From: Lachnospiraceae bacterium
GTDB lineage: Bacteria > Bacillota > Clostridia > Lachnospirales > Lachnospiraceae
Direction of reading: 5' to 3'
Assembly: GCA_910574195.1 (NCBI GenBank)
Contig: CAJTBF010000003.1
Location: 186,001-250,000 of the forward strand
Length of the DNA: 64,000 nt
Of the stretch, positions 1 through 64,000 are shown in pieces. How positions within the stretch are numbered: position 1 is the first letter of the stretch; each line of letters opens with the position of its first letter. The notes under the pieces are model-generated. The model saw nothing but the letters and a program-made list of their open reading frames with translations, was not told where the DNA came from and searched no databases. Both the position numbers and the translations under genes were made by a program.

Positions 1-885
1 CAATTTCCTGATGCTTTGGATTTCCTCATCCGACATGTTCAACTCTTCTATCTCAATTGTATTCCCTTTCAGGCGCGGCGAAAACGTATCTGTAATCGCT
101 TTTGGCTGTTCATACATTTCTTTTAGCATAAAATGCTCGTAACCGCCTTTTTCGGCCGCGTCCACATCCCATGCAATATGAACAGATTCTTTTTCAATCA
201 CTTCCTCGTCTACGGTAAAGAACTCCATGGAATCCTTTTTCATCCGTACAATCTCTTCATTCTCTATAAAATATACATCCCGTGTGTATTTCAATACGGC
301 CGGAACGTCCGATGCAATAATACAGCCGGATTTCGCATGTCCTACAATCAGAGGACTATCCTTTCGAACCGCATACAATTCTTCCGGATGATCTTTAAAA
401 ATAATCCCCAACGCGTAAGAACCCTCCATCCGATGCATAATTTTCGTAATCGTCTGAAGCGGATTCCCATTGTAATAATAGTCCAGGAGATGTACAATCA
501 CTTCCGTATCCGTATCCGATAAAAACTGATATCCTCTGCCGATCAGCTTTTTCTTCAACTTCATGTAATTTTCAATGATCCCATTATGAACGACTACAAT
601 ACTTTCTTCCGCGTTGAGATGGGGATGTGCATTCACATCGGAAGGCTCTCCATGAGTGGCCCATCTGGTATGGCCAATTCCAAGAGTTCCTGGAAGAGTT
701 TCTCCGTCATGTGTCAATTCACTCAACACTTTCAGGCGGCCCTTTGCCTTTTTCATCCCGATTTTCTTTCCGTCATAAACCGCAATCCCTGCGGAATCAT
801 ATCCCCGGTACTCTAACTTTCCCAGCCCGTCCAGTAAAATCGGCGCTGCCTTTTGTTCTCCTACATATCCGACTATTCCACACAT
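1..885 (-). CDS. glmS: Glutamine-fructose-6-phosphate aminotransferase (isomerizing), N-terminal part
   Basis: GlmS makes glucosamine-6-phosphate from fructose-6-phosphate and glutamine, the entry step to UDP-GlcNAc and peptidoglycan. The reverse strand starts MCGIVGYVG; the Cys after Met is the nucleophile of the N-terminal glutaminase domain. Further in, TRWATHGEPSDVNAHPH and VVHNGIIENY are typical of that domain. The ATG at 883-885 follows a GGGAG ribosome binding site eight bases upstream. About 295 of the usual roughly 600 residues are present; the rest lies beyond the left edge. The gene begins only 28 bp after the cohesin-protein gene, so there is no room for a glmS ribozyme leader between them. 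Family assignment is secure. Confidence 0.97.
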   Translation of the reverse strand, partial: MCGIVGYVGEQKAAPILLDGLGKLEYRGYDSAGIAVYDGKKIGMKKAKGRLKVLSELTHDGETLPGTLGIGHTRWATHGEPSDVNAHPHLNAEESIVVVHNGIIENYMKLKKKLIGRGYQFLSDTDTEVIVHLLDYYYNGNPLQTITKIMHRMEGSYALGIIFKDHPEELYAVRKDSPLIVGHAKSGCIIASDVPAVLKYTRDVYFIENEEIVRMKKDSMEFFTVDEEVIEKESVHIAWDVDAAEKGGYEHFMLKEMYEQPKAITDTFSPRLKGNTIEIEELNMSDEEIQSIRKL

Positions 886-913
886 ATATTATTCTCCCTT
901 TCCGGTTCTTTCC

Positions 914-2413
914 TTATAAGTCAATAAAATCCAAGCCATATCCTGTATTCTTGGAAGAAGATTTCCCGTTCTGCGTTCCAAGTTTTCTCTTTGGAACATA
1001 TTCCGCTACATCCTCCTCACTGTCATCATATGCATCATATCCGTCATCGTAACCGTCCTCATATTCGTCGTCGTATTCCTCATCATATTCATCATCATAG
1101 TCCTCTTCGTACGTATCATCGTAATCGTCATACTCATCACCATAATCCTCTTCGTACGCATCATCATAGTCATTGTCATAACGATCTCCAAAATCATCTT
1201 CATACGAATCTTTCTGTCTGGAAAAAGACTTCCGGGAAGCCCGTCCCGACGGTGCCTCCCCACCATCACCGTCATCATACATTTCTTCCAGCTCTTCATT
1301 CCGGCGGTTCAATTTCGTGGACAGTACAATAATCATAATCAACATGATCAATACTACCACACCTACTACGGCCGCCGCAATTAAGATATAATTTTCCATC
1401 AGATCTTCTAATTTCCCCATAAAAGAGGATTTGGGCTTCTCTGATTTCTTTTCCCCTTCTTCCGAAACCGTATATCTCTGATAAGTTGCATCTACCGTAT
1501 CATACTGGTAGAACCCTTCACTTCCTTTGCTGCTCAGAGCATACACCAGATAATATTCCTTTGCCTCCATATTCTGCCATGCAGGAAAAACCGTGCCGTT
1601 TAGTTCCAGTGTTGTTTCATCAAAATGCTTCGGGAGGACACTTCCGTCTCCGTTCCCCAGAAGCAGTATATAAAAACTATCCGTCACGTCCACACGCTCC
1701 GTTACAGAAAGGCTCCCTTCTCCTTCATTGTAGAGCGCCATAATTGGATCATTCGTTCCTGTAATCAAAAAGAAGAAAAGCTTCCCCGTCGCATCCTGTT
1801 GGATTGCATTGTGCTCCGCACCGGCATACTGCGCGCTTACCCTGGTAAACCCCTCAGGCACCAGAGCATCCGTAAAATTCTCATAAATCGCATACATGGT
1901 ACCGGCAATCTCGATATTTGCTTCTCCTGTAATCCGCTCCGCAGAAGTTGACGACTCTCCCATACCGCTTCCTTCCGATCCTATGGTAACCGTCGCACTT
2001 CCCCGCTCCAGTTCCAATGTTTCATCGGAAAATAAATACGCCGTGCAGTCCGCCACATCAATCGTAGCTGTCCCTTCCGACATTCCCCGGAAAATCAATT
2101 CAAACGAAAGTTCTGTCTCCGCTCCGGTTCCGGACGCAGACAGAGATACCGTCCCGTTTCCTCCGGTAGCATTCGTACCACTGACAAATTCCAGCTTGGA
2201 AGGATCATAGGATATCGTTGCCATACCATCCCCGATTGGCTGCCCATTGGCGTCCATCTTTACTTTGACTGTAATCTCCTTGCCTACTTCCCCGGAGGGA
2301 TCCGTAAACTGCAATGTTCCATATGCCGCATAACTCGTCATCACCGGCGCAAACATCAAAAAGCACATCGCCGCCGCAGCCAGTATCCATCTGTTCCTTC
2401 TCGTTCCCGTCAT
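914..2413 (-). CDS. Cohesin-domain membrane-anchored surface protein with acidic cytoplasmic tail
   Basis: A 499-residue exported protein of unknown function. Residues 1-30 form a signal peptide ending around SYAA. Residues 31-145 resemble a cohesin-type beta-sandwich (SGEVGKEITVKVKM near the start, ATISYDPSKLEFVSG in the core). Residues 160-320 form a second extracellular domain I do not recognise. One membrane segment lies at about 342-366 and is followed by KLNRR, which places the C-terminus in the cytoplasm. That tail (375-470) is almost entirely Asp, Glu and Tyr, encoded by a GAT/GAA/TAT-rich stretch at about 1010-1220. It sits between the LCP-protein gene and glmS on the same strand. 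Cohesin domains bind dockerins in cellulosomes, but isolated ones also occur in plain surface proteins; no dockerin is visible here. Confidence 0.75.
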   Translation of the reverse strand: MTGTRRNRWILAAAAMCFLMFAPVMTSYAAYGTLQFTDPSGEVGKEITVKVKMDANGQPIGDGMATISYDPSKLEFVSGTNATGGNGTVSLSASGTGAETELSFELIFRGMSEGTATIDVADCTAYLFSDETLELERGSATVTIGSEGSGMGESSTSAERITGEANIEIAGTMYAIYENFTDALVPEGFTRVSAQYAGAEHNAIQQDATGKLFFFLITGTNDPIMALYNEGEGSLSVTERVDVTDSFYILLLGNGDGSVLPKHFDETTLELNGTVFPAWQNMEAKEYYLVYALSSKGSEGFYQYDTVDATYQRYTVSEEGEKKSEKPKSSFMGKLEDLMENYILIAAAVVGVVVLIMLIMIIVLSTKLNRRNEELEEMYDDGDGGEAPSGRASRKSFSRQKDSYEDDFGDRYDNDYDDAYEEDYGDEYDDYDDTYEEDYDDEYDEEYDDEYEDGYDDGYDAYDDSEEDVAEYVPKRKLGTQNGKSSSKNTGYGLDFIDL

Positions 2414-2499
2414 CGCTTCTTCTTCCTTTTCTCTCGTACTTTATTGAGCAGCGTAAGCTCCCCAGCCCATCCTCAACTGTTTCCTTTAAAACGGCCTTT

Positions 2500-2540
2500 G
2501 GCACACCTTGTTTTCCCTTTTTTGAAAAACAAGGCGTGCC
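2500..2540. other. 15-bp perfect stem-loop between LCP and cohesin genes
   Basis: The arms 2500-2514 and 2526-2540 are exact inverted complements (GGCACACCTTGTTTT and its mate, allowing one G/T pair), with an 11-base loop. Neither flank has the uninterrupted T-run expected of an intrinsic terminator, so it may be a weak terminator, an mRNA-processing structure or a regulatory hairpin in the 241-bp gap. Nothing else is visible in this gap. Confidence 0.55.
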
Positions 2541-2654
2541 CTTTATCTGCCATACAATCCGAAAAACGATTCTCTTTATAATTTCCCACACGTTTTTCGA
2601 ATCATTTCTTTCTATTTTTCAGAACGAATCATGTCCATTCACATCCGTTCCGTC

Positions 2655-4031
2655 TCAGCCGGTACCATCACCAAAATAATTAGGATCATAACCCGGATCC
2701 CATTCGCCGCCTCCGGTACCGTCACCGGAATAATCAGGATCATAACCCGGATCCCATTCGCCGCCTCCGCTCCCGTCGCCAGAATAATCGGGATCGTAAC
2801 CGGAATCCCCGCTGCTGTCCCAATTATCCGTATTATTATAATCGGTACCTGTATCATAATCCGAATAAGTATTATAATCCGAATAACTCGAACCGCCGCC
2901 CATACTTAGAATGTAGGATAAGTCCGCACTGATCTTCTTCACCGTGGAAGAAGGCATATACCCATCCTCTCCATAAAAGTAGTTATGCATCTTCTTCACA
3001 TCACTGGCCAAATCAACCGGAAGTACCGAATCCCCGGCATTTTCATATATCATTGTATCCTTCTCAAACGGAAACCCGATTGTCTCCCCCAATTCATACT
3101 TTTTCACATCCTTGGCATAAGCTAAAATCTCTGGCAGAGTAAAGTTCGTACGAACTTTAGGAAATACACGATCAATAATCAAATTCAACGTTGCCAGATT
3201 CGCCGACTGTGCTTTTTCACCAATCTTCTTCAGCACGTCTCTTTGCCTTTCCGTACGTCGGAAATCATCCCCCTGCGTGTAACGAATCCGCGCATATGCC
3301 GTTGCCTGCACACCATTCATGTGATGCATCCCCGGCTCCATAATACCTAAACTTCCCACACCGGTATTTTCAATAATTTCTACAATATATCCATTGATAT
3401 TGTCCACTTCTTCCTGATCCACTTCAATATCCAGGCCGCCCAGTGCATCAATCACATCCACCATTGCGGAAAAATCCACTGTAACATAATGATTAATATC
3501 CATATCCAGATTCCGGTTCAACATTGCTACCGCATCCTGCTCCTCTCCAAAAGAATAGGCAGCATTTGCTTTATTGTAGGATTCGTCTTTCTGTTGAAGA
3601 AGTGTATCACGATACACAGAACATAACTTCACTTCTTTCGTCTCTCTGTTTAGACTGGCAATCATGATCGTATCACTTCTGGACCCCATCTCGTCACTGT
3701 TGGCTCTGGTATCCAGTCCAAACAGCGCCACGTTCAGATATCCTGTTTCATCATAAGTCAGTTCATCCGAAATACTAAGTTTATCCGGATCCAGTTCCAC
3801 GATATCCAGCTTGCTGATCTTGCTGGCAACCACAGCAATCGCTGCAAGAACCACCAGTAAAAGAACCACGCACAATCCCAGTGCCAGCTTCACCCAGACA
3901 GACAAACCTTTCCTCCTTCTTCTTCCAGAAGAAGCCTTTACGGATTTCCGCCGTCTCTGTATATTTGCCGCACTCCTGGCGTTTCTTGCCGCACCATATG
4001 CCGATTTTGAACGTCGTGTTTTCTCCGCCAT
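2655..4031 (-). CDS. LytR-CpsA-Psr (LCP) family wall-polymer ligase
   Basis: LCP proteins transfer undecaprenyl-linked teichoic acids or capsule-type glycans onto peptidoglycan outside the membrane. Residues 1-45 are a very basic cytoplasmic segment and about 46-70 a single membrane helix. The LCP domain follows, with GLDTR, RSDTIMIASLN, CSVYRDT and YARIRYTQGDDFRRTERQRD carrying the Arg/Asp residues that bind the polyprenyl pyrophosphate. I chose the ATG at 4029-4031 because AGGAAAGGA lies just upstream; a TTG at 4079 lacks such a site. The last 75 residues are a Gly/Asp/Tyr/Ser-rich tail with an 18-residue repeat (DPGYDPDYSGDGTGGGEW), encoded by near-identical 54-bp units at about 2670-2810. 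It is the obvious candidate to attach the glycans made by the neighbouring locus to the wall. Confidence 0.93.
   Translation of the reverse strand: MAEKTRRSKSAYGAARNARSAANIQRRRKSVKASSGRRRRKGLSVWVKLALGLCVVLLLVVLAAIAVVASKISKLDIVELDPDKLSISDELTYDETGYLNVALFGLDTRANSDEMGSRSDTIMIASLNRETKEVKLCSVYRDTLLQQKDESYNKANAAYSFGEEQDAVAMLNRNLDMDINHYVTVDFSAMVDVIDALGGLDIEVDQEEVDNINGYIVEIIENTGVGSLGIMEPGMHHMNGVQATAYARIRYTQGDDFRRTERQRDVLKKIGEKAQSANLATLNLIIDRVFPKVRTNFTLPEILAYAKDVKKYELGETIGFPFEKDTMIYENAGDSVLPVDLASDVKKMHNYFYGEDGYMPSSTVKKISADLSYILSMGGGSSYSDYNTYSDYDTGTDYNNTDNWDSSGDSGYDPDYSGDGSGGGEWDPGYDPDYSGDGTGGGEWDPGYDPNYFGDGTG
2670..2810 (-). repeat. 54-bp tandem repeat in the 3' end of the LCP gene
   Basis: Two nearly identical and one diverged unit of 54 bp encode the 18-residue tail repeat of the LCP protein. 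The low number of synonymous differences between units points to recent expansion or gene conversion. Confidence 0.8.
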
Positions 4032-4070
4032 AACATATCCTTTCCTTTTTCGTTGAGAATATCTTGTCCT

Positions 4071-4099
4071 ATCATACAATATTTTTTACAAAACATCAA
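4071..4099 (-). promoter_or_regulatory. Likely sigma-A promoter of the LCP-cohesin(-glmS) unit
   Basis: On the minus strand TTGATG (4094-4099) and TATGAT (4071-4076) are separated by 17 bp, 40 bp before the chosen LCP start. The spacer ends in AATATTG, a feature shared with two other promoters in the window. Confidence 0.65.
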
Positions 4100-4139
4100 T
4101 CTCTTTCTTTCGGCACCTTGAACCTTTCAGCCTGAAGCC

Positions 4140-4171
4140 GTTACTGTGCGCGCCCGTAGGGGGACAGTAAC
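4140..4171. repeat. GTTACTGT palindromic intergenic repeat, copy 1
   Basis: The arms GTTACTGT (4140-4147) and ACAGTAAC (4164-4171) flank a GCGCGCCC-TAGGGG core. A second copy with the same core lies at 9574-9610 and a relative at 45521-45561. It lies just 3' of the acyltransferase gene. Confidence 0.75.
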
Positions 4172-4188
4172 TTGAAGTCTGTTGAAAG

Positions 4189-5229
4189 TCATCGTTTTCC
4201 TGCAATCTGTTTCCACTCTCCCATGACCTTTCGATGAAAATGATATAACATCCAGGAAAAAAATGCAATCACACCACATACCACTACAAACAAAAGATAC
4301 GAATGCAAACGCGACATGGAGGACAGATCAAATCTCTCCATCATATGCGCAATCACTACATGGTGAACCAGAAAGATAGCGTAGGAATATTGACTTAATT
4401 TTCCACATACATACTGTACTGCCCGATTCTGCAAAAAACCAGCGAGAAATACCAGAAGCACAAAAGAAGCAATCCCCACATAAGTAGTCTGAATATTGGA
4501 AGAAATCTCCGGTCTCAAAACGGCATTTCCTGCAAGAACCACGCCTGCAGCCAAAACAGCTTTTCCACGTATCTTCCATCCATATTTTACAAAAAACATT
4601 CCGAAAACCAGTTCCGGGAGTCTTACGAACACTATGGTAGAAGGCAAAACAGAAATTGGCAGACTTCCGCAAATTACCAGCCCTGCTATGTAGAAAATCA
4701 TGATTCCCGCCAGAAGTATTTTCGGTTTTTCCAACAAAAGTTTCCGCAAAACCGGAAATAGCAGATACAGCAGCACAATGAGTCCAAGAAACCATTCCCC
4801 CAGCAAATAAAATGTGGGATACCCATTGGCGCGCAAAAGACCGTCAAATGCCAAAACAGAAAAAAGAAAACGGCCTTTCGGGATTTCTCCTCCGGGGACA
4901 GCCTGATTTATATAAAACAAATAGAAAAAATACACGGTATATGCAATCCAGAACATTGGATAAATGGATAAAAACCGTTTTTTATAAAAATATTTCCAGT
5001 CACAGACATCTCTGTATACATACATCAGGGATGCCCCGGACAAAATCAGGAAAAGCGAGACTCCCCAGTCTCCCAGGTATACATTACAGATCGAGGTTGT
5101 AAGCACAGCTTTTTCAGGTGCTGGAGGATCTATATATAAAAACCTTGTATTAAAGTGTATCATCACAATGGATATCACTGCGACCGCCCGGACAAAATCC
5201 AGGTAGAACAGGCGCTGCTTCTGCTTCAT
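4189..5229 (-). CDS. Acyltransferase family 3 membrane protein (O-acetyltransferase)
   Basis: A 346-residue integral membrane protein of the acyltransferase-3 family, which O-acetylates or otherwise acylates surface glycans. It opens with FYLDFVRAVAVISIVMIHF, the classic first helix with the Arg and His of the family active site, and has about ten hydrophobic segments. The ATG at 5229 is preceded by AAAGGAG. It is the last gene of the unit that starts with the WbaP-like gene at 9342, so it probably modifies the polymer made there. The acyl group and target sugar cannot be told. The 206-bp gap to the next gene (5230-5435) holds nothing I recognise. Confidence 0.88.
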   Translation of the reverse strand: MKQKQRLFYLDFVRAVAVISIVMIHFNTRFLYIDPPAPEKAVLTTSICNVYLGDWGVSLFLILSGASLMYVYRDVCDWKYFYKKRFLSIYPMFWIAYTVYFFYLFYINQAVPGGEIPKGRFLFSVLAFDGLLRANGYPTFYLLGEWFLGLIVLLYLLFPVLRKLLLEKPKILLAGIMIFYIAGLVICGSLPISVLPSTIVFVRLPELVFGMFFVKYGWKIRGKAVLAAGVVLAGNAVLRPEISSNIQTTYVGIASFVLLVFLAGFLQNRAVQYVCGKLSQYSYAIFLVHHVVIAHMMERFDLSSMSRLHSYLLFVVVCGVIAFFSWMLYHFHRKVMGEWKQIAGKR

Positions 5230-5435
5230 CTGTTTTCAAATCTCCTTTCTTTAAACCTGATCTAATATAAAACCGTTGTTTGTGCAAAGCCCGTTCCATT
5301 CCCGTTTCCTGCGGAATATTCTGTATCCGAAAACGATGCCTGAAGCGCGTCTGAAAATTGCTTTCTGCAAGATTCGCCTCAGTTCACATCAGATTTTAGG
5401 AATGAACTTTCGAACATGCCCTAAGCCTTTGAGGG

Positions 5436-6356
5436 TTACATCCAATATCCCCGATTCATTGTACAGCGCAGTACCAGCCATCTGGGAAGCTTCCGATAAT
5501 GTTTCCCAAGCCAATACCCCAGATACTTAAACCCGCTTTTTGCAAACAAGGAGAAAAGCAGCCATGGTTTTTTCTGCTGCAAAAGATACCGCGCCGTCTG
5601 CCTGACCAGACGGATTCCCTCTTTTTCGGATTTTATCTCTTCAAAAATCTCCGGATGTTCTACCTGGGATACCGCCAGATCAAAATTGCGCTTCATCTGC
5701 CGGATACAGCTATCGTTATGAGAGTGTATTACCTGCGCCTCTGCCGCATAAACAACTTTATACCCGGACTGAATAATGCGTCCCGCCATAATCATATCTT
5801 CGTTAAAAATCACTTTCTGCTCAAACCCGCCAAGCGACTCATAGATTGATTTTCGATACGCTGCACATACGTTGGAACAAAAATATGTTTTGATTCCCAA
5901 TTCCGGCAAATCTTCTTCAGATTTCACCCTGCCCTCCGGCGGATAATTAAAAGTCCTGGTATACCGCTCGATCAACCGGCAATCCCCTGTCGGGAGCTGT
6001 CTTGCATATACCGCCCCCACACGTTCATCCGCAAAAGGCTCCACCAACTTTTCCACCAGTGTCTCATTCACCGGCAATGCATCCTGCGTCAGGTAAATTA
6101 AAATCTCCGCGTGACTTTGCATTGCGCCCTGATGTCTGGTACCGCCATGATCGAATTGTTCCGGAAGAATATGCGTAATCTGTATTTTATCCGACAAATG
6201 TTCCAATTCCACAGGAAAAGCACCCTTGTCCGTATTGATAATATAGATATGCCCGATCGGATAACTCTGTTTCAACAGACGTTTTACTGCCTGCACCGTC
6301 CGCTCGTCCGCCTCACATGTAGGTATGATTATATCCACCTTTCTGTATCCTGTCAT
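5436..6356 (-). CDS. Family 2 glycosyltransferase (rhamnosyltransferase-like)
   Basis: A 306-residue cytoplasmic GT-A enzyme predicted to add one sugar to a lipid-linked repeat unit. IIIPTCEADERTVQAVKRLL opens the nucleotide-binding fold, HGGTRHQGA and YLTQDALP occupy the DxD region, and FNEDMIMAGRI supplies the ED motif of the catalytic base. This pattern, including FDHGGTR, is typical of bacterial rhamnosyltransferases of the RfbF/WsbB type. Its ATG overlaps the stop of the upstream polymerase gene by 4 bp, which indicates translational coupling. The sugar is inferred only from family resemblance and from the rml genes in the locus. Confidence 0.88.
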   Translation of the reverse strand: MTGYRKVDIIIPTCEADERTVQAVKRLLKQSYPIGHIYIINTDKGAFPVELEHLSDKIQITHILPEQFDHGGTRHQGAMQSHAEILIYLTQDALPVNETLVEKLVEPFADERVGAVYARQLPTGDCRLIERYTRTFNYPPEGRVKSEEDLPELGIKTYFCSNVCAAYRKSIYESLGGFEQKVIFNEDMIMAGRIIQSGYKVVYAAEAQVIHSHNDSCIRQMKRNFDLAVSQVEHPEIFEEIKSEKEGIRLVRQTARYLLQQKKPWLLFSLFAKSGFKYLGYWLGKHYRKLPRWLVLRCTMNRGYWM

Positions 6357-7816
6357 ATCACCGGTCCTCTTTTCCTTTCCTTTTTTCTAATCTTTCTGCC
6401 ATCATAGCCAACCCACATATACATCGCAACGGTCAGCGCCAACCAGAACCAGGTTGTGGGATTGCTGAACCAGGTTGTAAAAAAGGAAAGTCCCAAATAA
6501 ATCGCAATCTGTCCATAAAACAAATAAACCACCGGATTTTTACAATTCTGTACCCATCGAGCCAATCCCGCAGCCAGAGCTCCAAGCACAAAAGCAAACA
6601 AAATAATTCCCACAACCCCGAAATCATAATATGCGTCGTAAAATAATGTCAATGTCGTAAGTTCTTCTTTGGTCGTAAACGCGGGCAATGTAGTCAACTG
6701 CGGAAACAGAAATTTTAATCCTGTCAGCGCAAAAAACGGAAACAACATTCGCACACCTCCGGAAAACGCCGGGAGCTGTTTTACCATGCAGTTAAAGTTC
6801 TCATAGTTATTCACCACATAAATATATGGCTGCGTGATAAAGATCGGCATTTTGCTGTATTTCATCTCAAAAATTCCGTTCAGATACTCCACATCATGTC
6901 TGCGCGCAAATGTCAGAAGCACATAAACAGGGATCAAAATAACCAGCGCACCAACCACCATTTTCCACGTGATATGACGATACAACATGAGATATACCAC
7001 CGCAGCAAATCCGACGGCGAACAGCAACTGAAATCTGGACACACACAGAATCGGAATTGCCGCCGCCAACAGATTCCCGAGCGCCAAAACCGCAATCCGG
7101 AACCAATTCCATTCTTCGGTCAATCGAACATACAAGACGGATAACGCCGGTATTAAAATGCAGCTTATCGTAAAATAATGTACTCCCGTAATGTGAAAAT
7201 AGGAATATGCATGAGGCTCCGGCGAAAATAACGGAATAAATCCCAATACAACTGCTTCCAGAAGAAAGCAGGCAGCGGAGGCTGTTCCCAGGAAAAGGAT
7301 GCACCCCATAATCCGTTTTGCCTGCACCTCATCCTTCCCTTTTCTTTTCTCCCGGAAATCATCCCTATCCGGGCTTCCCGTATTTGAGGTGCTCTGCACG
7401 GACGGATACTTTGTGTCCGATAAGGTATCCCCTTCCGGGCTTCCCCCATTCAATCCCCTTCGGGTGAGCGGACAGCAAATGCAGTCCGATAAGGTATTCC
7501 CCACCATAAAGCAGAAATACGCCAGAAAAAAACAAAGCCATGTCTTCCATTCCCAATCACTTTGCAGTCTGCTTAGCTGCAGACAGGCCAGCCCCTCGCC
7601 GCCAATCCATGAAAGGGAAAATAATCCTTTTAAATTCACCAGATTTTTTGTTTTTCCATAGCTGATCCCATACAAAAGCAGTGCTGTCAACATCAGCAGA
7701 ATCCCTGCCAAATACACATGCCCTCCCCTGGACAGCAGAAATGCAAATGTATAGTCTATTGAAAAAAGAATATATTCTAAAAATACTCCGACTTTCTTCT
7801 TTTCCGCCTTCCCCAT
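6353..7816 (-). CDS. Wzy-like oligosaccharide repeat-unit polymerase, with palindromic repeats inserted in frame
   Basis: A 487-residue membrane protein with about eleven to thirteen hydrophobic segments and a long external loop around residues 310-360, as in O-antigen/capsule polymerases of the repeat-unit polymerase family. It would join lipid-linked repeat units on the outer face of the membrane. Residues about 102-160 form a hydrophilic loop between two helices that is unusually long. Most of it is encoded by two tandem copies of a palindromic repeat that is otherwise intergenic (7371-7500), giving the echoed peptides GNTLSD and GDTLSD. The gene lies between the initiating transferase (7939) and a GT2 (5436). 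Wzy sequences diverge strongly, so the assignment rests on topology and context. Confidence 0.75.
   Translation of the reverse strand: MGKAEKKKVGVFLEYILFSIDYTFAFLLSRGGHVYLAGILLMLTALLLYGISYGKTKNLVNLKGLFSLSWIGGEGLACLQLSRLQSDWEWKTWLCFFLAYFCFMVGNTLSDCICCPLTRRGLNGGSPEGDTLSDTKYPSVQSTSNTGSPDRDDFREKRKGKDEVQAKRIMGCILFLGTASAACFLLEAVVLGFIPLFSPEPHAYSYFHITGVHYFTISCILIPALSVLYVRLTEEWNWFRIAVLALGNLLAAAIPILCVSRFQLLFAVGFAAVVYLMLYRHITWKMVVGALVILIPVYVLLTFARRHDVEYLNGIFEMKYSKMPIFITQPYIYVVNNYENFNCMVKQLPAFSGGVRMLFPFFALTGLKFLFPQLTTLPAFTTKEELTTLTLFYDAYYDFGVVGIILFAFVLGALAAGLARWVQNCKNPVVYLFYGQIAIYLGLSFFTTWFSNPTTWFWLALTVAMYMWVGYDGRKIRKKERKRGPVI
7371..7500 (+). repeat. Two palindromic repeat units inside the Wzy-like gene (copies D and E)
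   Basis: Copy D has CGGAC (7399-7403) pairing with GTCCG (7415-7419), then ATAAGGTAT. Copy E has CGGAC (7469-7473) pairing with GTCCG (7484-7488), then ATAAGGTAT. Each is preceded by a GGGCTTCCC block, as in the intergenic copies at 9381-9442 and 58198-58296. The reading frame of the polymerase gene stays open through both. Confidence 0.8.
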
Positions 7817-7938
7817 TTGTATCCTTTCCCGTATGCTCTATATCTCTCTATATTCCCTGTCTTTTTATTCACACAGCGGCAACTACATTTCCCATATATC
7901 TGTACAATGAACGCAACGGTTCAGCCTGCTTCTCCATA

Positions 7939-9342
7939 CTAATATGCATTTTTATTCACAAACCCTTTAAAAAATGTCAGAAAAATAATCTTGAAATCAA
8001 ATCCCAACGTCCAGTTCTCAATATAATACAAGTCGCACTCTATTCTTCTTCTGATCGATGTATCCCCACGGTATCCATTCACCTGTGCCCAGCCGGTCAG
8101 GCCCGGACGAACCTGGTGCTTCACCATATATCGTGGAATTTCTTCTTTGAACTTTTCCACAAAAAGCGGCCGTTCCGGCCGTGGCCCTACCAGACTCATA
8201 TCCCCTTTCAGAATATTAAAAAGCTGCGGCAGTTCATCAATACTGGTTTTCCGAATAAAATGACCGATGGGAGTTACTCTTGGATCATCTTTCCTGGTCC
8301 ATCGCTTTTCTTCATCGCTTTCCTTCTGTAAAATCATGGAACGAAACTTATACATATAAAAAGGCTTATTTTTCAGCCCAATCCGCTCCTGTTTAAAAAT
8401 CAGAGGCCCCGGATCTGTCACTTTAATCACCACCGCGACCACCAGCATTACCGGAGAAAACAAAATCAACGCAACCGTCGCGCCAAACAGATCTACCGCT
8501 CTTTTCACTACCCGGTTCGGCAGATTATTCAATGGTACATGACGAATATTAATCACCGGAAGTCCCTGAATATCTTCCGTATATGGTTTGGTTGGGATAA
8601 TGTTATTATAATCCGGAATAAACTTCGTATGCACGCCGGACTTCTCACACATGCCCACAATTCTCTCCAGCTTATGATATTCGTTCAATCCCAATGTAAT
8701 TGCAATCTCATCCAGCCGGTTCTGTGGAAGAATAATTGTCAGATTCTCAATACTTCCAAGAACTTTCACCCCCCGGTATTCCGTGCCGGGCGACATGGTA
8801 TCGTCGAGAATTCCTCTCACACAATAACCCCACTCCGGATTTGCCCGGATCCGGTCAATATACTGTTCCGCAGCCCGACTATATCCTACCAGAATAATAT
8901 GTTTTAAATTATATCCTTCTTTTCGGATTTTTCTCAAAATCAAACGAAGAATATTACGCTCCAATACTTCTGCAAAGATATTCACACAGGCAAATACAAA
9001 CAACATCGTCCTGGAAATATCAAACTGACGTACCAGATACAGGATTAATGTCAGGCTCATTACTCCGAGTGTATTTGCCTGTACCACATGCCAGGCTTCC
9101 AAACGCCGCCCCAATGCCCGCATGGGCACATACATTTTAAATTCGTAATATAAAATCAGGTATCCTGGTACAATAAAAATCAGCAAACGCATATACGTCT
9201 GAAGAGAAAGGTACCATGCATCCAATTCAAAAATACCGCTTCGAAACCGAATATACCATGCCAATACATAAGATGCAATGATCACCAATCCATCCAGCAC
9301 AACCTGCAGTCTGTTTAGTAATTTCTGATTTTCCTTAATCAC
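7939..9342 (-). CDS. Undecaprenyl-phosphate sugar phosphotransferase (initiating enzyme, WbaP/CpsE type)
   Basis: This 467-residue enzyme transfers a sugar-1-phosphate (often Gal or Glc) to undecaprenyl phosphate and so starts repeat-unit assembly. Four membrane helices occupy about residues 10-125, a Rossmann-like CoA-binding-type domain follows ([17 protein letters not shown] near 150), and the catalytic C-terminal domain begins after a helix at about 285-307. KFRSM, the Asp-Glu-Leu-Pro-Gln motif in [25 protein letters not shown] and [12 protein letters not shown] are the signature blocks. It heads the unit 9342 to 4189 and has its own promoter in the divergent intergenic region. The sugar specificity is not readable from sequence. 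The 122-bp gap before the polymerase gene (7817-7938) shows nothing notable. Confidence 0.95.
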
Positions 9343-9380
9343 TGCTTTCTTCCTTCTTCCATCCGCTCTATATCTGTCCG

Positions 9381-9442
9381 GTCATCCCGTATTTCAGGCC
9401 CCTGCGGGACAGGCGGACAGCTTACGCTGTCCGATAAGGTTT
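9381..9442 (+). repeat. Palindromic intergenic repeat, copy A
   Basis: CGGACAGC (9414-9421) and GCTGTCCG (9426-9433) form an 8-bp stem with a four-base loop, followed by ATAAGGTTTA and preceded by GTCATCCCGTATTTCAGG. It is the same unit as in 58198-58296 and, diverged, inside the gene at 6353-7816. Confidence 0.85.
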
Positions 9443-9475
9443 ATATTATTCACATTACCTTCCATTATCTGTAAC

Positions 9476-9504
9476 ATCATACAATATTTTGTAAAAAAGG
9501 ACAA
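9476..9504 (-). promoter_or_regulatory. Likely sigma-A promoter of the wbaP-like operon
   Basis: On the minus strand TTGTCC (9499-9504) and TATGAT (9476-9481) are 17 bp apart, about 134 bp before the initiating-transferase start. The spacer ends AATATTG, as at 4071 and 14195. Copy A of the palindromic repeat lies in the leader. Confidence 0.65.
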
Positions 9505-9573
9505 GACCAAACACGCATTTTACATATTTTTCTTCAAATTTTTGTAACATTTTTGTAACTTTTTAGAAATGCT

Positions 9574-9610
9574 TGTTACTGTGCGCGCCCATAGGGTGGG
9601 AACAGTAACA
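9574..9610. repeat. GTTACTGT palindromic intergenic repeat, copy 2
   Basis: TGTTACTGT and ACAGTAACA flank the same GCGCGCCC-TAGGG core as the copy at 4140-4171. It sits in the divergent intergenic region between the two promoters. Confidence 0.75.
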
Positions 9611-9658
9611 AATACTTTTGTTTTCCGAAAACGCTCCGGGAAAAGACGGAAAGTTTCT

Positions 9659-9688
9659 CTGGCAGTTCGTCCCCACATTTGTTATAAT
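9659..9688 (+). promoter_or_regulatory. Extended -10 promoter of the plus-strand glycosyltransferase
   Basis: TGTTATAAT gives an extended -10 (TATAAT at 9683-9688), and a weak -35 CTGGCA (9659-9664) lies 18 bp upstream. The start codon follows at 9736. Confidence 0.6.
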
Positions 9689-9735
9689 TCTGTTGTAACA
9701 GAAAATTCTCGATAAAACAGAAAGCGAGAGGAACA

Positions 9736-10716
9736 ATGAAAGTAACTGTTATTATTCCCAATTATAATGGAAAGCATTTTATGGAACCCTGTTTAAAATC
9801 ACTTTCCAGACAAACCTGCCAGGATTTCCAGATTTGGGTCATAGACAATGCCTCTTCTGATGGCAGCGCAGCATATATGAAAGAACATCACCCGGAAATC
9901 CGCCTTTTTTCTATGAAAAAGAATCTTGGTTTCAGCGCTGCCGTTAATCTGGGAATCCGGCACGCCAGAACTCCTTATGTAATCCTGTTAAATAATGACA
10001 CCACCGTGGAGCCACATTATATAGAAGAAATGCTCCGCGCAATAGAACGTTCTCCCCGGATTTTCTCAGTCAGCAGTAAGATGATCCAGATGCATCATCC
10101 GGATCTGATCGACAGCGCAGGAGACTTATATACGCTGCCAGGCTGGGGGGTCTGCCGTGGCGCCGGTCGTTCCATCAGCAACTATACAAAATCCGATGAA
10201 ATCTTTTCTGCCTGTGCAGGAGCCGCCATTTATCGAAGAAGTGTATTTCGAAAAATTGGCTACTTTGACGAAGCCCATTTCGCATATCTGGAAGATATCG
10301 ATATCGGATATCGTGCCCGAATCTATGGATATCGAAACATGTACTGCCCTTCGGCAGTGGTATATCATGTCGGAAGCGGCACAAGCGGTTCCAAATATAA
10401 TGCATTCAAAGTAAAATTATCTGCAAGGAACAGCATATGGCTGAATTACAAAAATATGCCTCTTCCACAGCTTCTCCTGCATCTTCCGTTTCTTTTCTGC
10501 GGCTATCTTGTCAAAAGCCTGTTCTTTTTCAGAATCGGATTTGGGAAAGATTATATCGCCGGATTGCAGGAAGGAATCCACAGTATACAGGATTGCCGAA
10601 AAGTTCCTTTTCAAATTCGCCATCTGAAAAACTATTTACGAACAGAAATGCTCCTTTTTCAATATACATTTGCATATATCCGTGATTGGCTCAAACGAAA
10701 AATTTTGAAAAAATAA
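9736..10716 (+). CDS. Family 2 glycosyltransferase
   Basis: A 326-residue GT-A enzyme of the rhamnosyltransferase-like GT2 group and the only convincing plus-strand gene in the window. VTVIIPNYNGKHFMEPCLKSL and IDNASSDGSA form the nucleotide-binding half, LLNNDTTVEP holds the DxD-type NND motif, and FAYLEDIDIGYRARIYGY supplies the ED-D acceptor-side motif. A hydrophobic patch (residues about 235-260) may touch the membrane. A GAGAGGA ribosome binding site lies before the ATG. It is a single-gene unit with its own extended -10 promoter and a bidirectional terminator. It probably adds a sugar to one of the glycans of this locus; acceptor and donor are unknown. Confidence 0.9.
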   Translation: MKVTVIIPNYNGKHFMEPCLKSLSRQTCQDFQIWVIDNASSDGSAAYMKEHHPEIRLFSMKKNLGFSAAVNLGIRHARTPYVILLNNDTTVEPHYIEEMLRAIERSPRIFSVSSKMIQMHHPDLIDSAGDLYTLPGWGVCRGAGRSISNYTKSDEIFSACAGAAIYRRSVFRKIGYFDEAHFAYLEDIDIGYRARIYGYRNMYCPSAVVYHVGSGTSGSKYNAFKVKLSARNSIWLNYKNMPLPQLLLHLPFLFCGYLVKSLFFFRIGFGKDYIAGLQEGIHSIQDCRKVPFQIRHLKNYLRTEMLLFQYTFAYIRDWLKRKILKK

Positions 10717-10776
10717 AAGCAGGGTATCATGTGATCACAAAAACAATGAATCACATGATACCCTTTCTCTTTTTTC
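10709..10776. terminator. Bidirectional intrinsic terminator
   Basis: A perfect 15-bp stem (10721-10735 with 10750-10764, AGGGTATCATGTGAT and its complement) is flanked by an A-rich run on the left and a T-rich run on the right. It can therefore stop both the plus-strand GT2 and the minus-strand ChW protein that converge here. Confidence 0.92.
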
Positions 10777-10800
10777 TACAAATACAGTCGAGCTTCTCTT

Positions 10801-13800
10801 CTACCGTACTCTTTTTCGGAATGGAGTTGCCGTTTTCCCTGGCGCGGCTCCATCTTTCGGCACAATCTCAATCTGAACGCCTTCCATACGATACGCATAT
10901 CCTTCACTTCCGGCAGACTCCCCGTTCTTTGCCCAGTCCAGCCAGCCAAAGTTCTCTATATGGGTGCGGTAATACACATCGTATTTTTCTGCCATTTCTC
11001 CGGTCAGACGAATTTGAATTGCTTCCAATCGTTTTGCTTTTCCGGTTGTTCCACTGGAAGCGCCGTCGCTCACCCAATCCTGCCAGCCATAATCCTCCAC
11101 ATGTGTTTTATATTGAATTCCGCCTTTATACTCCTGATCTCTCAGCGCAATTTTAATTCCTTCCACACGTTTTGCTTCCCCTGTGGTACCGGCCAGCATT
11201 CCTTCTTTTACCCAATTCCGCCAACCGTAATCTTCTACATGAGCCTGATACTGTACCAGAGAAGATTTAAATGGAGTCTCCGTAGAACCCGGCGCGCTTT
11301 TTCCTTTTTCTACCAGGCAAATCTGCATTGCTTCCATAGCGTATGCATAACCGGCGCTTCCCGCATTCTGTCCGTTCTTCGCCCAATCCAGCCAACCCAC
11401 TTCCGACACATGGGTGCGATAATAAATGTCATAATGTTCTTTCAGTTCTCCGGTCAATTCCATCGCCACGGCTTCCACAGGCAACGCTCTGCCCTCTGTC
11501 CCGGCTATCTTTCCGGCCTCTTTCCAATCCTGCCAGCCGATATTCGATACATGGGCACGATATTTTACAGAACCGTCATATGGAAGGCTGCCTCCCAGAT
11601 CAACGGTAAATGCCTCTATGGAAAGCGCTCTTCCCACAGTTCCCGCTGTTTTCCCTTCCGATACAGCCGTCTGCCAGCCGATGTCGCGTACATGGGCCTT
11701 ATAGGAAATTTTTCTGCCGTCATCCCGCCGTTCTACTCTCTGATAGGCCCCGTCTGCTTTCTGATAGAAATCCAGAATATTCCTAGTCGCATTAAAAATT
11801 GCCAGGTCGTATTTTCCTTCTTTCAAAATCTCATCGGAAAATTGCAATAGATAATACGTATCATCTCCGGAACACAACGCCGTAATTTCCGCATCCACAT
11901 TGTTCTTATCGATTGGAGAGGCAAACCAGTCAATTCCTGTATAGTCCACACTGTTTCCTGCTGCCAGCGCATTTTCTTTCGTGTTGTTAAACAGGCCGCA
12001 TGCCATCTCTGCCGACGCAGAATTAAATGTGGTGGTTCCATAGCCTGACAGGCAAATCTCCGGATTAAAGAATAGAATCAGTTCCGCCGCAATGGAGGAA
12101 TCCACATCCGTCATTTCCAAACGTGCCAGTTGTTCCTGTTTTACAGGCCATAACCCCGTAGGCGTATTGGGATGTCCTTTATAATAATATAAATATTCAT
12201 CGCCATAAAAGATCTCTGTCAAATGGGCATAATCTTCAAAATTCGCCTCACTGTGCACATAAGTCCCTAAAAGAAGCATCGCTTTCTTGCCTTGTTTGAC
12301 TGCTTCATCAAAATACCCGTCGTTAAAGTCATACCATGCTTTAAACTGTCCGACTACACCGTCTCCCTTTGCCTGCAGCGCTGTCAACATAGAACCTATA
12401 CTCTTCGTAGTTACGGCAGCCTTCGCTTTTTCTGCAAATGCATTATTGTCCCCGCTGGTAAAGAGATTGTTTCTTCCTACCCACCACTGCGCTCCCGGTT
12501 CACAGGACAAAATCGCATAAATCGTATCCCAATGTTCATGCCAGCCCCAGCCTTCCTTTACAGTGCCGGTCTGATATGCATACTGCTTTGCATCGTTCCA
12601 GAGCGCCATCAACTCCTGGTGCGTTTGCTCCGGATTCGCTCCTGCATAGGCTTCATTAAAAATACTATAAGAAGCGGAACCGTCGGATAACAAATAGATC
12701 CCATATTGCCCCTGGGGAATTTTATTTGCGTAAATGATATCCTGGATCAATGTACAGGTAATATCATTGATATATAAATTAAATTTCGCATTTGGACTGA
12801 TTTCATATAAATCTTTCACATACTGCTTACATGCCGTATAACTTGCACTGCTCTTGATCGCACTCTCGGAAAGATAGGGCATACCATATACGCCCTCCGG
12901 GAGTTTATCCCAGTTATATGCGGACGGTCGGTCCAGCATCACAAAAGTGGGTACTTTTTTTCCTGCTGCATTCGTGTTGATATCCCATGCGGACAGAGAA
13001 AACAAAACAACCGGAAATGTGGCGCTTAAAGGTGCAATGTTATATTCTTCTGCCGTCACGCCTGTTGTCTGTGTCACGGACCTCACTGTTCTGCCGTTCT
13101 TTTCAAACTGAAGATCCACCTTGAACTTTCCATAAGTCTTAAAATCTACCTGAAAGCCTTCGCTTTTGATCTTCGCAATACTTTTTTTGGCCGTTACACT
13201 ACGCGTGGTCTTCCCGTCATATTCCAGTCTGGCCGTAACGGAAAGTTCTGTCGCCGCACTCTGTCCGATGATCTGTTCCAGAGACTCCGGCCGGATCTCT
13301 ACGGTTGTAGAATCTTCCACTTGCTGAAACGCCACATTCCACAAAGCCGGCTTATAATGATCGGCCGTTGATCCCGGCGCCGGTCCGCCTTTTGAAACCA
13401 GGCGTGCCTCCAGAGCTTCCACATGGTAAGCCCACCCCGTCGTGCCGGCAATCTCCTCATTTTTTGCCCAGCCAAGCCAGCCAAAATTCTGCGCGTGTAC
13501 ACGATAATAAACGTCATACTTTTCTGCCAGTTCTCCGGTCAGCCGGATCTGCAAGGCTTCGATGCAGAGTGCACGTCCTGTTGTCCCCGCCACAGCGCCG
13601 TCTTTCATCCAATCCTGCCAGCCAATATCACGGACATGGGCCTTATATTCAACACTACCGGATTCCCCCGCACCGCTCACCTGTATCTTCAATGCTTCCA
13701 CACTTAAATTTCGTCCTGTGGTTCCGGCCATCGCCCCGTCTTTTACTTCCTGCTGCCAGCCAATATCACGGACATGGGTGGAATATACCAGAGAGAGATT

Positions 13801-14151
13801 TTGTCCGGCAGCCGCGTCTGCAGGTGTAACCGAAACAGAGTCCTCCACAATTTCCCCTTCTGTCCCGCCCGGATTCGATACATCCGGAAGCGTACCGTTT
13901 CCTTCCGTACCGCTGCCAAAACCCTGTAATGTACCGTCCCCCGTACCGGCATCTGCTCCGTCTTCCTGCCCGCCTCCTGCCGGCGCGCTGTCATCCTGCG
14001 CCGGCGGTTCCGTCTGGTCTGTGTCTTCTGTCCGCGCGTCCCCGGCGGACGGCACTATATCCTCCGCCATACTCAGGCTACTGTTTCCCAACAGCAAAGC
14101 GCCCGTACATAGAAGCGCAAGAAGCCGTTTCCATTTTTTCACACGTTTCAT
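10801..14151 (-). CDS. Secreted ChW-repeat protein with a GT80-like (sialyltransferase-like) central domain
   Basis: A 1116-residue exported protein: signal peptide 1-29, Pro/Gly/Asp-rich linker 30-115, three ChW repeats (about 120-252), a beta-rich domain (270-370), a central domain (400-795), then six more ChW repeats (815-1116). From memory of Pasteurella PmST1, the central domain shows three GT80 landmarks in order: LLSDGSASY at 487-495 (PmST1 YDDGSAEY, with the catalytic Asp matching D490), YYYKGHP at 655-661 (PmST1 FFKGHP, catalytic His = H660) and SGYGTTTFNSAS at 702-713 (the Ser/Thr motif that grips the CMP phosphate). LLLGTYVHSEANFED and FFNPEICLSG also follow PmST1 spacing. The first Asp of the DDG motif is Ser here. 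A glycosyltransferase outside the cell lacks an obvious nucleotide-sugar supply, so the true reaction is open. Single gene with its own promoter. Confidence 0.8.
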   Translation of the reverse strand: MKRVKKWKRLLALLCTGALLLGNSSLSMAEDIVPSAGDARTEDTDQTEPPAQDDSAPAGGGQEDGADAGTGDGTLQGFGSGTEGNGTLPDVSNPGGTEGEIVEDSVSVTPADAAAGQNLSLVYSTHVRDIGWQQEVKDGAMAGTTGRNLSVEALKIQVSGAGESGSVEYKAHVRDIGWQDWMKDGAVAGTTGRALCIEALQIRLTGELAEKYDVYYRVHAQNFGWLGWAKNEEIAGTTGWAYHVEALEARLVSKGGPAPGSTADHYKPALWNVAFQQVEDSTTVEIRPESLEQIIGQSAATELSVTARLEYDGKTTRSVTAKKSIAKIKSEGFQVDFKTYGKFKVDLQFEKNGRTVRSVTQTTGVTAEEYNIAPLSATFPVVLFSLSAWDINTNAAGKKVPTFVMLDRPSAYNWDKLPEGVYGMPYLSESAIKSSASYTACKQYVKDLYEISPNAKFNLYINDITCTLIQDIIYANKIPQGQYGIYLLSDGSASYSIFNEAYAGANPEQTHQELMALWNDAKQYAYQTGTVKEGWGWHEHWDTIYAILSCEPGAQWWVGRNNLFTSGDNNAFAEKAKAAVTTKSIGSMLTALQAKGDGVVGQFKAWYDFNDGYFDEAVKQGKKAMLLLGTYVHSEANFEDYAHLTEIFYGDEYLYYYKGHPNTPTGLWPVKQEQLARLEMTDVDSSIAAELILFFNPEICLSGYGTTTFNSASAEMACGLFNNTKENALAAGNSVDYTGIDWFASPIDKNNVDAEITALCSGDDTYYLLQFSDEILKEGKYDLAIFNATRNILDFYQKADGAYQRVERRDDGRKISYKAHVRDIGWQTAVSEGKTAGTVGRALSIEAFTVDLGGSLPYDGSVKYRAHVSNIGWQDWKEAGKIAGTEGRALPVEAVAMELTGELKEHYDIYYRTHVSEVGWLDWAKNGQNAGSAGYAYAMEAMQICLVEKGKSAPGSTETPFKSSLVQYQAHVEDYGWRNWVKEGMLAGTTGEAKRVEGIKIALRDQEYKGGIQYKTHVEDYGWQDWVSDGASSGTTGKAKRLEAIQIRLTGEMAEKYDVYYRTHIENFGWLDWAKNGESAGSEGYAYRMEGVQIEIVPKDGAAPGKTATPFRKRVR

Positions 14152-14194
14152 CTTCTTCCCACCTTAACATTTTTATGCTTGTTTCACTTCTGTC

Positions 14195-14223
14195 ATTATA
14201 CAATATTGCAGAAGAAAGAACAA
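14195..14223 (-). promoter_or_regulatory. Likely sigma-A promoter of the GT80-like ChW protein
   Basis: On the minus strand TTGTTC (14218-14223) and TATAAT (14195-14200) are 17 bp apart and lie 44 bp before the start codon. The spacer again ends AATATTG. Confidence 0.7.
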
Positions 14224-14318
14224 GGATACTTTCTCTTATGTCATCTTGTACATTACTGGTAAAACAATATCGGTATCAACTAAAATTATCATATATCCGT
14301 CCTCTCTTATCCGACATG

Positions 14319-15398
14319 CTATCCCGCATAAAAAGCCTGGAATTGTTCCGGATTATCAATCCCATAATCCCGGTAATTAAAAGATTCTCTGTGCTTTGCA
14401 ATCTTTTCATACCAGCCTGAAATCCGTGTCATGGCCGGAGTCGCCACGCCCGCAAACTCCCCGATCTGCCGGAGAATTGACAAACCATAGGAGAAATCCG
14501 CCGTAAAATACCGGGAATCCAGATCCGGAATATAACCTCCGTCTTTTGGAACCATCGGCGTTTTGATCCCCTGAAACCCCTCTATACTTCGTATCTTTCT
14601 TGTCAGTTCTTCTGCCGTATTGCTTTCGTAATGTTTTTTCAACGATTTTACTTCCTGCAAATCAAAGGCCGGCAATGCTTTACAAATCTGCTGTACTTCC
14701 CCGTCGCACTCCAGCAGCAGGAGAGAACTTTCCTCGTCCCACTCTTCGTAGAACAATGGAACCCTGTCATAACAGATTCCTTCCGTATAATTTTGAAATA
14801 GTGTATAGAGACGGGACGTGTGTATCACCGGATTAGAAGGTGTCAATGTAACATTCAGATACCCCGGCAGCTTTGCGCAGGGCATATCCAGAAGTTCCTC
14901 CATCAACGCACAGCATTCTTTTGTTTTTTTCCGTGGAAGCGCCGCGAGAAGAAGCTGTTCCCGGTATCCTGTTGCACGTACTGTCCGGCCATACGTAACC
15001 AGTCTTGCAACAGAAGGTACCCTCTGAATTCCAAACACAATCCCCCCCTTCGCAAGACATGATCGAAACGCACACTCTCCCCCGCCGCTTCCCGGAATGA
15101 GACCGATTTTCACTCCGTTTCCCACATAGGGAAGAATCTTTTCTGCAATGTAACGCATGCGGAAAGCCGGTACGGTCACAAAAATACATTCTGCCCCGGA
15201 AAATGCCTCCTCCGCATTCTCCGTTACGGAATGAACCCATCCCTCTTTCTGCACATTTCCTTTTTCATCCACAATCGTCAGATGTTTCTGAAACTCCTGG
15301 AAATGAGGGGTATATATAGAAACCTGATGCCCTTTTGCGGCACAATGCACCGCAAATTGTGTTCCGACATTCCCGCCGCCGACAATCGTAATTTTCAT
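14319..15398 (-). CDS. NAD(P)-dependent opine (octopine/nopaline) dehydrogenase family protein
   Basis: A 359-residue dehydrogenase homologue. MKITIVGGGNVGTQFAVHCA gives the dinucleotide-binding Rossmann GxGxxG, ECIFVTVPAFRM follows the family pattern, and the C-terminal helical domain contains NPVIHTSRLY with the His typical of octopine-dehydrogenase catalytic sites. Opine dehydrogenases reductively join an amino acid amine to a 2-oxo acid. Such N-(1-carboxyethyl) amino acids are known decorations of some bacterial O-antigens, which would explain its place here. I chose the ATG at 15396-15398, directly before the Rossmann strand; an ATG four codons earlier (15408-15410) has AAAGG too close. 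Substrates are unknown. Confidence 0.82.
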   Translation of the reverse strand: MKITIVGGGNVGTQFAVHCAAKGHQVSIYTPHFQEFQKHLTIVDEKGNVQKEGWVHSVTENAEEAFSGAECIFVTVPAFRMRYIAEKILPYVGNGVKIGLIPGSGGGECAFRSCLAKGGIVFGIQRVPSVARLVTYGRTVRATGYREQLLLAALPRKKTKECCALMEELLDMPCAKLPGYLNVTLTPSNPVIHTSRLYTLFQNYTEGICYDRVPLFYEEWDEESSLLLLECDGEVQQICKALPAFDLQEVKSLKKHYESNTAEELTRKIRSIEGFQGIKTPMVPKDGGYIPDLDSRYFTADFSYGLSILRQIGEFAGVATPAMTRISGWYEKIAKHRESFNYRDYGIDNPEQFQAFYAG

Positions 15399-15588
15399 CT
15401 GCTTCGGCATCCTTTCTAATCCCTGTTTTTATTCTGTCTCTGATAGTTTCCCCTATGTTCCTTTTCTCTTTCGTCCCGGAACGTATCTGAAAGCCGTTCT
15501 GCCCCAAAAAACCATTCCATGCGGGACATCCGAAGAACAATCTGAATATACAGAACTGAATCAAAGCCTGTATGATACAGACATCTAC

Positions 15589-17415
15589 CTAACAAAATGC
15601 CCCCCCCCAAATGGTTTGCAGCGCCTGAATCAGTTTCTGATTTTCCTCTTCGTTTTTCACCGCGATCCGGACAAATTGTCTTCCTTCTCTTTTAACTTTC
15701 CCGGAAAGATCTTTCACCAGAATCTGATGTTCCAGTAAAAGTTTTCTGGTCAGCTCTTTTGACGTCATTTTGCCTGTCAGCTCGGCCATGACATAGTTTG
15801 CCTGAGAAGGGCGTATTGTTATACCAGGAATTTCCTCTAACATCTCACAAAAATGCTTCCGCACTTCCCGCAGTTTTTCCAGAGACATTTCATAATCTTT
15901 CTGATATTTTTCCGCGATCTGCATATAAAATTCCGCAAACGAATTGATATTCCAGATTGCCACGTCCCGCTTCAGCCAGGCAGTCATCTCCGCGTCCCCG
16001 GACGCCAGAATTCCCAGCCGTAACCCCGGAACACCATAGGACTTGGAAATGCTTTTCACCACATACAGATGCGGATTTGCCTCCAGAACTGCCTGCTCGA
16101 TCAGGGTCGCATTCTTCTCTTCCGCAAAGTCCACAAAGGATTCATCCACAATAAACCGCATCCCCTTCTGCTTTGTCCATGCTATCAGGCGCAACATTTC
16201 TGCTTTTGGAATATAATTTCCGGTGGGATTATCCGGGTTGATCAGAACCAGCTGTTCTACCGCATGCTCCTCAAAAAAATGGATCACATCTGACGCGGAA
16301 TAGGAAAAATCCTCCTGCTGCGGCGTATAGACAACCAGTTCTTCTTTGGAATAGCGATTCGGATATTCCTCGAACGTAGGACGAATCACCCCGGTTTTCC
16401 CTTTCAGACAGCTCATCAAAGACTTAATCAGCTCTGCCGCGCCATTTCCTACAACAATATTCTCCTGATGTACATTAAAATTTTTGCCGGCAAGCAGGGT
16501 ATTTACCTGCATTCCGGACGGATACTGGGTCAGCAGCGTCTCAAAATTCGCCTTGATCTCGTCCATCAGCCGCTGCGGCGGAAAATAAGGATTCACCAGA
16601 TAACAAAAATCCAATACTTTTGGATACCGCCAATATCCCCCGTATCTTTGCTGGATTCGCTCTACCCTTTCTTCCTCATCCGGCGCGAACATGGAAGAAG
16701 CAATATCCAGATCCTGGATATCGTCAATCTCATACCAGAGTTGTCCGTCCAGACGCTTTGCCTTGATTTCCGGATCATCCAGCATGGTAATCACCCGCAG
16801 TACCTGTTCATAATACTCATTATTTCCAAGCGCTTTTGAATAGGCGTCCAGAAACGGTACATAATGGGATTCTGAAAAATGCCGGCTGAATTTATAGATA
16901 TTCACGGTTTTATAATAGGCCGGAATATCCTCAAATACAAACTTTTTCCCGGGAATAAAGTCCAGAATCTGATCCCTCTCATCAATTCGGATCACTGTCC
17001 CGTCCATCCAGTTTTCATACTGATCCACCAAAGCCAATGTCTCCCTTGGATCCTCCAGCAGAACCTCCAGCACACGATCCTCAAAAATCAGATCACTCTC
17101 TAAAAGCAGGGTATCCTCTTTTAGAAGATATTCTTTCGCCAAAGCCAGGGAATAGATATTGTTCGTCTTGTCATAGATGGGATTGTCCACATAGCAAATT
17201 TTTGTGTGAATCTGCAAGGTTTGAATGTATTCCTTTAATTTTTCCCCTTCGTATCCGATCACAATCACAATTCTGGATAAATCAAGGTCGTCCAGCTGCC
17301 GCAGCATCCGCTCGATCAACGTCACCCCATTTACCTTCACCATACATTTGGTATTATTCTGCGTCAGCTCCTTCAGCCGTTTTCCCATACCCGCCGCTAA
17401 AATCAATCCCTGCAT
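15589..17415 (-). CDS. Fusion of a LicC/PntC-like nucleotidyltransferase and a class I/II PLP aminotransferase
   Basis: A 608-residue two-domain enzyme. Residues 1-245 are a nucleotidyltransferase: LILAAGMGKRLKEL is the nucleotide loop, TKCMVKV carries the conserved Lys and LLLESDLIFED the metal-binding Asp. The form resembles the cytidylyltransferases LicC (phosphocholine) and PntC (aminoethylphosphonate). Residues about 265-608 are a fold-type-I PLP enzyme like HisC/CobD, with NPDNPTGNY (393-401), VDESFVDFAE (423-) and SISKSYGVPGLRLG with the PLP Lys at K458. Plausibly it makes an amino-alcohol or amino-alkyl phosphate and activates it with CTP. The next upstream gene is a CDP-alcohol-type transferase, a natural partner. 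AGGGAG precedes the ATG. Substrate is inferred only. Confidence 0.88.
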   Translation of the reverse strand: MQGLILAAGMGKRLKELTQNNTKCMVKVNGVTLIERMLRQLDDLDLSRIVIVIGYEGEKLKEYIQTLQIHTKICYVDNPIYDKTNNIYSLALAKEYLLKEDTLLLESDLIFEDRVLEVLLEDPRETLALVDQYENWMDGTVIRIDERDQILDFIPGKKFVFEDIPAYYKTVNIYKFSRHFSESHYVPFLDAYSKALGNNEYYEQVLRVITMLDDPEIKAKRLDGQLWYEIDDIQDLDIASSMFAPDEEERVERIQQRYGGYWRYPKVLDFCYLVNPYFPPQRLMDEIKANFETLLTQYPSGMQVNTLLAGKNFNVHQENIVVGNGAAELIKSLMSCLKGKTGVIRPTFEEYPNRYSKEELVVYTPQQEDFSYSASDVIHFFEEHAVEQLVLINPDNPTGNYIPKAEMLRLIAWTKQKGMRFIVDESFVDFAEEKNATLIEQAVLEANPHLYVVKSISKSYGVPGLRLGILASGDAEMTAWLKRDVAIWNINSFAEFYMQIAEKYQKDYEMSLEKLREVRKHFCEMLEEIPGITIRPSQANYVMAELTGKMTSKELTRKLLLEHQILVKDLSGKVKREGRQFVRIAVKNEEENQKLIQALQTIWGGAFC

Positions 17416-17429
17416 TTTCCGCTCCCTTT

Positions 17430-17519
17430 TGTCCGTTTTATCTGTTTCACAAAGTCCTCTGTCTGCTTTATCTGTTCTGCAAATTCTTCTGCCTGCTTTA
17501 TCTGCACTACAAATTCTCC
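17430..17519. repeat. Three tandem 30-bp units between TagF-like and fusion genes
   Basis: Units 17430-17459, 17460-17489 and 17490-17519 share a TTTATCTG core and about 75-85% identity. On the minus strand one frame stays open and reads a ten-residue repeat (EEFAEQIKQT type), but it is out of frame with the stop of the upstream gene and has no start of its own. Confidence 0.75.
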
Positions 17520-17527
17520 GTCTTCCT

Positions 17528-18769
17528 TTACCCGTTATAAAAGTCTTTCTTCACCTCTTCTGTAATCGCCTTTGCCGCATTTTCCTTGCCTTTCAGTAAA
17601 GAATCCGCCACCGCATTTCTTTTTTCTTTCAAAGGATCCTGGCCCCTTTGCAGCATGGAAACCGTATCCTTTAATTCTTCCCAGCTTTCCACGCAGTAAC
17701 ATCCGGCCAGAATTCCCTTCATAAATCCGTTATATGCAATCTCGGAAACACAATAAATAATGGGCTTTCTCGTAACCAGATACTCCACCATCACCGTAGT
17801 CAGATCCGCAATCAGAACGTCTGACTTCCATAATGTGGCATAATAATCCGCCTCTTTATCGTAGAACAACCGTTCTTCCCGCTCATAAACGCTTATATAG
17901 GACTTGACTTCATCTTCCGTCATCTCTCCTGTTTTTACAAAATTGTCAAACATCATGGGATGCGGGCGAAACACCAGAGAATAATCCTTTTCTTCCTGTA
18001 CCAGTTCCGGAAATTTCTCTTTGTAATCAAAAAAATGACTGCTTCCCAGATTCTGTTCTGTCGTCCACCGGGGACACCAGAGCATCCTCCAGGTTTCTTT
18101 CGTCTCCCCTTGCCAAAAAAGAGAATTCTCTGCCTCTGCCTTTTGAATTTTATCCAAAGCCGGATAGCCCAGATCGAATACTTTCTTTTGCCCTTGCCGA
18201 TACCGCTCTCTTTCCCGGTTGTACATCAACTTTCCTGCATAAGAATTCTCTGCAAAAAACAAATAAACATTTTGAAAAAATGCCTGATTATAGCAGCTTG
18301 CCTCCACCGGTTTTGTACAGGCATAGGCATAAGGCACATAACAGATTCGCGCATAATTTGCTACCACATAACTTCTGTATTCTTCCGGCAGATAATGATC
18401 ATAGGGGCGCTGATAGAATACATAATCCGGCTGCAGTTCCTGCAGAGAAAGAAGGCCGTCTTTCCCCTGCGCCATTCTCACCCGGTCTGTTCCCCCCAAC
18501 TGCCGAAAAAATTGAAGCGACTCCTGTTGGTGTCCGCCTGCAACACTTACGTCCGGAACAACCAGAATCATACAGGTAAAAAAGGGACTGTCCTGCATTT
18601 CCTGATATATCCCTTCCAGCTTATTCCAAAGCTGCGGCATCTGACACAGGAACACCACCCGGATTTTCTTTCCGCGGCGTTTCCCCCGGCGGTACATCTT
18701 CAGCATACCTTTCAATACCCGATTATTCATATGCCTGTGATAAAAATTCTTTATAACTTCCTTTTGCAC
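17528..18769 (-). CDS. CDP-glycerol:glycerophosphate transferase-like protein (TagB/TagF family)
   Basis: A 413-residue GT-B-type enzyme of the family that moves glycerol-phosphate or related alditol-phosphate units from CDP donors onto teichoic acid or glycan acceptors. FRPHPMMFDN near residue 262 is the donor-phosphate HP motif, DVLIADLTTVMVEYL (about 315-330) the second conserved block and KPIIYC the third. The first 35 residues are basic and could dock on the membrane. It overlaps the acetyltransferase gene upstream by 1 bp and is followed, after a repeat-filled 112-bp gap, by a cytidylyltransferase-like fusion. It may transfer the CDP-activated group made by that enzyme. True CDP-glycerol use is not assured, since no tagD-like gene is visible here. 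Confidence 0.85.
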   Translation of the reverse strand: MQKEVIKNFYHRHMNNRVLKGMLKMYRRGKRRGKKIRVVFLCQMPQLWNKLEGIYQEMQDSPFFTCMILVVPDVSVAGGHQQESLQFFRQLGGTDRVRMAQGKDGLLSLQELQPDYVFYQRPYDHYLPEEYRSYVVANYARICYVPYAYACTKPVEASCYNQAFFQNVYLFFAENSYAGKLMYNRERERYRQGQKKVFDLGYPALDKIQKAEAENSLFWQGETKETWRMLWCPRWTTEQNLGSSHFFDYKEKFPELVQEEKDYSLVFRPHPMMFDNFVKTGEMTEDEVKSYISVYEREERLFYDKEADYYATLWKSDVLIADLTTVMVEYLVTRKPIIYCVSEIAYNGFMKGILAGCYCVESWEELKDTVSMLQRGQDPLKEKRNAVADSLLKGKENAAKAITEEVKKDFYNG

Positions 18770-19200
18770 TAGTATGTCCCCTTTATTTTCTGATTCGCCT
18801 CTACATCTTTTGTTATAATTGCCCCCGCACCGATCATCGCATTTTCTCCAATCGTTACCCCGGGAAGTATGGTTGCATTCGCTCCGATTGAAGCCCCCTT
18901 TTTTATGAGAATCTTTTCCAGATGAAACGCCTTATTTTTTGATTTCGGATACCGATCATTGCAGAACGTCGCATTCGGCCCTATAAAGACCGAATCCTCC
19001 ACCTTGATTCCGTCCCACAAATACACCCCGGCTTTTATCGTTACCTGATTGCCGATCTTCACATCATTCTCAATGAAGCAATGGGAGCAGATATTGCATT
19101 CTTCCCCGATCACAGCTCCCGGAAGGATCACGGTAAACTGCCATACATTCGTCCCTTTCCCAATCTGCTTTGACTGTACATCTGCGAGTTCGTGTATCAT
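18769..19200 (-). CDS. Hexapeptide-repeat N-acetyltransferase for dTDP-3-amino-3,6-dideoxyhexose (FdtC/QdtC type)
   Basis: A 143-residue left-handed beta-helix acyltransferase. Repeats of the IGxxxxI type run through most of the chain ([22 protein letters not shown], then [20 protein letters not shown]). The CNDRYPKS loop matches 3-N-acetyltransferases that use acetyl-CoA on dTDP-3-amino-3,6-dideoxy sugars. It is usual length for that group though slightly short at the C-terminus. It lies 39 bp after the DegT-type aminotransferase and two genes after the ketoisomerase, completing the pathway. Whether the product is Fuc3NAc or Qui3NAc cannot be decided from this protein. Confidence 0.88.
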
Positions 19201-19239
19201 CTCCTTACCTGATCCTTTCCTGTGAAAATATATTTCCTC

Positions 19240-20358
19240 TCAAAACGCATTCAGACACCAGATTACTTCACTCACATCTTCCTCTGCCATGCCGTAATAC
19301 ATAGGAAGGCTTAGCTCCTGCGAAGAAATCTTCTTTGCGACGGGATACTTCCCGGAGATCACTGACCGATACGCCACCTGCTCCTGAATCGGAACCGGAT
19401 AATGGCAGACGGTCTGTATGCCGCGCTCTGCCAGATAAGTCTGCAGACGGTCTCTCTCCTCACACAAAACCGCAAAAATATGCCACACATGCGTCCGGTC
19501 TCTTCCGATCTTCGGCAACACCAGCTTTGGATTCCTGATTTCCCCAAGATACCGGTCCGCCACCTGATTCCGATAAACATTATACCGATCCAGATGCTTT
19601 AATTTTATCCGCAGAAAACCAGCCTGCATCTCGTCCAGTCTGCTGTTATTTCCCTGACAGATATGTTCGTATTTTTTTCGGGACCCATAATTTCCCAGCG
19701 CCCGTATCTTTTCCGCAAGCTCATCGTCATTTGTCAGCACGGCCCCCGCATCTCCCAGAGCGCCCAGATTTTTTCCCGGATAAAAGCTAAAGCATCCGGC
19801 GATTCCGAAGGTTCCTGTCTTTTTCCCTTTATAGCATGCGCCGTGCGCCTGCGCGCAGTCCTCCACCACATACAGACCATGTCTTTCCGCGAATTCCAAT
19901 ATTGGATCCATCTCTGCCGGCTGTCCGTACAGGTGCACCGGGAGCACCGCCTTTGTTCTCTCTGTAAGTGCTTCCTCCAGCCCCTCTCCGCTCAGATTAT
20001 AGGTTTCCATATCCGGCTCCACAAGCACAGGGGTTGCTCCCGTATAGCTCACAGCAAGCGCAGTGGCGATAAAGGTGTTGCTTGGAATCAGCACTTCATC
20101 TCCCTGTGAGATCCCCAGAGCTTTCAAAGTCAGAAAAAGAGCATCCAGTCCGTTTCCCACGCCAATACAATGTGACATACCATGGTAAACCGCAAATTCT
20201 TTTTCAAATAAGGTTGTCTCCGCTCCCTGAATAAACCAGTTTTTCTCATACACTTCCTGAAACTTTCGATACATCTCTTCACGGATTTCCCGATGCATCA
20301 CTTCAAAAGAAGCAAATGGAATGATCCGGTCTGCTTTCCTGTTCCCGTCACCTGTCAT
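19240..20358 (-). CDS. DegT/DnrJ/EryC1 sugar aminotransferase (FdtB/QdtB type)
   Basis: A 372-residue PLP enzyme that aminates a dTDP-3-keto-6-deoxyhexose at C3 with glutamate as donor. [50 protein letters not shown] and [17 protein letters not shown] (PLP Lys in the PGKNLG block) are the standard family motifs, and length is normal. The start overlaps the end of the ketoisomerase gene by 11 bp, so the two are coupled. Upstream ketoisomerase and downstream acetyltransferase fix its place in a dTDP-3-acetamido-3,6-dideoxyhexose pathway fed by RmlA and RmlB of the same locus. Confidence 0.92.
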
Positions 20359-20776
20359 AGCGTCCGTCCTCCGACCTGCCGTTCTTTACCATTTCCGCAT
20401 ATTTCCCGTAATCCCGGATATAATCTTCCACCCTGTAATGATCGCTGGCCAGCACCAACAGGACCGCATCTTCCGAGAAATCAAACATCTCTCTCCAGAT
20501 CATCGGTCCTATGTACAATCCCTCCTGCGGATCCGACAGCAGAATCTCCTGTTCTTCTTCCGGCGTCTTCACCAGTATTTTTACGCTGCCGGAGACACAG
20601 ATCAGCACCTGTTCCAGATCCACATGGGAGTGAAATCCCCGGCGCACACCCTGTTCCACGCCATAGATATAATAGACGCGCCTGATCTCAAAGGGAGCGT
20701 CTCTGTTCTCCTCAATGGGAACCAGATTTCCATATTTATCTGTATGCCGTGGAAATTTTATTAATCTTACATTCAT
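20348..20776 (-). CDS. dTDP-4-oxo-6-deoxyglucose 3,4-ketoisomerase (FdtA/QdtA, sugar-isomerase cupin)
   Basis: A 142-residue cupin that moves the keto group of dTDP-4-keto-6-deoxyglucose from C4 to C3. [40 protein letters not shown] with the active-site His pair, [12 protein letters not shown] and [16 protein letters not shown] are all characteristic of the FdtA/QdtA family. It overlaps the GT2 upstream by 4 bp and the aminotransferase downstream. Sequence recollection does not allow a firm choice between the FdtA (3-keto-6-deoxygalactose) and QdtA (3-keto-6-deoxyglucose) products. Confidence 0.93.
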
Positions 20777-21936
20777 CTTCTTTTAACCAGCCTTTTTGCC
20801 GCCCGCAGCGGTTCTGTGAGTTTCCAGGAACGGCTCTGACTCATTTCCCGGATTTCTTTTTTTAATTTTGCGATGATACGTCTCTGCTCATAAAAGATCT
20901 GTTCCAGCTTCTGATATTCCCCATAGAACTGTATCGGATACAAATTTACAGGATTCCCCGTCTCTTCATAATAATCGTTCAGAGAATACTGATACTCTTT
21001 TTCCAGACATTCCAGAATCTCTTCGTTTAAATGTTCCCCCAAAAAGCGAATCGCCGGCTGCCTGCTGTCGATTCCCCATATTTTCCATCCCAGAAGTACA
21101 AAATATTTCTCGCAGATCAGCATGGTGTCGTTTTTGATTTCTTTTTTCAACAAATCCTGAAATGCTTCACAGAAAACTTCCAAATCCATCTCTTTTATCA
21201 TCTTATAGACGATATCCTGAGACTCGTTTATGACCCGAATGGCATTCTGCTGATTTCCCGCACTGACACTCTCATTCCCCGTACGGATCCGCCGATACTT
21301 TACCAATGATTTTGGAAGCAGATACACCGGATATTTTTGTAAAACTCTCACCCAGTAGTCATAATCATGGGTCTGCCGGAAACCGGGCGAAAACTCCCCG
21401 ATCTCCTGAATCACACGGCATCGGACCAGGGAACTTGAATGACAAAAATAATTCCCATTCTCAAAAAAATGCCGAAAGCTCTGCGCCCGTGTACAATTCT
21501 CCTTCCTGAAAATATCCACATCACAATCACATTTTTCTCTGGAGGAATAAAGGATTCCATTTTCATCCATCAGCTCCGCCTGGGAAAAGCAAACTCCGAC
21601 TTCCCCGTGCCGCTCCATAAAATCAACCTGTTCCTGCAGCTTGTTTTCGTACCAGACATCATCCGAACCGATGATGGCCACGTATTCTCCCTCCGCTTTT
21701 CGAAGCAATTCATTGAAAGTCAGCACCGATCCCCGATTTTTTTCTGCCGGATAAAACCGGATTCTCTCGTCCTCGTACTGTCGGACTACATTTACAGAAC
21801 CATCTGTGGAACAATCATCGATAATGATAAATTCCCAGTTCTGATATGTCTGACCGAGGACGCTTTCCATTGTCTGGCCCACATACTTTTCATGATTATA
21901 GACAGCCAGCACTACGGATACCTTTGGATCTCTCAT
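20773..21936 (-). CDS. Family 2 glycosyltransferase
   Basis: A 387-residue enzyme with an N-terminal GT-A domain: VSVVLAVYNHEKYVGQTMESVLGQTY, IIDDCSTDGS and AIIGSDDVWYENKL (DxD-type SDD). It then has a helical C-terminal half ending in a coiled-coil stretch (about 345-375, QIFYEQRRIIAKLKKEI) and a basic tail KRLVKRR. RBS GGAGGGG precedes the ATG. It heads the amino-sugar subcluster and overlaps the ketoisomerase gene, which makes it a good candidate for the transferase that uses the 3-acetamido sugar. That link is inferred from position only. Confidence 0.88.
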   Translation of the reverse strand: MRDPKVSVVLAVYNHEKYVGQTMESVLGQTYQNWEFIIIDDCSTDGSVNVVRQYEDERIRFYPAEKNRGSVLTFNELLRKAEGEYVAIIGSDDVWYENKLQEQVDFMERHGEVGVCFSQAELMDENGILYSSREKCDCDVDIFRKENCTRAQSFRHFFENGNYFCHSSSLVRCRVIQEIGEFSPGFRQTHDYDYWVRVLQKYPVYLLPKSLVKYRRIRTGNESVSAGNQQNAIRVINESQDIVYKMIKEMDLEVFCEAFQDLLKKEIKNDTMLICEKYFVLLGWKIWGIDSRQPAIRFLGEHLNEEILECLEKEYQYSLNDYYEETGNPVNLYPIQFYGEYQKLEQIFYEQRRIIAKLKKEIREMSQSRSWKLTEPLRAAKRLVKRR

Positions 21937-21974
21937 CTCTCACCCCTCCTTGACCTGATGCATTGTTTTTCACG

Positions 21975-23879
21975 CTATATACAGAAAAACACAAATGCAC
22001 AATCATATATTTGTTTCAATATTATACACAAACTGAGCAGCATCGCCCACATTTGGTACGTTTTAACTGGAATATGGTTCACAATCTTTTTCGACTGGAA
22101 ACATAAATAGAACAGAAAGAGGAACGGCAGATAATATCTCGGCTGTACTCCTGCTATCGTCGTTTTCCCTACTTCTGTAAACGACAGATACAGCGCTGTC
22201 CAAATCAATGCTGTTACCAGCATCATTGCAATACCGGCTATGATTTTCTGCTTTGCAGACAAGTCCTTTTCTTTCCGTCCGTAAGTATCTGTAACCGCCA
22301 CTCCAATTAGCAGCGCCGTACAGAATGTTGCCGGTTCTTTTGAAGACAGATGTGCAAAGCTGGTTCCCGGACTCAATACATATCTTTCCGCCGTAGCGAA
22401 AAAATTCTTCAGCAAGACGGCCGCATATGCCAATGGTTTTCCCAGGACATAGTGCAATTGCCTGGCCGTGCTCGTATCCCCGCCTCTGACATCCGCAACC
22501 TCCGGCGGATTTAACAATGTCGGCAGTACAAAAGAGGACATCAACAGTACAAAAATCACTCCTGTCATACTTCGAAATATGGCCGCATCTTTTTGCGAAT
22601 AGAATTTTTCTTTTCCAAGAAATACTGCGCACAAAATCAGCGGGGCGTACACGGCCTTCGGCAGACAGCCCAATACAATACATAAAACAAACAAGATACG
22701 CCAACGACAGGAAAACACCCGCTCTTTTTCTATCATTTCCCGAAGCAAAATGCAGATTCCCAGAATCAAAAACGCTACTACCGTGACATCATACGTATAT
22801 ACCGTACTTTGAAAAATCATAGTAGGCAGCATTGCAATCACAGCTAACAATCGTTTTCCAATCGGTACGATGTAAATTGCCAGACTTATGACTATGGCAT
22901 AGAGCAGTACGTTCGAGAATTTTCCCATTAACCAGGCAATATAAAACGGAAGATGCAGAAAATTTCCTGTTTTCAATGCCAACGCCTGAAACAGATATCC
23001 TACACTGCTCATACCAAGCCGGTATTCATCTTCTATAATCCCCGGCGTGTTCGAAAATTCCTGTAAAACCCGGATCATATCTATACGCTCTTCTATGGAA
23101 CCCTGCCAGCCATCCGGCAGAAAACTTATTTCATTTCCGACAATATAGTCAATCGCCGTCGTAGACCATTCTCCATAATCTGTCACTCCTAACTGATAAG
23201 ATATCACAAAATGAATCTTCTCATCAAATCCGGTCGCATAAGGCGGCTGTAAAAACAGAAGACAGGTACTTACCGTCAGTATACATAAAAATGCGGCCAC
23301 CGCGGGCATCTGCGCATTTTCCTCCCGGAATACAATCAAAAAAACAATTACAAATATAACCGTAAAACAGAACACAAAAATCAAAGGATTCCATTTCAGA
23401 GAATTATCAATTCCAAAATCGGATACGGACAAAAGATCTTCCTTCTCTGTTTTATGAAATTCAATCTCTATTTTCGAAACTCTCCGGCCAACATTCACCA
23501 CCGAACGCGGCATATGACGCATATAAGCATCCTGAATCGTCCATTGATCCTGCTCTCCGTAAATATTTTCTCCATATATAAAAATATCTCCAAAGAAGAA
23601 TCCGTCTGAATCATAACGATAGGTTAATTTATTGATATATACATCATCCAGATCAATTACGATCTTACCGTTTTTACTCAAAATATGACAGACGCCGTCT
23701 TCTTCTTTTATACCGGACTTTATTTGAATACTTTCCTTTTTTATAACATGCTTTCCTTTTTCATCTCCTGCCCGTACATAATGATACCCCGCATACGCCG
23801 CCATACTGAAAAAGGCAATCGCCATCGAAACCCCTGCCAGCAACAACAGTTTCCTCCACTGTTTTTTGTAGATCTGCAT
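21975..23879 (-). CDS. DUF2142-type membrane protein, GT-C glycosyltransferase-like
   Basis: A polytopic protein of about 634 residues. One N-terminal helix is followed by a roughly 130-residue extracellular beta domain and then about twelve helices. PPYATGFDEKIHF puts an Asp-Glu pair in the loop after the second group of helices, and GVQPRYYLPFLFLFYL near the C-terminus is the other DUF2142 hallmark. GT-C enzymes use polyprenyl-linked sugars on the outer face, with an acidic pair in the first long external loop. The ATG at 23879 has GAGGTGG upstream; an earlier GTG (23897) lacks a proper site. It may place side-chain sugars on the exported backbone. Confidence 0.8.
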   Translation of the reverse strand: MQIYKKQWRKLLLLAGVSMAIAFFSMAAYAGYHYVRAGDEKGKHVIKKESIQIKSGIKEEDGVCHILSKNGKIVIDLDDVYINKLTYRYDSDGFFFGDIFIYGENIYGEQDQWTIQDAYMRHMPRSVVNVGRRVSKIEIEFHKTEKEDLLSVSDFGIDNSLKWNPLIFVFCFTVIFVIVFLIVFREENAQMPAVAAFLCILTVSTCLLFLQPPYATGFDEKIHFVISYQLGVTDYGEWSTTAIDYIVGNEISFLPDGWQGSIEERIDMIRVLQEFSNTPGIIEDEYRLGMSSVGYLFQALALKTGNFLHLPFYIAWLMGKFSNVLLYAIVISLAIYIVPIGKRLLAVIAMLPTMIFQSTVYTYDVTVVAFLILGICILLREMIEKERVFSCRWRILFVLCIVLGCLPKAVYAPLILCAVFLGKEKFYSQKDAAIFRSMTGVIFVLLMSSFVLPTLLNPPEVADVRGGDTSTARQLHYVLGKPLAYAAVLLKNFFATAERYVLSPGTSFAHLSSKEPATFCTALLIGVAVTDTYGRKEKDLSAKQKIIAGIAMMLVTALIWTALYLSFTEVGKTTIAGVQPRYYLPFLFLFYLCFQSKKIVNHIPVKTYQMWAMLLSLCIILKQIYDCAFVFFCI

Positions 23880-24059
23880 ATAATTTTTCCACCTCACTAA
23901 GACAATTCTTTTTTTGATTGATTCCTTGTCTTACAATAGAACTTCCCCGGACACAGCCCATTGCCCGTCTGTTCTAAAGTAAAAACAATTCCAAGATGTC
24001 TTGTGGGTGTATGCTTTCTGTCAAATATGCATCACTACTTCTGCTTTCCTATACAGAGT

Positions 24060-25574
24060 TCAATAATATCTTACTGCCGTGACAATCAACATAGCCCCTG
24101 CCATATAATTGATCACAGCCAGATCTGTCATATGATTTTCTCTTTCCCTCGTGTTTTTCTCCGAAGAAACAAACAACAGGGAAGCAAGCATAATAATCGG
24201 AATGAAATATCTTCCCTGCACCCCTTCCGTCTGCACCGCCCCGACAGGCGTCCACGAAATATACATTGCAAGACTGGTAAAACAGATCACTCCCATCAGC
24301 ATAAGCAAAACTAAAAACTTATCTAATCTGTTTAAACTCACTCCCTGCTCCTGAAAACAAATTTTACTGTACATAAACACGGCCACCGGCGTTAAAATCG
24401 TATAATCATACGTAAACGCTCCAAATGAACTCAACATTTTTATATAATTCTCCATCTGATAGATTAAACTGGTCCCAAAGTTCTTCAACCAGACAGACGG
24501 ATTCCCTAAAATATATTGTATCTGCCCTTTTGAGTCGGCATGAATCACATCCAGATATTTTTTCAGTTCCAGGCAGGGTGCAAAAGTCGAATAATAATAA
24601 TAGCACAATGCTCCCACAAGAATCGTACTTCCAATCACCAGACTCTTTACTGCAATCTCTTTCTTTTTATCGCCAAATCTGCTCTGCGGAATCAGCAAAA
24701 ACAATCCTGCCAGGAAAATATCCGTAATCTTTGCCATAGTCAGAAGAAAACCAATTCCCATAAAAAGGAGAACCTCTCTTCTGCTTGCCATACCGTCTTT
24801 ACAGTACAGATGTAAAAAATATCCGATCAAAAGAAAAGACAAACCATTGATCATGGCATCTGTGCCAAGAGACGCCGCCTGCTGAATCGACATTGGTAAT
24901 GCGGCGGCAAAAAGCAATACAAACTGCAATGTGGGCGCCAGCTTCAACGCAAAATACACTAGGAACGCATAGCAAAGCAGATTCATAAGCCTTCCCAGCC
25001 ACAGCAGCCAGATCACATCCAACCGTAAGACTTTCGCCGCCAGCATCCCAAATCCCTGTGGAATATACAGGAAGGTAAAATTAGAAGCAGCAACATTCGT
25101 CGTCTCAGCCGATGTCTGATCAATCCTCTTTCCTTTGACATCAGATTGCGTATAGGCAATTCCTTTATTATCCTGCAGATCATAAAATGATTGTATGGTT
25201 TCATAATGCTGTTCTGCCGGATCCATAATGAGATGTCCCCTTGATACTAATTCCGCTCTTGCAAAATGAGCATGTTCATCCGGTGTATTGAAAATCGGCT
25301 GTATAAACGCTGATGCCCCCCCCATTGATAAAATAAAGACAAAAGCAAATGTACACAGTTTCCATTTCAAAACCGTATACCCGATCAGTGACAATACTAC
25401 GATCACAAGTACCGCTGCGGAAAGAATCAGTTCTCCCTTTTCGAACCACATTCTTTCCGAAAAGTAAAACGTCATTCCCAGCGCCGCACAGACTGCCGCC
25501 AGATTTATAAACAAATTCTTTTTTGTATTTTTATCAAGATCTGTCCTGATCATTGTCTTTAGTTTCTCCTGCAT
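24060..25574 (-). CDS. DUF2142-type membrane protein, GT-C glycosyltransferase-like
   Basis: About 504 residues with twelve or so helices. NTPDEHAHFARAEL, the canonical DUF2142 Asp-Glu motif, lies in the first long external loop, and GVQGRYFIPIIM follows near the C-terminus. It is a paralogue in kind, though not close in sequence, of the protein at 21975-23879, and lies 13 bp from rmlD. GGAGGAAAGCAGGAA precedes the ATG at 25572-25574. The predicted role is a lipid-sugar dependent transferase acting outside the cell; no biochemistry is known to me for this family. The 180-bp gap to the next gene (23880-24059) shows no clear element. Confidence 0.82.
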   Translation of the reverse strand: MQEKLKTMIRTDLDKNTKKNLFINLAAVCAALGMTFYFSERMWFEKGELILSAAVLVIVVLSLIGYTVLKWKLCTFAFVFILSMGGASAFIQPIFNTPDEHAHFARAELVSRGHLIMDPAEQHYETIQSFYDLQDNKGIAYTQSDVKGKRIDQTSAETTNVAASNFTFLYIPQGFGMLAAKVLRLDVIWLLWLGRLMNLLCYAFLVYFALKLAPTLQFVLLFAAALPMSIQQAASLGTDAMINGLSFLLIGYFLHLYCKDGMASRREVLLFMGIGFLLTMAKITDIFLAGLFLLIPQSRFGDKKKEIAVKSLVIGSTILVGALCYYYYSTFAPCLELKKYLDVIHADSKGQIQYILGNPSVWLKNFGTSLIYQMENYIKMLSSFGAFTYDYTILTPVAVFMYSKICFQEQGVSLNRLDKFLVLLMLMGVICFTSLAMYISWTPVGAVQTEGVQGRYFIPIIMLASLLFVSSEKNTRERENHMTDLAVINYMAGAMLIVTAVRYY

Positions 25575-25617
25575 TTCCTGCTTTCCTCCAAAAATACAAA
25601 ACAAGTATCCTGTATTC

Positions 25618-26505
25618 CTATATCTCGATACTCTTCAGATACCTTGCCAGCGCGTCCTTCCAGTCCGGAAGGGGGGTAAATCCCTTTTCCCGTAACTTGC
25701 TTTTATCCAGCCTGCTGTTAAACGGCCGGGCCGCTTTCGACGCGCCATACTCTGCTGTCGTGACCGGTATCACTTTCACATGCCCGGGACTGTACTGCTG
25801 ATATCCAAGACTTTCTGCCTGGCGGAAAATTTCCTTTGTAAAATCATACCAACTGATATACCCGCCTTCATTGGTCACATGATAGTAGCCATATTTTTCT
25901 GTTTCGATCATGTCCACCAAAAGTCTGGCAAGATCGAAGGTATACGTGGGCGTCCCGATCTGATCATTCACCACACGAATCTCGTCATGGTTCTTTCCCA
26001 GATTCAGCATCGTCCGAATAAAATTCTTTCCGTTCTTTCCGAATACCCACGCGATCCGCACAATGAAATATTTATCTAATAATTCGGAAACCGCTTTTTC
26101 TCCTTCCAGCTTTGTCTGCCCATATACGTTCAGCGGCTGATACGCTTTACAGTCCGGTTCCCAGGGTTTCGTCCCCTGTCCGTCAAACACATAATCCGTA
26201 GAAAGATACAGCAGCTTCTGCTGCATCTCTTTGCATACCTCCGCAATATTTCGTGTGCCCGCTGCATTGACCAGACGGACTTTGTCCTTCTTATCCTCGT
26301 CCTCCGCCGCGTCCACAGCCGTCCAGGCTGCGCAGTGAATGACCGCGTCCGGCGCGGTTTCCTTCAGAACCTGCTCTACCGCATTTCGGTCTGTGATATC
26401 CATTTCCTCAATATCCACGCCAACGGCTTCATGATTCCTTTTTTCCAGCTCCTGTACCACATCATATCCGAGCTGCCCTTTTACACCTGTTACCAATACT
26501 TTCAT
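25618..26505 (-). CDS. rfbD: dTDP-4-dehydrorhamnose reductase
   Basis: RmlD catalyses the last step to dTDP-L-rhamnose. The 295-residue protein opens VLVTGVKGQLGYDVV (NAD(P)-binding GxxGQLG), has IHCAAWTAVDAAEDE, LSTDYVFDG and NVYGQTKLEGE with the YxxxK catalytic pair, and the usual C-terminal substrate domain. Its partners rfbA, rfbC and rfbB lie about 8-11 kb upstream on the same strand, so all four dTDP-rhamnose genes are in the locus but split by the export and transferase genes. In group A streptococci the corresponding enzyme is GacA. Confidence 0.96.
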   Translation of the reverse strand: MKVLVTGVKGQLGYDVVQELEKRNHEAVGVDIEEMDITDRNAVEQVLKETAPDAVIHCAAWTAVDAAEDEDKKDKVRLVNAAGTRNIAEVCKEMQQKLLYLSTDYVFDGQGTKPWEPDCKAYQPLNVYGQTKLEGEKAVSELLDKYFIVRIAWVFGKNGKNFIRTMLNLGKNHDEIRVVNDQIGTPTYTFDLARLLVDMIETEKYGYYHVTNEGGYISWYDFTKEIFRQAESLGYQQYSPGHVKVIPVTTAEYGASKAARPFNSRLDKSKLREKGFTPLPDWKDALARYLKSIEI

Positions 26506-26531
26506 TCATTTACCTCTGCTTTCCTTGCTTT

Positions 26532-28283
26532 TCATCTGATACAAAACCCTGGAGCCTCCAATGACAGATTTTCATTATAATAAGGGTCTTTCTCTTCTGA
26601 CTGTACCATACCGGAACCTTTCTTAGCCCGAACAGACCTTTTTTTCTCTGTATAGGCTTCCAACTCTGGATTAAATATCACTTTTTTCCCTTTTTTTCTG
26701 AGAGCGTCACACAATGCCAGCTCATCCCCCGGCTTTACAAACTCCTCCGTTATGGCTGCAAAGTAATCCTCCCGGGAGATCATCAGGAAATCTTTCGTCA
26801 CCGCATACATTTCCTGCATCAGGGAATCCCTATGAAAATACCCGTTCGCAACACGCGGAAAGCCTTCAAAAGCGTAACCTGACATTCCCGCTATGATTCC
26901 CGCATGATAGATACTTTCATTTTTTCTGTATAATTTGGCACCTACCGCACCCACTTCCTCTCTTTGTACATCTGCAAGCATTTCCAGGAGCCATCCCTTT
27001 TTCAAAACAGTTACGGTGCTGTCCAGCAGAACCATATATTCTCCCCTGATTCTTTCTTTCCGCAACTGACTTAAGCTCTTTACCACAAGAATATTATAAT
27101 TAGAATATCCTGCCGTTGCTGAAATGGAACGCAGACATTGATACATCTGACGCCGTCCTTTTTTCCCCTGTGTATGGATCACAACAATCGTAACCAGGCT
27201 TTTCTTTCTCACCTGATATCTCACATGATAAAAGCCTGAATATTCCGTCATTCTTATATCCGCCTGCTCTTTCCTCTGCTTCAGATGATCCGCAATTGCT
27301 CTTCTGCCGGATTCATAGGCAAACTGCTTACTCTGTGGATTTTCCGCAGTGGAAGAAGCGTGCGTCCGCCAATGGTACAGAGGCAGCGCAATATGCCGGA
27401 CGTTTTGTGACTCCCGCAGACACCGCAGAATAAAATCATAGTCCTGCGCTCCGTCATAAGCCTTTCGAAATCCGCCCACATTCCGGGCAATCTCCGTCCT
27501 TACCACAAAAAAGTGACAGATATAATTATTGGAATATAACAGTTCCATATTCAAATCCGGTTTAAAATGCGGTTCAAAATATTCCTTCCCGTCCGCCGAC
27601 ATCTTATCCTCGTCCGTATAGACTGCATCCGGTCTTTCTTTTTCGATTGCCTTTGCCACCTCGTATAACGCGTTGACCGCCAGCGTATCGTCATGATCCA
27701 GAAGTCCAATGTACGCACCCGTACACATCTCCAGGGCAGCGTTGGTATTTTCCGCAATTCCTTTATTTTCAGACAATCTTTTCACACGGATTCTGGGATC
27801 TTTCTGTGCATATTCTTCCAGAATCCGCATCACATTCTCATCCGGACTGCCATCCGCAATACAAAGCTCCCAATTCTCGTAGGACTGTGCCTGCACCGAA
27901 TGAATCATCTCTTTTAGATATTTTTCAGGCGTTTGAAAAGTCGGCACGGCAATGCTGATTATGAACGGTTCCTTCGGCTGATATGCGTTCTGTATTCTAA
28001 TCTGTGCTTCCGTTATTTTGTGCCGTTCCCGCCACGCACTATAATCCCCGCATTGCGGCGGGTTCCTGAAAAGCAGCTTGCGCCATGTCAGCCTCCACCC
28101 ATGCTTTTTGTAATAACCATATATCTTATGGAACAGCGATAGCTGTTCCCTCGCCCGACGAAAATTGCATGGAAAATCCTCATCGGCAGTTCCCCTGCCG
28201 GACGGCGAAGACTGTCCGCGCTCCTTATCAGAAGTATACGTTACAGGAACCCCGCATGAAAATACTTTTCTAATTTTCTTCAT
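26532..28283 (-). CDS. Two-domain family 2 glycosyltransferase (rhamnan-type)
   Basis: About 583 residues with two GT-A units. The first (about 105-330) has IAVPTFQTPEKYLKEMI, IADGSPDENV and IGLLDHDDTLAVNALYE (DHDD metal site), ending in AQDYDFILRCL. The second (about 350-560) is more divergent, with VLLDSTVTVLKKGWLLEML in place of a classic DxD and GAVGAKLYRKNESIYHAGII. I chose the ATG at 28281-28283 because GGAGAG precedes it; an ATG at 28301 lacks a site. Codons about 19-35 cover a palindrome resembling the intergenic repeat (28190-28225), giving a Ser/Gly-rich low-complexity segment. Overlap with the upstream GT gene implies coupling. Probably builds or branches the rhamnose backbone. Confidence 0.87.
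   Translation of the reverse strand: MKKIRKVFSCGVPVTYTSDKERGQSSPSGRGTADEDFPCNFRRAREQLSLFHKIYGYYKKHGWRLTWRKLLFRNPPQCGDYSAWRERHKITEAQIRIQNAYQPKEPFIISIAVPTFQTPEKYLKEMIHSVQAQSYENWELCIADGSPDENVMRILEEYAQKDPRIRVKRLSENKGIAENTNAALEMCTGAYIGLLDHDDTLAVNALYEVAKAIEKERPDAVYTDEDKMSADGKEYFEPHFKPDLNMELLYSNNYICHFFVVRTEIARNVGGFRKAYDGAQDYDFILRCLRESQNVRHIALPLYHWRTHASSTAENPQSKQFAYESGRRAIADHLKQRKEQADIRMTEYSGFYHVRYQVRKKSLVTIVVIHTQGKKGRRQMYQCLRSISATAGYSNYNILVVKSLSQLRKERIRGEYMVLLDSTVTVLKKGWLLEMLADVQREEVGAVGAKLYRKNESIYHAGIIAGMSGYAFEGFPRVANGYFHRDSLMQEMYAVTKDFLMISREDYFAAITEEFVKPGDELALCDALRKKGKKVIFNPELEAYTEKKRSVRAKKGSGMVQSEEKDPYYNENLSLEAPGFCIR
28190..28225. repeat. Probable degenerate palindromic repeat in the GT2 N-terminus (copy F)
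   Basis: CCGGACGG and CTGTCCGCG form an imperfect hairpin around a GCGAAGA loop. On the minus strand GCGGACAGTCTTCGC is close to the intergenic unit (GCGGACAGCTTTCGC). The flanking GGGCATCCC block is not visible, so membership of the family is tentative. Confidence 0.45.
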
Positions 28284-30480
28284 GTCTCTCCGTTTCCACA
28301 TTTTCTGAATACAACGCCAGAATTTCTTCTTTTATATTGCCCCAGTCCCGTTTTCCGGCCGTCTCCATACCGCCCTGGTACAGTCTTTCCTGCAGTTCGG
28401 TATCGGTGCAGATCCGCTCAATCGCTTCCACGGCCTTTTGAATCTGTCCGCGGGGATACAACAGACAATTCTCACCGTCCACCAGATATTCTCTGTTTCC
28501 GTCATTGGGAACCACCACCGTATAACCGCCTGTCGCCATCATTTCCAGCGGTGGATAGGAAAAGCTCTCCAGAAAACTGGTTTTCAGGAGAATATGACAC
28601 TGCTGGTACACCTTTGGTACTTTCTCATAGGGAACCTGATGCAGGAAACGGTCTACCCGGTACTTACTTTTGGGCTTCGCATTATAAGACATATACCAGA
28701 TTTCGTATTTCTCCGGATCCAGCCTGTCCACAATGGCAAAACTTTCATCCACATTTTTATAATATACCCCGCAGTCTCCCTCAATCAGAATCCGGATCTT
28801 CCCACCGTCAAATGTTCTTCGGCGCGCCCGGAAACGATCCCGCGCGATTCCATTGGGCGCATAGCGAACCTGATATCCATATTTTTCCTCCAGCCAGCTC
28901 TGACACCACCTGGAAATCGTAAGGAACTGTACCTCTACAAGCGGCAGGTAATTCTTGTTGGCCCAAACCCGCAGCGGAATTCCGGATTCATAAAAATCCG
29001 TTTCAAAATTCTGTACCAGATAATATCGTTTTCCGATATTGGCATAGTTCTCTAAAAATGATACGGTAGTCCACATTGTCGCAACAGCCTGATCGAATCG
29101 GCCCAGCAGCATTCTTCCATCCTGACCGAGTACCGGAATCCGATGCCCCTCATACTCACACCAGTCCTGCTTCTGATTTACATTCAACAAAACGACGTCC
29201 CGCCCGGTATCCTGAAGCATGATCGCATGCTTCAAAGCAACCATAATTCCGCCGCTGATATTTAACGACGGAAGTACAACGGCAATATTCGGCGTTGTAT
29301 ATTTTTTTATAAATCTTCTTAAAGGAAGACCCGTATAAATCGTCACGCACTCTTTCATACAAAAACGATACGCATTTTCTGCAATTCGCCTGCGCTCTTT
29401 TCTGTTTTCAATCAGAAGAGAGAGATTTTTTTCCCATTCCGTTTCATCCGTACACAAAAGACCCGTTTTCCCATCCTGTATCATTCTGTCAAAGGCACCG
29501 ACTCTGCTCGCTACCGTCGGCACTTTTACCAGCGCTGCCTCCACCCATTTATTTTCGGATTTTGCTTCGTTAAAAATACTTTTTTCCAGAGGCGCCAGAT
29601 TGATATCCACCTGGGAAATCAATCCGGGAAGCTCCTTCCAGTCTACAAAAGGATGCGAAATCACCCTCTCCTTCCACGGCTTTAACTCGGAAGGTAAATC
29701 CAGTTCTCCCACCACATGAAGCTGGAGCTTCTCATAACGTTCCATCAATCTCACCAATACCGGAAGAATCATTTGAAAATCATCATTGTGTGTCAAACTT
29801 CCACTAAAATATCCGATTTTAATATGGTCTTGCTCCTTTTTCTTTGCGCGCAACGCTTCCTGAGACAATTTGCACATCTCTTCGGAAGCTGTATTCCGAT
29901 TGATAAACACCTCCGGCACATGTTTTCCTAATTCTTCTGCCAGACATTCCGTCGTCGTAATTGCCGCATCGCACAAAGAAAGTGTTTTACCCATTCGCCT
30001 TACGCCGTCGTCGTACAATTCTTTCTCTTCTTTGGACATGGAATCCAGATATTTGATCGTATCCGTATATACGGTATCAATCACCAGGTCGTCAATATCA
30101 AACAGAACTCTTTTATTCAGTCCTCTTGCCAGTTTAATAAATTCCCCGATGACCTCTGTATAAGGACACCGGAAAAATACAAACGTTCTGTAAAACCGCA
30201 CCTGATCCAGATCAAGGTTCGCATAGTATACCTGATTCGTGGAAATATTGTTCATCTCCAATTGCTCTCTCTGATGTGTCACCCGGTAACGTGCCGGATG
30301 GGGAACACTCTCATCACAACCATTGATAAACAGTACGTCCTTAAAAATTCTGTTCTTTGCGTCCTTTCCCGCAATTCTGGATCTCTGCACCAGATTTTTC
30401 GCTTTCCGTCCTACGGCAAGTACTCCTTCCTCTTTCAGAGTTTTGATTGTTTTTCCTGTTAATTCTTTTATATCCGGCAT
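28270..30480 (-). CDS. Tandem GT-B glycosyltransferase (GT4 domain plus WsaF-like rhamnosyltransferase domain)
   Basis: A 736-residue enzyme with two GT-B units. Residues about 45-395 form a GT4-like unit (FDIDDLVIDTVYTDT, KIGYFSGSLTHNDDF, NKWVEAALVKVPTVASRVGAF). Residues about 405-725 resemble WsaF-type rhamnosyltransferases (NISGGIMVALKHA, YLVQNFETDFYESG, ILIEGDCGVYYKNVDE, SFSYPPLEMMATGGYTVV with the donor-site Glu). Large multi-domain enzymes of this form assemble rhamnan backbones in S-layer and serotype glycans. It is 9 bp downstream of a GT2 and overlaps the next GT2. No membrane segment is seen, so it likely works on lipid-linked chains at the inner face before Wzm/Wzt export. Confidence 0.88.
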   Translation of the reverse strand: MPDIKELTGKTIKTLKEEGVLAVGRKAKNLVQRSRIAGKDAKNRIFKDVLFINGCDESVPHPARYRVTHQREQLEMNNISTNQVYYANLDLDQVRFYRTFVFFRCPYTEVIGEFIKLARGLNKRVLFDIDDLVIDTVYTDTIKYLDSMSKEEKELYDDGVRRMGKTLSLCDAAITTTECLAEELGKHVPEVFINRNTASEEMCKLSQEALRAKKKEQDHIKIGYFSGSLTHNDDFQMILPVLVRLMERYEKLQLHVVGELDLPSELKPWKERVISHPFVDWKELPGLISQVDINLAPLEKSIFNEAKSENKWVEAALVKVPTVASRVGAFDRMIQDGKTGLLCTDETEWEKNLSLLIENRKERRRIAENAYRFCMKECVTIYTGLPLRRFIKKYTTPNIAVVLPSLNISGGIMVALKHAIMLQDTGRDVVLLNVNQKQDWCEYEGHRIPVLGQDGRMLLGRFDQAVATMWTTVSFLENYANIGKRYYLVQNFETDFYESGIPLRVWANKNYLPLVEVQFLTISRWCQSWLEEKYGYQVRYAPNGIARDRFRARRRTFDGGKIRILIEGDCGVYYKNVDESFAIVDRLDPEKYEIWYMSYNAKPKSKYRVDRFLHQVPYEKVPKVYQQCHILLKTSFLESFSYPPLEMMATGGYTVVVPNDGNREYLVDGENCLLYPRGQIQKAVEAIERICTDTELQERLYQGGMETAGKRDWGNIKEEILALYSENVETERHEEN

Positions 30481-30489
30481 AGCTCCTCC

Positions 30490-32196
30490 TTACACCAACT
30501 TGAATCTTTTCCAGTTTTTATGATCATAAGGATCTTCTTTTGCAAGAATGGTTTCCCATTGTCTGGAAAACGATTCCCTTCCTTCTGTTTTAAAATCCTC
30601 TATCTGTGCTTTCTGGTATTCCACTTCCGCAAAGCAGGTCCATACATGCCGATATCCCTGTTCTGCTGCCCGCAGGGAAAAGTCAATCTCCTCATATCCC
30701 GGCATTTCTTCCGAAAATCCTCCGATGGAAAGAAGCTTTTGCCGTTCTACCATAAAACAGCCTTTCCAGACGGCCGTGGTATTCCGTACATAGCGCAGGA
30801 TGGCTTCATATCCCTGTTCCGTATTTGGAATGCCCCGGCACAGGAAACGGATCTTTTCTTCCCGCTCCTTCGCCAACGCAATCCCGGCATAGGCAATGGT
30901 ATGATCCGGAAACAGAATCTTCGGCGCCACCGCCGCCACATCCCGGCGGCCGGCAAACATCAGCATCTCTTCTATCCATCCGGCAGTAAGCGGCATACAC
31001 TTTGCATCCAGAATCACCAGATATTCCGCCTCCGTATTCCGTGCCGCCTGATTCAAAAGAGATCCCAGATTCCGCCCGTTCTCCCCAAAGACCGGCACCC
31101 ATTCCAAATGTGGATAATCCGTTGCTTTTCGCACTTTTTCTTTATATTCCGCAAACTCTTTCTCTGAATCCAAATGATGTACCACTATCGCCACACGAGC
31201 GCACGGATCAATCTCATACCGTACCCGATAGATCGTCCTGTACGGAAGATTACTGGATACCTTTCCCGGCTCTCCCACGCGTTCCAATTGTTCCTGCACC
31301 GCCCGGATGGCGGCGTCCACGGCATAACTTTTGGAATCCAGATTCATGGAAACAGACTCCGGGTGTACCCGCCAGTAATATAATACTTTCGGCACATGTA
31401 TCACTTTTTCCGCTTTTTCCGTCAGGCGCAGCACCATATCATGATCCTGACTGCCGTCGAATTCCGGGCGGTATACCTTGCTGAACACAAGATGTCCGGA
31501 TGGGGCGGCTTCATTGACCCGCTCCAGCAACTTCCGACTGAACACCGTAAAATGACAGATATAATTGTGGGACCGCAGCTCATCTTTGCCAAATCCCGGC
31601 TTAAAATTAAAATCTGTGGCATCTTCGATCCGGCCGGAAAACTTCACCTCATCCGAATACAGAAAATCTGCATGAAACTTTTGTATGGCTCTTCGCATTT
31701 CAAAAAGAGCCGATTCATGCAGTACGTCGTCATGATCCAAAAGCCCCAGATACTGCCCGTCAGCCAAAGCAATACAGGCATTCGTATTTTCAGAAATCCC
31801 TTTATTCTCCGGCAGCGCCGTATATACAATTCTTGCGTCTCTCCCGGCATATTCTCTGCAGATTTTTCCCACATATGCATGCGCACCGTCGCTGCCGTCC
31901 GCAAGACATAACTGCCAGTCGGAGTAAGTCTGCCTCTGTACGGAATGCAGCAGTTCCAGGAGATATTCTCTTGGCGTATTATACAGTGGGGTAATAATAC
32001 TGAATTTTATCGGCTCCTCAAACGTGTACTTTTTCTGATACTCCCGCTGCTCCTCCGTGATCAAATGAACCTTTTTCGCCTTCTCTCGAAAAGCTGCCTC
32101 CCGTAAGTGTTCGATTCTTTTATTGCGCAGCTTCACCAACACAGCGACCGGTCCCTGCGTCAGCAGGAGACGAACTCCTTTTTTTATCTTTGACAT
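30490..32196 (-). CDS. Two-domain family 2 glycosyltransferase (rhamnan-type)
   Basis: About 568 residues. The first GT-A unit (about 60-290) has FSIITPLYNTPREYLLELL, ADGSDGAH and LGLLDHDDVLHESAL (DHDD) with FDGSQDHDMVLRL. The second (about 310-560) has VAIVVHHLDSEKEF, YLVILDAKCMPLTAGWIEEML and PGYEEIDFSLRAAEQGY (the EEID motif). It is the same architecture as the enzyme at 26532-28283 but clearly diverged, so the two probably act in sequence on different linkages. I chose the ATG at 32194-32196 with GGGAG upstream; an ATG twelve codons earlier (32232) is possible. It is followed 9 bp on by the tandem GT-B enzyme. Confidence 0.88.
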   Translation of the reverse strand: MSKIKKGVRLLLTQGPVAVLVKLRNKRIEHLREAAFREKAKKVHLITEEQREYQKKYTFEEPIKFSIITPLYNTPREYLLELLHSVQRQTYSDWQLCLADGSDGAHAYVGKICREYAGRDARIVYTALPENKGISENTNACIALADGQYLGLLDHDDVLHESALFEMRRAIQKFHADFLYSDEVKFSGRIEDATDFNFKPGFGKDELRSHNYICHFTVFSRKLLERVNEAAPSGHLVFSKVYRPEFDGSQDHDMVLRLTEKAEKVIHVPKVLYYWRVHPESVSMNLDSKSYAVDAAIRAVQEQLERVGEPGKVSSNLPYRTIYRVRYEIDPCARVAIVVHHLDSEKEFAEYKEKVRKATDYPHLEWVPVFGENGRNLGSLLNQAARNTEAEYLVILDAKCMPLTAGWIEEMLMFAGRRDVAAVAPKILFPDHTIAYAGIALAKEREEKIRFLCRGIPNTEQGYEAILRYVRNTTAVWKGCFMVERQKLLSIGGFSEEMPGYEEIDFSLRAAEQGYRHVWTCFAEVEYQKAQIEDFKTEGRESFSRQWETILAKEDPYDHKNWKRFKLV

Positions 32197-32244
32197 CGTT
32201 TTCTCCCATTCATTCCGATATCCTTTCGGCATCCTTTCCTTCCC

Positions 32245-32847
32245 TCATCGGAACAATCCATATAAAAACTTCATAAAAACTACGATATAAGCAACAAAAA
32301 TCAGCAGCACACAGAAGGTTTCCAGATCGAACCGCTGAATCACCATCTTCAGGATCAGAGTTCCCTCTTTTGGAACACCGTCCACATACATAGCCGTATC
32401 CTCTTCCACTCCGGCCTGATAACAGAAATTGATCAGATTCTCTTCGGTTTCGCCCTTGGAATCCAGCAAAATTTCATATTCTTTTCCTTTGCAACCGGAA
32501 ATTCTGTCAAAGGGAAACTGGGCAAACTTTCCGTTTTGGAAATTCTTTCCCGATACAGTGCCGCTGGCAACCTCTTTCCCGCTTTCTGTCTCCGTCAATA
32601 CAAAATGAACATCCACTTTTTCCACATTGCCTACAATTCTGCATTTTATCCTTACCGCATCCAGGTTCTCTTCCACACTGATAAACCGCTGTGCGACCGG
32701 TCCGCTGTGATAACAGGACACACTCTGGTGGTCGCTGGCATCGATATCCGGATCATAGACGTTATGACACTTTGCAATATGGGCATAAAGAAATACCAGA
32801 CACAGAGTCAGAATTATAAAGACGGCATTTCGAATTCCTTTTTTCAT
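32245..32847 (-). CDS. Small two-helix membrane protein of unknown function
   Basis: A 200-residue protein I do not recognise. A signal-anchor-like helix (about 8-25) and a C-terminal helix (about 173-196) bracket a roughly 145-residue extracellular domain predicted to be a beta sandwich (alternating RIKCRIVGNVEKVDVHFVL, KEYEILLDSK). Two Cys near the start of the domain (C28, C45) may be disulphide-bonded. It lies 12 bp after the Wzt gene and 48 bp before a GT2, inside the export/backbone operon. An accessory role in glycan export or in decorating chains outside the membrane is plausible from position only. Confidence 0.8.
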   Translation of the reverse strand: MKKGIRNAVFIILTLCLVFLYAHIAKCHNVYDPDIDASDHQSVSCYHSGPVAQRFISVEENLDAVRIKCRIVGNVEKVDVHFVLTETESGKEVASGTVSGKNFQNGKFAQFPFDRISGCKGKEYEILLDSKGETEENLINFCYQAGVEEDTAMYVDGVPKEGTLILKMVIQRFDLETFCVLLIFVAYIVVFMKFLYGLFR

Positions 32848-32859
32848 ATTTCGCTCCCT

Positions 32860-33600
32860 CTATCCTTGCGATTGAATATACTGACTGCAGATAGACGCAG
32901 TATCCCCCAGCATCTTCACATTCCCATGATCCAGCCAGACAATCCGGTTGCAAAGCCGCTTCACCTGATCGATACTGTGAGAAACAAACAAAATGGTCGT
33001 CCCTTTCTCCATCATACTGCGAATACGCGCCTCACATTTTTGCTGGAACAGAAAATCTCCTACCGACAATACTTCATCTACAATTAAAATATCGGGCGTG
33101 CCGATCGTGGCAATAGCAAACGCCAGACGGGATACCATACCTGAAGAGAAATTCTTTACCGGCACATGCATAAAGTTTTCCAGTTCGGAAAACTGCACAA
33201 TATCCGCATAAAACTGCTCCATCTCTTCCCGCCGGTAGCCCAGAATCGCTCCGTTTAAAAACACGTTCTCCTTTGCAGTCAGATCCATGTCAAATCCTGC
33301 TCCCAGCTCGATCAACGGCGCCATACTTCCATACACCTGTACGCTGCCTTTCGTCGGCTTCAATACCCCGGCAATCGTCTTGAGCATGGTACTTTTTCCA
33401 CTTCCGTTTAAGCCGATCAGTCCCAACGCATCCCCTTTGTACACCTCAAAGGAAACATCCTTTAATGCCCAGAACTCGTCATAGGACACCTGTCTTTTGA
33501 TACTTTTAATCACATATTCCTTAAAACTGTCGAATTTTTCGGACGACAGATTGAATTTCATAGATACATGATCCACCTGAATCATAACTGGTCTGTCCAT
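32860..33600 (-). CDS. ABC transporter ATP-binding protein for polysaccharide export (Wzt/TagH type)
   Basis: A 246-residue ATPase with Walker A GLNGSGKSTMLK, signature NFSSGMVSRLAFA, Walker B ILIVDEVLSVGD and switch His in LFVSHS. The N-terminal VSMKFNLSSEKFDSFKEYVIK and the missing C-terminal carbohydrate-binding extension match the TagH/RgpD/GacE group rather than the longer O-antigen Wzt proteins. The gene is 11 bp after the permease gene. It drives export of the undecaprenyl-linked backbone across the membrane. Confidence 0.95.
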   Translation of the reverse strand: MDRPVMIQVDHVSMKFNLSSEKFDSFKEYVIKSIKRQVSYDEFWALKDVSFEVYKGDALGLIGLNGSGKSTMLKTIAGVLKPTKGSVQVYGSMAPLIELGAGFDMDLTAKENVFLNGAILGYRREEMEQFYADIVQFSELENFMHVPVKNFSSGMVSRLAFAIATIGTPDILIVDEVLSVGDFLFQQKCEARIRSMMEKGTTILFVSHSIDQVKRLCNRIVWLDHGNVKMLGDTASICSQYIQSQG

Positions 33601-33611
33601 TCTCTCTTCTC

Positions 33612-34388
33612 CTATATATTTAAAATAAATTCATCCTGATTCCTGTAAAAGACAAACAGACCGGCAGCCAGCACAAGCAGTGTCTCCACCACGGCAACCA
33701 ACAGCGATACCGGATCCAGAATCTTATTGTGCAACATCACATCCCGAAACATCATCAAAATATTTGTAATCGGATTCAACCTTACAATCGGATACAGCCA
33801 GGAAGGCAGAATGGACATCGGATAGATGACCGGCGTCAGATACATCAATGCCGTAGTAAACACCGAATACAGATGGATAATATCCCGGAACTTCACGGTA
33901 ATGGCCGACAGAATCAGTCCTACACCAAGGCTGAACCCCACCAGCAGAAGTAAAGGAACCGGTACAAGAAGTACCGTCCAGTGCAGTTCGGTACGCATGG
34001 CCACCATGACCAGAAGCAATGCGGAGAAAGATGCCATCAAGTTAATAAAAATAGAGAACACCCTTGACAGCACAAAAAGATATTTGGGGACATATACTTT
34101 TTTGATCAAAGAAGCATTCGCAATAATCGCGGACATAGAAGAAGTAGTGGATTCCGAAAAAAAGTTAAACACTACCTGTCCGCTGAGCAAATATAACGGG
34201 AAATTTTCAATCTCAAACTTGAACAGATTTGAAAATACAACTGACAGTACAATCATCATAAACAGTGGATTGAGAAGTGTCCACAGTACCCCCAACACGG
34301 AACGTCTGTATTTTATTTTTATGTCCCTGCCCACCAGTTCCCGCAACAGGGGTTCAAACTTTTTAAAATTCTGAATGTATTGTGACAT
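33612..34388 (-). CDS. ABC transporter permease for polysaccharide export (Wzm/TagG type)
   Basis: About 258 residues with six membrane helices, of the ABC-2 type. The start has LLRELVGRDIKIKYRRSVLGVLWTLLNPLF, the amphipathic gate-helix region of TagG/RgpC/GacD proteins, and FRDIIHLYSVFTTALMYLTPVIY is the second conserved block. GGGGAGG lies before the ATG at 34386-34388, so this is preferred over a GTG at 34421 inside rfbC. It pairs with the ATPase gene 11 bp downstream. Confidence 0.95.
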   Translation of the reverse strand: MSQYIQNFKKFEPLLRELVGRDIKIKYRRSVLGVLWTLLNPLFMMIVLSVVFSNLFKFEIENFPLYLLSGQVVFNFFSESTTSSMSAIIANASLIKKVYVPKYLFVLSRVFSIFINLMASFSALLLVMVAMRTELHWTVLLVPVPLLLLVGFSLGVGLILSAITVKFRDIIHLYSVFTTALMYLTPVIYPMSILPSWLYPIVRLNPITNILMMFRDVMLHNKILDPVSLLVAVVETLLVLAAGLFVFYRNQDEFILNI

Positions 34389-34404
34389 TTCATCCTCCCC
34401 GTGC

Positions 34405-34965
34405 TTAATGTAAGGACTCACGAAATCCTTTCCAATGCTGATCCTTTTCGGAAATAATCAGATCTTCCATCCCCATGCCCTGCGGAAGCGGCCATTTTAC
34501 TCCGATCTCCGGATCATTCCATGCAATTCCCCCTTCATCATTGGGATGATAAAAGTCGGTACATTTATACGCAAATTCTGCACTGTCTGAGAGCACAATA
34601 AATCCATGTGCAAAATTCTTCGGAATAAAAAACTGCTTTTTATTCTCTGCCGACAGATACACGCCATACCACTGCCCATAGGTGGGAGAACCTTTTCTGA
34701 TGTCCACAGCCACATCATAGACCTCTCCGCTCACCACACGCACCAATTTATCCTGGGGATAGTGAATCTGGAAATGCAGGCCGCGCAGCACGCCCTTTCT
34801 GGAACTGGACTGGTTGTCCTGTACAAATTCCTGGGCGATTCCTGCCTCTTTATAATCGTTGTAATTATAGGTTTCCATAAAATATCCGCGTTCATCTCCG
34901 AAAACCGCCGGTGTAATCACTTTCAGACCTTCAATATTACATGTCTCTACCGTAATTTTTCCCAT
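34405..34965 (-). CDS. rfbC: dTDP-4-dehydrorhamnose 3,5-epimerase
   Basis: RmlC epimerises C3 and C5 of dTDP-4-keto-6-deoxyglucose. The 186-residue cupin shows GDERGYFMETYNYNDY, FVQDNQSSSRKGVLRGLHFQ with the active-site His, GEVYDVAVDIRKGSPTYG and FFIPKNFAHGF. It lies 18 bp after rfbA and its 3' end abuts the permease gene, so sugar-nucleotide supply and export are in one operon. Confidence 0.97.
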   Translation of the reverse strand: MGKITVETCNIEGLKVITPAVFGDERGYFMETYNYNDYKEAGIAQEFVQDNQSSSRKGVLRGLHFQIHYPQDKLVRVVSGEVYDVAVDIRKGSPTYGQWYGVYLSAENKKQFFIPKNFAHGFIVLSDSAEFAYKCTDFYHPNDEGGIAWNDPEIGVKWPLPQGMGMEDLIISEKDQHWKGFRESLH

Positions 34966-34983
34966 CTTTTTTCCTCTTTTTCT

Positions 34984-35865
34984 TTATTGATCAATATATT
35001 TTCCGTCCAGCACATCTTTCAGATATCTTCCATACTGATTCTTTTTATATAATTCATAGGACTCGCTTAGTTTTTCTTTGTCAATCCATCCATTATTATA
35101 CGCGATCTCCTCCAGACAGGCGATCTTCCGGTTCTGATGTGTCTCCACCGTCTTTACAAAATTCGTCGCATCCACCAAAGACTCATGAGTTCCCGTATCC
35201 AGCCAGGTAAATCCCTGTCCCAGAAGTGTCACATCCAGATTTCCTTTTTCCAGATATATACGGTTCAAATCCGTAATCTCCAATTCCCCTCTGGCGCTTG
35301 GTTTGATCTGCTTTGCGTATTCCACCACATGACGGTCATAAAAATACAGCCCTGTCACGGCATAATTGGATTTCGGATTCTGCGGTTTTTCTTCCAGAGA
35401 TATTGCCTTTCCCTCCGCATCAAATTCCACCACGCCAAACCGTTCCGGATCGTCCACATAATACCCGAATACCGTGGCGCCCTCTTCCTTTTTCGCCGCT
35501 GTCCGCAGCCGTTTCCGAAGCCCGTGTCCGTGGAAAATATTATCTCCCAGAATCATGGCACAACTATCGCCCTCAATAAATTCTTCTCCAAGAAGAAACG
35601 CCTGTGCCAGCCCGTCCGGAGAAGGCTGTATCTTATAACGCAGACGGATTCCAAACTGTTCCCCGTCGCCAAGAAGTTCCTCAAACCGCGCAGTATCCTC
35701 CGGGGTAGAGATAATCAAAATCTCCCGGATTCCCGCCTCCATCAGAATACTTAACGGATAATAAATCATCGGCTTGTCGTAAATCGGAAGAAGCTGCTTA
35801 CTTGTCACCTGCGTCAAGGGGTACAATCTTGTGCCGGATCCTCCTGCCAGAATAATTCCTTTCAT
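34984..35865 (-). CDS. rfbA: Glucose-1-phosphate thymidylyltransferase
   Basis: RmlA makes dTDP-glucose, the shared precursor of dTDP-rhamnose and the 3-amino sugar of this locus. The 293-residue protein starts [24 protein letters not shown], with the nucleotide-binding GGSGTRL and Lys; [12 protein letters not shown] and [23 protein letters not shown] type blocks follow (here EKGNLDV). Length and motifs are standard for the short RmlA class. Confidence 0.97.
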
Positions 35866-35915
35866 CGATAACCCTCCATTCTATACTGTACTTGCAAAGT
35901 CACACACAAACCAGT

Positions 35916-36072
35916 ACGTCATTGCATGAATCCCGAAGTAAATAGCGTCTCATGTTCACAACAGCACAAGGCAAAGGAAGGAGACGATGCCGGCAGCATT
36001 ATTAACTTGACTCCAACGCAGTCACGGTATGAACAGGGGGCGATATTTGCTCGATTATGAATGCAATGACGT
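35916..36072. repeat. 12-bp inverted repeat bounding most of the rmlA-rmlB gap
   Basis: ACGTCATTGCAT (35916-35927) and ATGCAATGACGT (36061-36072) are perfect complements separated by 133 bp. They bracket a segment with no gene, in a gap of 215 bp within an otherwise tightly packed operon. The inside contains CAGGGGGCGATATTTGC, similar to a stretch at about 45475-45492. It could be a small non-autonomous element or its scar. Confidence 0.55.
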
Positions 36073-36080
36073 TCAAAAAA

Positions 36081-37163
36081 TCATTTTGTATGGTACATCT
36101 CTTCGTAATATTTTTGATAATTGCCGCTGGTCACATGGCGCATCCAGTCCTCATTCTCAAAAAACCATTTAATCGTGCGCCGAATTCCGTCTTCGAATTT
36201 TGTCTCCGGATACCAGCCAATCTCCTTTTTAATCTTATCCGGTGCAATGGCATAACGTCTGTCGTGCCCTTTCCGGTCCTCCACGTATTGAATCAAATTC
36301 TCACTGACCAATGCTTTTCTCGGATCATCGTCCGGCAGCATCTCCTGCAGAACATCCAGAATAATATGGATGATCTGAATATTCTGTTTCTCGTTATGTC
36401 CGCCGATATTGTAGGTTTCAAAAAGACGGCCCTTTTCCTGCACCATGTCGATTCCCTTTGCATGATCTTCCACATACAGCCAGTCCCGTACATTCTTCCC
36501 ATCGCCGTACACCGGCAGCTTTTTTCCCTGCAACGCGTTATTGATAATCAATGGGATCAGTTTTTCCGGGAACTGATACGGTCCATAGTTATTGCTGCAG
36601 TTCGTAATATTCGCCGGAAAATGATACGTATCCATATAAGATTTTACCAGCATATCGGAAGATGCCTTGCTTGCAGAGTAGGGACTATGAGGATCGTAAG
36701 GCGTCGTCTCATAAAAATATTCTCCCTCCTTTTCCAGGGAACCATACACCTCGTCCGTTGATACATGCAAAAACTTCTTATCTTCCTTATACGAACCGTC
36801 CGGCAATTCCCAGGCCGCCCTGGCGGCATTGAGCATCACAAGTGTCCCAAGCACATTCGTCTTCACAAACACTTCCGGATCTTTGATACTTCTGTCCACA
36901 TGGCTCTCCGCCGCAAAATGTACTACCCGGTCAATCTCATTCTCTTCAAAGATCCTGGTAATCGCCGCCGTATCACAGATATCTGCTTTGATAAAGCAAT
37001 AATTCTCTCTATGTTCCACACCCTTCAGGTTCTCAAGATTCCCGGCATAAGTCAGCTTATCCACATTGATGATTCTGATTTCGTCCCCATATTTTTTAAA
37101 CATATAATGGATATAATTCGATCCGATGAATCCTGCTCCTCCGGTCACAAGATAGGTTCTCAT
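36081..37163 (-). CDS. rfbB: dTDP-glucose 4,6-dehydratase
   Basis: RmlB forms dTDP-4-keto-6-deoxyglucose, the branch point for RmlC/RmlD and for FdtA/QdtA. The 360-residue SDR enzyme has YLVTGGAGFIGSNYIHYM, HFAAESHVDRSI, VSTDEVYGSLE, and YSASKASSDMLV with the YxxxK pair, and NNYGPYQFPEKLIPLI. It is slightly longer at the C-terminus than many RmlB proteins. The gene is 72 bp from the GT-C-like protein upstream. Confidence 0.97.
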   Translation of the reverse strand: MRTYLVTGGAGFIGSNYIHYMFKKYGDEIRIINVDKLTYAGNLENLKGVEHRENYCFIKADICDTAAITRIFEENEIDRVVHFAAESHVDRSIKDPEVFVKTNVLGTLVMLNAARAAWELPDGSYKEDKKFLHVSTDEVYGSLEKEGEYFYETTPYDPHSPYSASKASSDMLVKSYMDTYHFPANITNCSNNYGPYQFPEKLIPLIINNALQGKKLPVYGDGKNVRDWLYVEDHAKGIDMVQEKGRLFETYNIGGHNEKQNIQIIHIILDVLQEMLPDDDPRKALVSENLIQYVEDRKGHDRRYAIAPDKIKKEIGWYPETKFEDGIRRTIKWFFENEDWMRHVTSGNYQKYYEEMYHTK

Positions 37164-37235
37164 ATTCTATTCCTCCAAATTTATTTCTATTGATTATAGC
37201 ATTCCTGTACTGTAAAATCAACTCTTGCATGGAGA

Positions 37236-39170
37236 TCAATCCCTGACCTGGTAGATATAGGTACCATATTCATTATAAATCTCCTCCAGTTCTGTTTCTT
37301 CCTGATCACTCGCAAGTTCCTCCAAAGACACGATATACTTTACCCCCGTTTTCCTGAAATCTTTGTAAGACAGTTTCAAAAGAATGGAATCCGTATACAA
37401 CAGTTCAAAAGACGTGTCTTCTTCCGTAAATTCCACGGAAACATGCGCATATCGGTTATAAATATCTTCATAGTTCCCTGCAGGATCCAGTTTTCTCCAC
37501 AATTCCAGATTTGGATACGTATTGGTCGAATTGATTGTCGGCACACCATTCGCGAGTGTAAAACCAGGTAAATACATAGTTCTCCCATATGCGATCCATT
37601 TACTGTCCGGTTCTTCTTTCCGAATCTGTTGGATTTTCTGACTGACCGGCTTGGACGTTACCGCATCAAACCCCTTCGATATCGGCCGGATATAAATACT
37701 GCCCGCCACAGAAATAAAAATCAGCCCATAACACAGATACTTTTGAAACCGGTATCGAAAATCCGTCAGCAGGATCATTCCCACGGTGAAAATCAAAATT
37801 CCCGAAACCAGCATCCATTTCCATGACAGGTAATTCGGATCATATATTTTCGAACACAACAGACTCGCTCCCACTGTAAGAAGACTGACCGCCCCCCCCA
37901 GTGTCAGCGAAAACAGCTTTTTCTGTCCTGCGTCCGCAAGTAGTATTATGAGAAAGTAGACCTGGATAATTCCCATGATATCTACCACCCGGATACCCGC
38001 CGACATGCCAAGAAACGTGATTTTAGCAAGAATCGTCGGAATTCCTGTCGTGACATAAATGAAAAAGAAGAGCATCACCGCCAGTAAGCCTCCGGTAAGC
38101 CAATCCTTCTTTTCTGATTTTACCCAATGCCAGCCTGCTGCAATCGTTGGAACAGGAAAAAAATTCAGAATTACGCTGGCTTCCGAAGCATTTCCAATCT
38201 CCCGATAAGCATACAAATAAGACTGACTGTATAAAAACAGCTTTTGTATAGAAAGACCGCCGGTAGAAATCCGTTCCCCCGGATACCGAGTCTGCATAAT
38301 CGCCTGAATATACTCCTGATTCGTCCAAAGATAACTACATACCAGAGTTCCTGCAAACACAGCCATAGCCGCCACGATCCCCCAATCCCGTTTCCGGAAC
38401 TTTTTTATAGCAGGCCAGTTTTCATGAAAAAGCCAAATAAGCAGGCAGAGGATCACATATCCCATGGGGACGACCCATGCCGGATACAACGTCAGGACAT
38501 AATTTGCAAAGGAAACTGCCACGCCTGCTCCGCATAGGATCTTTTTGATTCCCGATTTCACATAAATAAAATAATAAGCGCATACAATTGCCCCCTGCGC
38601 ACCCAATAGAAATCCCGGAAATCCCCACCACAGATAAAAAGGGGACGCCACTTCCAGGCATGCGCCGGTTACCGCCAGCAATGGATTTCTTCTTGATAAA
38701 ATGAAAAAAAACTCTAATGCTACCATAAAGCAAAGAATGATGGGCGCATACCAGCAAAAACTATACGCATATTCCGCCCCCATTATTTTATATGCATATT
38801 GGAATGGTGAGCGTCCCAGAGTCGCATATCCGATATATACTCCATTGATTGCATTGAGTGTCTTTGTCCCCCTGGCAATCTCATTATACTTTCCGAATTC
38901 CCCGTCTGCGACAGACGCCAGTTTATTAGGCGTCTCCACAAGAAATTCATCCGAGCGGATCGCACGTTCCTCCCCGAATATCGGTTCTACATATTCATTT
39001 CCCATTCCCGGCTGTATCATACGGTCATATGCTGCCAGAGATTCCCCATGATACCGATTGGCCACCAGAAACACCAACAGAATCCCGGCTATCGCCCAGC
39101 GTAACTCAAATAGTTTTTTATAAAGGACGCCCGCTTTTTTTATTATATGCTTCTGTTCTGTATTCCACAT
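37236..39170 (-). CDS. Large polytopic membrane protein, GT-C-like
   Basis: About 644 residues with some twelve to thirteen helices and an extracellular C-terminal domain of about 130 residues. A long loop after the first helix carries ERAIRSDEFLVETPN; the Asp-Glu pair there matches the catalytic position of GT-C glycosyltransferases. I do not recognise the family with certainty; it is not DUF2142-like at the C-terminus. I chose the ATG at 39168-39170, which has GGAAGGAAG upstream, over a TTG at 39245. Its position next to rmlB and the lysozyme gene, together with the flippase and lipid-sugar synthase further up, suggests an outside transferase comparable in role to GacL. Confidence 0.72.
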   Translation of the reverse strand: MWNTEQKHIIKKAGVLYKKLFELRWAIAGILLVFLVANRYHGESLAAYDRMIQPGMGNEYVEPIFGEERAIRSDEFLVETPNKLASVADGEFGKYNEIARGTKTLNAINGVYIGYATLGRSPFQYAYKIMGAEYAYSFCWYAPIILCFMVALEFFFILSRRNPLLAVTGACLEVASPFYLWWGFPGFLLGAQGAIVCAYYFIYVKSGIKKILCGAGVAVSFANYVLTLYPAWVVPMGYVILCLLIWLFHENWPAIKKFRKRDWGIVAAMAVFAGTLVCSYLWTNQEYIQAIMQTRYPGERISTGGLSIQKLFLYSQSYLYAYREIGNASEASVILNFFPVPTIAAGWHWVKSEKKDWLTGGLLAVMLFFFIYVTTGIPTILAKITFLGMSAGIRVVDIMGIIQVYFLIILLADAGQKKLFSLTLGGAVSLLTVGASLLCSKIYDPNYLSWKWMLVSGILIFTVGMILLTDFRYRFQKYLCYGLIFISVAGSIYIRPISKGFDAVTSKPVSQKIQQIRKEEPDSKWIAYGRTMYLPGFTLANGVPTINSTNTYPNLELWRKLDPAGNYEDIYNRYAHVSVEFTEEDTSFELLYTDSILLKLSYKDFRKTGVKYIVSLEELASDQEETELEEIYNEYGTYIYQVRD

Positions 39171-39329
39171 TTCACTGCTTCCTTCCCTGCTCCATCCCTC
39201 TGTTCTCCGCCTCTCTATTTGTTTTACGACATATCGGTCAGGCAAGAATATTTCGTATTTTGTTTCAAAGAATAATTTCCGTTCACACTTTCATCTGCTG
39301 ATGTACCGGTAACAAAAAGTCTTCCCGGT

Positions 39330-39373
39330 AACAGAAGAACCTTCCTGGTAATTCACACATTACCTCAGAAGGT
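39330..39373 (-). terminator. Possible intrinsic terminator after the GH25 gene
   Basis: Minus-strand stem with ACCTTC/GAAGGT and GGTAAT/ATTACC arms (39339-39352 with 39359-39373) and a small internal mismatch, followed by a short T-rich run (TTCTTCTGTT). It would separate the GH25 unit from the genes downstream in the 292-bp gap 39171-39462. Confidence 0.5.
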
Positions 39374-39462
39374 CCTCTGATCCAAAAAGCTTTTTTACAA
39401 CTTTGGAATTGTATTTGCCTCTTCCGGCAATCTTTCTTCAGAAACGGTCCCGGCAAAATTTC

Positions 39463-41871
39463 CTACTTCACAATATTCGGCGCTTTTCCGCTTCCTGCCC
39501 CCTGGAAGGCTTCCCCTTTTTTCACCAGTTTTATCTCAATCGCTTCCATCGGTTTCGCACAGCCGGAAGTTCCTGCCATCTCTCCGTTCTTCGCCCATCC
39601 AAGCCAGCCGTAGTCCCGGGAATGTACACGGTAATAGAGATCATACTTCTCTTTTGCATCTCCGGTCAACTCAATATACATCGCCTCGATCGGCAGCGCA
39701 CGTCCGGTTGTTCCTGCCAATGTTCCGTTACTCTTCCAGCCCTGCCAGCCAATATCCTGTACATGCGCCCGGTAACGGATGGAACCACTCTCGGTTGCTC
39801 CCCGCAGAGAAAGCTTCAAAGCCTCCACAGACAAGGCACGTCCGGTCGTTCCTGCCAGCGCTCCTCCGCTCACACGTCCCTGCCAGCCAATATCCCGGAC
39901 ATGAGCCTGATACACTACATCCGCCTCTCTGGTTCGAAATGCTTCTCCCAATGCAGGCGCCTGTGCCGAATCTGCCGACAACATATAAATCTGCATTGCT
40001 TCAATGGGAAGTCCATAATTCTCCGTACCGGCGGCTTCTCCGTCCCTTGTCCAGCCAAGCCAGCCGATATCCTGTACATGTACTCTGTAATATATATGAT
40101 ACCGATCCTTATTCTCTCCCGTCAATGCAATTTTAATCGCTTCCAGATGCTTTGCTTTCCCCGTAGTTCCAGAAGTCTCCCCACTGCCTTTCGCACTCTG
40201 CCAGCCGGTTCCTTCCACATAGCTGGAATATTCTACACCGACTCCCGACACCGACATCCCCAATGTAAACGCTTCTATACCAAGCGCCCGTCCTGTGGTT
40301 CCCGCAATATCATTGTTCCCCACCGCCGACTGCCAGCCGATCTCCGAGACATGCGTCTTACATTGCAGATGAATTCCCGGTTCCCGGTAATGAAACGGAT
40401 CCTGTGTACTTCCCGGTGCTGCGCTTCCTTTTGCCACCAGCCTGATCTGCAGAGCCTCCATATGATAGTTATACCCGACTGTCCCGGAATCTCCTCCGTT
40501 GACCGCCCAGCCAAGCCAGCCTACATTCGCGCAGTGTGTCCGGTAATACACATCATAATTTGCCGCCGCATTCCCGGATAATCGAATCCGGACTGCCTCG
40601 ATATATTTTCCTGCCTCCTCACTCCCGGAAGCCTGTCCGTTCGCAACCCAATTCTGCCAGCCTGCATCTTTTACATAAGTCTGATACTCTATTGTCAGCC
40701 CTTCTATGTTCTGCGGCGAAATTTTTACCGCCTTCATTGGCTTATTGATTCCCACACTTCCGCAGATCGCACCGTCCGCCACCGGATTCATCCAGCCATA
40801 ATCCTGCACGTTCGCAGAATAGGTAAGATGACTCTGCACAACGGCAGATGCCGTTCCATGATCCGCCGGAGCGCCGATCAAATAATTCATATCTACTCTT
40901 CCATCAATTCCGTCCACACTTCCGTTAGAAGTATACTGCCAGATTGCATAACTCCCCTGATAGTCGCAGCTGGAATTCCACTGCGCAACCCATCGGTACC
41001 AGTTAGAAAAACAGGAATCTGTCAGCCGTGTATTCCACCACTGCAGAAAAGAATATACCCCAACAGCATATCCGGAATTCTGAATGGTCGTACAAAACGT
41101 CTGTGCAATAGATGCCAGATCACTGCTCTGTGTACTACTGTCTTCCATATCATAGTAAACAGGAAACGAAGGCTTCCGCCCACTCAGCAATCGAAGTACA
41201 TGCTGCGCCTCACTCTGTGCCATTGCAGTATTTCTTGCATAAGAGTACAGATACACACCGTAGGGAATTCCCAAACGTTCACATTCCGAGACGTTCCGCA
41301 GCCACTGCTTGTCATCCTGACTACTGAAGTTACTGCCATAACCACATCGGATCATTACAAAATCAATCCCCGCCGCTTTTACTTTTTCCCAGTCAATTGT
41401 ACCTTGATGCTCGCTGACGTCAATCCCTGTCTTGGTTGCATTGGATGCGCGCACCGCATTCTTCCTTTTGATCCCCGTCTCAATCTCCAGAAGTTCTCCG
41501 TCCTTATAACGCCAGCTGTTGGCCCGGTCTCCCACCTGAGGTTCGTTGGGATCATTTTCCTGAATATCTGACTCCCCCTGCGGCGACTCTGTGAGTTCCC
41601 CTGTCGACGCAGACGCGGCGGGTGTACTGTTCTCCTGTTGTATTTCTCCCGTCACAGACTCCTGCGGCACATCGGTTGGATTCTCTTCCACGGTTTCTGC
41701 CTCTTCGGCGCTCCCCTCTTCTGCCGCAACAGTGTTCTCTTCTTCGTTTACCGCCGGCTCCGCCATATCAGCTTCAGCCGGTTTCTCTTCTGCATGAACC
41801 GGAATCACCCCCATACCGGTTCCTGTTACAATCATCGCCATCATTAGAATGACTGCTGTAAATTTCTTCAT
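39463..41871 (-). CDS. Secreted GH25 lysozyme with nine ChW repeats
   Basis: An 802-residue secreted muramidase. Signal peptide 1-27; acidic linker 28-110; GH25 domain about 147-333 with GIDVSEHQGTIDWEKVK (D151), YYDMEDSS (D241 and E243, the catalytic acidic pair) and YAIWQYTSNGSVDGIDGRVDMNY; then nine ChW repeats (starting near 349, 395, 440, 502, 547, 593, 653, 698 and 745) in three triads. In each triad the third repeat has the DVYYRTH / GWLGWA form. GH25 enzymes cut the MurNAc-GlcNAc bond. The gene sits 26 bp downstream of the DUF2304 gene, inside the glycan locus. Confidence 0.95.
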   Translation of the reverse strand: MKKFTAVILMMAMIVTGTGMGVIPVHAEEKPAEADMAEPAVNEEENTVAAEEGSAEEAETVEENPTDVPQESVTGEIQQENSTPAASASTGELTESPQGESDIQENDPNEPQVGDRANSWRYKDGELLEIETGIKRKNAVRASNATKTGIDVSEHQGTIDWEKVKAAGIDFVMIRCGYGSNFSSQDDKQWLRNVSECERLGIPYGVYLYSYARNTAMAQSEAQHVLRLLSGRKPSFPVYYDMEDSSTQSSDLASIAQTFCTTIQNSGYAVGVYSFLQWWNTRLTDSCFSNWYRWVAQWNSSCDYQGSYAIWQYTSNGSVDGIDGRVDMNYLIGAPADHGTASAVVQSHLTYSANVQDYGWMNPVADGAICGSVGINKPMKAVKISPQNIEGLTIEYQTYVKDAGWQNWVANGQASGSEEAGKYIEAVRIRLSGNAAANYDVYYRTHCANVGWLGWAVNGGDSGTVGYNYHMEALQIRLVAKGSAAPGSTQDPFHYREPGIHLQCKTHVSEIGWQSAVGNNDIAGTTGRALGIEAFTLGMSVSGVGVEYSSYVEGTGWQSAKGSGETSGTTGKAKHLEAIKIALTGENKDRYHIYYRVHVQDIGWLGWTRDGEAAGTENYGLPIEAMQIYMLSADSAQAPALGEAFRTREADVVYQAHVRDIGWQGRVSGGALAGTTGRALSVEALKLSLRGATESGSIRYRAHVQDIGWQGWKSNGTLAGTTGRALPIEAMYIELTGDAKEKYDLYYRVHSRDYGWLGWAKNGEMAGTSGCAKPMEAIEIKLVKKGEAFQGAGSGKAPNIVK

Positions 41872-41897
41872 ATCCTATTTGCACTCCCCTTATCTTC

Positions 41898-42245
41898 TTA
41901 TTTTTTCTTATCGCTTTCTCTCTTTTCATATAGCGCCAGTTCCTGTGCCAGTTCTTTCAACCGGACCGACATTCTGGAAATCATCACGGTTAATATAAAA
42001 ATAAGAACCAGTGAAAAACAAAATCCGAAGAAAAACAACATATTTGCCGGAACCTCTATCCCCATAAAGTCCGCAAGCCAACGCATTACCCCTGGAAACA
42101 CATCCAGTATCAGAACGCTCACGCCAACTGCAAGCCATGCCAGCGCATATTTCAATTCCAGCGCTTTTTTCCGGATCATATTCAGGATCACAATCAGCGC
42201 CAGTATAATGATGACCGCAACAATTACCTGAATTCGCAGATTCAT
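41898..42245 (-). CDS. DUF2304 small membrane protein (GacJ-like partner of the lipid-sugar synthase)
   Basis: A 115-residue protein with three helices (about 5-22, 32-50 and 66-88) and a basic/acidic coiled tail. The ELKYALAWLAVGVSVLILDVFP block is diagnostic of DUF2304. In group A streptococci the DUF2304 protein GacJ binds and stimulates GacI, which makes undecaprenyl-phosphate-GlcNAc. The gene lies 12 bp after a GT2 of the DPM1 type, the same pairing as GacI-GacJ. Confidence 0.9.
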   Translation of the reverse strand: MNLRIQVIVAVIIILALIVILNMIRKKALELKYALAWLAVGVSVLILDVFPGVMRWLADFMGIEVPANMLFFFGFCFSLVLIFILTVMISRMSVRLKELAQELALYEKRESDKKK

Positions 42246-42257
42246 ACTTCACCCCCC

Positions 42258-42947
42258 TTATTTTCTGATCCATTCTATTAAAATTGCCAAAGTAACCTTG
42301 ATCATATAGTAAACCGACTTTTTCGGCGATATGGAAGATACTCCGCCCTCCCTCGCTTTCATGATTACCGGTAACTCCGCAACCTTTTTCTTCCGTCTTA
42401 AGATCGCCACAACACTTTCCGGCTCCGGATAATCTTTTGGATAATCATACGCGAAGATCTTCATCACATCCCGGTTAATCATGCGAAGTCCTGAAGTCGG
42501 ATCTGTGATCTTCTGTCCCGTCAGCATCTGAATCAGAACGGTAAAATACTTAATTCCAATTCTTCTCACTCCGGAAGACTGAAATCCCTCCTTGCGAATA
42601 AACCGGGAACCAATGACCATGTCCAGATTTTGTTCCGTCAGGTATTCCGCCATACTCTTTAAAAATCCGGGATCGTGCTGACCGTCTCCGTCTACCTGGA
42701 CCGCCAGATCATATCCTTCCTCATATCCATATCGATATCCGGTCTGTACTGCTCCGCCGATTCCCAGGTTAATCGGAAGATTCACTACATTGTAATGATT
42801 TTTTTCGCAGATTCGCTTCGTCTCGTCCTGAGAACAATCGTTAATAATCACATATTCAAAATCCGGCGCTTCTTTTTCTATCGCCTGAACTGTTTTTTCT
42901 ATATTTTCACTTTCATTATAAGCCGGTATTATAATTAATTTTTTCAT
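42258..42947 (-). CDS. DPM1-like GT2, probable polyprenyl-phosphate sugar synthase (GacI-like)
   Basis: A 229-residue GT-A enzyme with IIPAYNESENIEKTVQAIEK, VIINDCSQDET, AVQVDGDGQHDPGFL (DGD metal site) and RFIRKEGFQSSGVRRIGIKY. It lacks the C-terminal helices of GtrB-type proteins, which the adjacent DUF2304 gene would provide. Predicted to load a sugar onto undecaprenyl phosphate at the inner face; the product is flipped and used by GT-C-type transferases. The sugar is unknown. Confidence 0.9.
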   Translation of the reverse strand: MKKLIIIPAYNESENIEKTVQAIEKEAPDFEYVIINDCSQDETKRICEKNHYNVVNLPINLGIGGAVQTGYRYGYEEGYDLAVQVDGDGQHDPGFLKSMAEYLTEQNLDMVIGSRFIRKEGFQSSGVRRIGIKYFTVLIQMLTGQKITDPTSGLRMINRDVMKIFAYDYPKDYPEPESVVAILRRKKKVAELPVIMKAREGGVSSISPKKSVYYMIKVTLAILIEWIRK

Positions 42948-42954
42948 ATTCTAC

Positions 42955-42993
42955 GGTTCATTCCCTTCGAATCTGGTTCATTCCCTTCGAATC
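42955..42993. repeat. Two tandem copies of a 20-bp unit
   Basis: GGTTCATTCCCTTCGAATC occurs at 42955-42973 and again at 42975-42993, one base apart. It lies just upstream of the DPM1-like gene start. The rest of the 145-bp gap shows no clear element. Confidence 0.85.
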
Positions 42994-43092
42994 CGATCAG
43001 CATGTCAAACCGCGGACATCGTCGCTCCGCTTCTGGTCGTCTCCTTCCGGTTCCCGTTCAGTCCCGCCGGTTCGGACAATGAAACACCTTTC

Positions 43093-43893
43093 TCAGTTCA
43101 TCTGATTGGAGCTTTCACTTCTGGCATAGAATTTTGCCAGTATTCTGGCGATTCCTTTCGGCCAAAACCGGCAGAACATCTCATAATCCTCCTGATTCCT
43201 CGCATGATCTCCCAAAATCAGAGAAGTCTCCGATTCCTCATGAATCCGATGTCCCATTCGAATCTCCGGATCATATACAAACGTTCCTTTTAACTTTGAC
43301 AGACGTTCCCATGCTTCCCAATCTTCTGCTGATCTAAAGTGCACACGGAAAACGGGATCCGGTAAATGTCTGACTGCATAGGTGACCGCCGGACAGCAGA
43401 TGCCGCTTCCCAGCGACAAACTTCTTCTCCTTACAAAACGGCTGTTTTGAAAACACTTCCACCGCAGAGGAAACAGCAGAATCCGCTTTACACGCAATAG
43501 CGTATTGTCCCTGACCTGTTCCCCGTTTCTGATCTCACAGTAATCTGAAAAATAAATCAACGGTCTTGCGCTGTTCTTTAACATCTCTACCGCATGTTCC
43601 GCATAATCCGGAAAATACACGTCGTCCTGGTGCGCAATCGTCACATAAGGCGTATGGCACTGCCCATATCCAAAATTCCAGTCCTGCACAATCCCACCCT
43701 CTCCCTCATTCACCAGCAGGGAAATCTGATACTTGTCCGCCAGGGAAGTAATATGTGCATTGGGAGTGGAGGTAATCATCAGAATCCGGGATTCCTGCGT
43801 CTGATTTTTCAGAGAAAGAATACACTCTTCCAAATAGGGACTTTCTTTATATGCACAGATTACAAATGTATGCTGCTTTGCAAACTCCTTCAT
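43093..43893 (-). CDS. Family 2 glycosyltransferase
   Basis: About 266 residues, GT-A fold. FVICAYKESPYLEECILSLKNQT opens the domain, YVTIAHQDDVYFPDYAEHA carries the QDD metal motif, and FRSAEDWEAWERLSKLKG the ED motif. The start at 43891-43893 has AAGGATGAGG upstream; a GTG six codons earlier is less likely. It lies between the DPM1-like gene and the flippase gene, so it may extend the lipid-linked side chain before flipping. Confidence 0.88.
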   Translation of the reverse strand: MKEFAKQHTFVICAYKESPYLEECILSLKNQTQESRILMITSTPNAHITSLADKYQISLLVNEGEGGIVQDWNFGYGQCHTPYVTIAHQDDVYFPDYAEHAVEMLKNSARPLIYFSDYCEIRNGEQVRDNTLLRVKRILLFPLRWKCFQNSRFVRRRSLSLGSGICCPAVTYAVRHLPDPVFRVHFRSAEDWEAWERLSKLKGTFVYDPEIRMGHRIHEESETSLILGDHARNQEDYEMFCRFWPKGIARILAKFYARSESSNQMN

Positions 43894-44021
43894 AACCTCA
43901 TCCTTTTTCACTCAAAATCTCTCACATGCCAAAACGCATATCTTTCCGCCGCCCATTGTTCCATATGCAGTTCCTGAATGCATTGGCATTTTATCAGTAT
44001 AACATCATTCAACTTTTCTTG

Positions 44022-45290
44022 TCAATCATACGGCTGAACTGTTACCTTATCCTTTCTTCTATAAAAAAACAAAATTGCAGCTCCCAACACAAGAAAAAGC
44101 ACTCCGGCCGCCACCGTATAGGCATATCCTGCTCCCAGCAGTCCTCTCTGTCTCACAAACGGATCTGATATGAAAAACGCCGTAATACTCGCCAGTCCAA
44201 ATCCCACCAATAGATAGTTCTGCCTGCGCATCACCGTAAGAATCACCTGCTCAATTACTGCAAAGGAGAACAGGGCGCCTCCAATCAGTAAAACAACCAG
44301 TACCCTTCTATAAGAGATCAATTCCACACCAAACACCAACGATAAAATCTGCACCCCGCAGATTCCACCGGCGACGACAATTCCCACTGCAATCAATACT
44401 GCTCCCAGAAAGATCATGACACATAATCGCAAAAATTTCCCATATTCTTTTTGAATCCATGTCTTTGACAGCCGGACCAACAGAGGCTGAAGCGCAAATC
44501 CTACAAATAAATTCGTTACAAAGCAGGGCATAAACAGATACGTATAGTATGCCTGTGCATCGGAAGACAAATATAAATCAATCGCATACTTCGGCGCATT
44601 TCCCATATAAATTAATAAAAAAGCGCTGATACACAATGGAAAGCATTCCCGCAAAAGGGAAAATACGGCTCCCGGCTGCATCTCCGGTTTCTCCAAAGGA
44701 AACACTTCCTTCGTGGAAAAGACCAATACCAGCAGAGACAAAGTTGACGCAAGAACTGCCGCCAGACATGCCAAAAGCAAATTCCTGGTAAAAAGCAGCG
44801 TACCACAAAAAATAACCACATAGAATAAAATCCGAAAGCTCATCATCTTTCCGCTGATGTCCAGCCTTCCCTGCTTTTGATAATGTCCTCCGTATACATC
44901 ATCCCATGCGTCCGTCACCTTCAGAACACAGAGCAAAAATGTAATCACCGCTTTTTCGAACGCATACCCTTCGATCTGTATAAACAAAAGAACTATTAAT
45001 ATCATCAGACTACTGGTTATGATTCTGGAAAAAAGATATACTCCCATAGAGTATCGATTCTTCAGGTCTGTCGCCTGATAGTTTCTCATTCCATAATTCC
45101 CCACCGTCAGCATCATCTGCGACGTAGAAAATCCCAAAGAGAAAATACCCGCATCAAACACTCCGTTTATTCTGGTCACTACCCAAAGCAGCAGCATGGA
45201 TACAATGGAATTCAAACCACTGGACATCATATTCCAGAAGACACTCTGCTGTTCAATCTTCTTTTCTTCTACCTTCCACAATTGACCAAT
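44022..45290 (-). CDS. Wzx-type oligosaccharide flippase
   Basis: About 422 residues with roughly twelve helices, of the MOP polysaccharide-flippase superfamily. QQSVFWNMMSSGLNSIVSMLLLWVVTRI is the typical first helix, and GFSTSQMMLTVGNYGMRNYQATD the second. It would move the lipid-linked sugar or side chain across the membrane, as GacK does. I prefer the ATG at 45288-45290 (AGGAAAG just upstream). The frame is open up to a GTG at 45383 but those codons look non-coding; a strong GGAGGGG-ATC-ATG at about 45348 only gives a three-codon peptide. Confidence 0.88.
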   Translation of the reverse strand: MGQLWKVEEKKIEQQSVFWNMMSSGLNSIVSMLLLWVVTRINGVFDAGIFSLGFSTSQMMLTVGNYGMRNYQATDLKNRYSMGVYLFSRIITSSLMILIVLLFIQIEGYAFEKAVITFLLCVLKVTDAWDDVYGGHYQKQGRLDISGKMMSFRILFYVVIFCGTLLFTRNLLLACLAAVLASTLSLLVLVFSTKEVFPLEKPEMQPGAVFSLLRECFPLCISAFLLIYMGNAPKYAIDLYLSSDAQAYYTYLFMPCFVTNLFVGFALQPLLVRLSKTWIQKEYGKFLRLCVMIFLGAVLIAVGIVVAGGICGVQILSLVFGVELISYRRVLVVLLIGGALFSFAVIEQVILTVMRRQNYLLVGFGLASITAFFISDPFVRQRGLLGAGYAYTVAAGVLFLVLGAAILFFYRRKDKVTVQPYD

Positions 45291-45423
45291 CATCTTTCCT
45301 GCCTTTTCTTTCCAATTATTTCCGATAACAGCATCTAATATAACATGATCCCCTCCACTTTTCAACCTTAAAACGAACTCCACGATACGTAACTAAGTTT
45401 ACAGGTTACTTTTCACGGCTCAA

Positions 45424-45561
45424 GAATGCGCTGTACTGCGCATTCCGTGAGACCAGACTTACGCAACGACAACAGTGAGGGGCGATTTTTGCGCAGCAAA
45501 ACTTTAAATATCGCCCCGAACCGTTACTATGAGCGGCCTCCCAGGCCGTGAATAGTAACGG
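45424..45561. repeat. Three consecutive inverted repeats upstream of the flippase gene
   Basis: GAATGCGC/GCGCATTC (45424-45431 with 45438-45445), GGGGCGAT/ATCGCCCC (45479-45486 with 45510-45517) and CCGTTACTAT/ATAGTAACGG (45521-45530 with 45552-45561). The last resembles the GTTACTGT repeats at 4140 and 9574. Together they fill the 332-bp stretch between the flippase start and the terminator of the GH73 gene. Confidence 0.75.
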
Positions 45562-45572
45562 TTACAGAACAA

Positions 45573-45613
45573 AAAAACTGCTGTGTAGTCCAGGACTACA
45601 TACAGCAGTTTTT
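45573..45613 (-). terminator. Intrinsic terminator of the GH73 gene
   Basis: AACTGCTGTGTAGTCC pairs with GGACTACATACAGCAGTT (one bulge) and is followed on the minus strand by a T-run. It begins 9 bp after the GH73 stop codon. Confidence 0.92.
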
Positions 45614-45621
45614 CCTGTTTT

Positions 45622-48600
45622 CTATTTGGAATAGAAGCAGGGAGTGGTTCCGCTCTGCGGACCTTTCTCGCCCTTTTTCACCAGTTTTATCTCCACCGCT
45701 TCCATATGGCGGGCATATCCTTCACTTCCTGCTTTTTCTCCGTTCTTCGCCCAGCCCAGCCAGCCAAATTCACTGGCATGTACACGATAATAAATATCAA
45801 ATTCTTCTGCAAGTTTGCCTGTCAACTCAATGCAGACTGCCTCCGTTGGTTTATTTCTTCCGACTGTTCCGGCCACCGCACCGTTGGAAACCGGATTCAT
45901 CCAGCCGATGTCCTGCACGTGAGCGCGATAGCGGATACTTCCCGTATACTCCGGCCGCTCCAGAGAGATTTTCAATGCTTCCAGATGTTTATTTCTCCCG
46001 GTTGTTCCGGCCGTACTTCCATCTTTCACAAAATCCATCCAGCCGATATCCTGCACATGCGCACTGTATGTCACCGTAGTCGGTTTTCTGCGGAATGCTT
46101 CATCACCGTTCTCCAATGCGGGATTTCCCTTGGGGATTATGACAATCTGCAGGGCCTCCACTTTCAGAGCGAAGTTCTCTGTTCCGGCTTTCTCTCCGTT
46201 CTTCGCCCAACCCATCCAGCCGATGTCCTGTACATGCATTCTATAATAGAGATCGTACTTCTCTTTCTCCGTACCGGTCAGTTCCATCTGCAGAGCCTCC
46301 AGGCGTCTGTTCTGTCCTACGGTCCCTGCAATCTTTCCGTCCGTCACATAATCCATCCAGCCAATATCCGCCGCATGCACGCGATACTTAATGCCCAGCT
46401 TCGTATTGGATTTGACACTGACGGTCAGACTTTCGATCTTTTTATTCTTCCCGGTTGTTCCGGCCACCTGACCGTTACTTACCGGATCCATCCAGCCAAT
46501 GTCCTGTACATGACCTTTATATTCCAGCTTCACCGTATTGATCTTATATGTGATCAGTGTATTCCCCGGAGCTGCCGCCCCCTTTGGCTGAAGCAGAATC
46601 TGTACAGCCTGTAAAGAGTAATTATACCCTTGCGTTCCCGCCAGTTCTCCGTTTTTCGCCCAATCCAGCCAGCCAAATTCCGACACATGCGTCCGATAAT
46701 ACAGATCATAATTACCTGCCGCCTTACCTGTCAGTTTCATCTGGACTGCTTCCATTTTCTTTACTTTTCCGACAGTCCCTGCCGTGGCGCCGTCGGATAC
46801 CATATCCAGCCAGCCAAGATCCTGCACATGGGCACGGTATTCAATCCCCAGATCCGCAATATCCTGCACGCTGACTTCCAGCGCTTCCATGGGCAGATTT
46901 CTTCCGGTTGTTCCGGCCTGTCTGCCGTCCGTCACATAATCCTGCCAGCCGATATCCTGTACATGGGCACGATATTTGATTCCTTTGACGGCCGTGGGCG
47001 GCGTATCCGGCGCTCCGCTTCCTTTGGAAAGAAGTGTCACATAATTCGAACTGACATATCCATACATGCTGCCGAAATTATAATTCCCACTTGCGGAAAT
47101 TCCGGTTCTGCCTGCATCCAGCACCCCGTCGCTTTGTATCTTATAAAACCCGCCGGCTCCCTGATCCAGCAGGATGAATGCCTGTGGAGAAAATGCTTTT
47201 GTCTGATACATCACTCTGGCGGAAGTACTTGCTTCCGCACGGACATTCAGATTCGTATGCCCCGTACCCATCACGTCCTTTACACCAATGGAATATTTAT
47301 AGACTTCTGCATTCTGAAACCGCTTATCAATCAGCCATGCAATATTTGCATTTTTTTCTCCCCAGTAAGGATCCGACGCATATTTTACGTTCATACCGCT
47401 GGCCTTATTTCCCAGATATCCGCCACAGTATACTCCGTTATTGGGATTCAGATATCTCTTGGACATATAGGTTTCCGTAAATGTTTTAATACAATGATCC
47501 ACACTGGTATACGAATCCGCACTTATTCCCGGAGAAGCATCCACCGCATTCAACCCGAATAAGTTATTCTTACTCTGCGCAATACTGCTTCTGCCCCATG
47601 CGCTTTCATTCGCTCCCACACCGATTGCCAACAGGGCATTTACTCCATATGTATTCTGATAATTCACAAAAATTCCGGCAGAGTTCCACATCTTGGAACT
47701 GCTGTTTACCGCTCTTTCATGAATAACACTGTTCAATTGATCCACACTGTACTGTGTCTGACTCCGTAACGGCAGATACTGAAAATAATTATAATACGGT
47801 TCCGCACTATTTACGGCATGGCTTCTGTTTCCCGCATTGCAGTCTCTTGCCATCTCTCCGAACTGATCTCTCGTATAAAAATAGTGCCCGTCATAACTAT
47901 AATATTGTACACCTTCCCGCAAATATCCCGGCGCCGGCCCATTATCCAGAGATGTGGCATATCCGCCGGAATTGACATTCGTTGAAATATAATGTAACAA
48001 TCTTCCGCCGGATACAACATAGTGACTCAGTGACGCCGCATTGCTCATATTCAAAATCTGAACTTCCCCTGCATTCACCAGTCCAATTACACCGGACAGC
48101 ATGAATTTTACTTTTCCGTTCTCTGTCCCCAGATACAACCCGTCTGCACCGTACAAACCATTGGTATATCCCGCTGCACCGGTACCGTACTCTGTATAAT
48201 TCGTGACGGCATTTCCTTTTGTATTAAAATTGACAATCGCAGTAGAACTTCCTGACAGTGCAGCACTCCGGGAAATGACAAAGGAATGTTCCACCATTCC
48301 GTTCTCATCGGCAACTTCCGTGATATTCCCTTCCACATCCATGGATGTCACTGTCTCATCCTTTTGTACTTCTTCTGTTGACTCCTGGGACTCTTCCCCT
48401 GCCGGCTCTTCCTCCGGCTGTATCGGTTGTTCTATCTCCTGCTGATCCGAACTTTCCGAATCCGTATCCTCCGGCTGCGGCTCCTGCATCGGAACATTCC
48501 CCTCTTCTGTCAATGCAGTCGAATTCTCCGGTTCCTCCGCTACCACGATAAGTCCTTGTGAAAAAAGCACCAGGCTGGCCACAAGGCACAATGCAAGAAT

Positions 48601-48627
48601 CCGTCTGATCTTCCCCTTATGTTTCAT
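45622..48627 (-). CDS. Secreted GH73 glucosaminidase with SH3-like domain and nine ChW repeats
   Basis: About 1001 residues from the ATG at 48625-48627, chosen because AAGGAGG lies six bases upstream (a GTG nine codons earlier overlaps that site). Signal peptide, Glu/Gln-rich linker, a beta domain (about 120-290), a GH73-type glucosaminidase domain (about 300-445 with GVNALLAIGVGANESAWGRS, catalytic Glu, and NNLFGLNAVD), an SH3-like domain (about 455-545, TNLNVRAEAS), then nine ChW repeats in three triads. It hydrolyses the GlcNAc-MurNAc bond of peptidoglycan. It is a single transcription unit with its own terminator, and its C-terminal architecture matches the GH25 and GT80-like proteins. 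Confidence 0.94.
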   Translation of the reverse strand: MKHKGKIRRILALCLVASLVLFSQGLIVVAEEPENSTALTEEGNVPMQEPQPEDTDSESSDQQEIEQPIQPEEEPAGEESQESTEEVQKDETVTSMDVEGNITEVADENGMVEHSFVISRSAALSGSSTAIVNFNTKGNAVTNYTEYGTGAAGYTNGLYGADGLYLGTENGKVKFMLSGVIGLVNAGEVQILNMSNAASLSHYVVSGGRLLHYISTNVNSGGYATSLDNGPAPGYLREGVQYYSYDGHYFYTRDQFGEMARDCNAGNRSHAVNSAEPYYNYFQYLPLRSQTQYSVDQLNSVIHERAVNSSSKMWNSAGIFVNYQNTYGVNALLAIGVGANESAWGRSSIAQSKNNLFGLNAVDASPGISADSYTSVDHCIKTFTETYMSKRYLNPNNGVYCGGYLGNKASGMNVKYASDPYWGEKNANIAWLIDKRFQNAEVYKYSIGVKDVMGTGHTNLNVRAEASTSARVMYQTKAFSPQAFILLDQGAGGFYKIQSDGVLDAGRTGISASGNYNFGSMYGYVSSNYVTLLSKGSGAPDTPPTAVKGIKYRAHVQDIGWQDYVTDGRQAGTTGRNLPMEALEVSVQDIADLGIEYRAHVQDLGWLDMVSDGATAGTVGKVKKMEAVQMKLTGKAAGNYDLYYRTHVSEFGWLDWAKNGELAGTQGYNYSLQAVQILLQPKGAAAPGNTLITYKINTVKLEYKGHVQDIGWMDPVSNGQVAGTTGKNKKIESLTVSVKSNTKLGIKYRVHAADIGWMDYVTDGKIAGTVGQNRRLEALQMELTGTEKEKYDLYYRMHVQDIGWMGWAKNGEKAGTENFALKVEALQIVIIPKGNPALENGDEAFRRKPTTVTYSAHVQDIGWMDFVKDGSTAGTTGRNKHLEALKISLERPEYTGSIRYRAHVQDIGWMNPVSNGAVAGTVGRNKPTEAVCIELTGKLAEEFDIYYRVHASEFGWLGWAKNGEKAGSEGYARHMEAVEIKLVKKGEKGPQSGTTPCFYSK

Positions 48628-48737
48628 CCAAGTCCTCCTTTGTTTTTTATGCACTCCCGAACGATTTCATCCTATCATAATTTCATATCCTGTGCAAATC
48701 CAATTCATACCAAAACAAACTCTCCCTTGTTTTGGTC

Positions 48738-48812
48738 CCATACAAAAAGCCTGTCGCTGACGGTTTTCCCACACACCAGGGCACTCAGAAAGCCTGTCAC
48801 CGGCGACTTTTC
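48738..48812. repeat. Two related short hairpin repeats
   Basis: AAAAGCCTGTCGCTGACGG-TTTTCC (48738-48764) and GAAAGCCTGTCACCGGCGAC-TTTTCC (48786-48812) are direct near-repeats. A third, more regular version lies at 58021-58055. Confidence 0.5.
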
Positions 48813-48827
48813 CGCATAACAAAACAT

Positions 48828-49742
48828 TCAAAACAAGTTTTCCGGATATTCCCCTGCATCCACCAACTCCCTCACGGCAGACACTACGGCGTCTTTATCC
48901 TCCCGATAGGTCACGCCAAACCACTTGTCTTTGGATTCTAATACTCTCACAGAGAGTTTTTTTTCTTCCAGAAGTCCGCCCACAATCGTCGGCAAAAGAT
49001 ATTCCGCTTTCAGATCTTCCTTCTTTGTTTCTTTTAGGAATTGCTGAAAACCATTCTCTAAAATCCGGAAAAAGTCTGGTCTTAACCCCCACATATTCAT
49101 GGAAACTGGGCAATTGGCATCCACTTTTCTGTCTCCGGTCTCACTGCGGACCACTGCACCGCCGTCGCACATTTCAATATTCCTTGTCTCTGTAATCTCT
49201 TCCAGCATCCCAAACTGGTCCACTTTACAGATTCCTCGCGTCACAGAACCATTCTCGCTCAATGTATTTTTCAGCGTGAAACCTACCATGCAGATCTCAT
49301 TCTCGTTTTCGGATGTATGCTGATGCAAATAATCGTATGCTTCCACATATGCCTGTTTTCCATAATAATCATCTGCATTGATTACAAGAAACGGAGAATC
49401 CACCACATCTTTGCAGCACAAAATAGCCTGTCCCGTTCCCCAGGGTTTTGTCCTCCCTGCGAAACGCTGCCGGTATTCCTCCGGAATATCCTGTACTTCC
49501 TGATAGGCATATGCCACATCTATTTTCTTTTGCATTCGATTTCCGATGATTTCTTTAAAATCTTCTTCCAGATCACGACGAATGACAAACACTACTTTAT
49601 CAAAACCAGCTTGCATCGCATCATAGATCGAATAATCCATGATAATCTCTCCATTGGGACCAACCGGCTCCAGTTGTTTAATTCCTCCGCCAAATCGGCT
49701 GCCGATTCCGGCCGCCATTACGACCAGCGTTGCCCTGCTCAT
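48828..49742 (-). CDS. Sugar nucleotidyltransferase family protein
   Basis: A 304-residue NTP_transferase with LVVMAAGIGSRFGGGIKQLEPV (nucleotide loop and Lys), LVINADDYYGKQAYVEAYD (metal Asp pair) and MVGFTLKNTLSENGSVTRG. The form recalls UDP-glucose-type pyrophosphorylase relatives found next to kinases and phosphotransferases in Lachnospiraceae; substrate is unknown. It is 8 to 20 bp downstream of the HPr-like gene, so probably in the cdaA-ybbR-HPr transcription unit rather than the glycan locus. The 200-bp gap before the GH73 gene (48628-48827) holds two short hairpin-like repeats (48738-48764 and 48786-48812). Confidence 0.87.
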   Translation of the reverse strand: MSRATLVVMAAGIGSRFGGGIKQLEPVGPNGEIIMDYSIYDAMQAGFDKVVFVIRRDLEEDFKEIIGNRMQKKIDVAYAYQEVQDIPEEYRQRFAGRTKPWGTGQAILCCKDVVDSPFLVINADDYYGKQAYVEAYDYLHQHTSENENEICMVGFTLKNTLSENGSVTRGICKVDQFGMLEEITETRNIEMCDGGAVVRSETGDRKVDANCPVSMNMWGLRPDFFRILENGFQQFLKETKKEDLKAEYLLPTIVGGLLEEKKLSVRVLESKDKWFGVTYREDKDAVVSAVRELVDAGEYPENLF

Positions 49743-49762
49743 TGTATTCCCCTCCTCATCTG

Positions 49763-50038
49763 TTATTCCCCCAGACCATCCTCGACGATACGAACCATCT
49801 CTTCCAGCGCCGCTTCCTCGTCCTCTCCTTCACAGACAATGGCGATTTCGTCCCCGCTCTTGATACAGGCTCCTAAAACACTCAGCACACTTTTCGCATT
49901 TGCAGAGGATACTCCCGCTTTCACTTTCTTTTCGATCATCACCTTGCATCCAAACTGCATCGCCGTCTTACAAAACAATCCTGCCGGCCTCAGGTGCAGA
50001 CCAGTCGGATTTTTAATTATGACGTTTTCACGAACCAT
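49763..50038 (-). CDS. HPr-like phosphocarrier protein
   Basis: A 91-residue HPr-family protein starting at the ATG 50036-50038 (AGGAGGTG upstream). The active-site block GLHLRPAG puts His at residue 15, exactly as in HPr. A Ser equivalent to regulatory Ser46 is present (NAKSVLSVLGA, Ser50 by my count, four residues later than usual). No ptsI is nearby, so it may be the general HPr or a Crh-like regulator. It lies 16 bp after the YbbR-protein gene. Confidence 0.9.
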   Translation of the reverse strand: MVRENVIIKNPTGLHLRPAGLFCKTAMQFGCKVMIEKKVKAGVSSANAKSVLSVLGACIKSGDEIAIVCEGEDEEAALEEMVRIVEDGLGE

Positions 50039-50053
50039 GCGCAATTCCACCTC

Positions 50054-51310
50054 CTATTCTTCCTCCTTTTCGGTCAGAATAACTCTCACCGTGGGGTTTG
50101 TAATTAATTCAACACCGGAAGGTATCTCAATATTCACCGGCACCTCATAACTTCCTGGTACTTTGTACTCTCTCAGATCAATAGAAGCGGCATAGCGGAT
50201 GTCCAACACTTCCAATGCTTTTTCTTCTCCTGTAAACTGCAGTTCCAAATCCATCTCTGATTCAAAAAGCAGACGAAAGTTTTCCTGCATATTGTTGATC
50301 TGAACCGCCTCTACCGGAAGCATAATCGTTTTTATCCCTTCCGGTTCAATCATGACAGTCACGAGCACATTATTTGCCGCCTCGTCCACAAGGCTGACTC
50401 CCTCCGGAAGATACTTCAGAATATCCACCGTTATTTCTTTTCGGCCTCTTTCTTTATCAATATTCACCTCTGAATCCGGAATTGCAATCTCATCCACATC
50501 AGCCAGTTCTTCCCTTGTCCCACAGATCTGAACCTGCGACGGTTCACAGGTATATCCCGTATATACAAATCCGGAAGCCGGAGTCCCGGAAATTCCCACG
50601 GAAAGTTTCACATTCTTCGTATTCAGCATCTGCACATTCACACTCAGCCCCTGTTCTCCAAGATTATGTGTCAACTGACTCTGATCCATGGGATTCCCGT
50701 TTCCATCATAAATAATCAATTCCGCATCCAGCGTATCACTCTCATATTTACCGGAAACATCCACTTTTGCCACCACTTTTTGAATATTTCCGATTGCTTT
50801 TTCCGGCCCTCGTATGGTAATCTTTTCCGGATTGGTTGTCATCTCTCCCACGACATATCCGTCACGCGGTGTCCCTGTCACATTTACAGAAATCGGAAAA
50901 ATATTCCTTGTCACATCCTCGATCTCTACCTGGATATTCTTCACGTTCACATCCGTCAATATCGCAGAACTGTTGATTCCCCGAACCTCCGCCGTAATCG
51001 GCACAAGACAGGTCTTCACCTCCATCTGACTTAAGTCTGCCGTTGCACTAATATTACTGCTGCTGATTCTGGCAAGGATAGAACGTTTTGCCGATACGGT
51101 CACTCTCACGGACTGCGGCCCGTCTACCAAAGAATATATCTTCCCTTTACTGGTTACTACTTCCTCGTTAATCATCTCTACCGGAATATCATTAAAAGAA
51201 GTACTTTCCACAGGATCGGCAATATTTACAACTGCCAGCCAGAAGAAAATTGCAAACAACAAAGCAGCAAATTTCAGTCCCATATTCGGGGGCCACTTAA
51301 TTTTTTTCAT
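50054..51310 (-). CDS. YbbR-domain protein, partner of the diadenylate cyclase (CdaR-like)
   Basis: A 418-residue membrane-anchored protein: one N-terminal helix (about 11-28), then four YbbR repeats of about 80-90 residues (GTPRDGYVVGEMTTNPEKITIRGP, GTPASGFVYTGYTCEPSQVQICG are repeat cores). CdaR binds and modulates CdaA in Firmicutes. The start overlaps the cdaA 3' end by 14 bp. The third partner usual for this operon, glmM, is not the next gene; an HPr gene is. Confidence 0.93.
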   Translation of the reverse strand: MKKIKWPPNMGLKFAALLFAIFFWLAVVNIADPVESTSFNDIPVEMINEEVVTSKGKIYSLVDGPQSVRVTVSAKRSILARISSSNISATADLSQMEVKTCLVPITAEVRGINSSAILTDVNVKNIQVEIEDVTRNIFPISVNVTGTPRDGYVVGEMTTNPEKITIRGPEKAIGNIQKVVAKVDVSGKYESDTLDAELIIYDGNGNPMDQSQLTHNLGEQGLSVNVQMLNTKNVKLSVGISGTPASGFVYTGYTCEPSQVQICGTREELADVDEIAIPDSEVNIDKERGRKEITVDILKYLPEGVSLVDEAANNVLVTVMIEPEGIKTIMLPVEAVQINNMQENFRLLFESEMDLELQFTGEEKALEVLDIRYAASIDLREYKVPGSYEVPVNIEIPSGVELITNPTVRVILTEKEEE

Positions 51311-52169
51311 TCTTCTGTCTCCCCTTCCACATTGCGAATCGCTTCCCCTCCGAAAGCCGCATCTGAATCTGGCTCAATCTGGTTGTCAGATATTCCGGTG
51401 TGATGCCTCTGGCAAGCTGTCCCCCCATCGCCACAGAGACATATCCTGTCTCCTCCGACACAATAATAATAAGTGCATCACTGACTTCGCTCATCCCCAA
51501 CGCCGCCCGATGCCGGGTTCCAAGTTCCTTGCTGATCTGCATATTATCCGACAAGGGCAGATAACATGTCGCAGACGCAATCCGGTCTCCCCGTACGATC
51601 ACGGCACCGTCATGAAGCGGTGTATTATGCTCAAATATATTCAGGATCACCTGCTCCGACACCTTACAATCCAACTCAATTCCGGTCATCTCATATTCCG
51701 TCAGACGGATGGCCTGCTCTACCACAATCAGCGCTCCCGTCTTTACACTTCCCATACTGAAACATGCGTTCACAAGCGCTTCCAATGTATCGTCCGAAAA
51801 ACGCTGATCTTCCCGATTACGATCAAACAGCGTAAAGTTACTCAGCAGATTTTTTTCTCCCAGCTTTTCCAGAGCCCGGCGAAGCTCCGGCTGAAATACG
51901 ACCAATGCCGCAAATGCCAGAACATTGATGGATTCCCTGGCCAAAAACAGAATCGTGTGCATCCGAAAAATGGCTGCAATAAGGATAAACAGAACAAGCA
52001 TGGTCAAACCTTTCAGAAGCATCCATGCTTTTGTATTTTTAATCCACAGCATGATCTCATATACAACCACCGCAATGATCAAAATTTCCATAATATCTGT
52101 CACGCTAAGCGAAGGAATATACAGACCATTCATCAATTTTTCCAAATAGCTTTTCATCCACTGCTGCAC
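51297..52169 (-). CDS. cdaA: Membrane diadenylate cyclase
   Basis: CdaA joins two ATP into c-di-AMP, which controls potassium and osmotic balance and wall homeostasis. The 290-residue protein has three N-terminal helices (about 25-90) and a DAC domain with the DGAVIVRGDRI (DGA) and GTRHRAALG (RHR) motifs and LSDN between them. A GTG start at 52169 has AGGAGG at good distance; an ATG four codons in is an alternative. Coupled with the YbbR gene. Confidence 0.96.
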   Translation of the reverse strand: MQQWMKSYLEKLMNGLYIPSLSVTDIMEILIIAVVVYEIMLWIKNTKAWMLLKGLTMLVLFILIAAIFRMHTILFLARESINVLAFAALVVFQPELRRALEKLGEKNLLSNFTLFDRNREDQRFSDDTLEALVNACFSMGSVKTGALIVVEQAIRLTEYEMTGIELDCKVSEQVILNIFEHNTPLHDGAVIVRGDRIASATCYLPLSDNMQISKELGTRHRAALGMSEVSDALIIIVSEETGYVSVAMGGQLARGITPEYLTTRLSQIQMRLSEGKRFAMWKGRQKNEKN

Positions 52170-52317
52170 TTATTTCCCTCCTGTTACCATTTTTAAGTCC
52201 TTTATTGTATCTTTCTTTTCCCGGTGCCTCCATGCAGCATTTTTTCCCAAAACAGCAGTATCTATCATCCGCCCACAGAAAATGTGTGTGCCGGACTCAT
52301 TCCTGCATCTGCTCCTG

Positions 52318-53400
52318 TCAGTGTCCGCCTTTTCTGTCCAGTCCCAGCTCTTTGTTCAAACTTCTTGTCAACAGAATCTCGTCTGCACTCTTTGATCGTT
52401 CCGAACAATTTACCTGTCCTTCATGCCGTGCTCTGCCTGAAACTTCTCCGTTTCTGCTATTCCCTGCACGACTTTGTCTCTCATTAATATGCTTTACACT
52501 CTTTTCCGGCACAGTCACTCCGATCTTGGGAACCGCTTTCACATAATAATGGTATTCGTCATCCTCAAATTCCAAATGCTCTGTGCGGGAATAATCCACT
52601 GATAAAAAGAGCAACTCCAATAAAAGTCCTGTCACGATGGCCAATACTCCACCCGAAATCAACGAGGAAAGAGAAATATGCACATCCAGAACTCCATTTC
52701 CCACAGCGCCGATCACAACAGCAAGGATTGCGCCAACTACGGAAGCCACCTTCCATGCATGATCCATGGAGCGGGTACGAATCCCGTACACCAGCAGCAG
52801 ACAGATAGAAACGGCCGCCACCATAATCCACATTTCTTTATTCGCAACCGCCTGCTTCATAAACGTCATCAGGGACTCTACCAGGCCGGCCGCATCCTCC
52901 GCCTTAAAAGTACTGGATGAGCCTTTCACAAAATGGATCATATAGTAAGAAAATGTGCCGCATGCTGCCGGAACCACACAAACCGGCGTTCCCAAAAGTC
53001 CTACCGCAACGGGAATAACCAGCGGTATTTTTAACGCAAATGCCACCATCGTCAACAAAACCAGCCACGCCTTTCCCGGTGAAAAACGAAAATAAAAAAT
53101 GTACATCAATAAAAACAACATACCGGACACCAAGGCAATGGGAAGTGACAACGTGTAGAAATGTAACAATAACAGGGCTGTTGCAGCCATCACCATAATA
53201 ATCAACGGAAAAAATGCACAGACCACGGACAATCCAATTGTACAGACCATCGAAGACGCCGCTTTCATATATCCTACATTCGCATTAATCAGCCCAAATA
53301 CAAGCAGTCCCAGAATCAGACGGAGGACTTTACGTATATAAGTAGAATATCCCGCATAAAATCTCTGTATTTGTTCTCTCCAGACAAGCAATGTACTCAT
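52318..53400 (-). CDS. Polytopic membrane protein of unknown function
   Basis: A 360-residue protein with about nine helices in residues 20-275, then a hydrophilic basic tail (FEDDEYHYYVKAVPKIGVTVPEKSVKHINERQSR onward, about 276-360). The FEDDEYHYYVKAVPK block is well known to me only as part of uncharacterised clostridial proteins encoded near cdaA. It lies 4 bp after a small membrane-protein gene and 149 bp upstream of cdaA. No function assigned. Confidence 0.82.
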   Translation of the reverse strand: MSTLLVWREQIQRFYAGYSTYIRKVLRLILGLLVFGLINANVGYMKAASSMVCTIGLSVVCAFFPLIIMVMAATALLLLHFYTLSLPIALVSGMLFLLMYIFYFRFSPGKAWLVLLTMVAFALKIPLVIPVAVGLLGTPVCVVPAACGTFSYYMIHFVKGSSSTFKAEDAAGLVESLMTFMKQAVANKEMWIMVAAVSICLLLVYGIRTRSMDHAWKVASVVGAILAVVIGAVGNGVLDVHISLSSLISGGVLAIVTGLLLELLFLSVDYSRTEHLEFEDDEYHYYVKAVPKIGVTVPEKSVKHINERQSRAGNSRNGEVSGRARHEGQVNCSERSKSADEILLTRSLNKELGLDRKGGH

Positions 53401-53403
53401 AGT

Positions 53404-53799
53404 TTATTCTTTCTCCTTTGTCTCCATCTTTTCCAGACGCGCCAGATCTCTATAATACTTTTTTACCCGCTGTTTTGCTTTGTTGTGTCTGGCCTTATAA
53501 AAGCTGCCGGCACAAATCACATAAATAATCAGCAAAACCAGATAGCCGCCCACCGCAACACCGCCTAAAAAAATCAGCTTTGAAATTGTCAATTCCGCAA
53601 GAATCTTCTCCAGATTGCAAACGGCATACAATGCGGCGGCGATCCCATACCCTATGGTAATCCACAATACCGTAATCAATGTATTCAGACTGGAATAGTC
53701 TTTTTTATAATAACTGCTGATTTTTAAATCTTCATTGATATTATTCTTTTCATAAATTGCCATTTTGGTCATAAGCCTGATTCTCTTTTTATCCAGCAT
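53404..53799 (-). CDS. Small membrane protein of unknown function
   Basis: About 131 residues with two helices (about 42-62 and 76-100), a basic N-terminal region with KSSYYKKDYSSLNTL-type residues before helix 1 and a basic C-terminal tail (KAKQRVKKYYRDLARLEKM). The ATG at 53797-53799 has GGAGG six bases upstream. It is co-directional and nearly contiguous with the larger membrane-protein gene, so the two probably form one complex or unit. Confidence 0.8.
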   Translation of the reverse strand: MLDKKRIRLMTKMAIYEKNNINEDLKISSYYKKDYSSLNTLITVLWITIGYGIAAALYAVCNLEKILAELTISKLIFLGGVAVGGYLVLLIIYVICAGSFYKARHNKAKQRVKKYYRDLARLEKMETKEKE

Positions 53800-53863
53800 A
53801 CGCATCCTCCAGACGAATAAATCTGTAATCACATCAACCCATTATTTTTAGTATACCATACAC

Positions 53864-54553
53864 TCAGAGACCTTGTCCAATGCTTATGGTCAAAAAATAA
53901 ACTTTTTGTGCCCCTGCCTTTTTCAAAAGACGGGAAATTCGATGAATCGTACTGCCTGTTGTATAAATATCATCTATCAGAAGCACGGATCCGACCGCCT
54001 TCCAGCTTTTGGACACTCCAAATGCACCTTGCAAATTCTGTATTCTTTCCCCGCCATCCAACAGCCTCTGTGGACGGGTATTTCGAATACGAAACACCGC
54101 TCTTTTATTTACCGAAATTTCTAATTTTTTCCCCAGACAGTCTGCCAAAAGTTCCGCCTGATTATATCCGCGGCTTCTCCTTTTCGATGCATGCAGAGGA
54201 ACCGGGAGGATTTCCTCAATCTTCCGGTTTCTAATCCACAACTCATACCGCCTGGCCATCTCTTCCGCAAATATTTCCGCATAATAACGTCTGTTATGAA
54301 ACTTAAACTGATAGATTGCCTGGGTAACCGGCGGAACATGCCGCCAAAGACTTCTCCCCTGATCATACGCATAAGCATGTCTCCTGCAGTCATAACAATA
54401 CTCCTGCTCTTCGTCTTTTATCGGCTTTCCGCACTTCATGCAGCGCGGCTGTGTAATTACAGGCAATTGCTTTCGGCACGCAGGGCAAATTCCCGCACCG
54501 GGCGATAAAATCTCGTTGCAAAACGGGCATACCGGCGGATACAGATATTCCAG
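53864..54553 (-). CDS. ComF-family phosphoribosyltransferase-like protein; start codon not canonical
   Basis: A ComF/GntX-type protein, linked in Firmicutes to DNA uptake. The C-terminal PRTase signature is VLLIDDIYTTGSTI, and the N-terminal zinc ribbons are CPFC, CPAC, CMKC and CYDC. The first two lie upstream of the first ATG/GTG/TTG in frame (TTG at 54466), in the segment YLYPPVCPFCNEILSPG. That segment is conserved in ComF, so translation must begin earlier. No ATG, GTG or TTG exists between 54467 and the in-frame stop at 54641; CTG (54551-54553 or 54542-54544) or ATT (54563-54565) are the candidates, just past the recD2 stop with AAGGG nearby. I give the CTG at 54553 as a working start. 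Confidence 0.82.
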   Translation of the reverse strand: MEYLYPPVCPFCNEILSPGAGICPACRKQLPVITQPRCMKCGKPIKDEEQEYCYDCRRHAYAYDQGRSLWRHVPPVTQAIYQFKFHNRRYYAEIFAEEMARRYELWIRNRKIEEILPVPLHASKRRSRGYNQAELLADCLGKKLEISVNKRAVFRIRNTRPQRLLDGGERIQNLQGAFGVSKSWKAVGSVLLIDDIYTTGSTIHRISRLLKKAGAQKVYFLTISIGQGL

Positions 54554-54558
54554 AACCC

Positions 54559-56769
54559 TTAGAATTCCCTGATACGCTCGGTCAGACTTGTATAACGTTC
54601 CTGTTCGCTTTTGTTTCTGATCATTTCCTGAAATACGCTTTCACTCCCTACAATTGTCAAACACTTCTTTGCTCTTGTCACTGCCGTATACAAGAGATTC
54701 CGGTTATACAGCAGCTTCGGTCCCGGAAGCAGCGGCAGAATCACAGCAGGGTACTCACTTCCCTGCGATTTATGCACCGTAATGGCATAAGCCAGTTCCA
54801 ATTCATTTACCATATCAAATGCATATGTTACCTTCCGGTGTTCATCATATTCTACTTCCAATGTCTCTTCATATGTATTGATTCCTGACACAATCCCCAT
54901 ATCACCATTGAAGATTCCCAATCCTTTATCCACTACAATTCCGTTCTCTGTACGGACTTGCCATTCCAACTGATAGTTATTCTTAATCTGCATCACTTTA
55001 TCTTTGATCCGAAAGATTCTTCCACCAATTTCCTGTTCCTCTTTCCCCGGTGCCGGCGGATTCAGGTAACGCTGCAAAAGTGTATTCAGACGCTCTACTC
55101 CCAAAAGCCCTTTTCGTGTCGGTGTCATCACCTGAATCTCCTCCGGAGAGGCTCCCACGTATCGGGGAAGTTTTTCCTGGACCAGGGCGATCACCACGCG
55201 TAGAATGATATCGGCATCACTCCGCCGGAGAAAGAAAAAATCCCGGCTTTTATTATCCAGGGTAACCATCTGCCCGGCATGAATTTTATGTGCATTCAAC
55301 ACAATATCACTTTCTCCGGCCTGCCGGAAAATCCGTGTCAACGTCACTACCGGAAAACATGCCGACAAAATAATATCCCGCAATACACTTCCCGGCCCCA
55401 CGGAAGGAAGCTGATTTACATCTCCTACCAGGACCAGGCGCGTACCTGCCACAAGCGCCAAAAGCAGCGCATGCATCAAAGGAAGATCTACCATGGACAT
55501 CTCATCAATGATAATTACATCTGCTTCCAGAGGATTTTCCTGATTCCGCTGAAACCCACCGCGATTTCCCTCCTCCTCCGGATTCCCGCTCACTTCCAAC
55601 AAACGATGAATGGTCTGTGCTTCATACCCCGTGGCTTCTGTCATCCGCTTAGCCGCCCGTCCCGTAGGCGCCGCCAGCAGAATACTCATCCCTTCACTCT
55701 CAAAAAAACGGATCATGGTATTGATTGTTGTTGTTTTTCCCGTACCGGGTCCCCCGGTCAATACCAGCAGACCATGCTTAATGGAGGCAATTACCGCCCG
55801 GTGCTGCATCACATCCAGTGTGATTTCTTCCCGCTCCTCTACCTTTCGGAGCCGTGTTTCCATCAGCGTTTCCGGCATCTCGCAATCTATATTCAAATCA
55901 TGCAGCATCCTGGCCGTATTCAATTCCATATAATAATAATGAGACGGATAAATCCGTATCTCTTCTCCGGCTTTTTTCCGTACCGTTTTCCGATCCATGC
56001 AGAGATCCATCACATATTTTTCTATATCCGAAATCTCCACACCCAAAAGCTGCCCGGCCCTTGCGGCCAATACCTCCTGCGGCAGATAGATATGCCCCTC
56101 TCCCACTGCCTGCTGCAAAACATAAACCAGGCCGCTGCGAATCCGGAATTCCGACTCCGCATGGATTCCCACTCTGGATGCAATCTCATCTGCCGTCTTA
56201 AAGCCAACCCCATCAATGTGATCTGCAAGCTGATAAGGATTTTCCTCCAAAATCTGATAGAGTTTCGTTCCATAAAATTCATAAATCTTCATCGCCAGTG
56301 TCGTTGTAATTCCGTAACGCTGCAGATAGATCATTGCTTTACGCATCCCTCTCTTTTCCTCCACCTGCACCGCAATCTCTCTGGCCTTCCGCTCACTGAT
56401 TCCCTTAATTTCCGTCAGACGCTCCGGTTCTTCCTCTATAATCCGAAAGGTTTCCTCTTTGAAACGACTTACAATCCGACCCGCCAGCGCCGGACCAATC
56501 CCTTTTACCGCACCGGAACCCAGATACCGTTCCATAGATGCCAGATCCTCCGGCTCTTTTATTCTATGAGAAACTACTTTCCATTGCAGACCATAAACCG
56601 CGTGCATGATATATTCCCCCTCCAGTTCCAGTAATTCGCCTTCACTGATGTAATGAAAATTCCCCACACAGGTCAGTTCCCCATCCTCATTCTCCAGATT
56701 GAACACCGTATATCCGTTCTCTTCATTCCGAAATACAATATGTCCCACATAACCGGTTACAGTCTCCAA
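54559..56769 (-). CDS. recD2: RecD2-type superfamily 1 DNA helicase
   Basis: A 736-residue helicase of the RecD2 class that unwinds DNA 5' to 3' without RecBC. The N-terminal OB-like domain (VTGYVGHIVFRNEENGYTVF) and two HhH motifs (GIGPALAGRIVSRF, EIKGISERKAREIA) precede the helicase core: LTGGPGTGKTTTI (Walker A), IIIDEMSMVDLPL, LVLVGDVNQLPSVGPG, and YAITVHKSQGSEYPAVILPL. The TTG at 56767-56769 is placed six bases after GGAG and starts the conserved VTGYVG segment; a TTG at 56790 lies within the ribosome binding region. Confidence 0.95.
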   Translation of the reverse strand: METVTGYVGHIVFRNEENGYTVFNLENEDGELTCVGNFHYISEGELLELEGEYIMHAVYGLQWKVVSHRIKEPEDLASMERYLGSGAVKGIGPALAGRIVSRFKEETFRIIEEEPERLTEIKGISERKAREIAVQVEEKRGMRKAMIYLQRYGITTTLAMKIYEFYGTKLYQILEENPYQLADHIDGVGFKTADEIASRVGIHAESEFRIRSGLVYVLQQAVGEGHIYLPQEVLAARAGQLLGVEISDIEKYVMDLCMDRKTVRKKAGEEIRIYPSHYYYMELNTARMLHDLNIDCEMPETLMETRLRKVEEREEITLDVMQHRAVIASIKHGLLVLTGGPGTGKTTTINTMIRFFESEGMSILLAAPTGRAAKRMTEATGYEAQTIHRLLEVSGNPEEEGNRGGFQRNQENPLEADVIIIDEMSMVDLPLMHALLLALVAGTRLVLVGDVNQLPSVGPGSVLRDIILSACFPVVTLTRIFRQAGESDIVLNAHKIHAGQMVTLDNKSRDFFFLRRSDADIILRVVIALVQEKLPRYVGASPEEIQVMTPTRKGLLGVERLNTLLQRYLNPPAPGKEEQEIGGRIFRIKDKVMQIKNNYQLEWQVRTENGIVVDKGLGIFNGDMGIVSGINTYEETLEVEYDEHRKVTYAFDMVNELELAYAITVHKSQGSEYPAVILPLLPGPKLLYNRNLLYTAVTRAKKCLTIVGSESVFQEMIRNKSEQERYTSLTERIREF

Positions 56770-56837
56770 TATACTCTCCTTCCTGTACAAAATTCTCGTG
56801 TAAATTGTTCCTGGCTTTCGCTTCCAGAATAAAATAT

Positions 56838-56874
56838 AGAAAACAGGACCGGCGCCATCGCGGAGCCCGTCCCT
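56838..56874 (-). terminator. Likely intrinsic terminator of mreB
   Basis: Minus-strand stem CAGGGACGGG / CGGTCCTG with one mismatch around a GC-rich loop, followed by TGTTTTCTATATTTT, 20 bp after the mreB stop. Confidence 0.6.
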
Positions 56875-56893
56875 GAAAGCCTTTCTGAAACTG

Positions 56894-57883
56894 TTAAAAG
56901 TCCTTTCTTCCGCTCATGAATTCCACAAACTGTCCCGTTCCGATGGCTACTACTTTCATCGGATCTTCTGCCGTCATGGTACGAATTCCTGTGCGCTCTT
57001 CAACCAGTTCTTCCAACCCCCGCAGCATTGAGCCGCCTCCGGTGAGTACGATTCCACGATCCAAAATATCTGCTGAAAGTTCCGGCGGAGTCTGTTCCAG
57101 CACGCTGATCACTGCCTCTACAATCTGACTTGTCGTCTCCCGGAGCGCTTCTTCTGTCTCGGTAGAAGTTACCATGACCGTCTTGGGAAGTCCTGTAACC
57201 AGGTTCCTTCCTCTCACTTCAATGGATTCTTCTTCTACCAACGGATATGTGGTCCCAATCTTAATCTTAATATCCTCCGCCGTCATCTCCCCGATCAGCA
57301 GATTATGCTTCTTGCGCATATAACGCACAATTGCCTCGTCAAAATCATCTCCGGCCAGTTTGATAGACGTATTCACCACGGCCCCTCCAAGAGAGATCAC
57401 AGCAATATCCGAGGTACCGCCCCCCACATCTACAATCATATTCCCACAGGGTTTTGAAATGTCAATTCCCGCGCCAATCGCGGCCGCCACCGGTTCCTCA
57501 ATTAAATGGACTTCCCTTGCCCCCGCTGCAAAAGTTGCTTCTTCTACGGCTTTCTTTTCCACTTCCGTTACACCACTTGGTACACAGATACTGATTCTGG
57601 GTTTTTTAAACATCCGTCTGCCTACGGACTTCTGCACGAAATACTTGATCATCTTCTCTGTAACTGTATAATCTGAAATAACACCTTGGCGCAATGGGCG
57701 TACCGCCACAATATTTCCCGGAGTCCTGCCCAGCATCAAACGCGCCTCTTCTCCAATTGCCTTGATTACATTGGTGTCTTTATCAAATGCTACTACCGAG
57801 GGTTCCTTCAGGACAACTCCTTTTCCCTTTACATAAACGAGAACACTCGCAGTTCCCAGATCTATTCCGATATCTACAGACAT
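56894..57883 (-). CDS. mreB: Rod-shape determining protein MreB/Mbl
   Basis: Bacterial actin that directs lateral wall synthesis. The 329-residue protein starts VDIGIDLGTASVLVYVKGKG (phosphate-1 loop), has VPSGVTEVEKKAV, LIEEPVAAAIGAGIDI, MIVDVGGGTSDIAVIS (phosphate-2) and GIVLTGGGSMLRGLEEL (adenosine). GGGAG precedes the ATG. It is a lone unit: no mreC/mreD follows, which is common for Mbl- or MreBH-type paralogues, so the exact orthologue is open. Confidence 0.96.
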   Translation of the reverse strand: MSVDIGIDLGTASVLVYVKGKGVVLKEPSVVAFDKDTNVIKAIGEEARLMLGRTPGNIVAVRPLRQGVISDYTVTEKMIKYFVQKSVGRRMFKKPRISICVPSGVTEVEKKAVEEATFAAGAREVHLIEEPVAAAIGAGIDISKPCGNMIVDVGGGTSDIAVISLGGAVVNTSIKLAGDDFDEAIVRYMRKKHNLLIGEMTAEDIKIKIGTTYPLVEEESIEVRGRNLVTGLPKTVMVTSTETEEALRETTSQIVEAVISVLEQTPPELSADILDRGIVLTGGGSMLRGLEELVEERTGIRTMTAEDPMKVVAIGTGQFVEFMSGRKDF

Positions 57884-58020
57884 AAAAAACTCTCCCTTCT
57901 AAATCTATCCCTTCCACAAAAGGCACGTCCCTTTCTCATTCTCCTTTGTACTCTTTCTGCCTCTTTTGGCATTGCTGCCTGTTTTCTGCCAAACGTACAG
58001 CAATCTTTTGATACCATAGT

Positions 58021-58055
58021 ATACAGAAAATCTGCCAGCGACGGGTTTTCTGTAT
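58021..58055. other. 10-bp stem hairpin in the mreB-uvrA gap
   Basis: ATACAGAAAA (58021-58030) pairs with TTTTCTGTAT (58046-58055) around CTGCCAGCGACGGG. The core resembles the repeats at 48738 and 48786. No clear T-run on the minus side, so it is not an obvious uvrA terminator. Confidence 0.6.
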
Positions 58056-58197
58056 TTTATCCGGAACATTTCCCACCGACAGAAGAACCTTCTTAGATTC
58101 CCTGCCAACAGAAAAGCTTTTTGGCTGCTTACCCGGGTATTGGTTTTTATCCGTCTGTTTATCTGTTATTTTTAATCGTACTTTATAAATCCGCATA

Positions 58198-58296
58198 AGC
58201 GGACAGCTTTCGCTGTCCGATAAGGTATACCCACGGGGCATCCCGTATCTCAATGCTTCGCATAAGCGGACAGCTTTCGCTGTCCGATAAGGTATA
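58198..58296 (+). repeat. Two tandem palindromic intergenic repeats (copies B and C)
   Basis: Copy B: CGGACAGC (58200-58207), GCTGTCCG (58212-58219). Copy C: CGGACAGC (58267-58274), GCTGTCCG (58279-58286). Each is followed by ATAAGGTATA and preceded by GCATAAG; GGGCATCCCGTATCTCAA separates them, giving a 67-bp period. They lie 3' of uvrA. Apart from these and the hairpin at 58021, the 477-bp gap 57884-58360 shows no gene. Confidence 0.9.
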
Positions 58297-58360
58297 GTAT
58301 AATCAATTCTCCGGAAATTGGAAAGTACTTTTTTGTATTTTCCTGATTTTATTTTTTATA

Positions 58361-61207
58361 TTAGTTTTTCTTAAGAACCGCCGCAATATACTGTCCGGTG
58401 TAAGATTTTTTATTTTCTGCAATTTCCTCCGGAGTTCCGGCAGCTACAACCGTTCCGCCCTTATCTCCTCCTTCCGGGCCAATATCAATGATATAATCTG
58501 CCGTCTTTATCACATCCAGATTATGTTCAATTACAATCACCGTATTTCCGTCATCTGCCAGCCGGCGCAAAATTTCCGTCAGTTTATGCACATCTGCAAA
58601 ATGCAGCCCTGTTGTCGGTTCATCCAGTATATACACTGTCCTGCCGGTACTCCGCTTACTCAATTCCGCCGCCAGCTTGATTCGTTGTGCTTCCCCGCCG
58701 GACAATTCGGTAGAAGGTTGTCCCAGCTTGATGTAAGACAATCCCACATCATATAATGTTTCCATTTTCCGATGAATGCTCGGAACATTTTCAAAAAACT
58801 TTACCGCCTCTTCTACCGTCATGTTCAATACATCATAAATGTTCTTTCCTTTGTACTTTACTTCCAATGTTTCACGGTTATAGCGTTTTCCCCCGCACAC
58901 CTCGCAGGGTACATAAACATCCGGCAAAAAGTGCATCTCAATCTTCAAAATGCCGTCTCCGGAACATGCTTCGCATCTCCCGCCTTTTACATTAAAACTA
59001 AACCTTCCTTTTTTATATCCTTTTGCTTTTGCATCCGGCGTAGAAGCAAACAGATCCCGAATCAGATCAAACACCCCCGTATAAGTTGCCGGATTCGAAC
59101 GCGGAGTTCTTCCAATCGGCGACTGGTCAATGGCAATCACCTTATCCACCTGTTCCAGCCCCTCTATTCTCCTGTGTTTTCCCGGAATCGTACGGGCACG
59201 ATTCAGTTCTTTGGCCAACTTCTTGTACAAAATCTCATTAACCAGAGAACTTTTTCCTGAACCGGATACCCCGGTCACGCACGTCATAATTCCCAAAGGG
59301 AACTCCACATTGATATTCTTTAGATTATTCTCCTGCGCTCTTATGACTTTCAGATATCCTGCCGGTTTTTTCCGTACTTCCGGCACCGGAATCCTTTTTC
59401 GGCCACTCAGATAGTCTCCGGTAATGGAACCTTTGCACGCCATAATTTCCTGCGCGGTTCCCACTGCCACAACTTCCCCGCCATGCGCCCCGGCCCCCGG
59501 ACCAATGTCTACCACACAATCCGCCGCCAGCATGGTATCCTCATCATGCTCTACCACGATCAGAGAATTTCCCAGATCTCGCAGCCGTTTCAATGTGTTC
59601 AAAAGTTTATCATTATCTCTCTGATGCAGGCCGATACTCGGCTCATCCAGGATGTAGGCTACTCCGACCAATCCGGATCCGATCTGCGTTGCAAGACGGA
59701 TCCGCTGTGCTTCTCCGCCGGAAAGCGAACCGGTTGCCCGTGACAATGTCAGATAATCCAACCCTACATCGTTCAGGAAACGGATCCTGGCCCGAATCTC
59801 CTTTAAGATCTGATCTCCGATCATATGCTGCGTATTGGTCAGTTCCAGGTGTTCCAGAAACTCCTGCAGTTTGTCAATGGAAAATGCAGTAACCTCTGCA
59901 ATATTCTTTCCCCCTACCGTCACCGCAAGCGCCCCCTGTTTCAGACGTTGTCCTTTGCATTCCGAACAGGGCGTAATATTCATGAACGTCTCATATTCCG
60001 CCTTGGACGCCTCGGAATGTGTCTCCCGGTATCTCCGCTCCACACTCCGTATCAATCCCTCAAAGGCTACATCGTACACGCCTTCCCCGCGTTGCCCGCG
60101 ATAGTGTACTTTTACAGATTTTCCATTGGTTCCATAGATGAGAATATCATGAATCTTTTTGGGATATTCCTCAAACGGTGTGTCCAAATCAAACCCATAA
60201 GTTTCACAAAGCGCCATGAGAATTGCGTTGGTAAAACTCCCCTTCTCTGCACAGGACTGCCATCCCATCACCGCAATTGCTCCCTGATGGATACTCAAAG
60301 AAGGATCCGGAATCATTAATTCCTCGGAAAATTCCATTTTATAGCCCAAACCAAAGCAGGAGGGACAAGCCCCAAATGGATTATTAAAAGAAAAACTTCT
60401 CGGCTCAATCTCTTCAATACTGATTCCACAGTCCGGGCAGGAAAAACTCTGGCTGAAATTCATTGGTTCCCCGCCAATCACATCTACAATCAGCAAACCT
60501 TCTGCCAGACTTAACACACTCTCCACCGAATCCGCCAGTCTTTTTTCAATCCCTGGCTTTATAATCAAACGATCTACAATAATCTCAATGTTATGTTTGA
60601 TATTTTTATCCAGCGTAATCTCTTCTGATAGTTCATACAAATTCCCGTCTACACGAACCCGTACGTATCCACTGCGCTTCGCCCTCTCCAGTAGTTTCAC
60701 ATGAGTCCCTTTTCTTCCCCGTACTACCGGCGCCAGCAGCTGGATTCTGCTCCCCTCCGGCATAGACATAATCTGATCCGTCATCTCATCCACAGACTGC
60801 TTTTTGATCTCTTTGCCGCATTTCGGACAGTGCGGAATTCCCACTCTGGCATACAGAAGCCGGAAGTAGTCATAGACTTCTGTTACGGTTCCTACGGTAG
60901 AACGGGGATTATGATTGGTGGATTTCTGATCAATCGAAATTGCAGGAGATAATCCCTCAATACTCTCCACATCCGGTTTTTCCATCTGCCCCAGAAACTG
61001 CCGCGCATAGGAAGAAAGTGATTCCATATACCGGCGCTGCCCTTCCGCATAAATCGTATCAAATGCAAGAGAAGATTTCCCGGAACCGCTTAGACCGGTC
61101 AGAACAACCAATTCATTCCTGGGGATGTCCACATCGATGTTCTTCAGATTATTTTCATTTGCCCCCCGTATTTTTATATACTTTCTTGCGTCCATTTTTA
61201 TTCCCAT
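58361..61207 (-). CDS. uvrA: Excinuclease ABC subunit A
   Basis: UvrA recognises damaged DNA with UvrB in nucleotide excision repair. The 948-residue protein has two ABC ATPase units: [21 protein letters not shown] and [15 protein letters not shown] as Walker A motifs, [13 protein letters not shown] and [15 protein letters not shown] as signatures, and zinc-finger Cys pairs ([31 protein letters not shown]). AGGAG lies before the ATG at 61205-61207. It follows uvrB by 80 bp. Confidence 0.98.
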
Positions 61208-61287
61208 CTTTTATCTCCTGTTCTGCCTTTGATTATTCCTACCTATCCCCTGACGGATATACTCATAAAGTTTTACTTTCTAACGAT

Positions 61288-63291
61288 TCAGGAATCTTCC
61301 AGATCATGCAGCGCTTTCTTCAATTCAACCAATTGATCTCTCAACTCCGCTGCCGCTTCAAAATTCAACTCCGCCGCCGCCTTTTTCATCTTCTTTGTCA
61401 CTTTATTGATCATTTTTTCCAGCTCTTCCCGGCTCATAGATTCCAGATCCTTTTCCATCTGCATCTCTTCGGTATCTACTTTCTGAGAAATACTGATCAG
61501 ATCCCGCACCGCTTTACGAATTGTCTGAGGAGTAATTCCATGCTCCTCATTGTACTGCATCTGAATCTCCCGGCGGCGCCTGGTCTCTTCTATGGCCATC
61601 CGCATAGAATCTGTCATTACATCTGCGTACATAATCACATGACCTTCCGCATTCCTGGCTGCACGTCCGATTGTCTGAATCAAAGAAGTACCGGAACGCA
61701 AAAAACCTTCCTTGTCCGCATCTAAAATGGCCACCAATGTAATCTCCGGAATATCCAACCCCTCCCGGAGCAGATTAATTCCTACCAATACATCAAATAC
61801 ATCCAAACGCATATCCCGGATGATCTCTGTACGTTCCAACGTATCTACATCGGAATGCAGATACTTCACCCGGATACCGACCTCGCGCATATAATCCGTG
61901 AGGTCCTCTGCCATCCGTTTCGTCAATGTCGTAACCAGTACTTTATTCTTCCCGGCAACTTCCTTATTTATTTCCCCAATCAAATCATCGATCTGCCCTT
62001 CTACCGGACGTACCGATACTTCCGGATCCAGGAGTCCTGTCGGACGAATCACCTGCTCTGCGCGGAGAAGTTCATGTTCTTCTTCATAAACACCCGGTGT
62101 GGCCGATACAAACAACATCTGGTTTATTTTACTTTCAAACTCTTCGAAATTCAAGGGGCGGTTATCCTTTGCGGAAGGAAGTCGGAATCCATAATCCACC
62201 AAGGTAGATTTCCTGGATTGATCTCCATTATACATCCCGCCAATCTGCGGAACTGTCTTATGTGATTCGTCAATCATCATAATAAAATCATCCGGGAAAT
62301 AATCAATCAGGGTATACGGAGGCTGCCCCGGTTCTAACCCGGCCAGATGCCGGGAATAATTCTCAATACCCGAACATACTCCTGTCTCTTTCAGCATCTC
62401 AATATCAAAGTTTGTCCGTTCCGCAATCCGCTGCGCCTCCAGCAGCTTATCCTGGCGCTTGAATTCTTTTACACGAATTTCCAGCTCTTCCTCGATCGCT
62501 GTCACGGCCCGTTTCATATTTTCCTGATCTACCACATAATGAGACGCCGGAAAAATCGCAATGTGTTTCAATTCATCTTTGATTTCCCCTGTTAAAATGT
62601 CAACTTCTGTAATCCGGTCAATCTCATCTCCGAAAAACTCCACCCGGATCGCAGTATCCGTCTCATACGCCGGAATCACTTCCAATACATCCCCGCGCAC
62701 CCGGAAAGTCCCCCGGTGAAAATCCATATCGTTACGGTCATATTGGATCTCAACCAGCTTCGCCATCAGCTCGTCCCGCTCTCTCGTCATTCCCGGCCGC
62801 AAAGAAATGACCATATTCTGATAGTCTACCGGACTCCCCAGACCATAAATGCAGGATACACTGGCAATAATAATAACGTCCCGTCTCTCGGCAAGCGACA
62901 TGGTGGCGGAAAGCCGCAGCTTATCGATCTCGTCATTGATGGAAGAATCCTTGGCAATGTACGTATCGGAAGAAGGGACGTACGCTTCGGGTTGATAGTA
63001 ATCGTAATAGGAGACAAAATACTCGACTGCATTTTCAGGGAAAAATTCCTTGAACTCACCGTATAATTGTGCAGCAAGGGTCTTATTGTGCGCTATTACC
63101 AAAGTCGGCTTGTTCAGCTTCTGGATGACATTCGCCATGGTAAAGGTCTTACCGGAACCCGTAACCCCCAGTAAAGTCTGGCATTGGTTGCCTTCCTGGA
63201 ATCCTTTGACAAGGGCTTCGATGGCCTGTGGCTGGTCTCCGGTTGGCTCGTAATCACTGTGTAATTTAAAGACACTTTGTGCATCCTGCAC
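61288..63291 (-). CDS. uvrB: Excinuclease ABC subunit B
   Basis: UvrB verifies damage and loads UvrC. About 667 residues: [16 protein letters not shown] (Walker A), [15 protein letters not shown] in the beta-hairpin, [14 protein letters not shown] (DExH), [37 protein letters not shown] and QTIGRAARN, and a C-terminal UVR motif ([35 protein letters not shown]). The GTG at 63289-63291 has GGAGGTGA upstream; the TTG at 63306 lies within that site. Confidence 0.98.
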
Positions 63292-63339
63292 AAAAATCAC
63301 CTCCAAAATCTATATTAAAAAAGTTCTCCTATTAGGCAG

Positions 63340-63393
63340 AAATTCGTCGAGGCACATCTTCCGATTTTTGTAAAATTGCCTTTCGACGAATTT
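63340..63393 (-). other. Long stem-loop in the uvrB leader
   Basis: AAATTCGTCGA (63340-63350) and TCGACGAATTT (63383-63393) are perfect complements, extended inward by GGCA/TGCC after a two-base bulge. It lies between promoter and start codon of uvrB and has no T-run, so it is not a terminator. Confidence 0.7.
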
Positions 63394-63483
63394 TGTTCAC
63401 TAATTTCATTTTCCCGGACTGGGTATAACCAACCGGACGGCATGGAGCTACCGTTCCAAAACAATACTCCAAAAAGTACTCTG

Positions 63484-63512
63484 ATTATAGCACATGGTTT
63501 TTTATTTGTACA
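63484..63512 (-). promoter_or_regulatory. Likely promoter of uvrB-uvrA
   Basis: Minus-strand TATAAT (63484-63489) and TGTACA (63507-63512), 17 bp apart, about 195 bp before the uvrB start. The -10 is consensus; the -35 matches at four of six bases. Confidence 0.7.
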
Positions 63513-63532
63513 GATGAAAACGAGAAATTTTA

Positions 63533-63558
63533 GAACAAATGTTCCAAAACACCTGTTC
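63533..63558. promoter_or_regulatory. Tandem LexA (SOS) boxes upstream of uvrB
   Basis: GAACAAATGTTC (63533-63544) is a perfect match to the Firmicutes box GAACNNNNGTTC; AAACACCTGTTC (63547-63558) matches all but one base. They lie 21 bp upstream of the -35 of the uvrB promoter. uvrBA is a classic SOS operon. Confidence 0.8.
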
Positions 63559-63564
63559 TTTCGT

Positions 63565-63603
63565 AAAAATAGGAGTACTCTCGTTTTTGACGAAAATACT
63601 CCT
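63565..63603 (-). terminator. Intrinsic terminator for a gene to the right
   Basis: AGGAGTA (63571-63577) pairs with TACTCCT (63597-63603), with a TCGT/ACGA inner stem, and is followed on the minus strand by ATTTTT. It would end transcription entering from beyond the right edge. Confidence 0.7.
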
Positions 63604-63870
63604 TTCACTTCAAATTGCCACCCGTCTTCGCAAATCTATACAGCCAGAAAATCCAATGCACCCTCCGTTATTTCTTTGCTCTGTACCGGCAGCCCAGCTT
63701 TTTCCCGACTATCTGCCGCTTCTGTATCTGCCATAAGCGCTGCGCCGTTTTTCCAATTTGGTAGCCATTATCAAACCCGATTACATACTGGCTGCTACTT
63801 AATCACGCACGCCTTTAATCTCCATAGGCGTCCATTGTTCTTCCCTCGCATCATATCTCGCCATTATGTA
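63604..63870 (-). pseudogene. Possible decayed coding remnants
   Basis: On the minus strand short frames follow one another without a full gene: a 21-residue frame MARYDAREEQWTPMEIKGVRD (start 63864, GAAGGAGG upstream), then a frame reading YVIGFDNGYQIGKTAQRL and another reading MADTEAADSREKAGLPVQ. The second recalls the first strand of ParM-type actins, but it is broken within 40 residues. The region may be a degraded mobile-element cargo gene or plain non-coding DNA. Confidence 0.3.
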
Positions 63871-63893
63871 CACTGCCTCCTTCTCTCCCTGCT

Positions 63894-64000
63894 TTAATCA
63901 ACTTTTTTCAAATACTCTATAAGCGGCTGGATATCATGCCCCACAAGCACAACTTTCCCCTCCTTATGATTGCCAAGCGGCTCATACCTCATTGTGTTTT
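63894..64000 (-). CDS. C-terminal end of an unidentified protein (partial)
   Basis: An open frame enters from the right edge and ends at the TAA 63894-63896, reading ...MRYEPLGNHKEGKVVLV then GHDIQPLIEYLKKVD. The ATG at 63990-63992 could be the start of a 32-residue peptide, or the frame may belong to a longer gene outside the window. I do not recognise it. Confidence 0.4.
   Translation of the reverse strand, partial: NTMRYEPLGNHKEGKVVLVGHDIQPLIEYLKKVD

What the first reader, a model, noticed from the sequence alone, without database searches (positions are those of the whole stretch)
11769..12954. Sialyltransferase-like (GT80) domain inside a secreted wall-binding protein
Residues 400-795 of the 1116-residue ChW protein carry, in the right order and spacing, the landmarks I recall from GT80 enzymes such as Pasteurella PmST1: SDGSASY (catalytic Asp D490), YYYKGHP (catalytic His H660) and a YGTTTFNS Ser/Thr motif. 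GT80 enzymes are known as cytoplasmic or periplasmic transferases of Gram-negative bacteria that use CMP-sialic acid. Here the domain has a signal peptide and nine wall-binding repeats, so it would act outside a Gram-positive cell where nucleotide sugars are scarce. It may be a transferase using host or environmental CMP-sugars, a trans-glycosidase or hydrolase, a lectin derived from the fold, or a toxin-like effector. The first Asp of the DDG motif is Ser.
Basis: partly seen in the sequence, partly recalled or inferred. Interest (0 to 1): 0.88.

Follow-up and report, generated by a model that had tools for sequence, protein, structure and literature searches.

The report
Sialyltransferase-like enzyme worn outside
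A bacterium carries, on a protein that looks built to sit on the outside of its cell wall, an intact-looking copy of the fold and active site that other bacteria use to attach sialic acid to sugars, so it may modify surface or host glycans outside the cell; what it really transfers is not known.

The parts
10801..14151 (-). ORF, 1116 aa: signal-like N-terminus, 3 ChW, GT80-like module, 6 ChW (split of the nine by eye)
   Evidence: ChW PF07538 nine stretches, E 7.7e-130; ribosome-binding-site-like AAGGTGGGAAGAAG before ATG (by eye)
14062..14151 (-). signal-peptide-like N-terminus, residues 1-30
   Evidence: read by eye; not predicted by a tool
13354..13791 (-). first block of ChW repeats, about residues 121-266
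   Evidence: nine ChW stretches in all; block limits by eye
13054..13353 (-). beta-sandwich (Ig/Fn3-like) module, about residues 267-366, conserved with the enzyme domain
11725..13053 (-). GT-B fold domain like GT80 sialyltransferases, about residues 367-809
12682..12684 (-). D490 codon, aligned with the GT80 catalytic base (PmST1 D141)
   Evidence: aligned to the second Asp of DDGSAEY of a Vibrio harveyi GT80; invariant 11 of 11
12172..12174 (-). H660 codon, aligned with PmST1 H311 of the HP motif
   Evidence: invariant 11 of 11
12082..12084 (-). E690 codon, aligned with PmST1 E338
   Evidence: invariant 11 of 11
12031..12036 (-). T706-T707 codons, aligned with PmST1 S355-S356
   Evidence: 706 is S/T in 10 of 11, 707 S/T in 11 of 11
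10804..11724 (-). second block of ChW repeats, residues 810-1116
   Evidence: limits by eye

Best explanation
The module is an extracellular, wall-displayed glycosyltransferase of the GT80 type: beta-sandwich plus GT-B, inverting, CMP-sugar dependent. Shown by computation: the fold, the relation to GT80, the conserved D490/H660/E690/Ser-Thr site, and the coupling to surface-type modules. Inferred: the protein is exported and held on the wall by ChW; CMP-activated sialic acid (or a similar nonulosonate) binds between the two Rossmann halves through K658-H660, E690 and T706/T707; D490 acts as base on the acceptor hydroxyl and H660 helps the CMP leave. Most likely the donor is met outside the cell (host secretions, lysed cells, or in the window's own strain leaked CMP-nonulosonate), and the acceptor is a galactose-like end on the bacterium's own surface glycans or on host glycans. 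The donor and acceptor are the weakest steps.
Against: The first acidic residue of D/E-D/E-G is S (9) or T (2) in 11 of 11; in a GT38 enzyme the analogous E152A change made a 300-fold worse catalyst (PMC5517516, passage). PF11477 does not hit the window protein or four other members (5 of 8 without a hit), nor the genomes G000 and G837. hhalign probabilities are modest (19%; 53%; the template is one sequence). Of 9 carrier genomes searched with the NeuB model (8, 1; G1221 and G1495 not searched), only the window's has a true NeuB; the weak hits in G790 and G932 are DAHP synthase, that in G043 looks the same by eye, the other five have none. CMP-sugar synthetase family PF02348 is over cut-off in 6 of 8, but outside G000 only at 20.6-31.5 bits, and those were not classified. 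So home-made CMP-sialic acid is unlikely to be the general donor. No activity, binding or localisation data. The gene has no steady partner: neighbours differ between loci.
Confidence: 0.45

Rival explanations
1. Same fold and chemistry, different donor: the domain transfers another CMP- or CDP-activated or lipid-linked unit onto the organism's wall polysaccharide, not sialic acid.
For: No true NeuB in 8 of the 9 carrier genomes searched (G043 by eye). In the window and in G932 the gene lies inside surface-polysaccharide clusters (by eye). The S/T-D-G variant sets the family apart from the D/E-D/E-G sialyltransferases.
Against: The nucleotide-side residues are those of CMP-sialic-acid enzymes. 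Nucleotide or lipid donors outside a Gram-positive cell would need a source. Several other members do not lie in glycan clusters (by eye).
Confidence: 0.22
2. A CMP-dependent sialidase or trans-sialidase: run backwards, it takes sialic acid off host glycans onto free CMP, or moves it between glycans, feeding or decorating the cell.
For: [quoted passage not shown] It needs no CMP-sialic acid synthesis, fitting. An extracellular position suits it.
Against: Needs free CMP outside (CMP dependence itself is recalled). No link to sialic-acid uptake or breakdown genes was tested. No sialidase was recognised by eye among the ChW neighbours read.
Confidence: 0.15
3. A non-catalytic lectin or adhesin that kept the GT80 fold to bind sialylated or CMP-like ligands.
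For: Attachment to ChW, SLH and other repeats would suit an adhesin; the first acid of the motif is lost in 11 of 11.
Against: D490, H660 and E690 are kept in 11 of 11 sequences, the most distant 21% identical to the window's; a lectin would not need the base and the leaving-group His.
Confidence: 0.12
4. Not related to GT80: a common GT-B or unrelated fold with look-alike motifs.
For: The single protein has no hit over any Pfam or NCBIfam cut-off outside ChW, identity to GT80 structures is about 12-15%, and hhalign probability with one GT80 sequence is 53% at best.
Confidence: 0.02

Closest known systems
GT80 two-domain sialyltransferases of Photobacterium (2z4t, JT-ISH-224 alpha-2,6; 4r83, P. 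damselae)
   Different: 12-13% identity; S/T-D-G in place of D/E-D/E-G; attached to ChW, SLH or other repeats
PmST1 / PM0188 of Pasteurella multocida (2ex0, 2c83; PF11477)
   Different: Matches only the GT-B part of the model (from residue 101); no wall-binding repeats (recalled); PF11477 does not hit the window protein
Vibrio harveyi plasmid GT80 (WP_017817635.1, annotated hypothetical; L037)
   Same: PF11477 104.5 bits; lipoprotein-like N-terminus by eye, so probably exported too; all five residues align
   Different: Gram-negative; DDGS; no repeats seen
GT38 polysialyltransferase (5wcn, presumably MhPST)
   Same: D/E-D/E-G and HP chemistry (PMC5517516, passages); PF07388 weakly hit by 2 of 8 members, best L016 E 0.008
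ChW-repeat surface proteins of Gram-positive bacteria
   Same: Signal-like N-terminus plus ChW repeats; in this window also a GH25 and a glucosaminidase protein
   Different: The effector domain is a GT-B transferase fold, not a hydrolase or peptidase
Gonococcal LOS alpha-2,3-sialyltransferase (family GT52 recalled)
   Same: An outer-membrane sialyltransferase using CMP-NANA found in serum and secretions (PMC5354566, passage)
   Different: Outer membrane of a Gram-negative; other family; not compared here by sequence

Membership tests
GT80 (PF11477) | GT-B fold of the PmST1 type | tested here: met
GT80 (PF11477) | Sequence score over the curated Pfam cut-off (25 bits) | tested here: not met
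   Window protein: PF11477 not listed. Members: 22.2, 16.9, 14.3 bits in 3 of 8, none in 5 of 8, 24.8 for the L044 domain; the G932 genome frame reaches 26.2
GT80 (PF11477) | Profile homology to solved GT80 chains | tested here: met
   A4: 11 of 11 PDB hits are GT80, best E 1.9e-6; 11 of 12 with A2; none with A1
GT80 (PF11477) | HP motif with catalytic His (H311) | tested here: met
   H660, 11 of 11; aligned
GT80 (PF11477) | D/E-D/E-G motif, both acids | tested here: not met
   S-D-G in 9, T-D-G in 2 of 11; the second, catalytic Asp is kept
GT80 (PF11477) | Glu338 and Ser355/Ser356 equivalents | tested here: met
   E690 11 of 11; 706 S/T 10 of 11, 707 S/T 11 of 11; alignment
GT80 (PF11477) | Sialyl transfer from CMP-sialic acid | not testable with these tools
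   Needs protein
GT80 (PF11477) | CMP-sialic acid made by the same organism (a supporting trait, not strictly defining) | tested here: inconclusive
   True NeuB in 1 of 9 carrier genomes searched, the window's own; PF02348 over cut-off in 6 of 8, weak and unclassified outside G000
GT38 polysialyltransferase (PF07388) | Sequence score over cut-off | tested here: not met
   Best 16.2 bits against 23.3 (L016)
GT52 (accession PF07922 recalled) | Sequence match | tested here: inconclusive
   Not listed; no structure named so among the 50 rows shown
ChW wall-binding proteins (PF07538) | ChW repeats over cut-off | tested here: met
   Nine stretches, 422.8 bits

The most novel reading that the evidence does not exclude
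Some Gram-positive bacteria wear a working CMP-sugar glycosyltransferase on the outside of the wall and use nucleotide sugars from their surroundings to remodel glycans there, their own or the host's: a divergent, extracellular branch of GT80 found in both Bacillota and Actinomycetota with interchangeable surface modules, perhaps with a donor other than sialic acid.
Probability: 0.4. Interest if true: 0.85.

Novelty: new variant of a known kind. Interest (0 to 1): 0.63.

Why it matters
Glycosyltransferases that use nucleotide sugars are expected where nucleotide sugars are, inside cells. A conserved one tied to wall-binding repeats in Gram-positive bacteria would mean that extracellular nucleotide sugars are a usable resource, for instance on mucosae, and would give a new way for bacteria to dress themselves or a host in sialic acid or a similar sugar. 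It also bears on the unclear role of the exported GT80 enzymes of marine bacteria (recalled), because the same two-domain core recurs here. It is directly testable with one soluble domain of about 540 residues.

Tried and rejected
Single-sequence searches of Pfam, NCBIfam and PDB gave nothing for the domain. The profile of five sequences gave no PDB hit; those of eight and eleven did. The member L017 alone hits three GT80 entries at E 0.011 and an antibody chain at 0.12. Viral contigs gave no relative of the profile A1 or of a GT80 fragment; plasmids gave none for the window domain. Rows dropped before alignment: L019 (a FliF-like protein by eye), L035 and L036 (no matching ORF, and a GT2-like protein, by eye). 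L001, L012 and L014 repeat the window; L015, L045, L047 and L048 repeat L013, L010, L011 and L009. Other Pfam families are hit by one member each, except PF11477 (three) and PF07388 (two). The tree of 11 domains with the Vibrio GT80 has no starred branch and is not used. Promoter and terminator scans were at chance level. A link to sialic-acid synthesis was tested and does not hold generally. A conserved partner gene was looked for: neighbours that also carry ChW differ (L,D-transpeptidase-like, NlpC/P60-like, C39-like, GH25-like, by eye). Earlier GT80 labels: a table entry for Bifidobacterium pseudocatenulatum CECT 7765 (PMC4850155, passage), not compared here; GT80 reads of unknown bacterial origin changing over time in dairy calves (PMC6765000, passage); GT80 in gut records of Pasteurellaceae and Citrobacter (PMC8522060, passage). 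No listing found describes a wall-bound GT80 protein; searches, an open-access library, listings only apart from the passages cited.

Full report
The gene. ORF 10801-14151 on the minus strand encodes 1116 residues. Pfam finds nine ChW repeats (PF07538, 422.8 bits); the two other families listed are below their cut-offs. NCBIfam gives nothing, and a phmmer search of the central part against PDB chains gives nothing. The N-terminus looks like a signal peptide and the start codon follows a ribosome-binding-site-like stretch (by eye).

Homologues. A genome-contig scan gave three loci: a Thomasclavelia MAG (65% identity in the best segment), a Bifidobacteriaceae MAG (40%) and a Ruminococcaceae MAG named RUG10603 (34%). 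In 98 relatives, 2 matched, the window's genome and G043. In 398 of the phylum, 1 matched, the window's own. In 397 of the family, 6 matched: the window's, G043, three new ones, and a FliF-like false hit, L019. In 178 genomes of the Bifidobacteriaceae member's phylum, 2 matched (that member and G1221); in 150 of the Ruminococcaceae member's family, 1 (that member); in 157 of the Thomasclavelia member's order, 2 (that member and G1495). Searched with PF11477, 299 family genomes gave 2 subthreshold chance hits and missed G000; 295 genomes of the Thomasclavelia phylum gave 1 hit over the cut-off, G932, which belongs to this family, and missed G837. These sets are samples and overlap in part. The window's domain and ten homologues make alignment A4; the homologues are 21-59% identical to the window's. 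The family is rare and patchy in what was sampled.

Attached modules. Around the same core, members carry ChW (window, L009, L013, L016/L041, L046, L049: 6 of 11; for three, by eye for L013, L046 and L049), SLH (L011), Big_2 (L010) and LRR_5 (L017/L042). L018 has a low-complexity tail. L044 has a coiled-coil-like N-terminus behind a lipoprotein-like signal that is separated from it, in the record, by one in-frame TAA (by eye). The recurring link to export and surface-type modules supports an extracellular site of action.

Active site. In the alignments, KGHP of the family meets KGHP of PM0188, the AEL glutamate meets its Glu, and the S/T pair its Ser-Ser. Counting along the printed chain of 2c84, the His is index 287, the Glu 314 and the Ser pair 331-332; a single offset of 24 turns all four into 311, 338, 355 and 356, the residues that PMC4202792 names with Asp141 as important (passages). 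The Asp itself is aligned by hhalign with a Vibrio harveyi GT80 (PF11477 104.5 bits): SDGSASY against DDGSAEY (E 0.0012 and probability 19% with 8 sequences; E 1.4e-4 and 53% with 11). In the 11 sequences D490, G491, S492, K658, G659, H660, P661 and E690 never vary; residue 706 is S/T in 10 and 707 in 11; residue 489 is S in 9 and T in 2, never acidic. The last point is the family's departure from the D/E-D/E-G motif. In the GT38 enzyme MhPST the catalytic base is the second acid (E153), losing the first (E152A) made a 300-fold worse catalyst, and S339 and T340 may hold the phosphate (PMC5517516, passages). The base is therefore kept and a helper changed, which in my view fits an altered enzyme better than a dead one.

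Donor. If the enzyme used home-made CMP-sialic acid, carriers should have NeuB. The window's genome does: NeuB (TIGR03569, 473 bits, cut-off 400), NeuC (TIGR03568, 416 bits, cut-off 236) and a cytidylyltransferase near PseF (188 bits, below the cut-off of 206), all on contig C11, whereas the window is on C3. The other eight carriers searched do not: five have no NeuB match, and the weak matches in G790 and G932 are DAHP synthase by NCBIfam; that in G043 reads the same by eye. The CMP-sugar synthetase family PF02348 is over its cut-off in 6 of 8 carriers, but outside G000 only at 20.6-31.5 bits; those proteins were not named. Both families also ring in many control genomes (11 and 9 of 14). Some genomes may be incomplete, and G1221 and G1495 were not searched. 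So the general donor is either taken from outside or is something else. For the first, PMC5354566 states (passage) that CMP-NANA is abundant in human serum and mucosal secretions and that gonococci use it through an outer-membrane sialyltransferase.

Surroundings. In the window the gene sits in a surface-polysaccharide cluster: LytR-CpsA-Psr, acyltransferase, GT2s, an oligosaccharide repeat-unit polymerase, a priming-type sugar transferase, a Glyphos_transf (TagF-like) protein, FdtA and DegT, RmlD, and two DUF2142 membrane proteins, with ChW-bearing GH25 and glucosaminidase proteins further on. In G932 it also lies among flippase and glycosyltransferase-like genes (by eye). In others it lies beside unrelated genes or other ChW proteins (by eye). 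Context suggests surface work but names no partner.

Verdict. I do not file it as a member of GT80 proper, because two features failed (Pfam cut-off, both acids of the motif). It is best called a GT80-like divergent branch that very probably has the same fold and nucleotide site and probably works like a GT80 transferase. Donor, acceptor and direction are open.

Noticed in passing
window 15589-17415 (-): Protein with an N-terminal nucleotidyltransferase and a C-terminal CobD/HisC-like aminotransferase (both below NCBIfam cut-offs), next to an octopine-dehydrogenase-like protein (14319-15410) and a TagF-like protein (17528-18769); recalls phosphonate cytidylyltransferase-transaminase fusions (recalled), so the wall polymer may carry a phosphonate-type substituent.
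   Followed up: partly
window 39463-41871 and 45622-48654 (-): Two more ChW proteins, with GH25 and glucosaminidase domains, nine ChW stretches each.
   Followed up: partly
window 914-2413 (-): 499-aa protein with a weak Cohesin match (26.9 bits, cut-off 24.1) near the LytR-CpsA-Psr gene.
   Followed up: no
G000 contigs C2 and C11 (L020, L026, L029, L030, L033): Two nonulosonate-type loci: C11 with NeuB and NeuC over cut-off and a PseF-like cytidylyltransferase, C2 with a NeuB-like protein below the cut-off and cytidylyltransferase-like proteins.
   Followed up: partly
L044, about 9832-11922 (-): Most divergent member: a lipoprotein-like signal and short coiled coil lie upstream in the same frame, separated by one TAA in the record.
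   Followed up: partly
L040 3962-6199, L041 7187-9526: ChW proteins with an L,D-transpeptidase-like C-terminus (HSLPY...SSGCIRL), near the GT80-like gene in two genomes of one genus (by eye).
   Followed up: no
L037 3095-4309 (Vibrio harveyi plasmid pvh5): A clear GT80 gene, annotated hypothetical, on a plasmid typed as conjugative, with a lipoprotein-like N-terminus by eye.
   Followed up: partly
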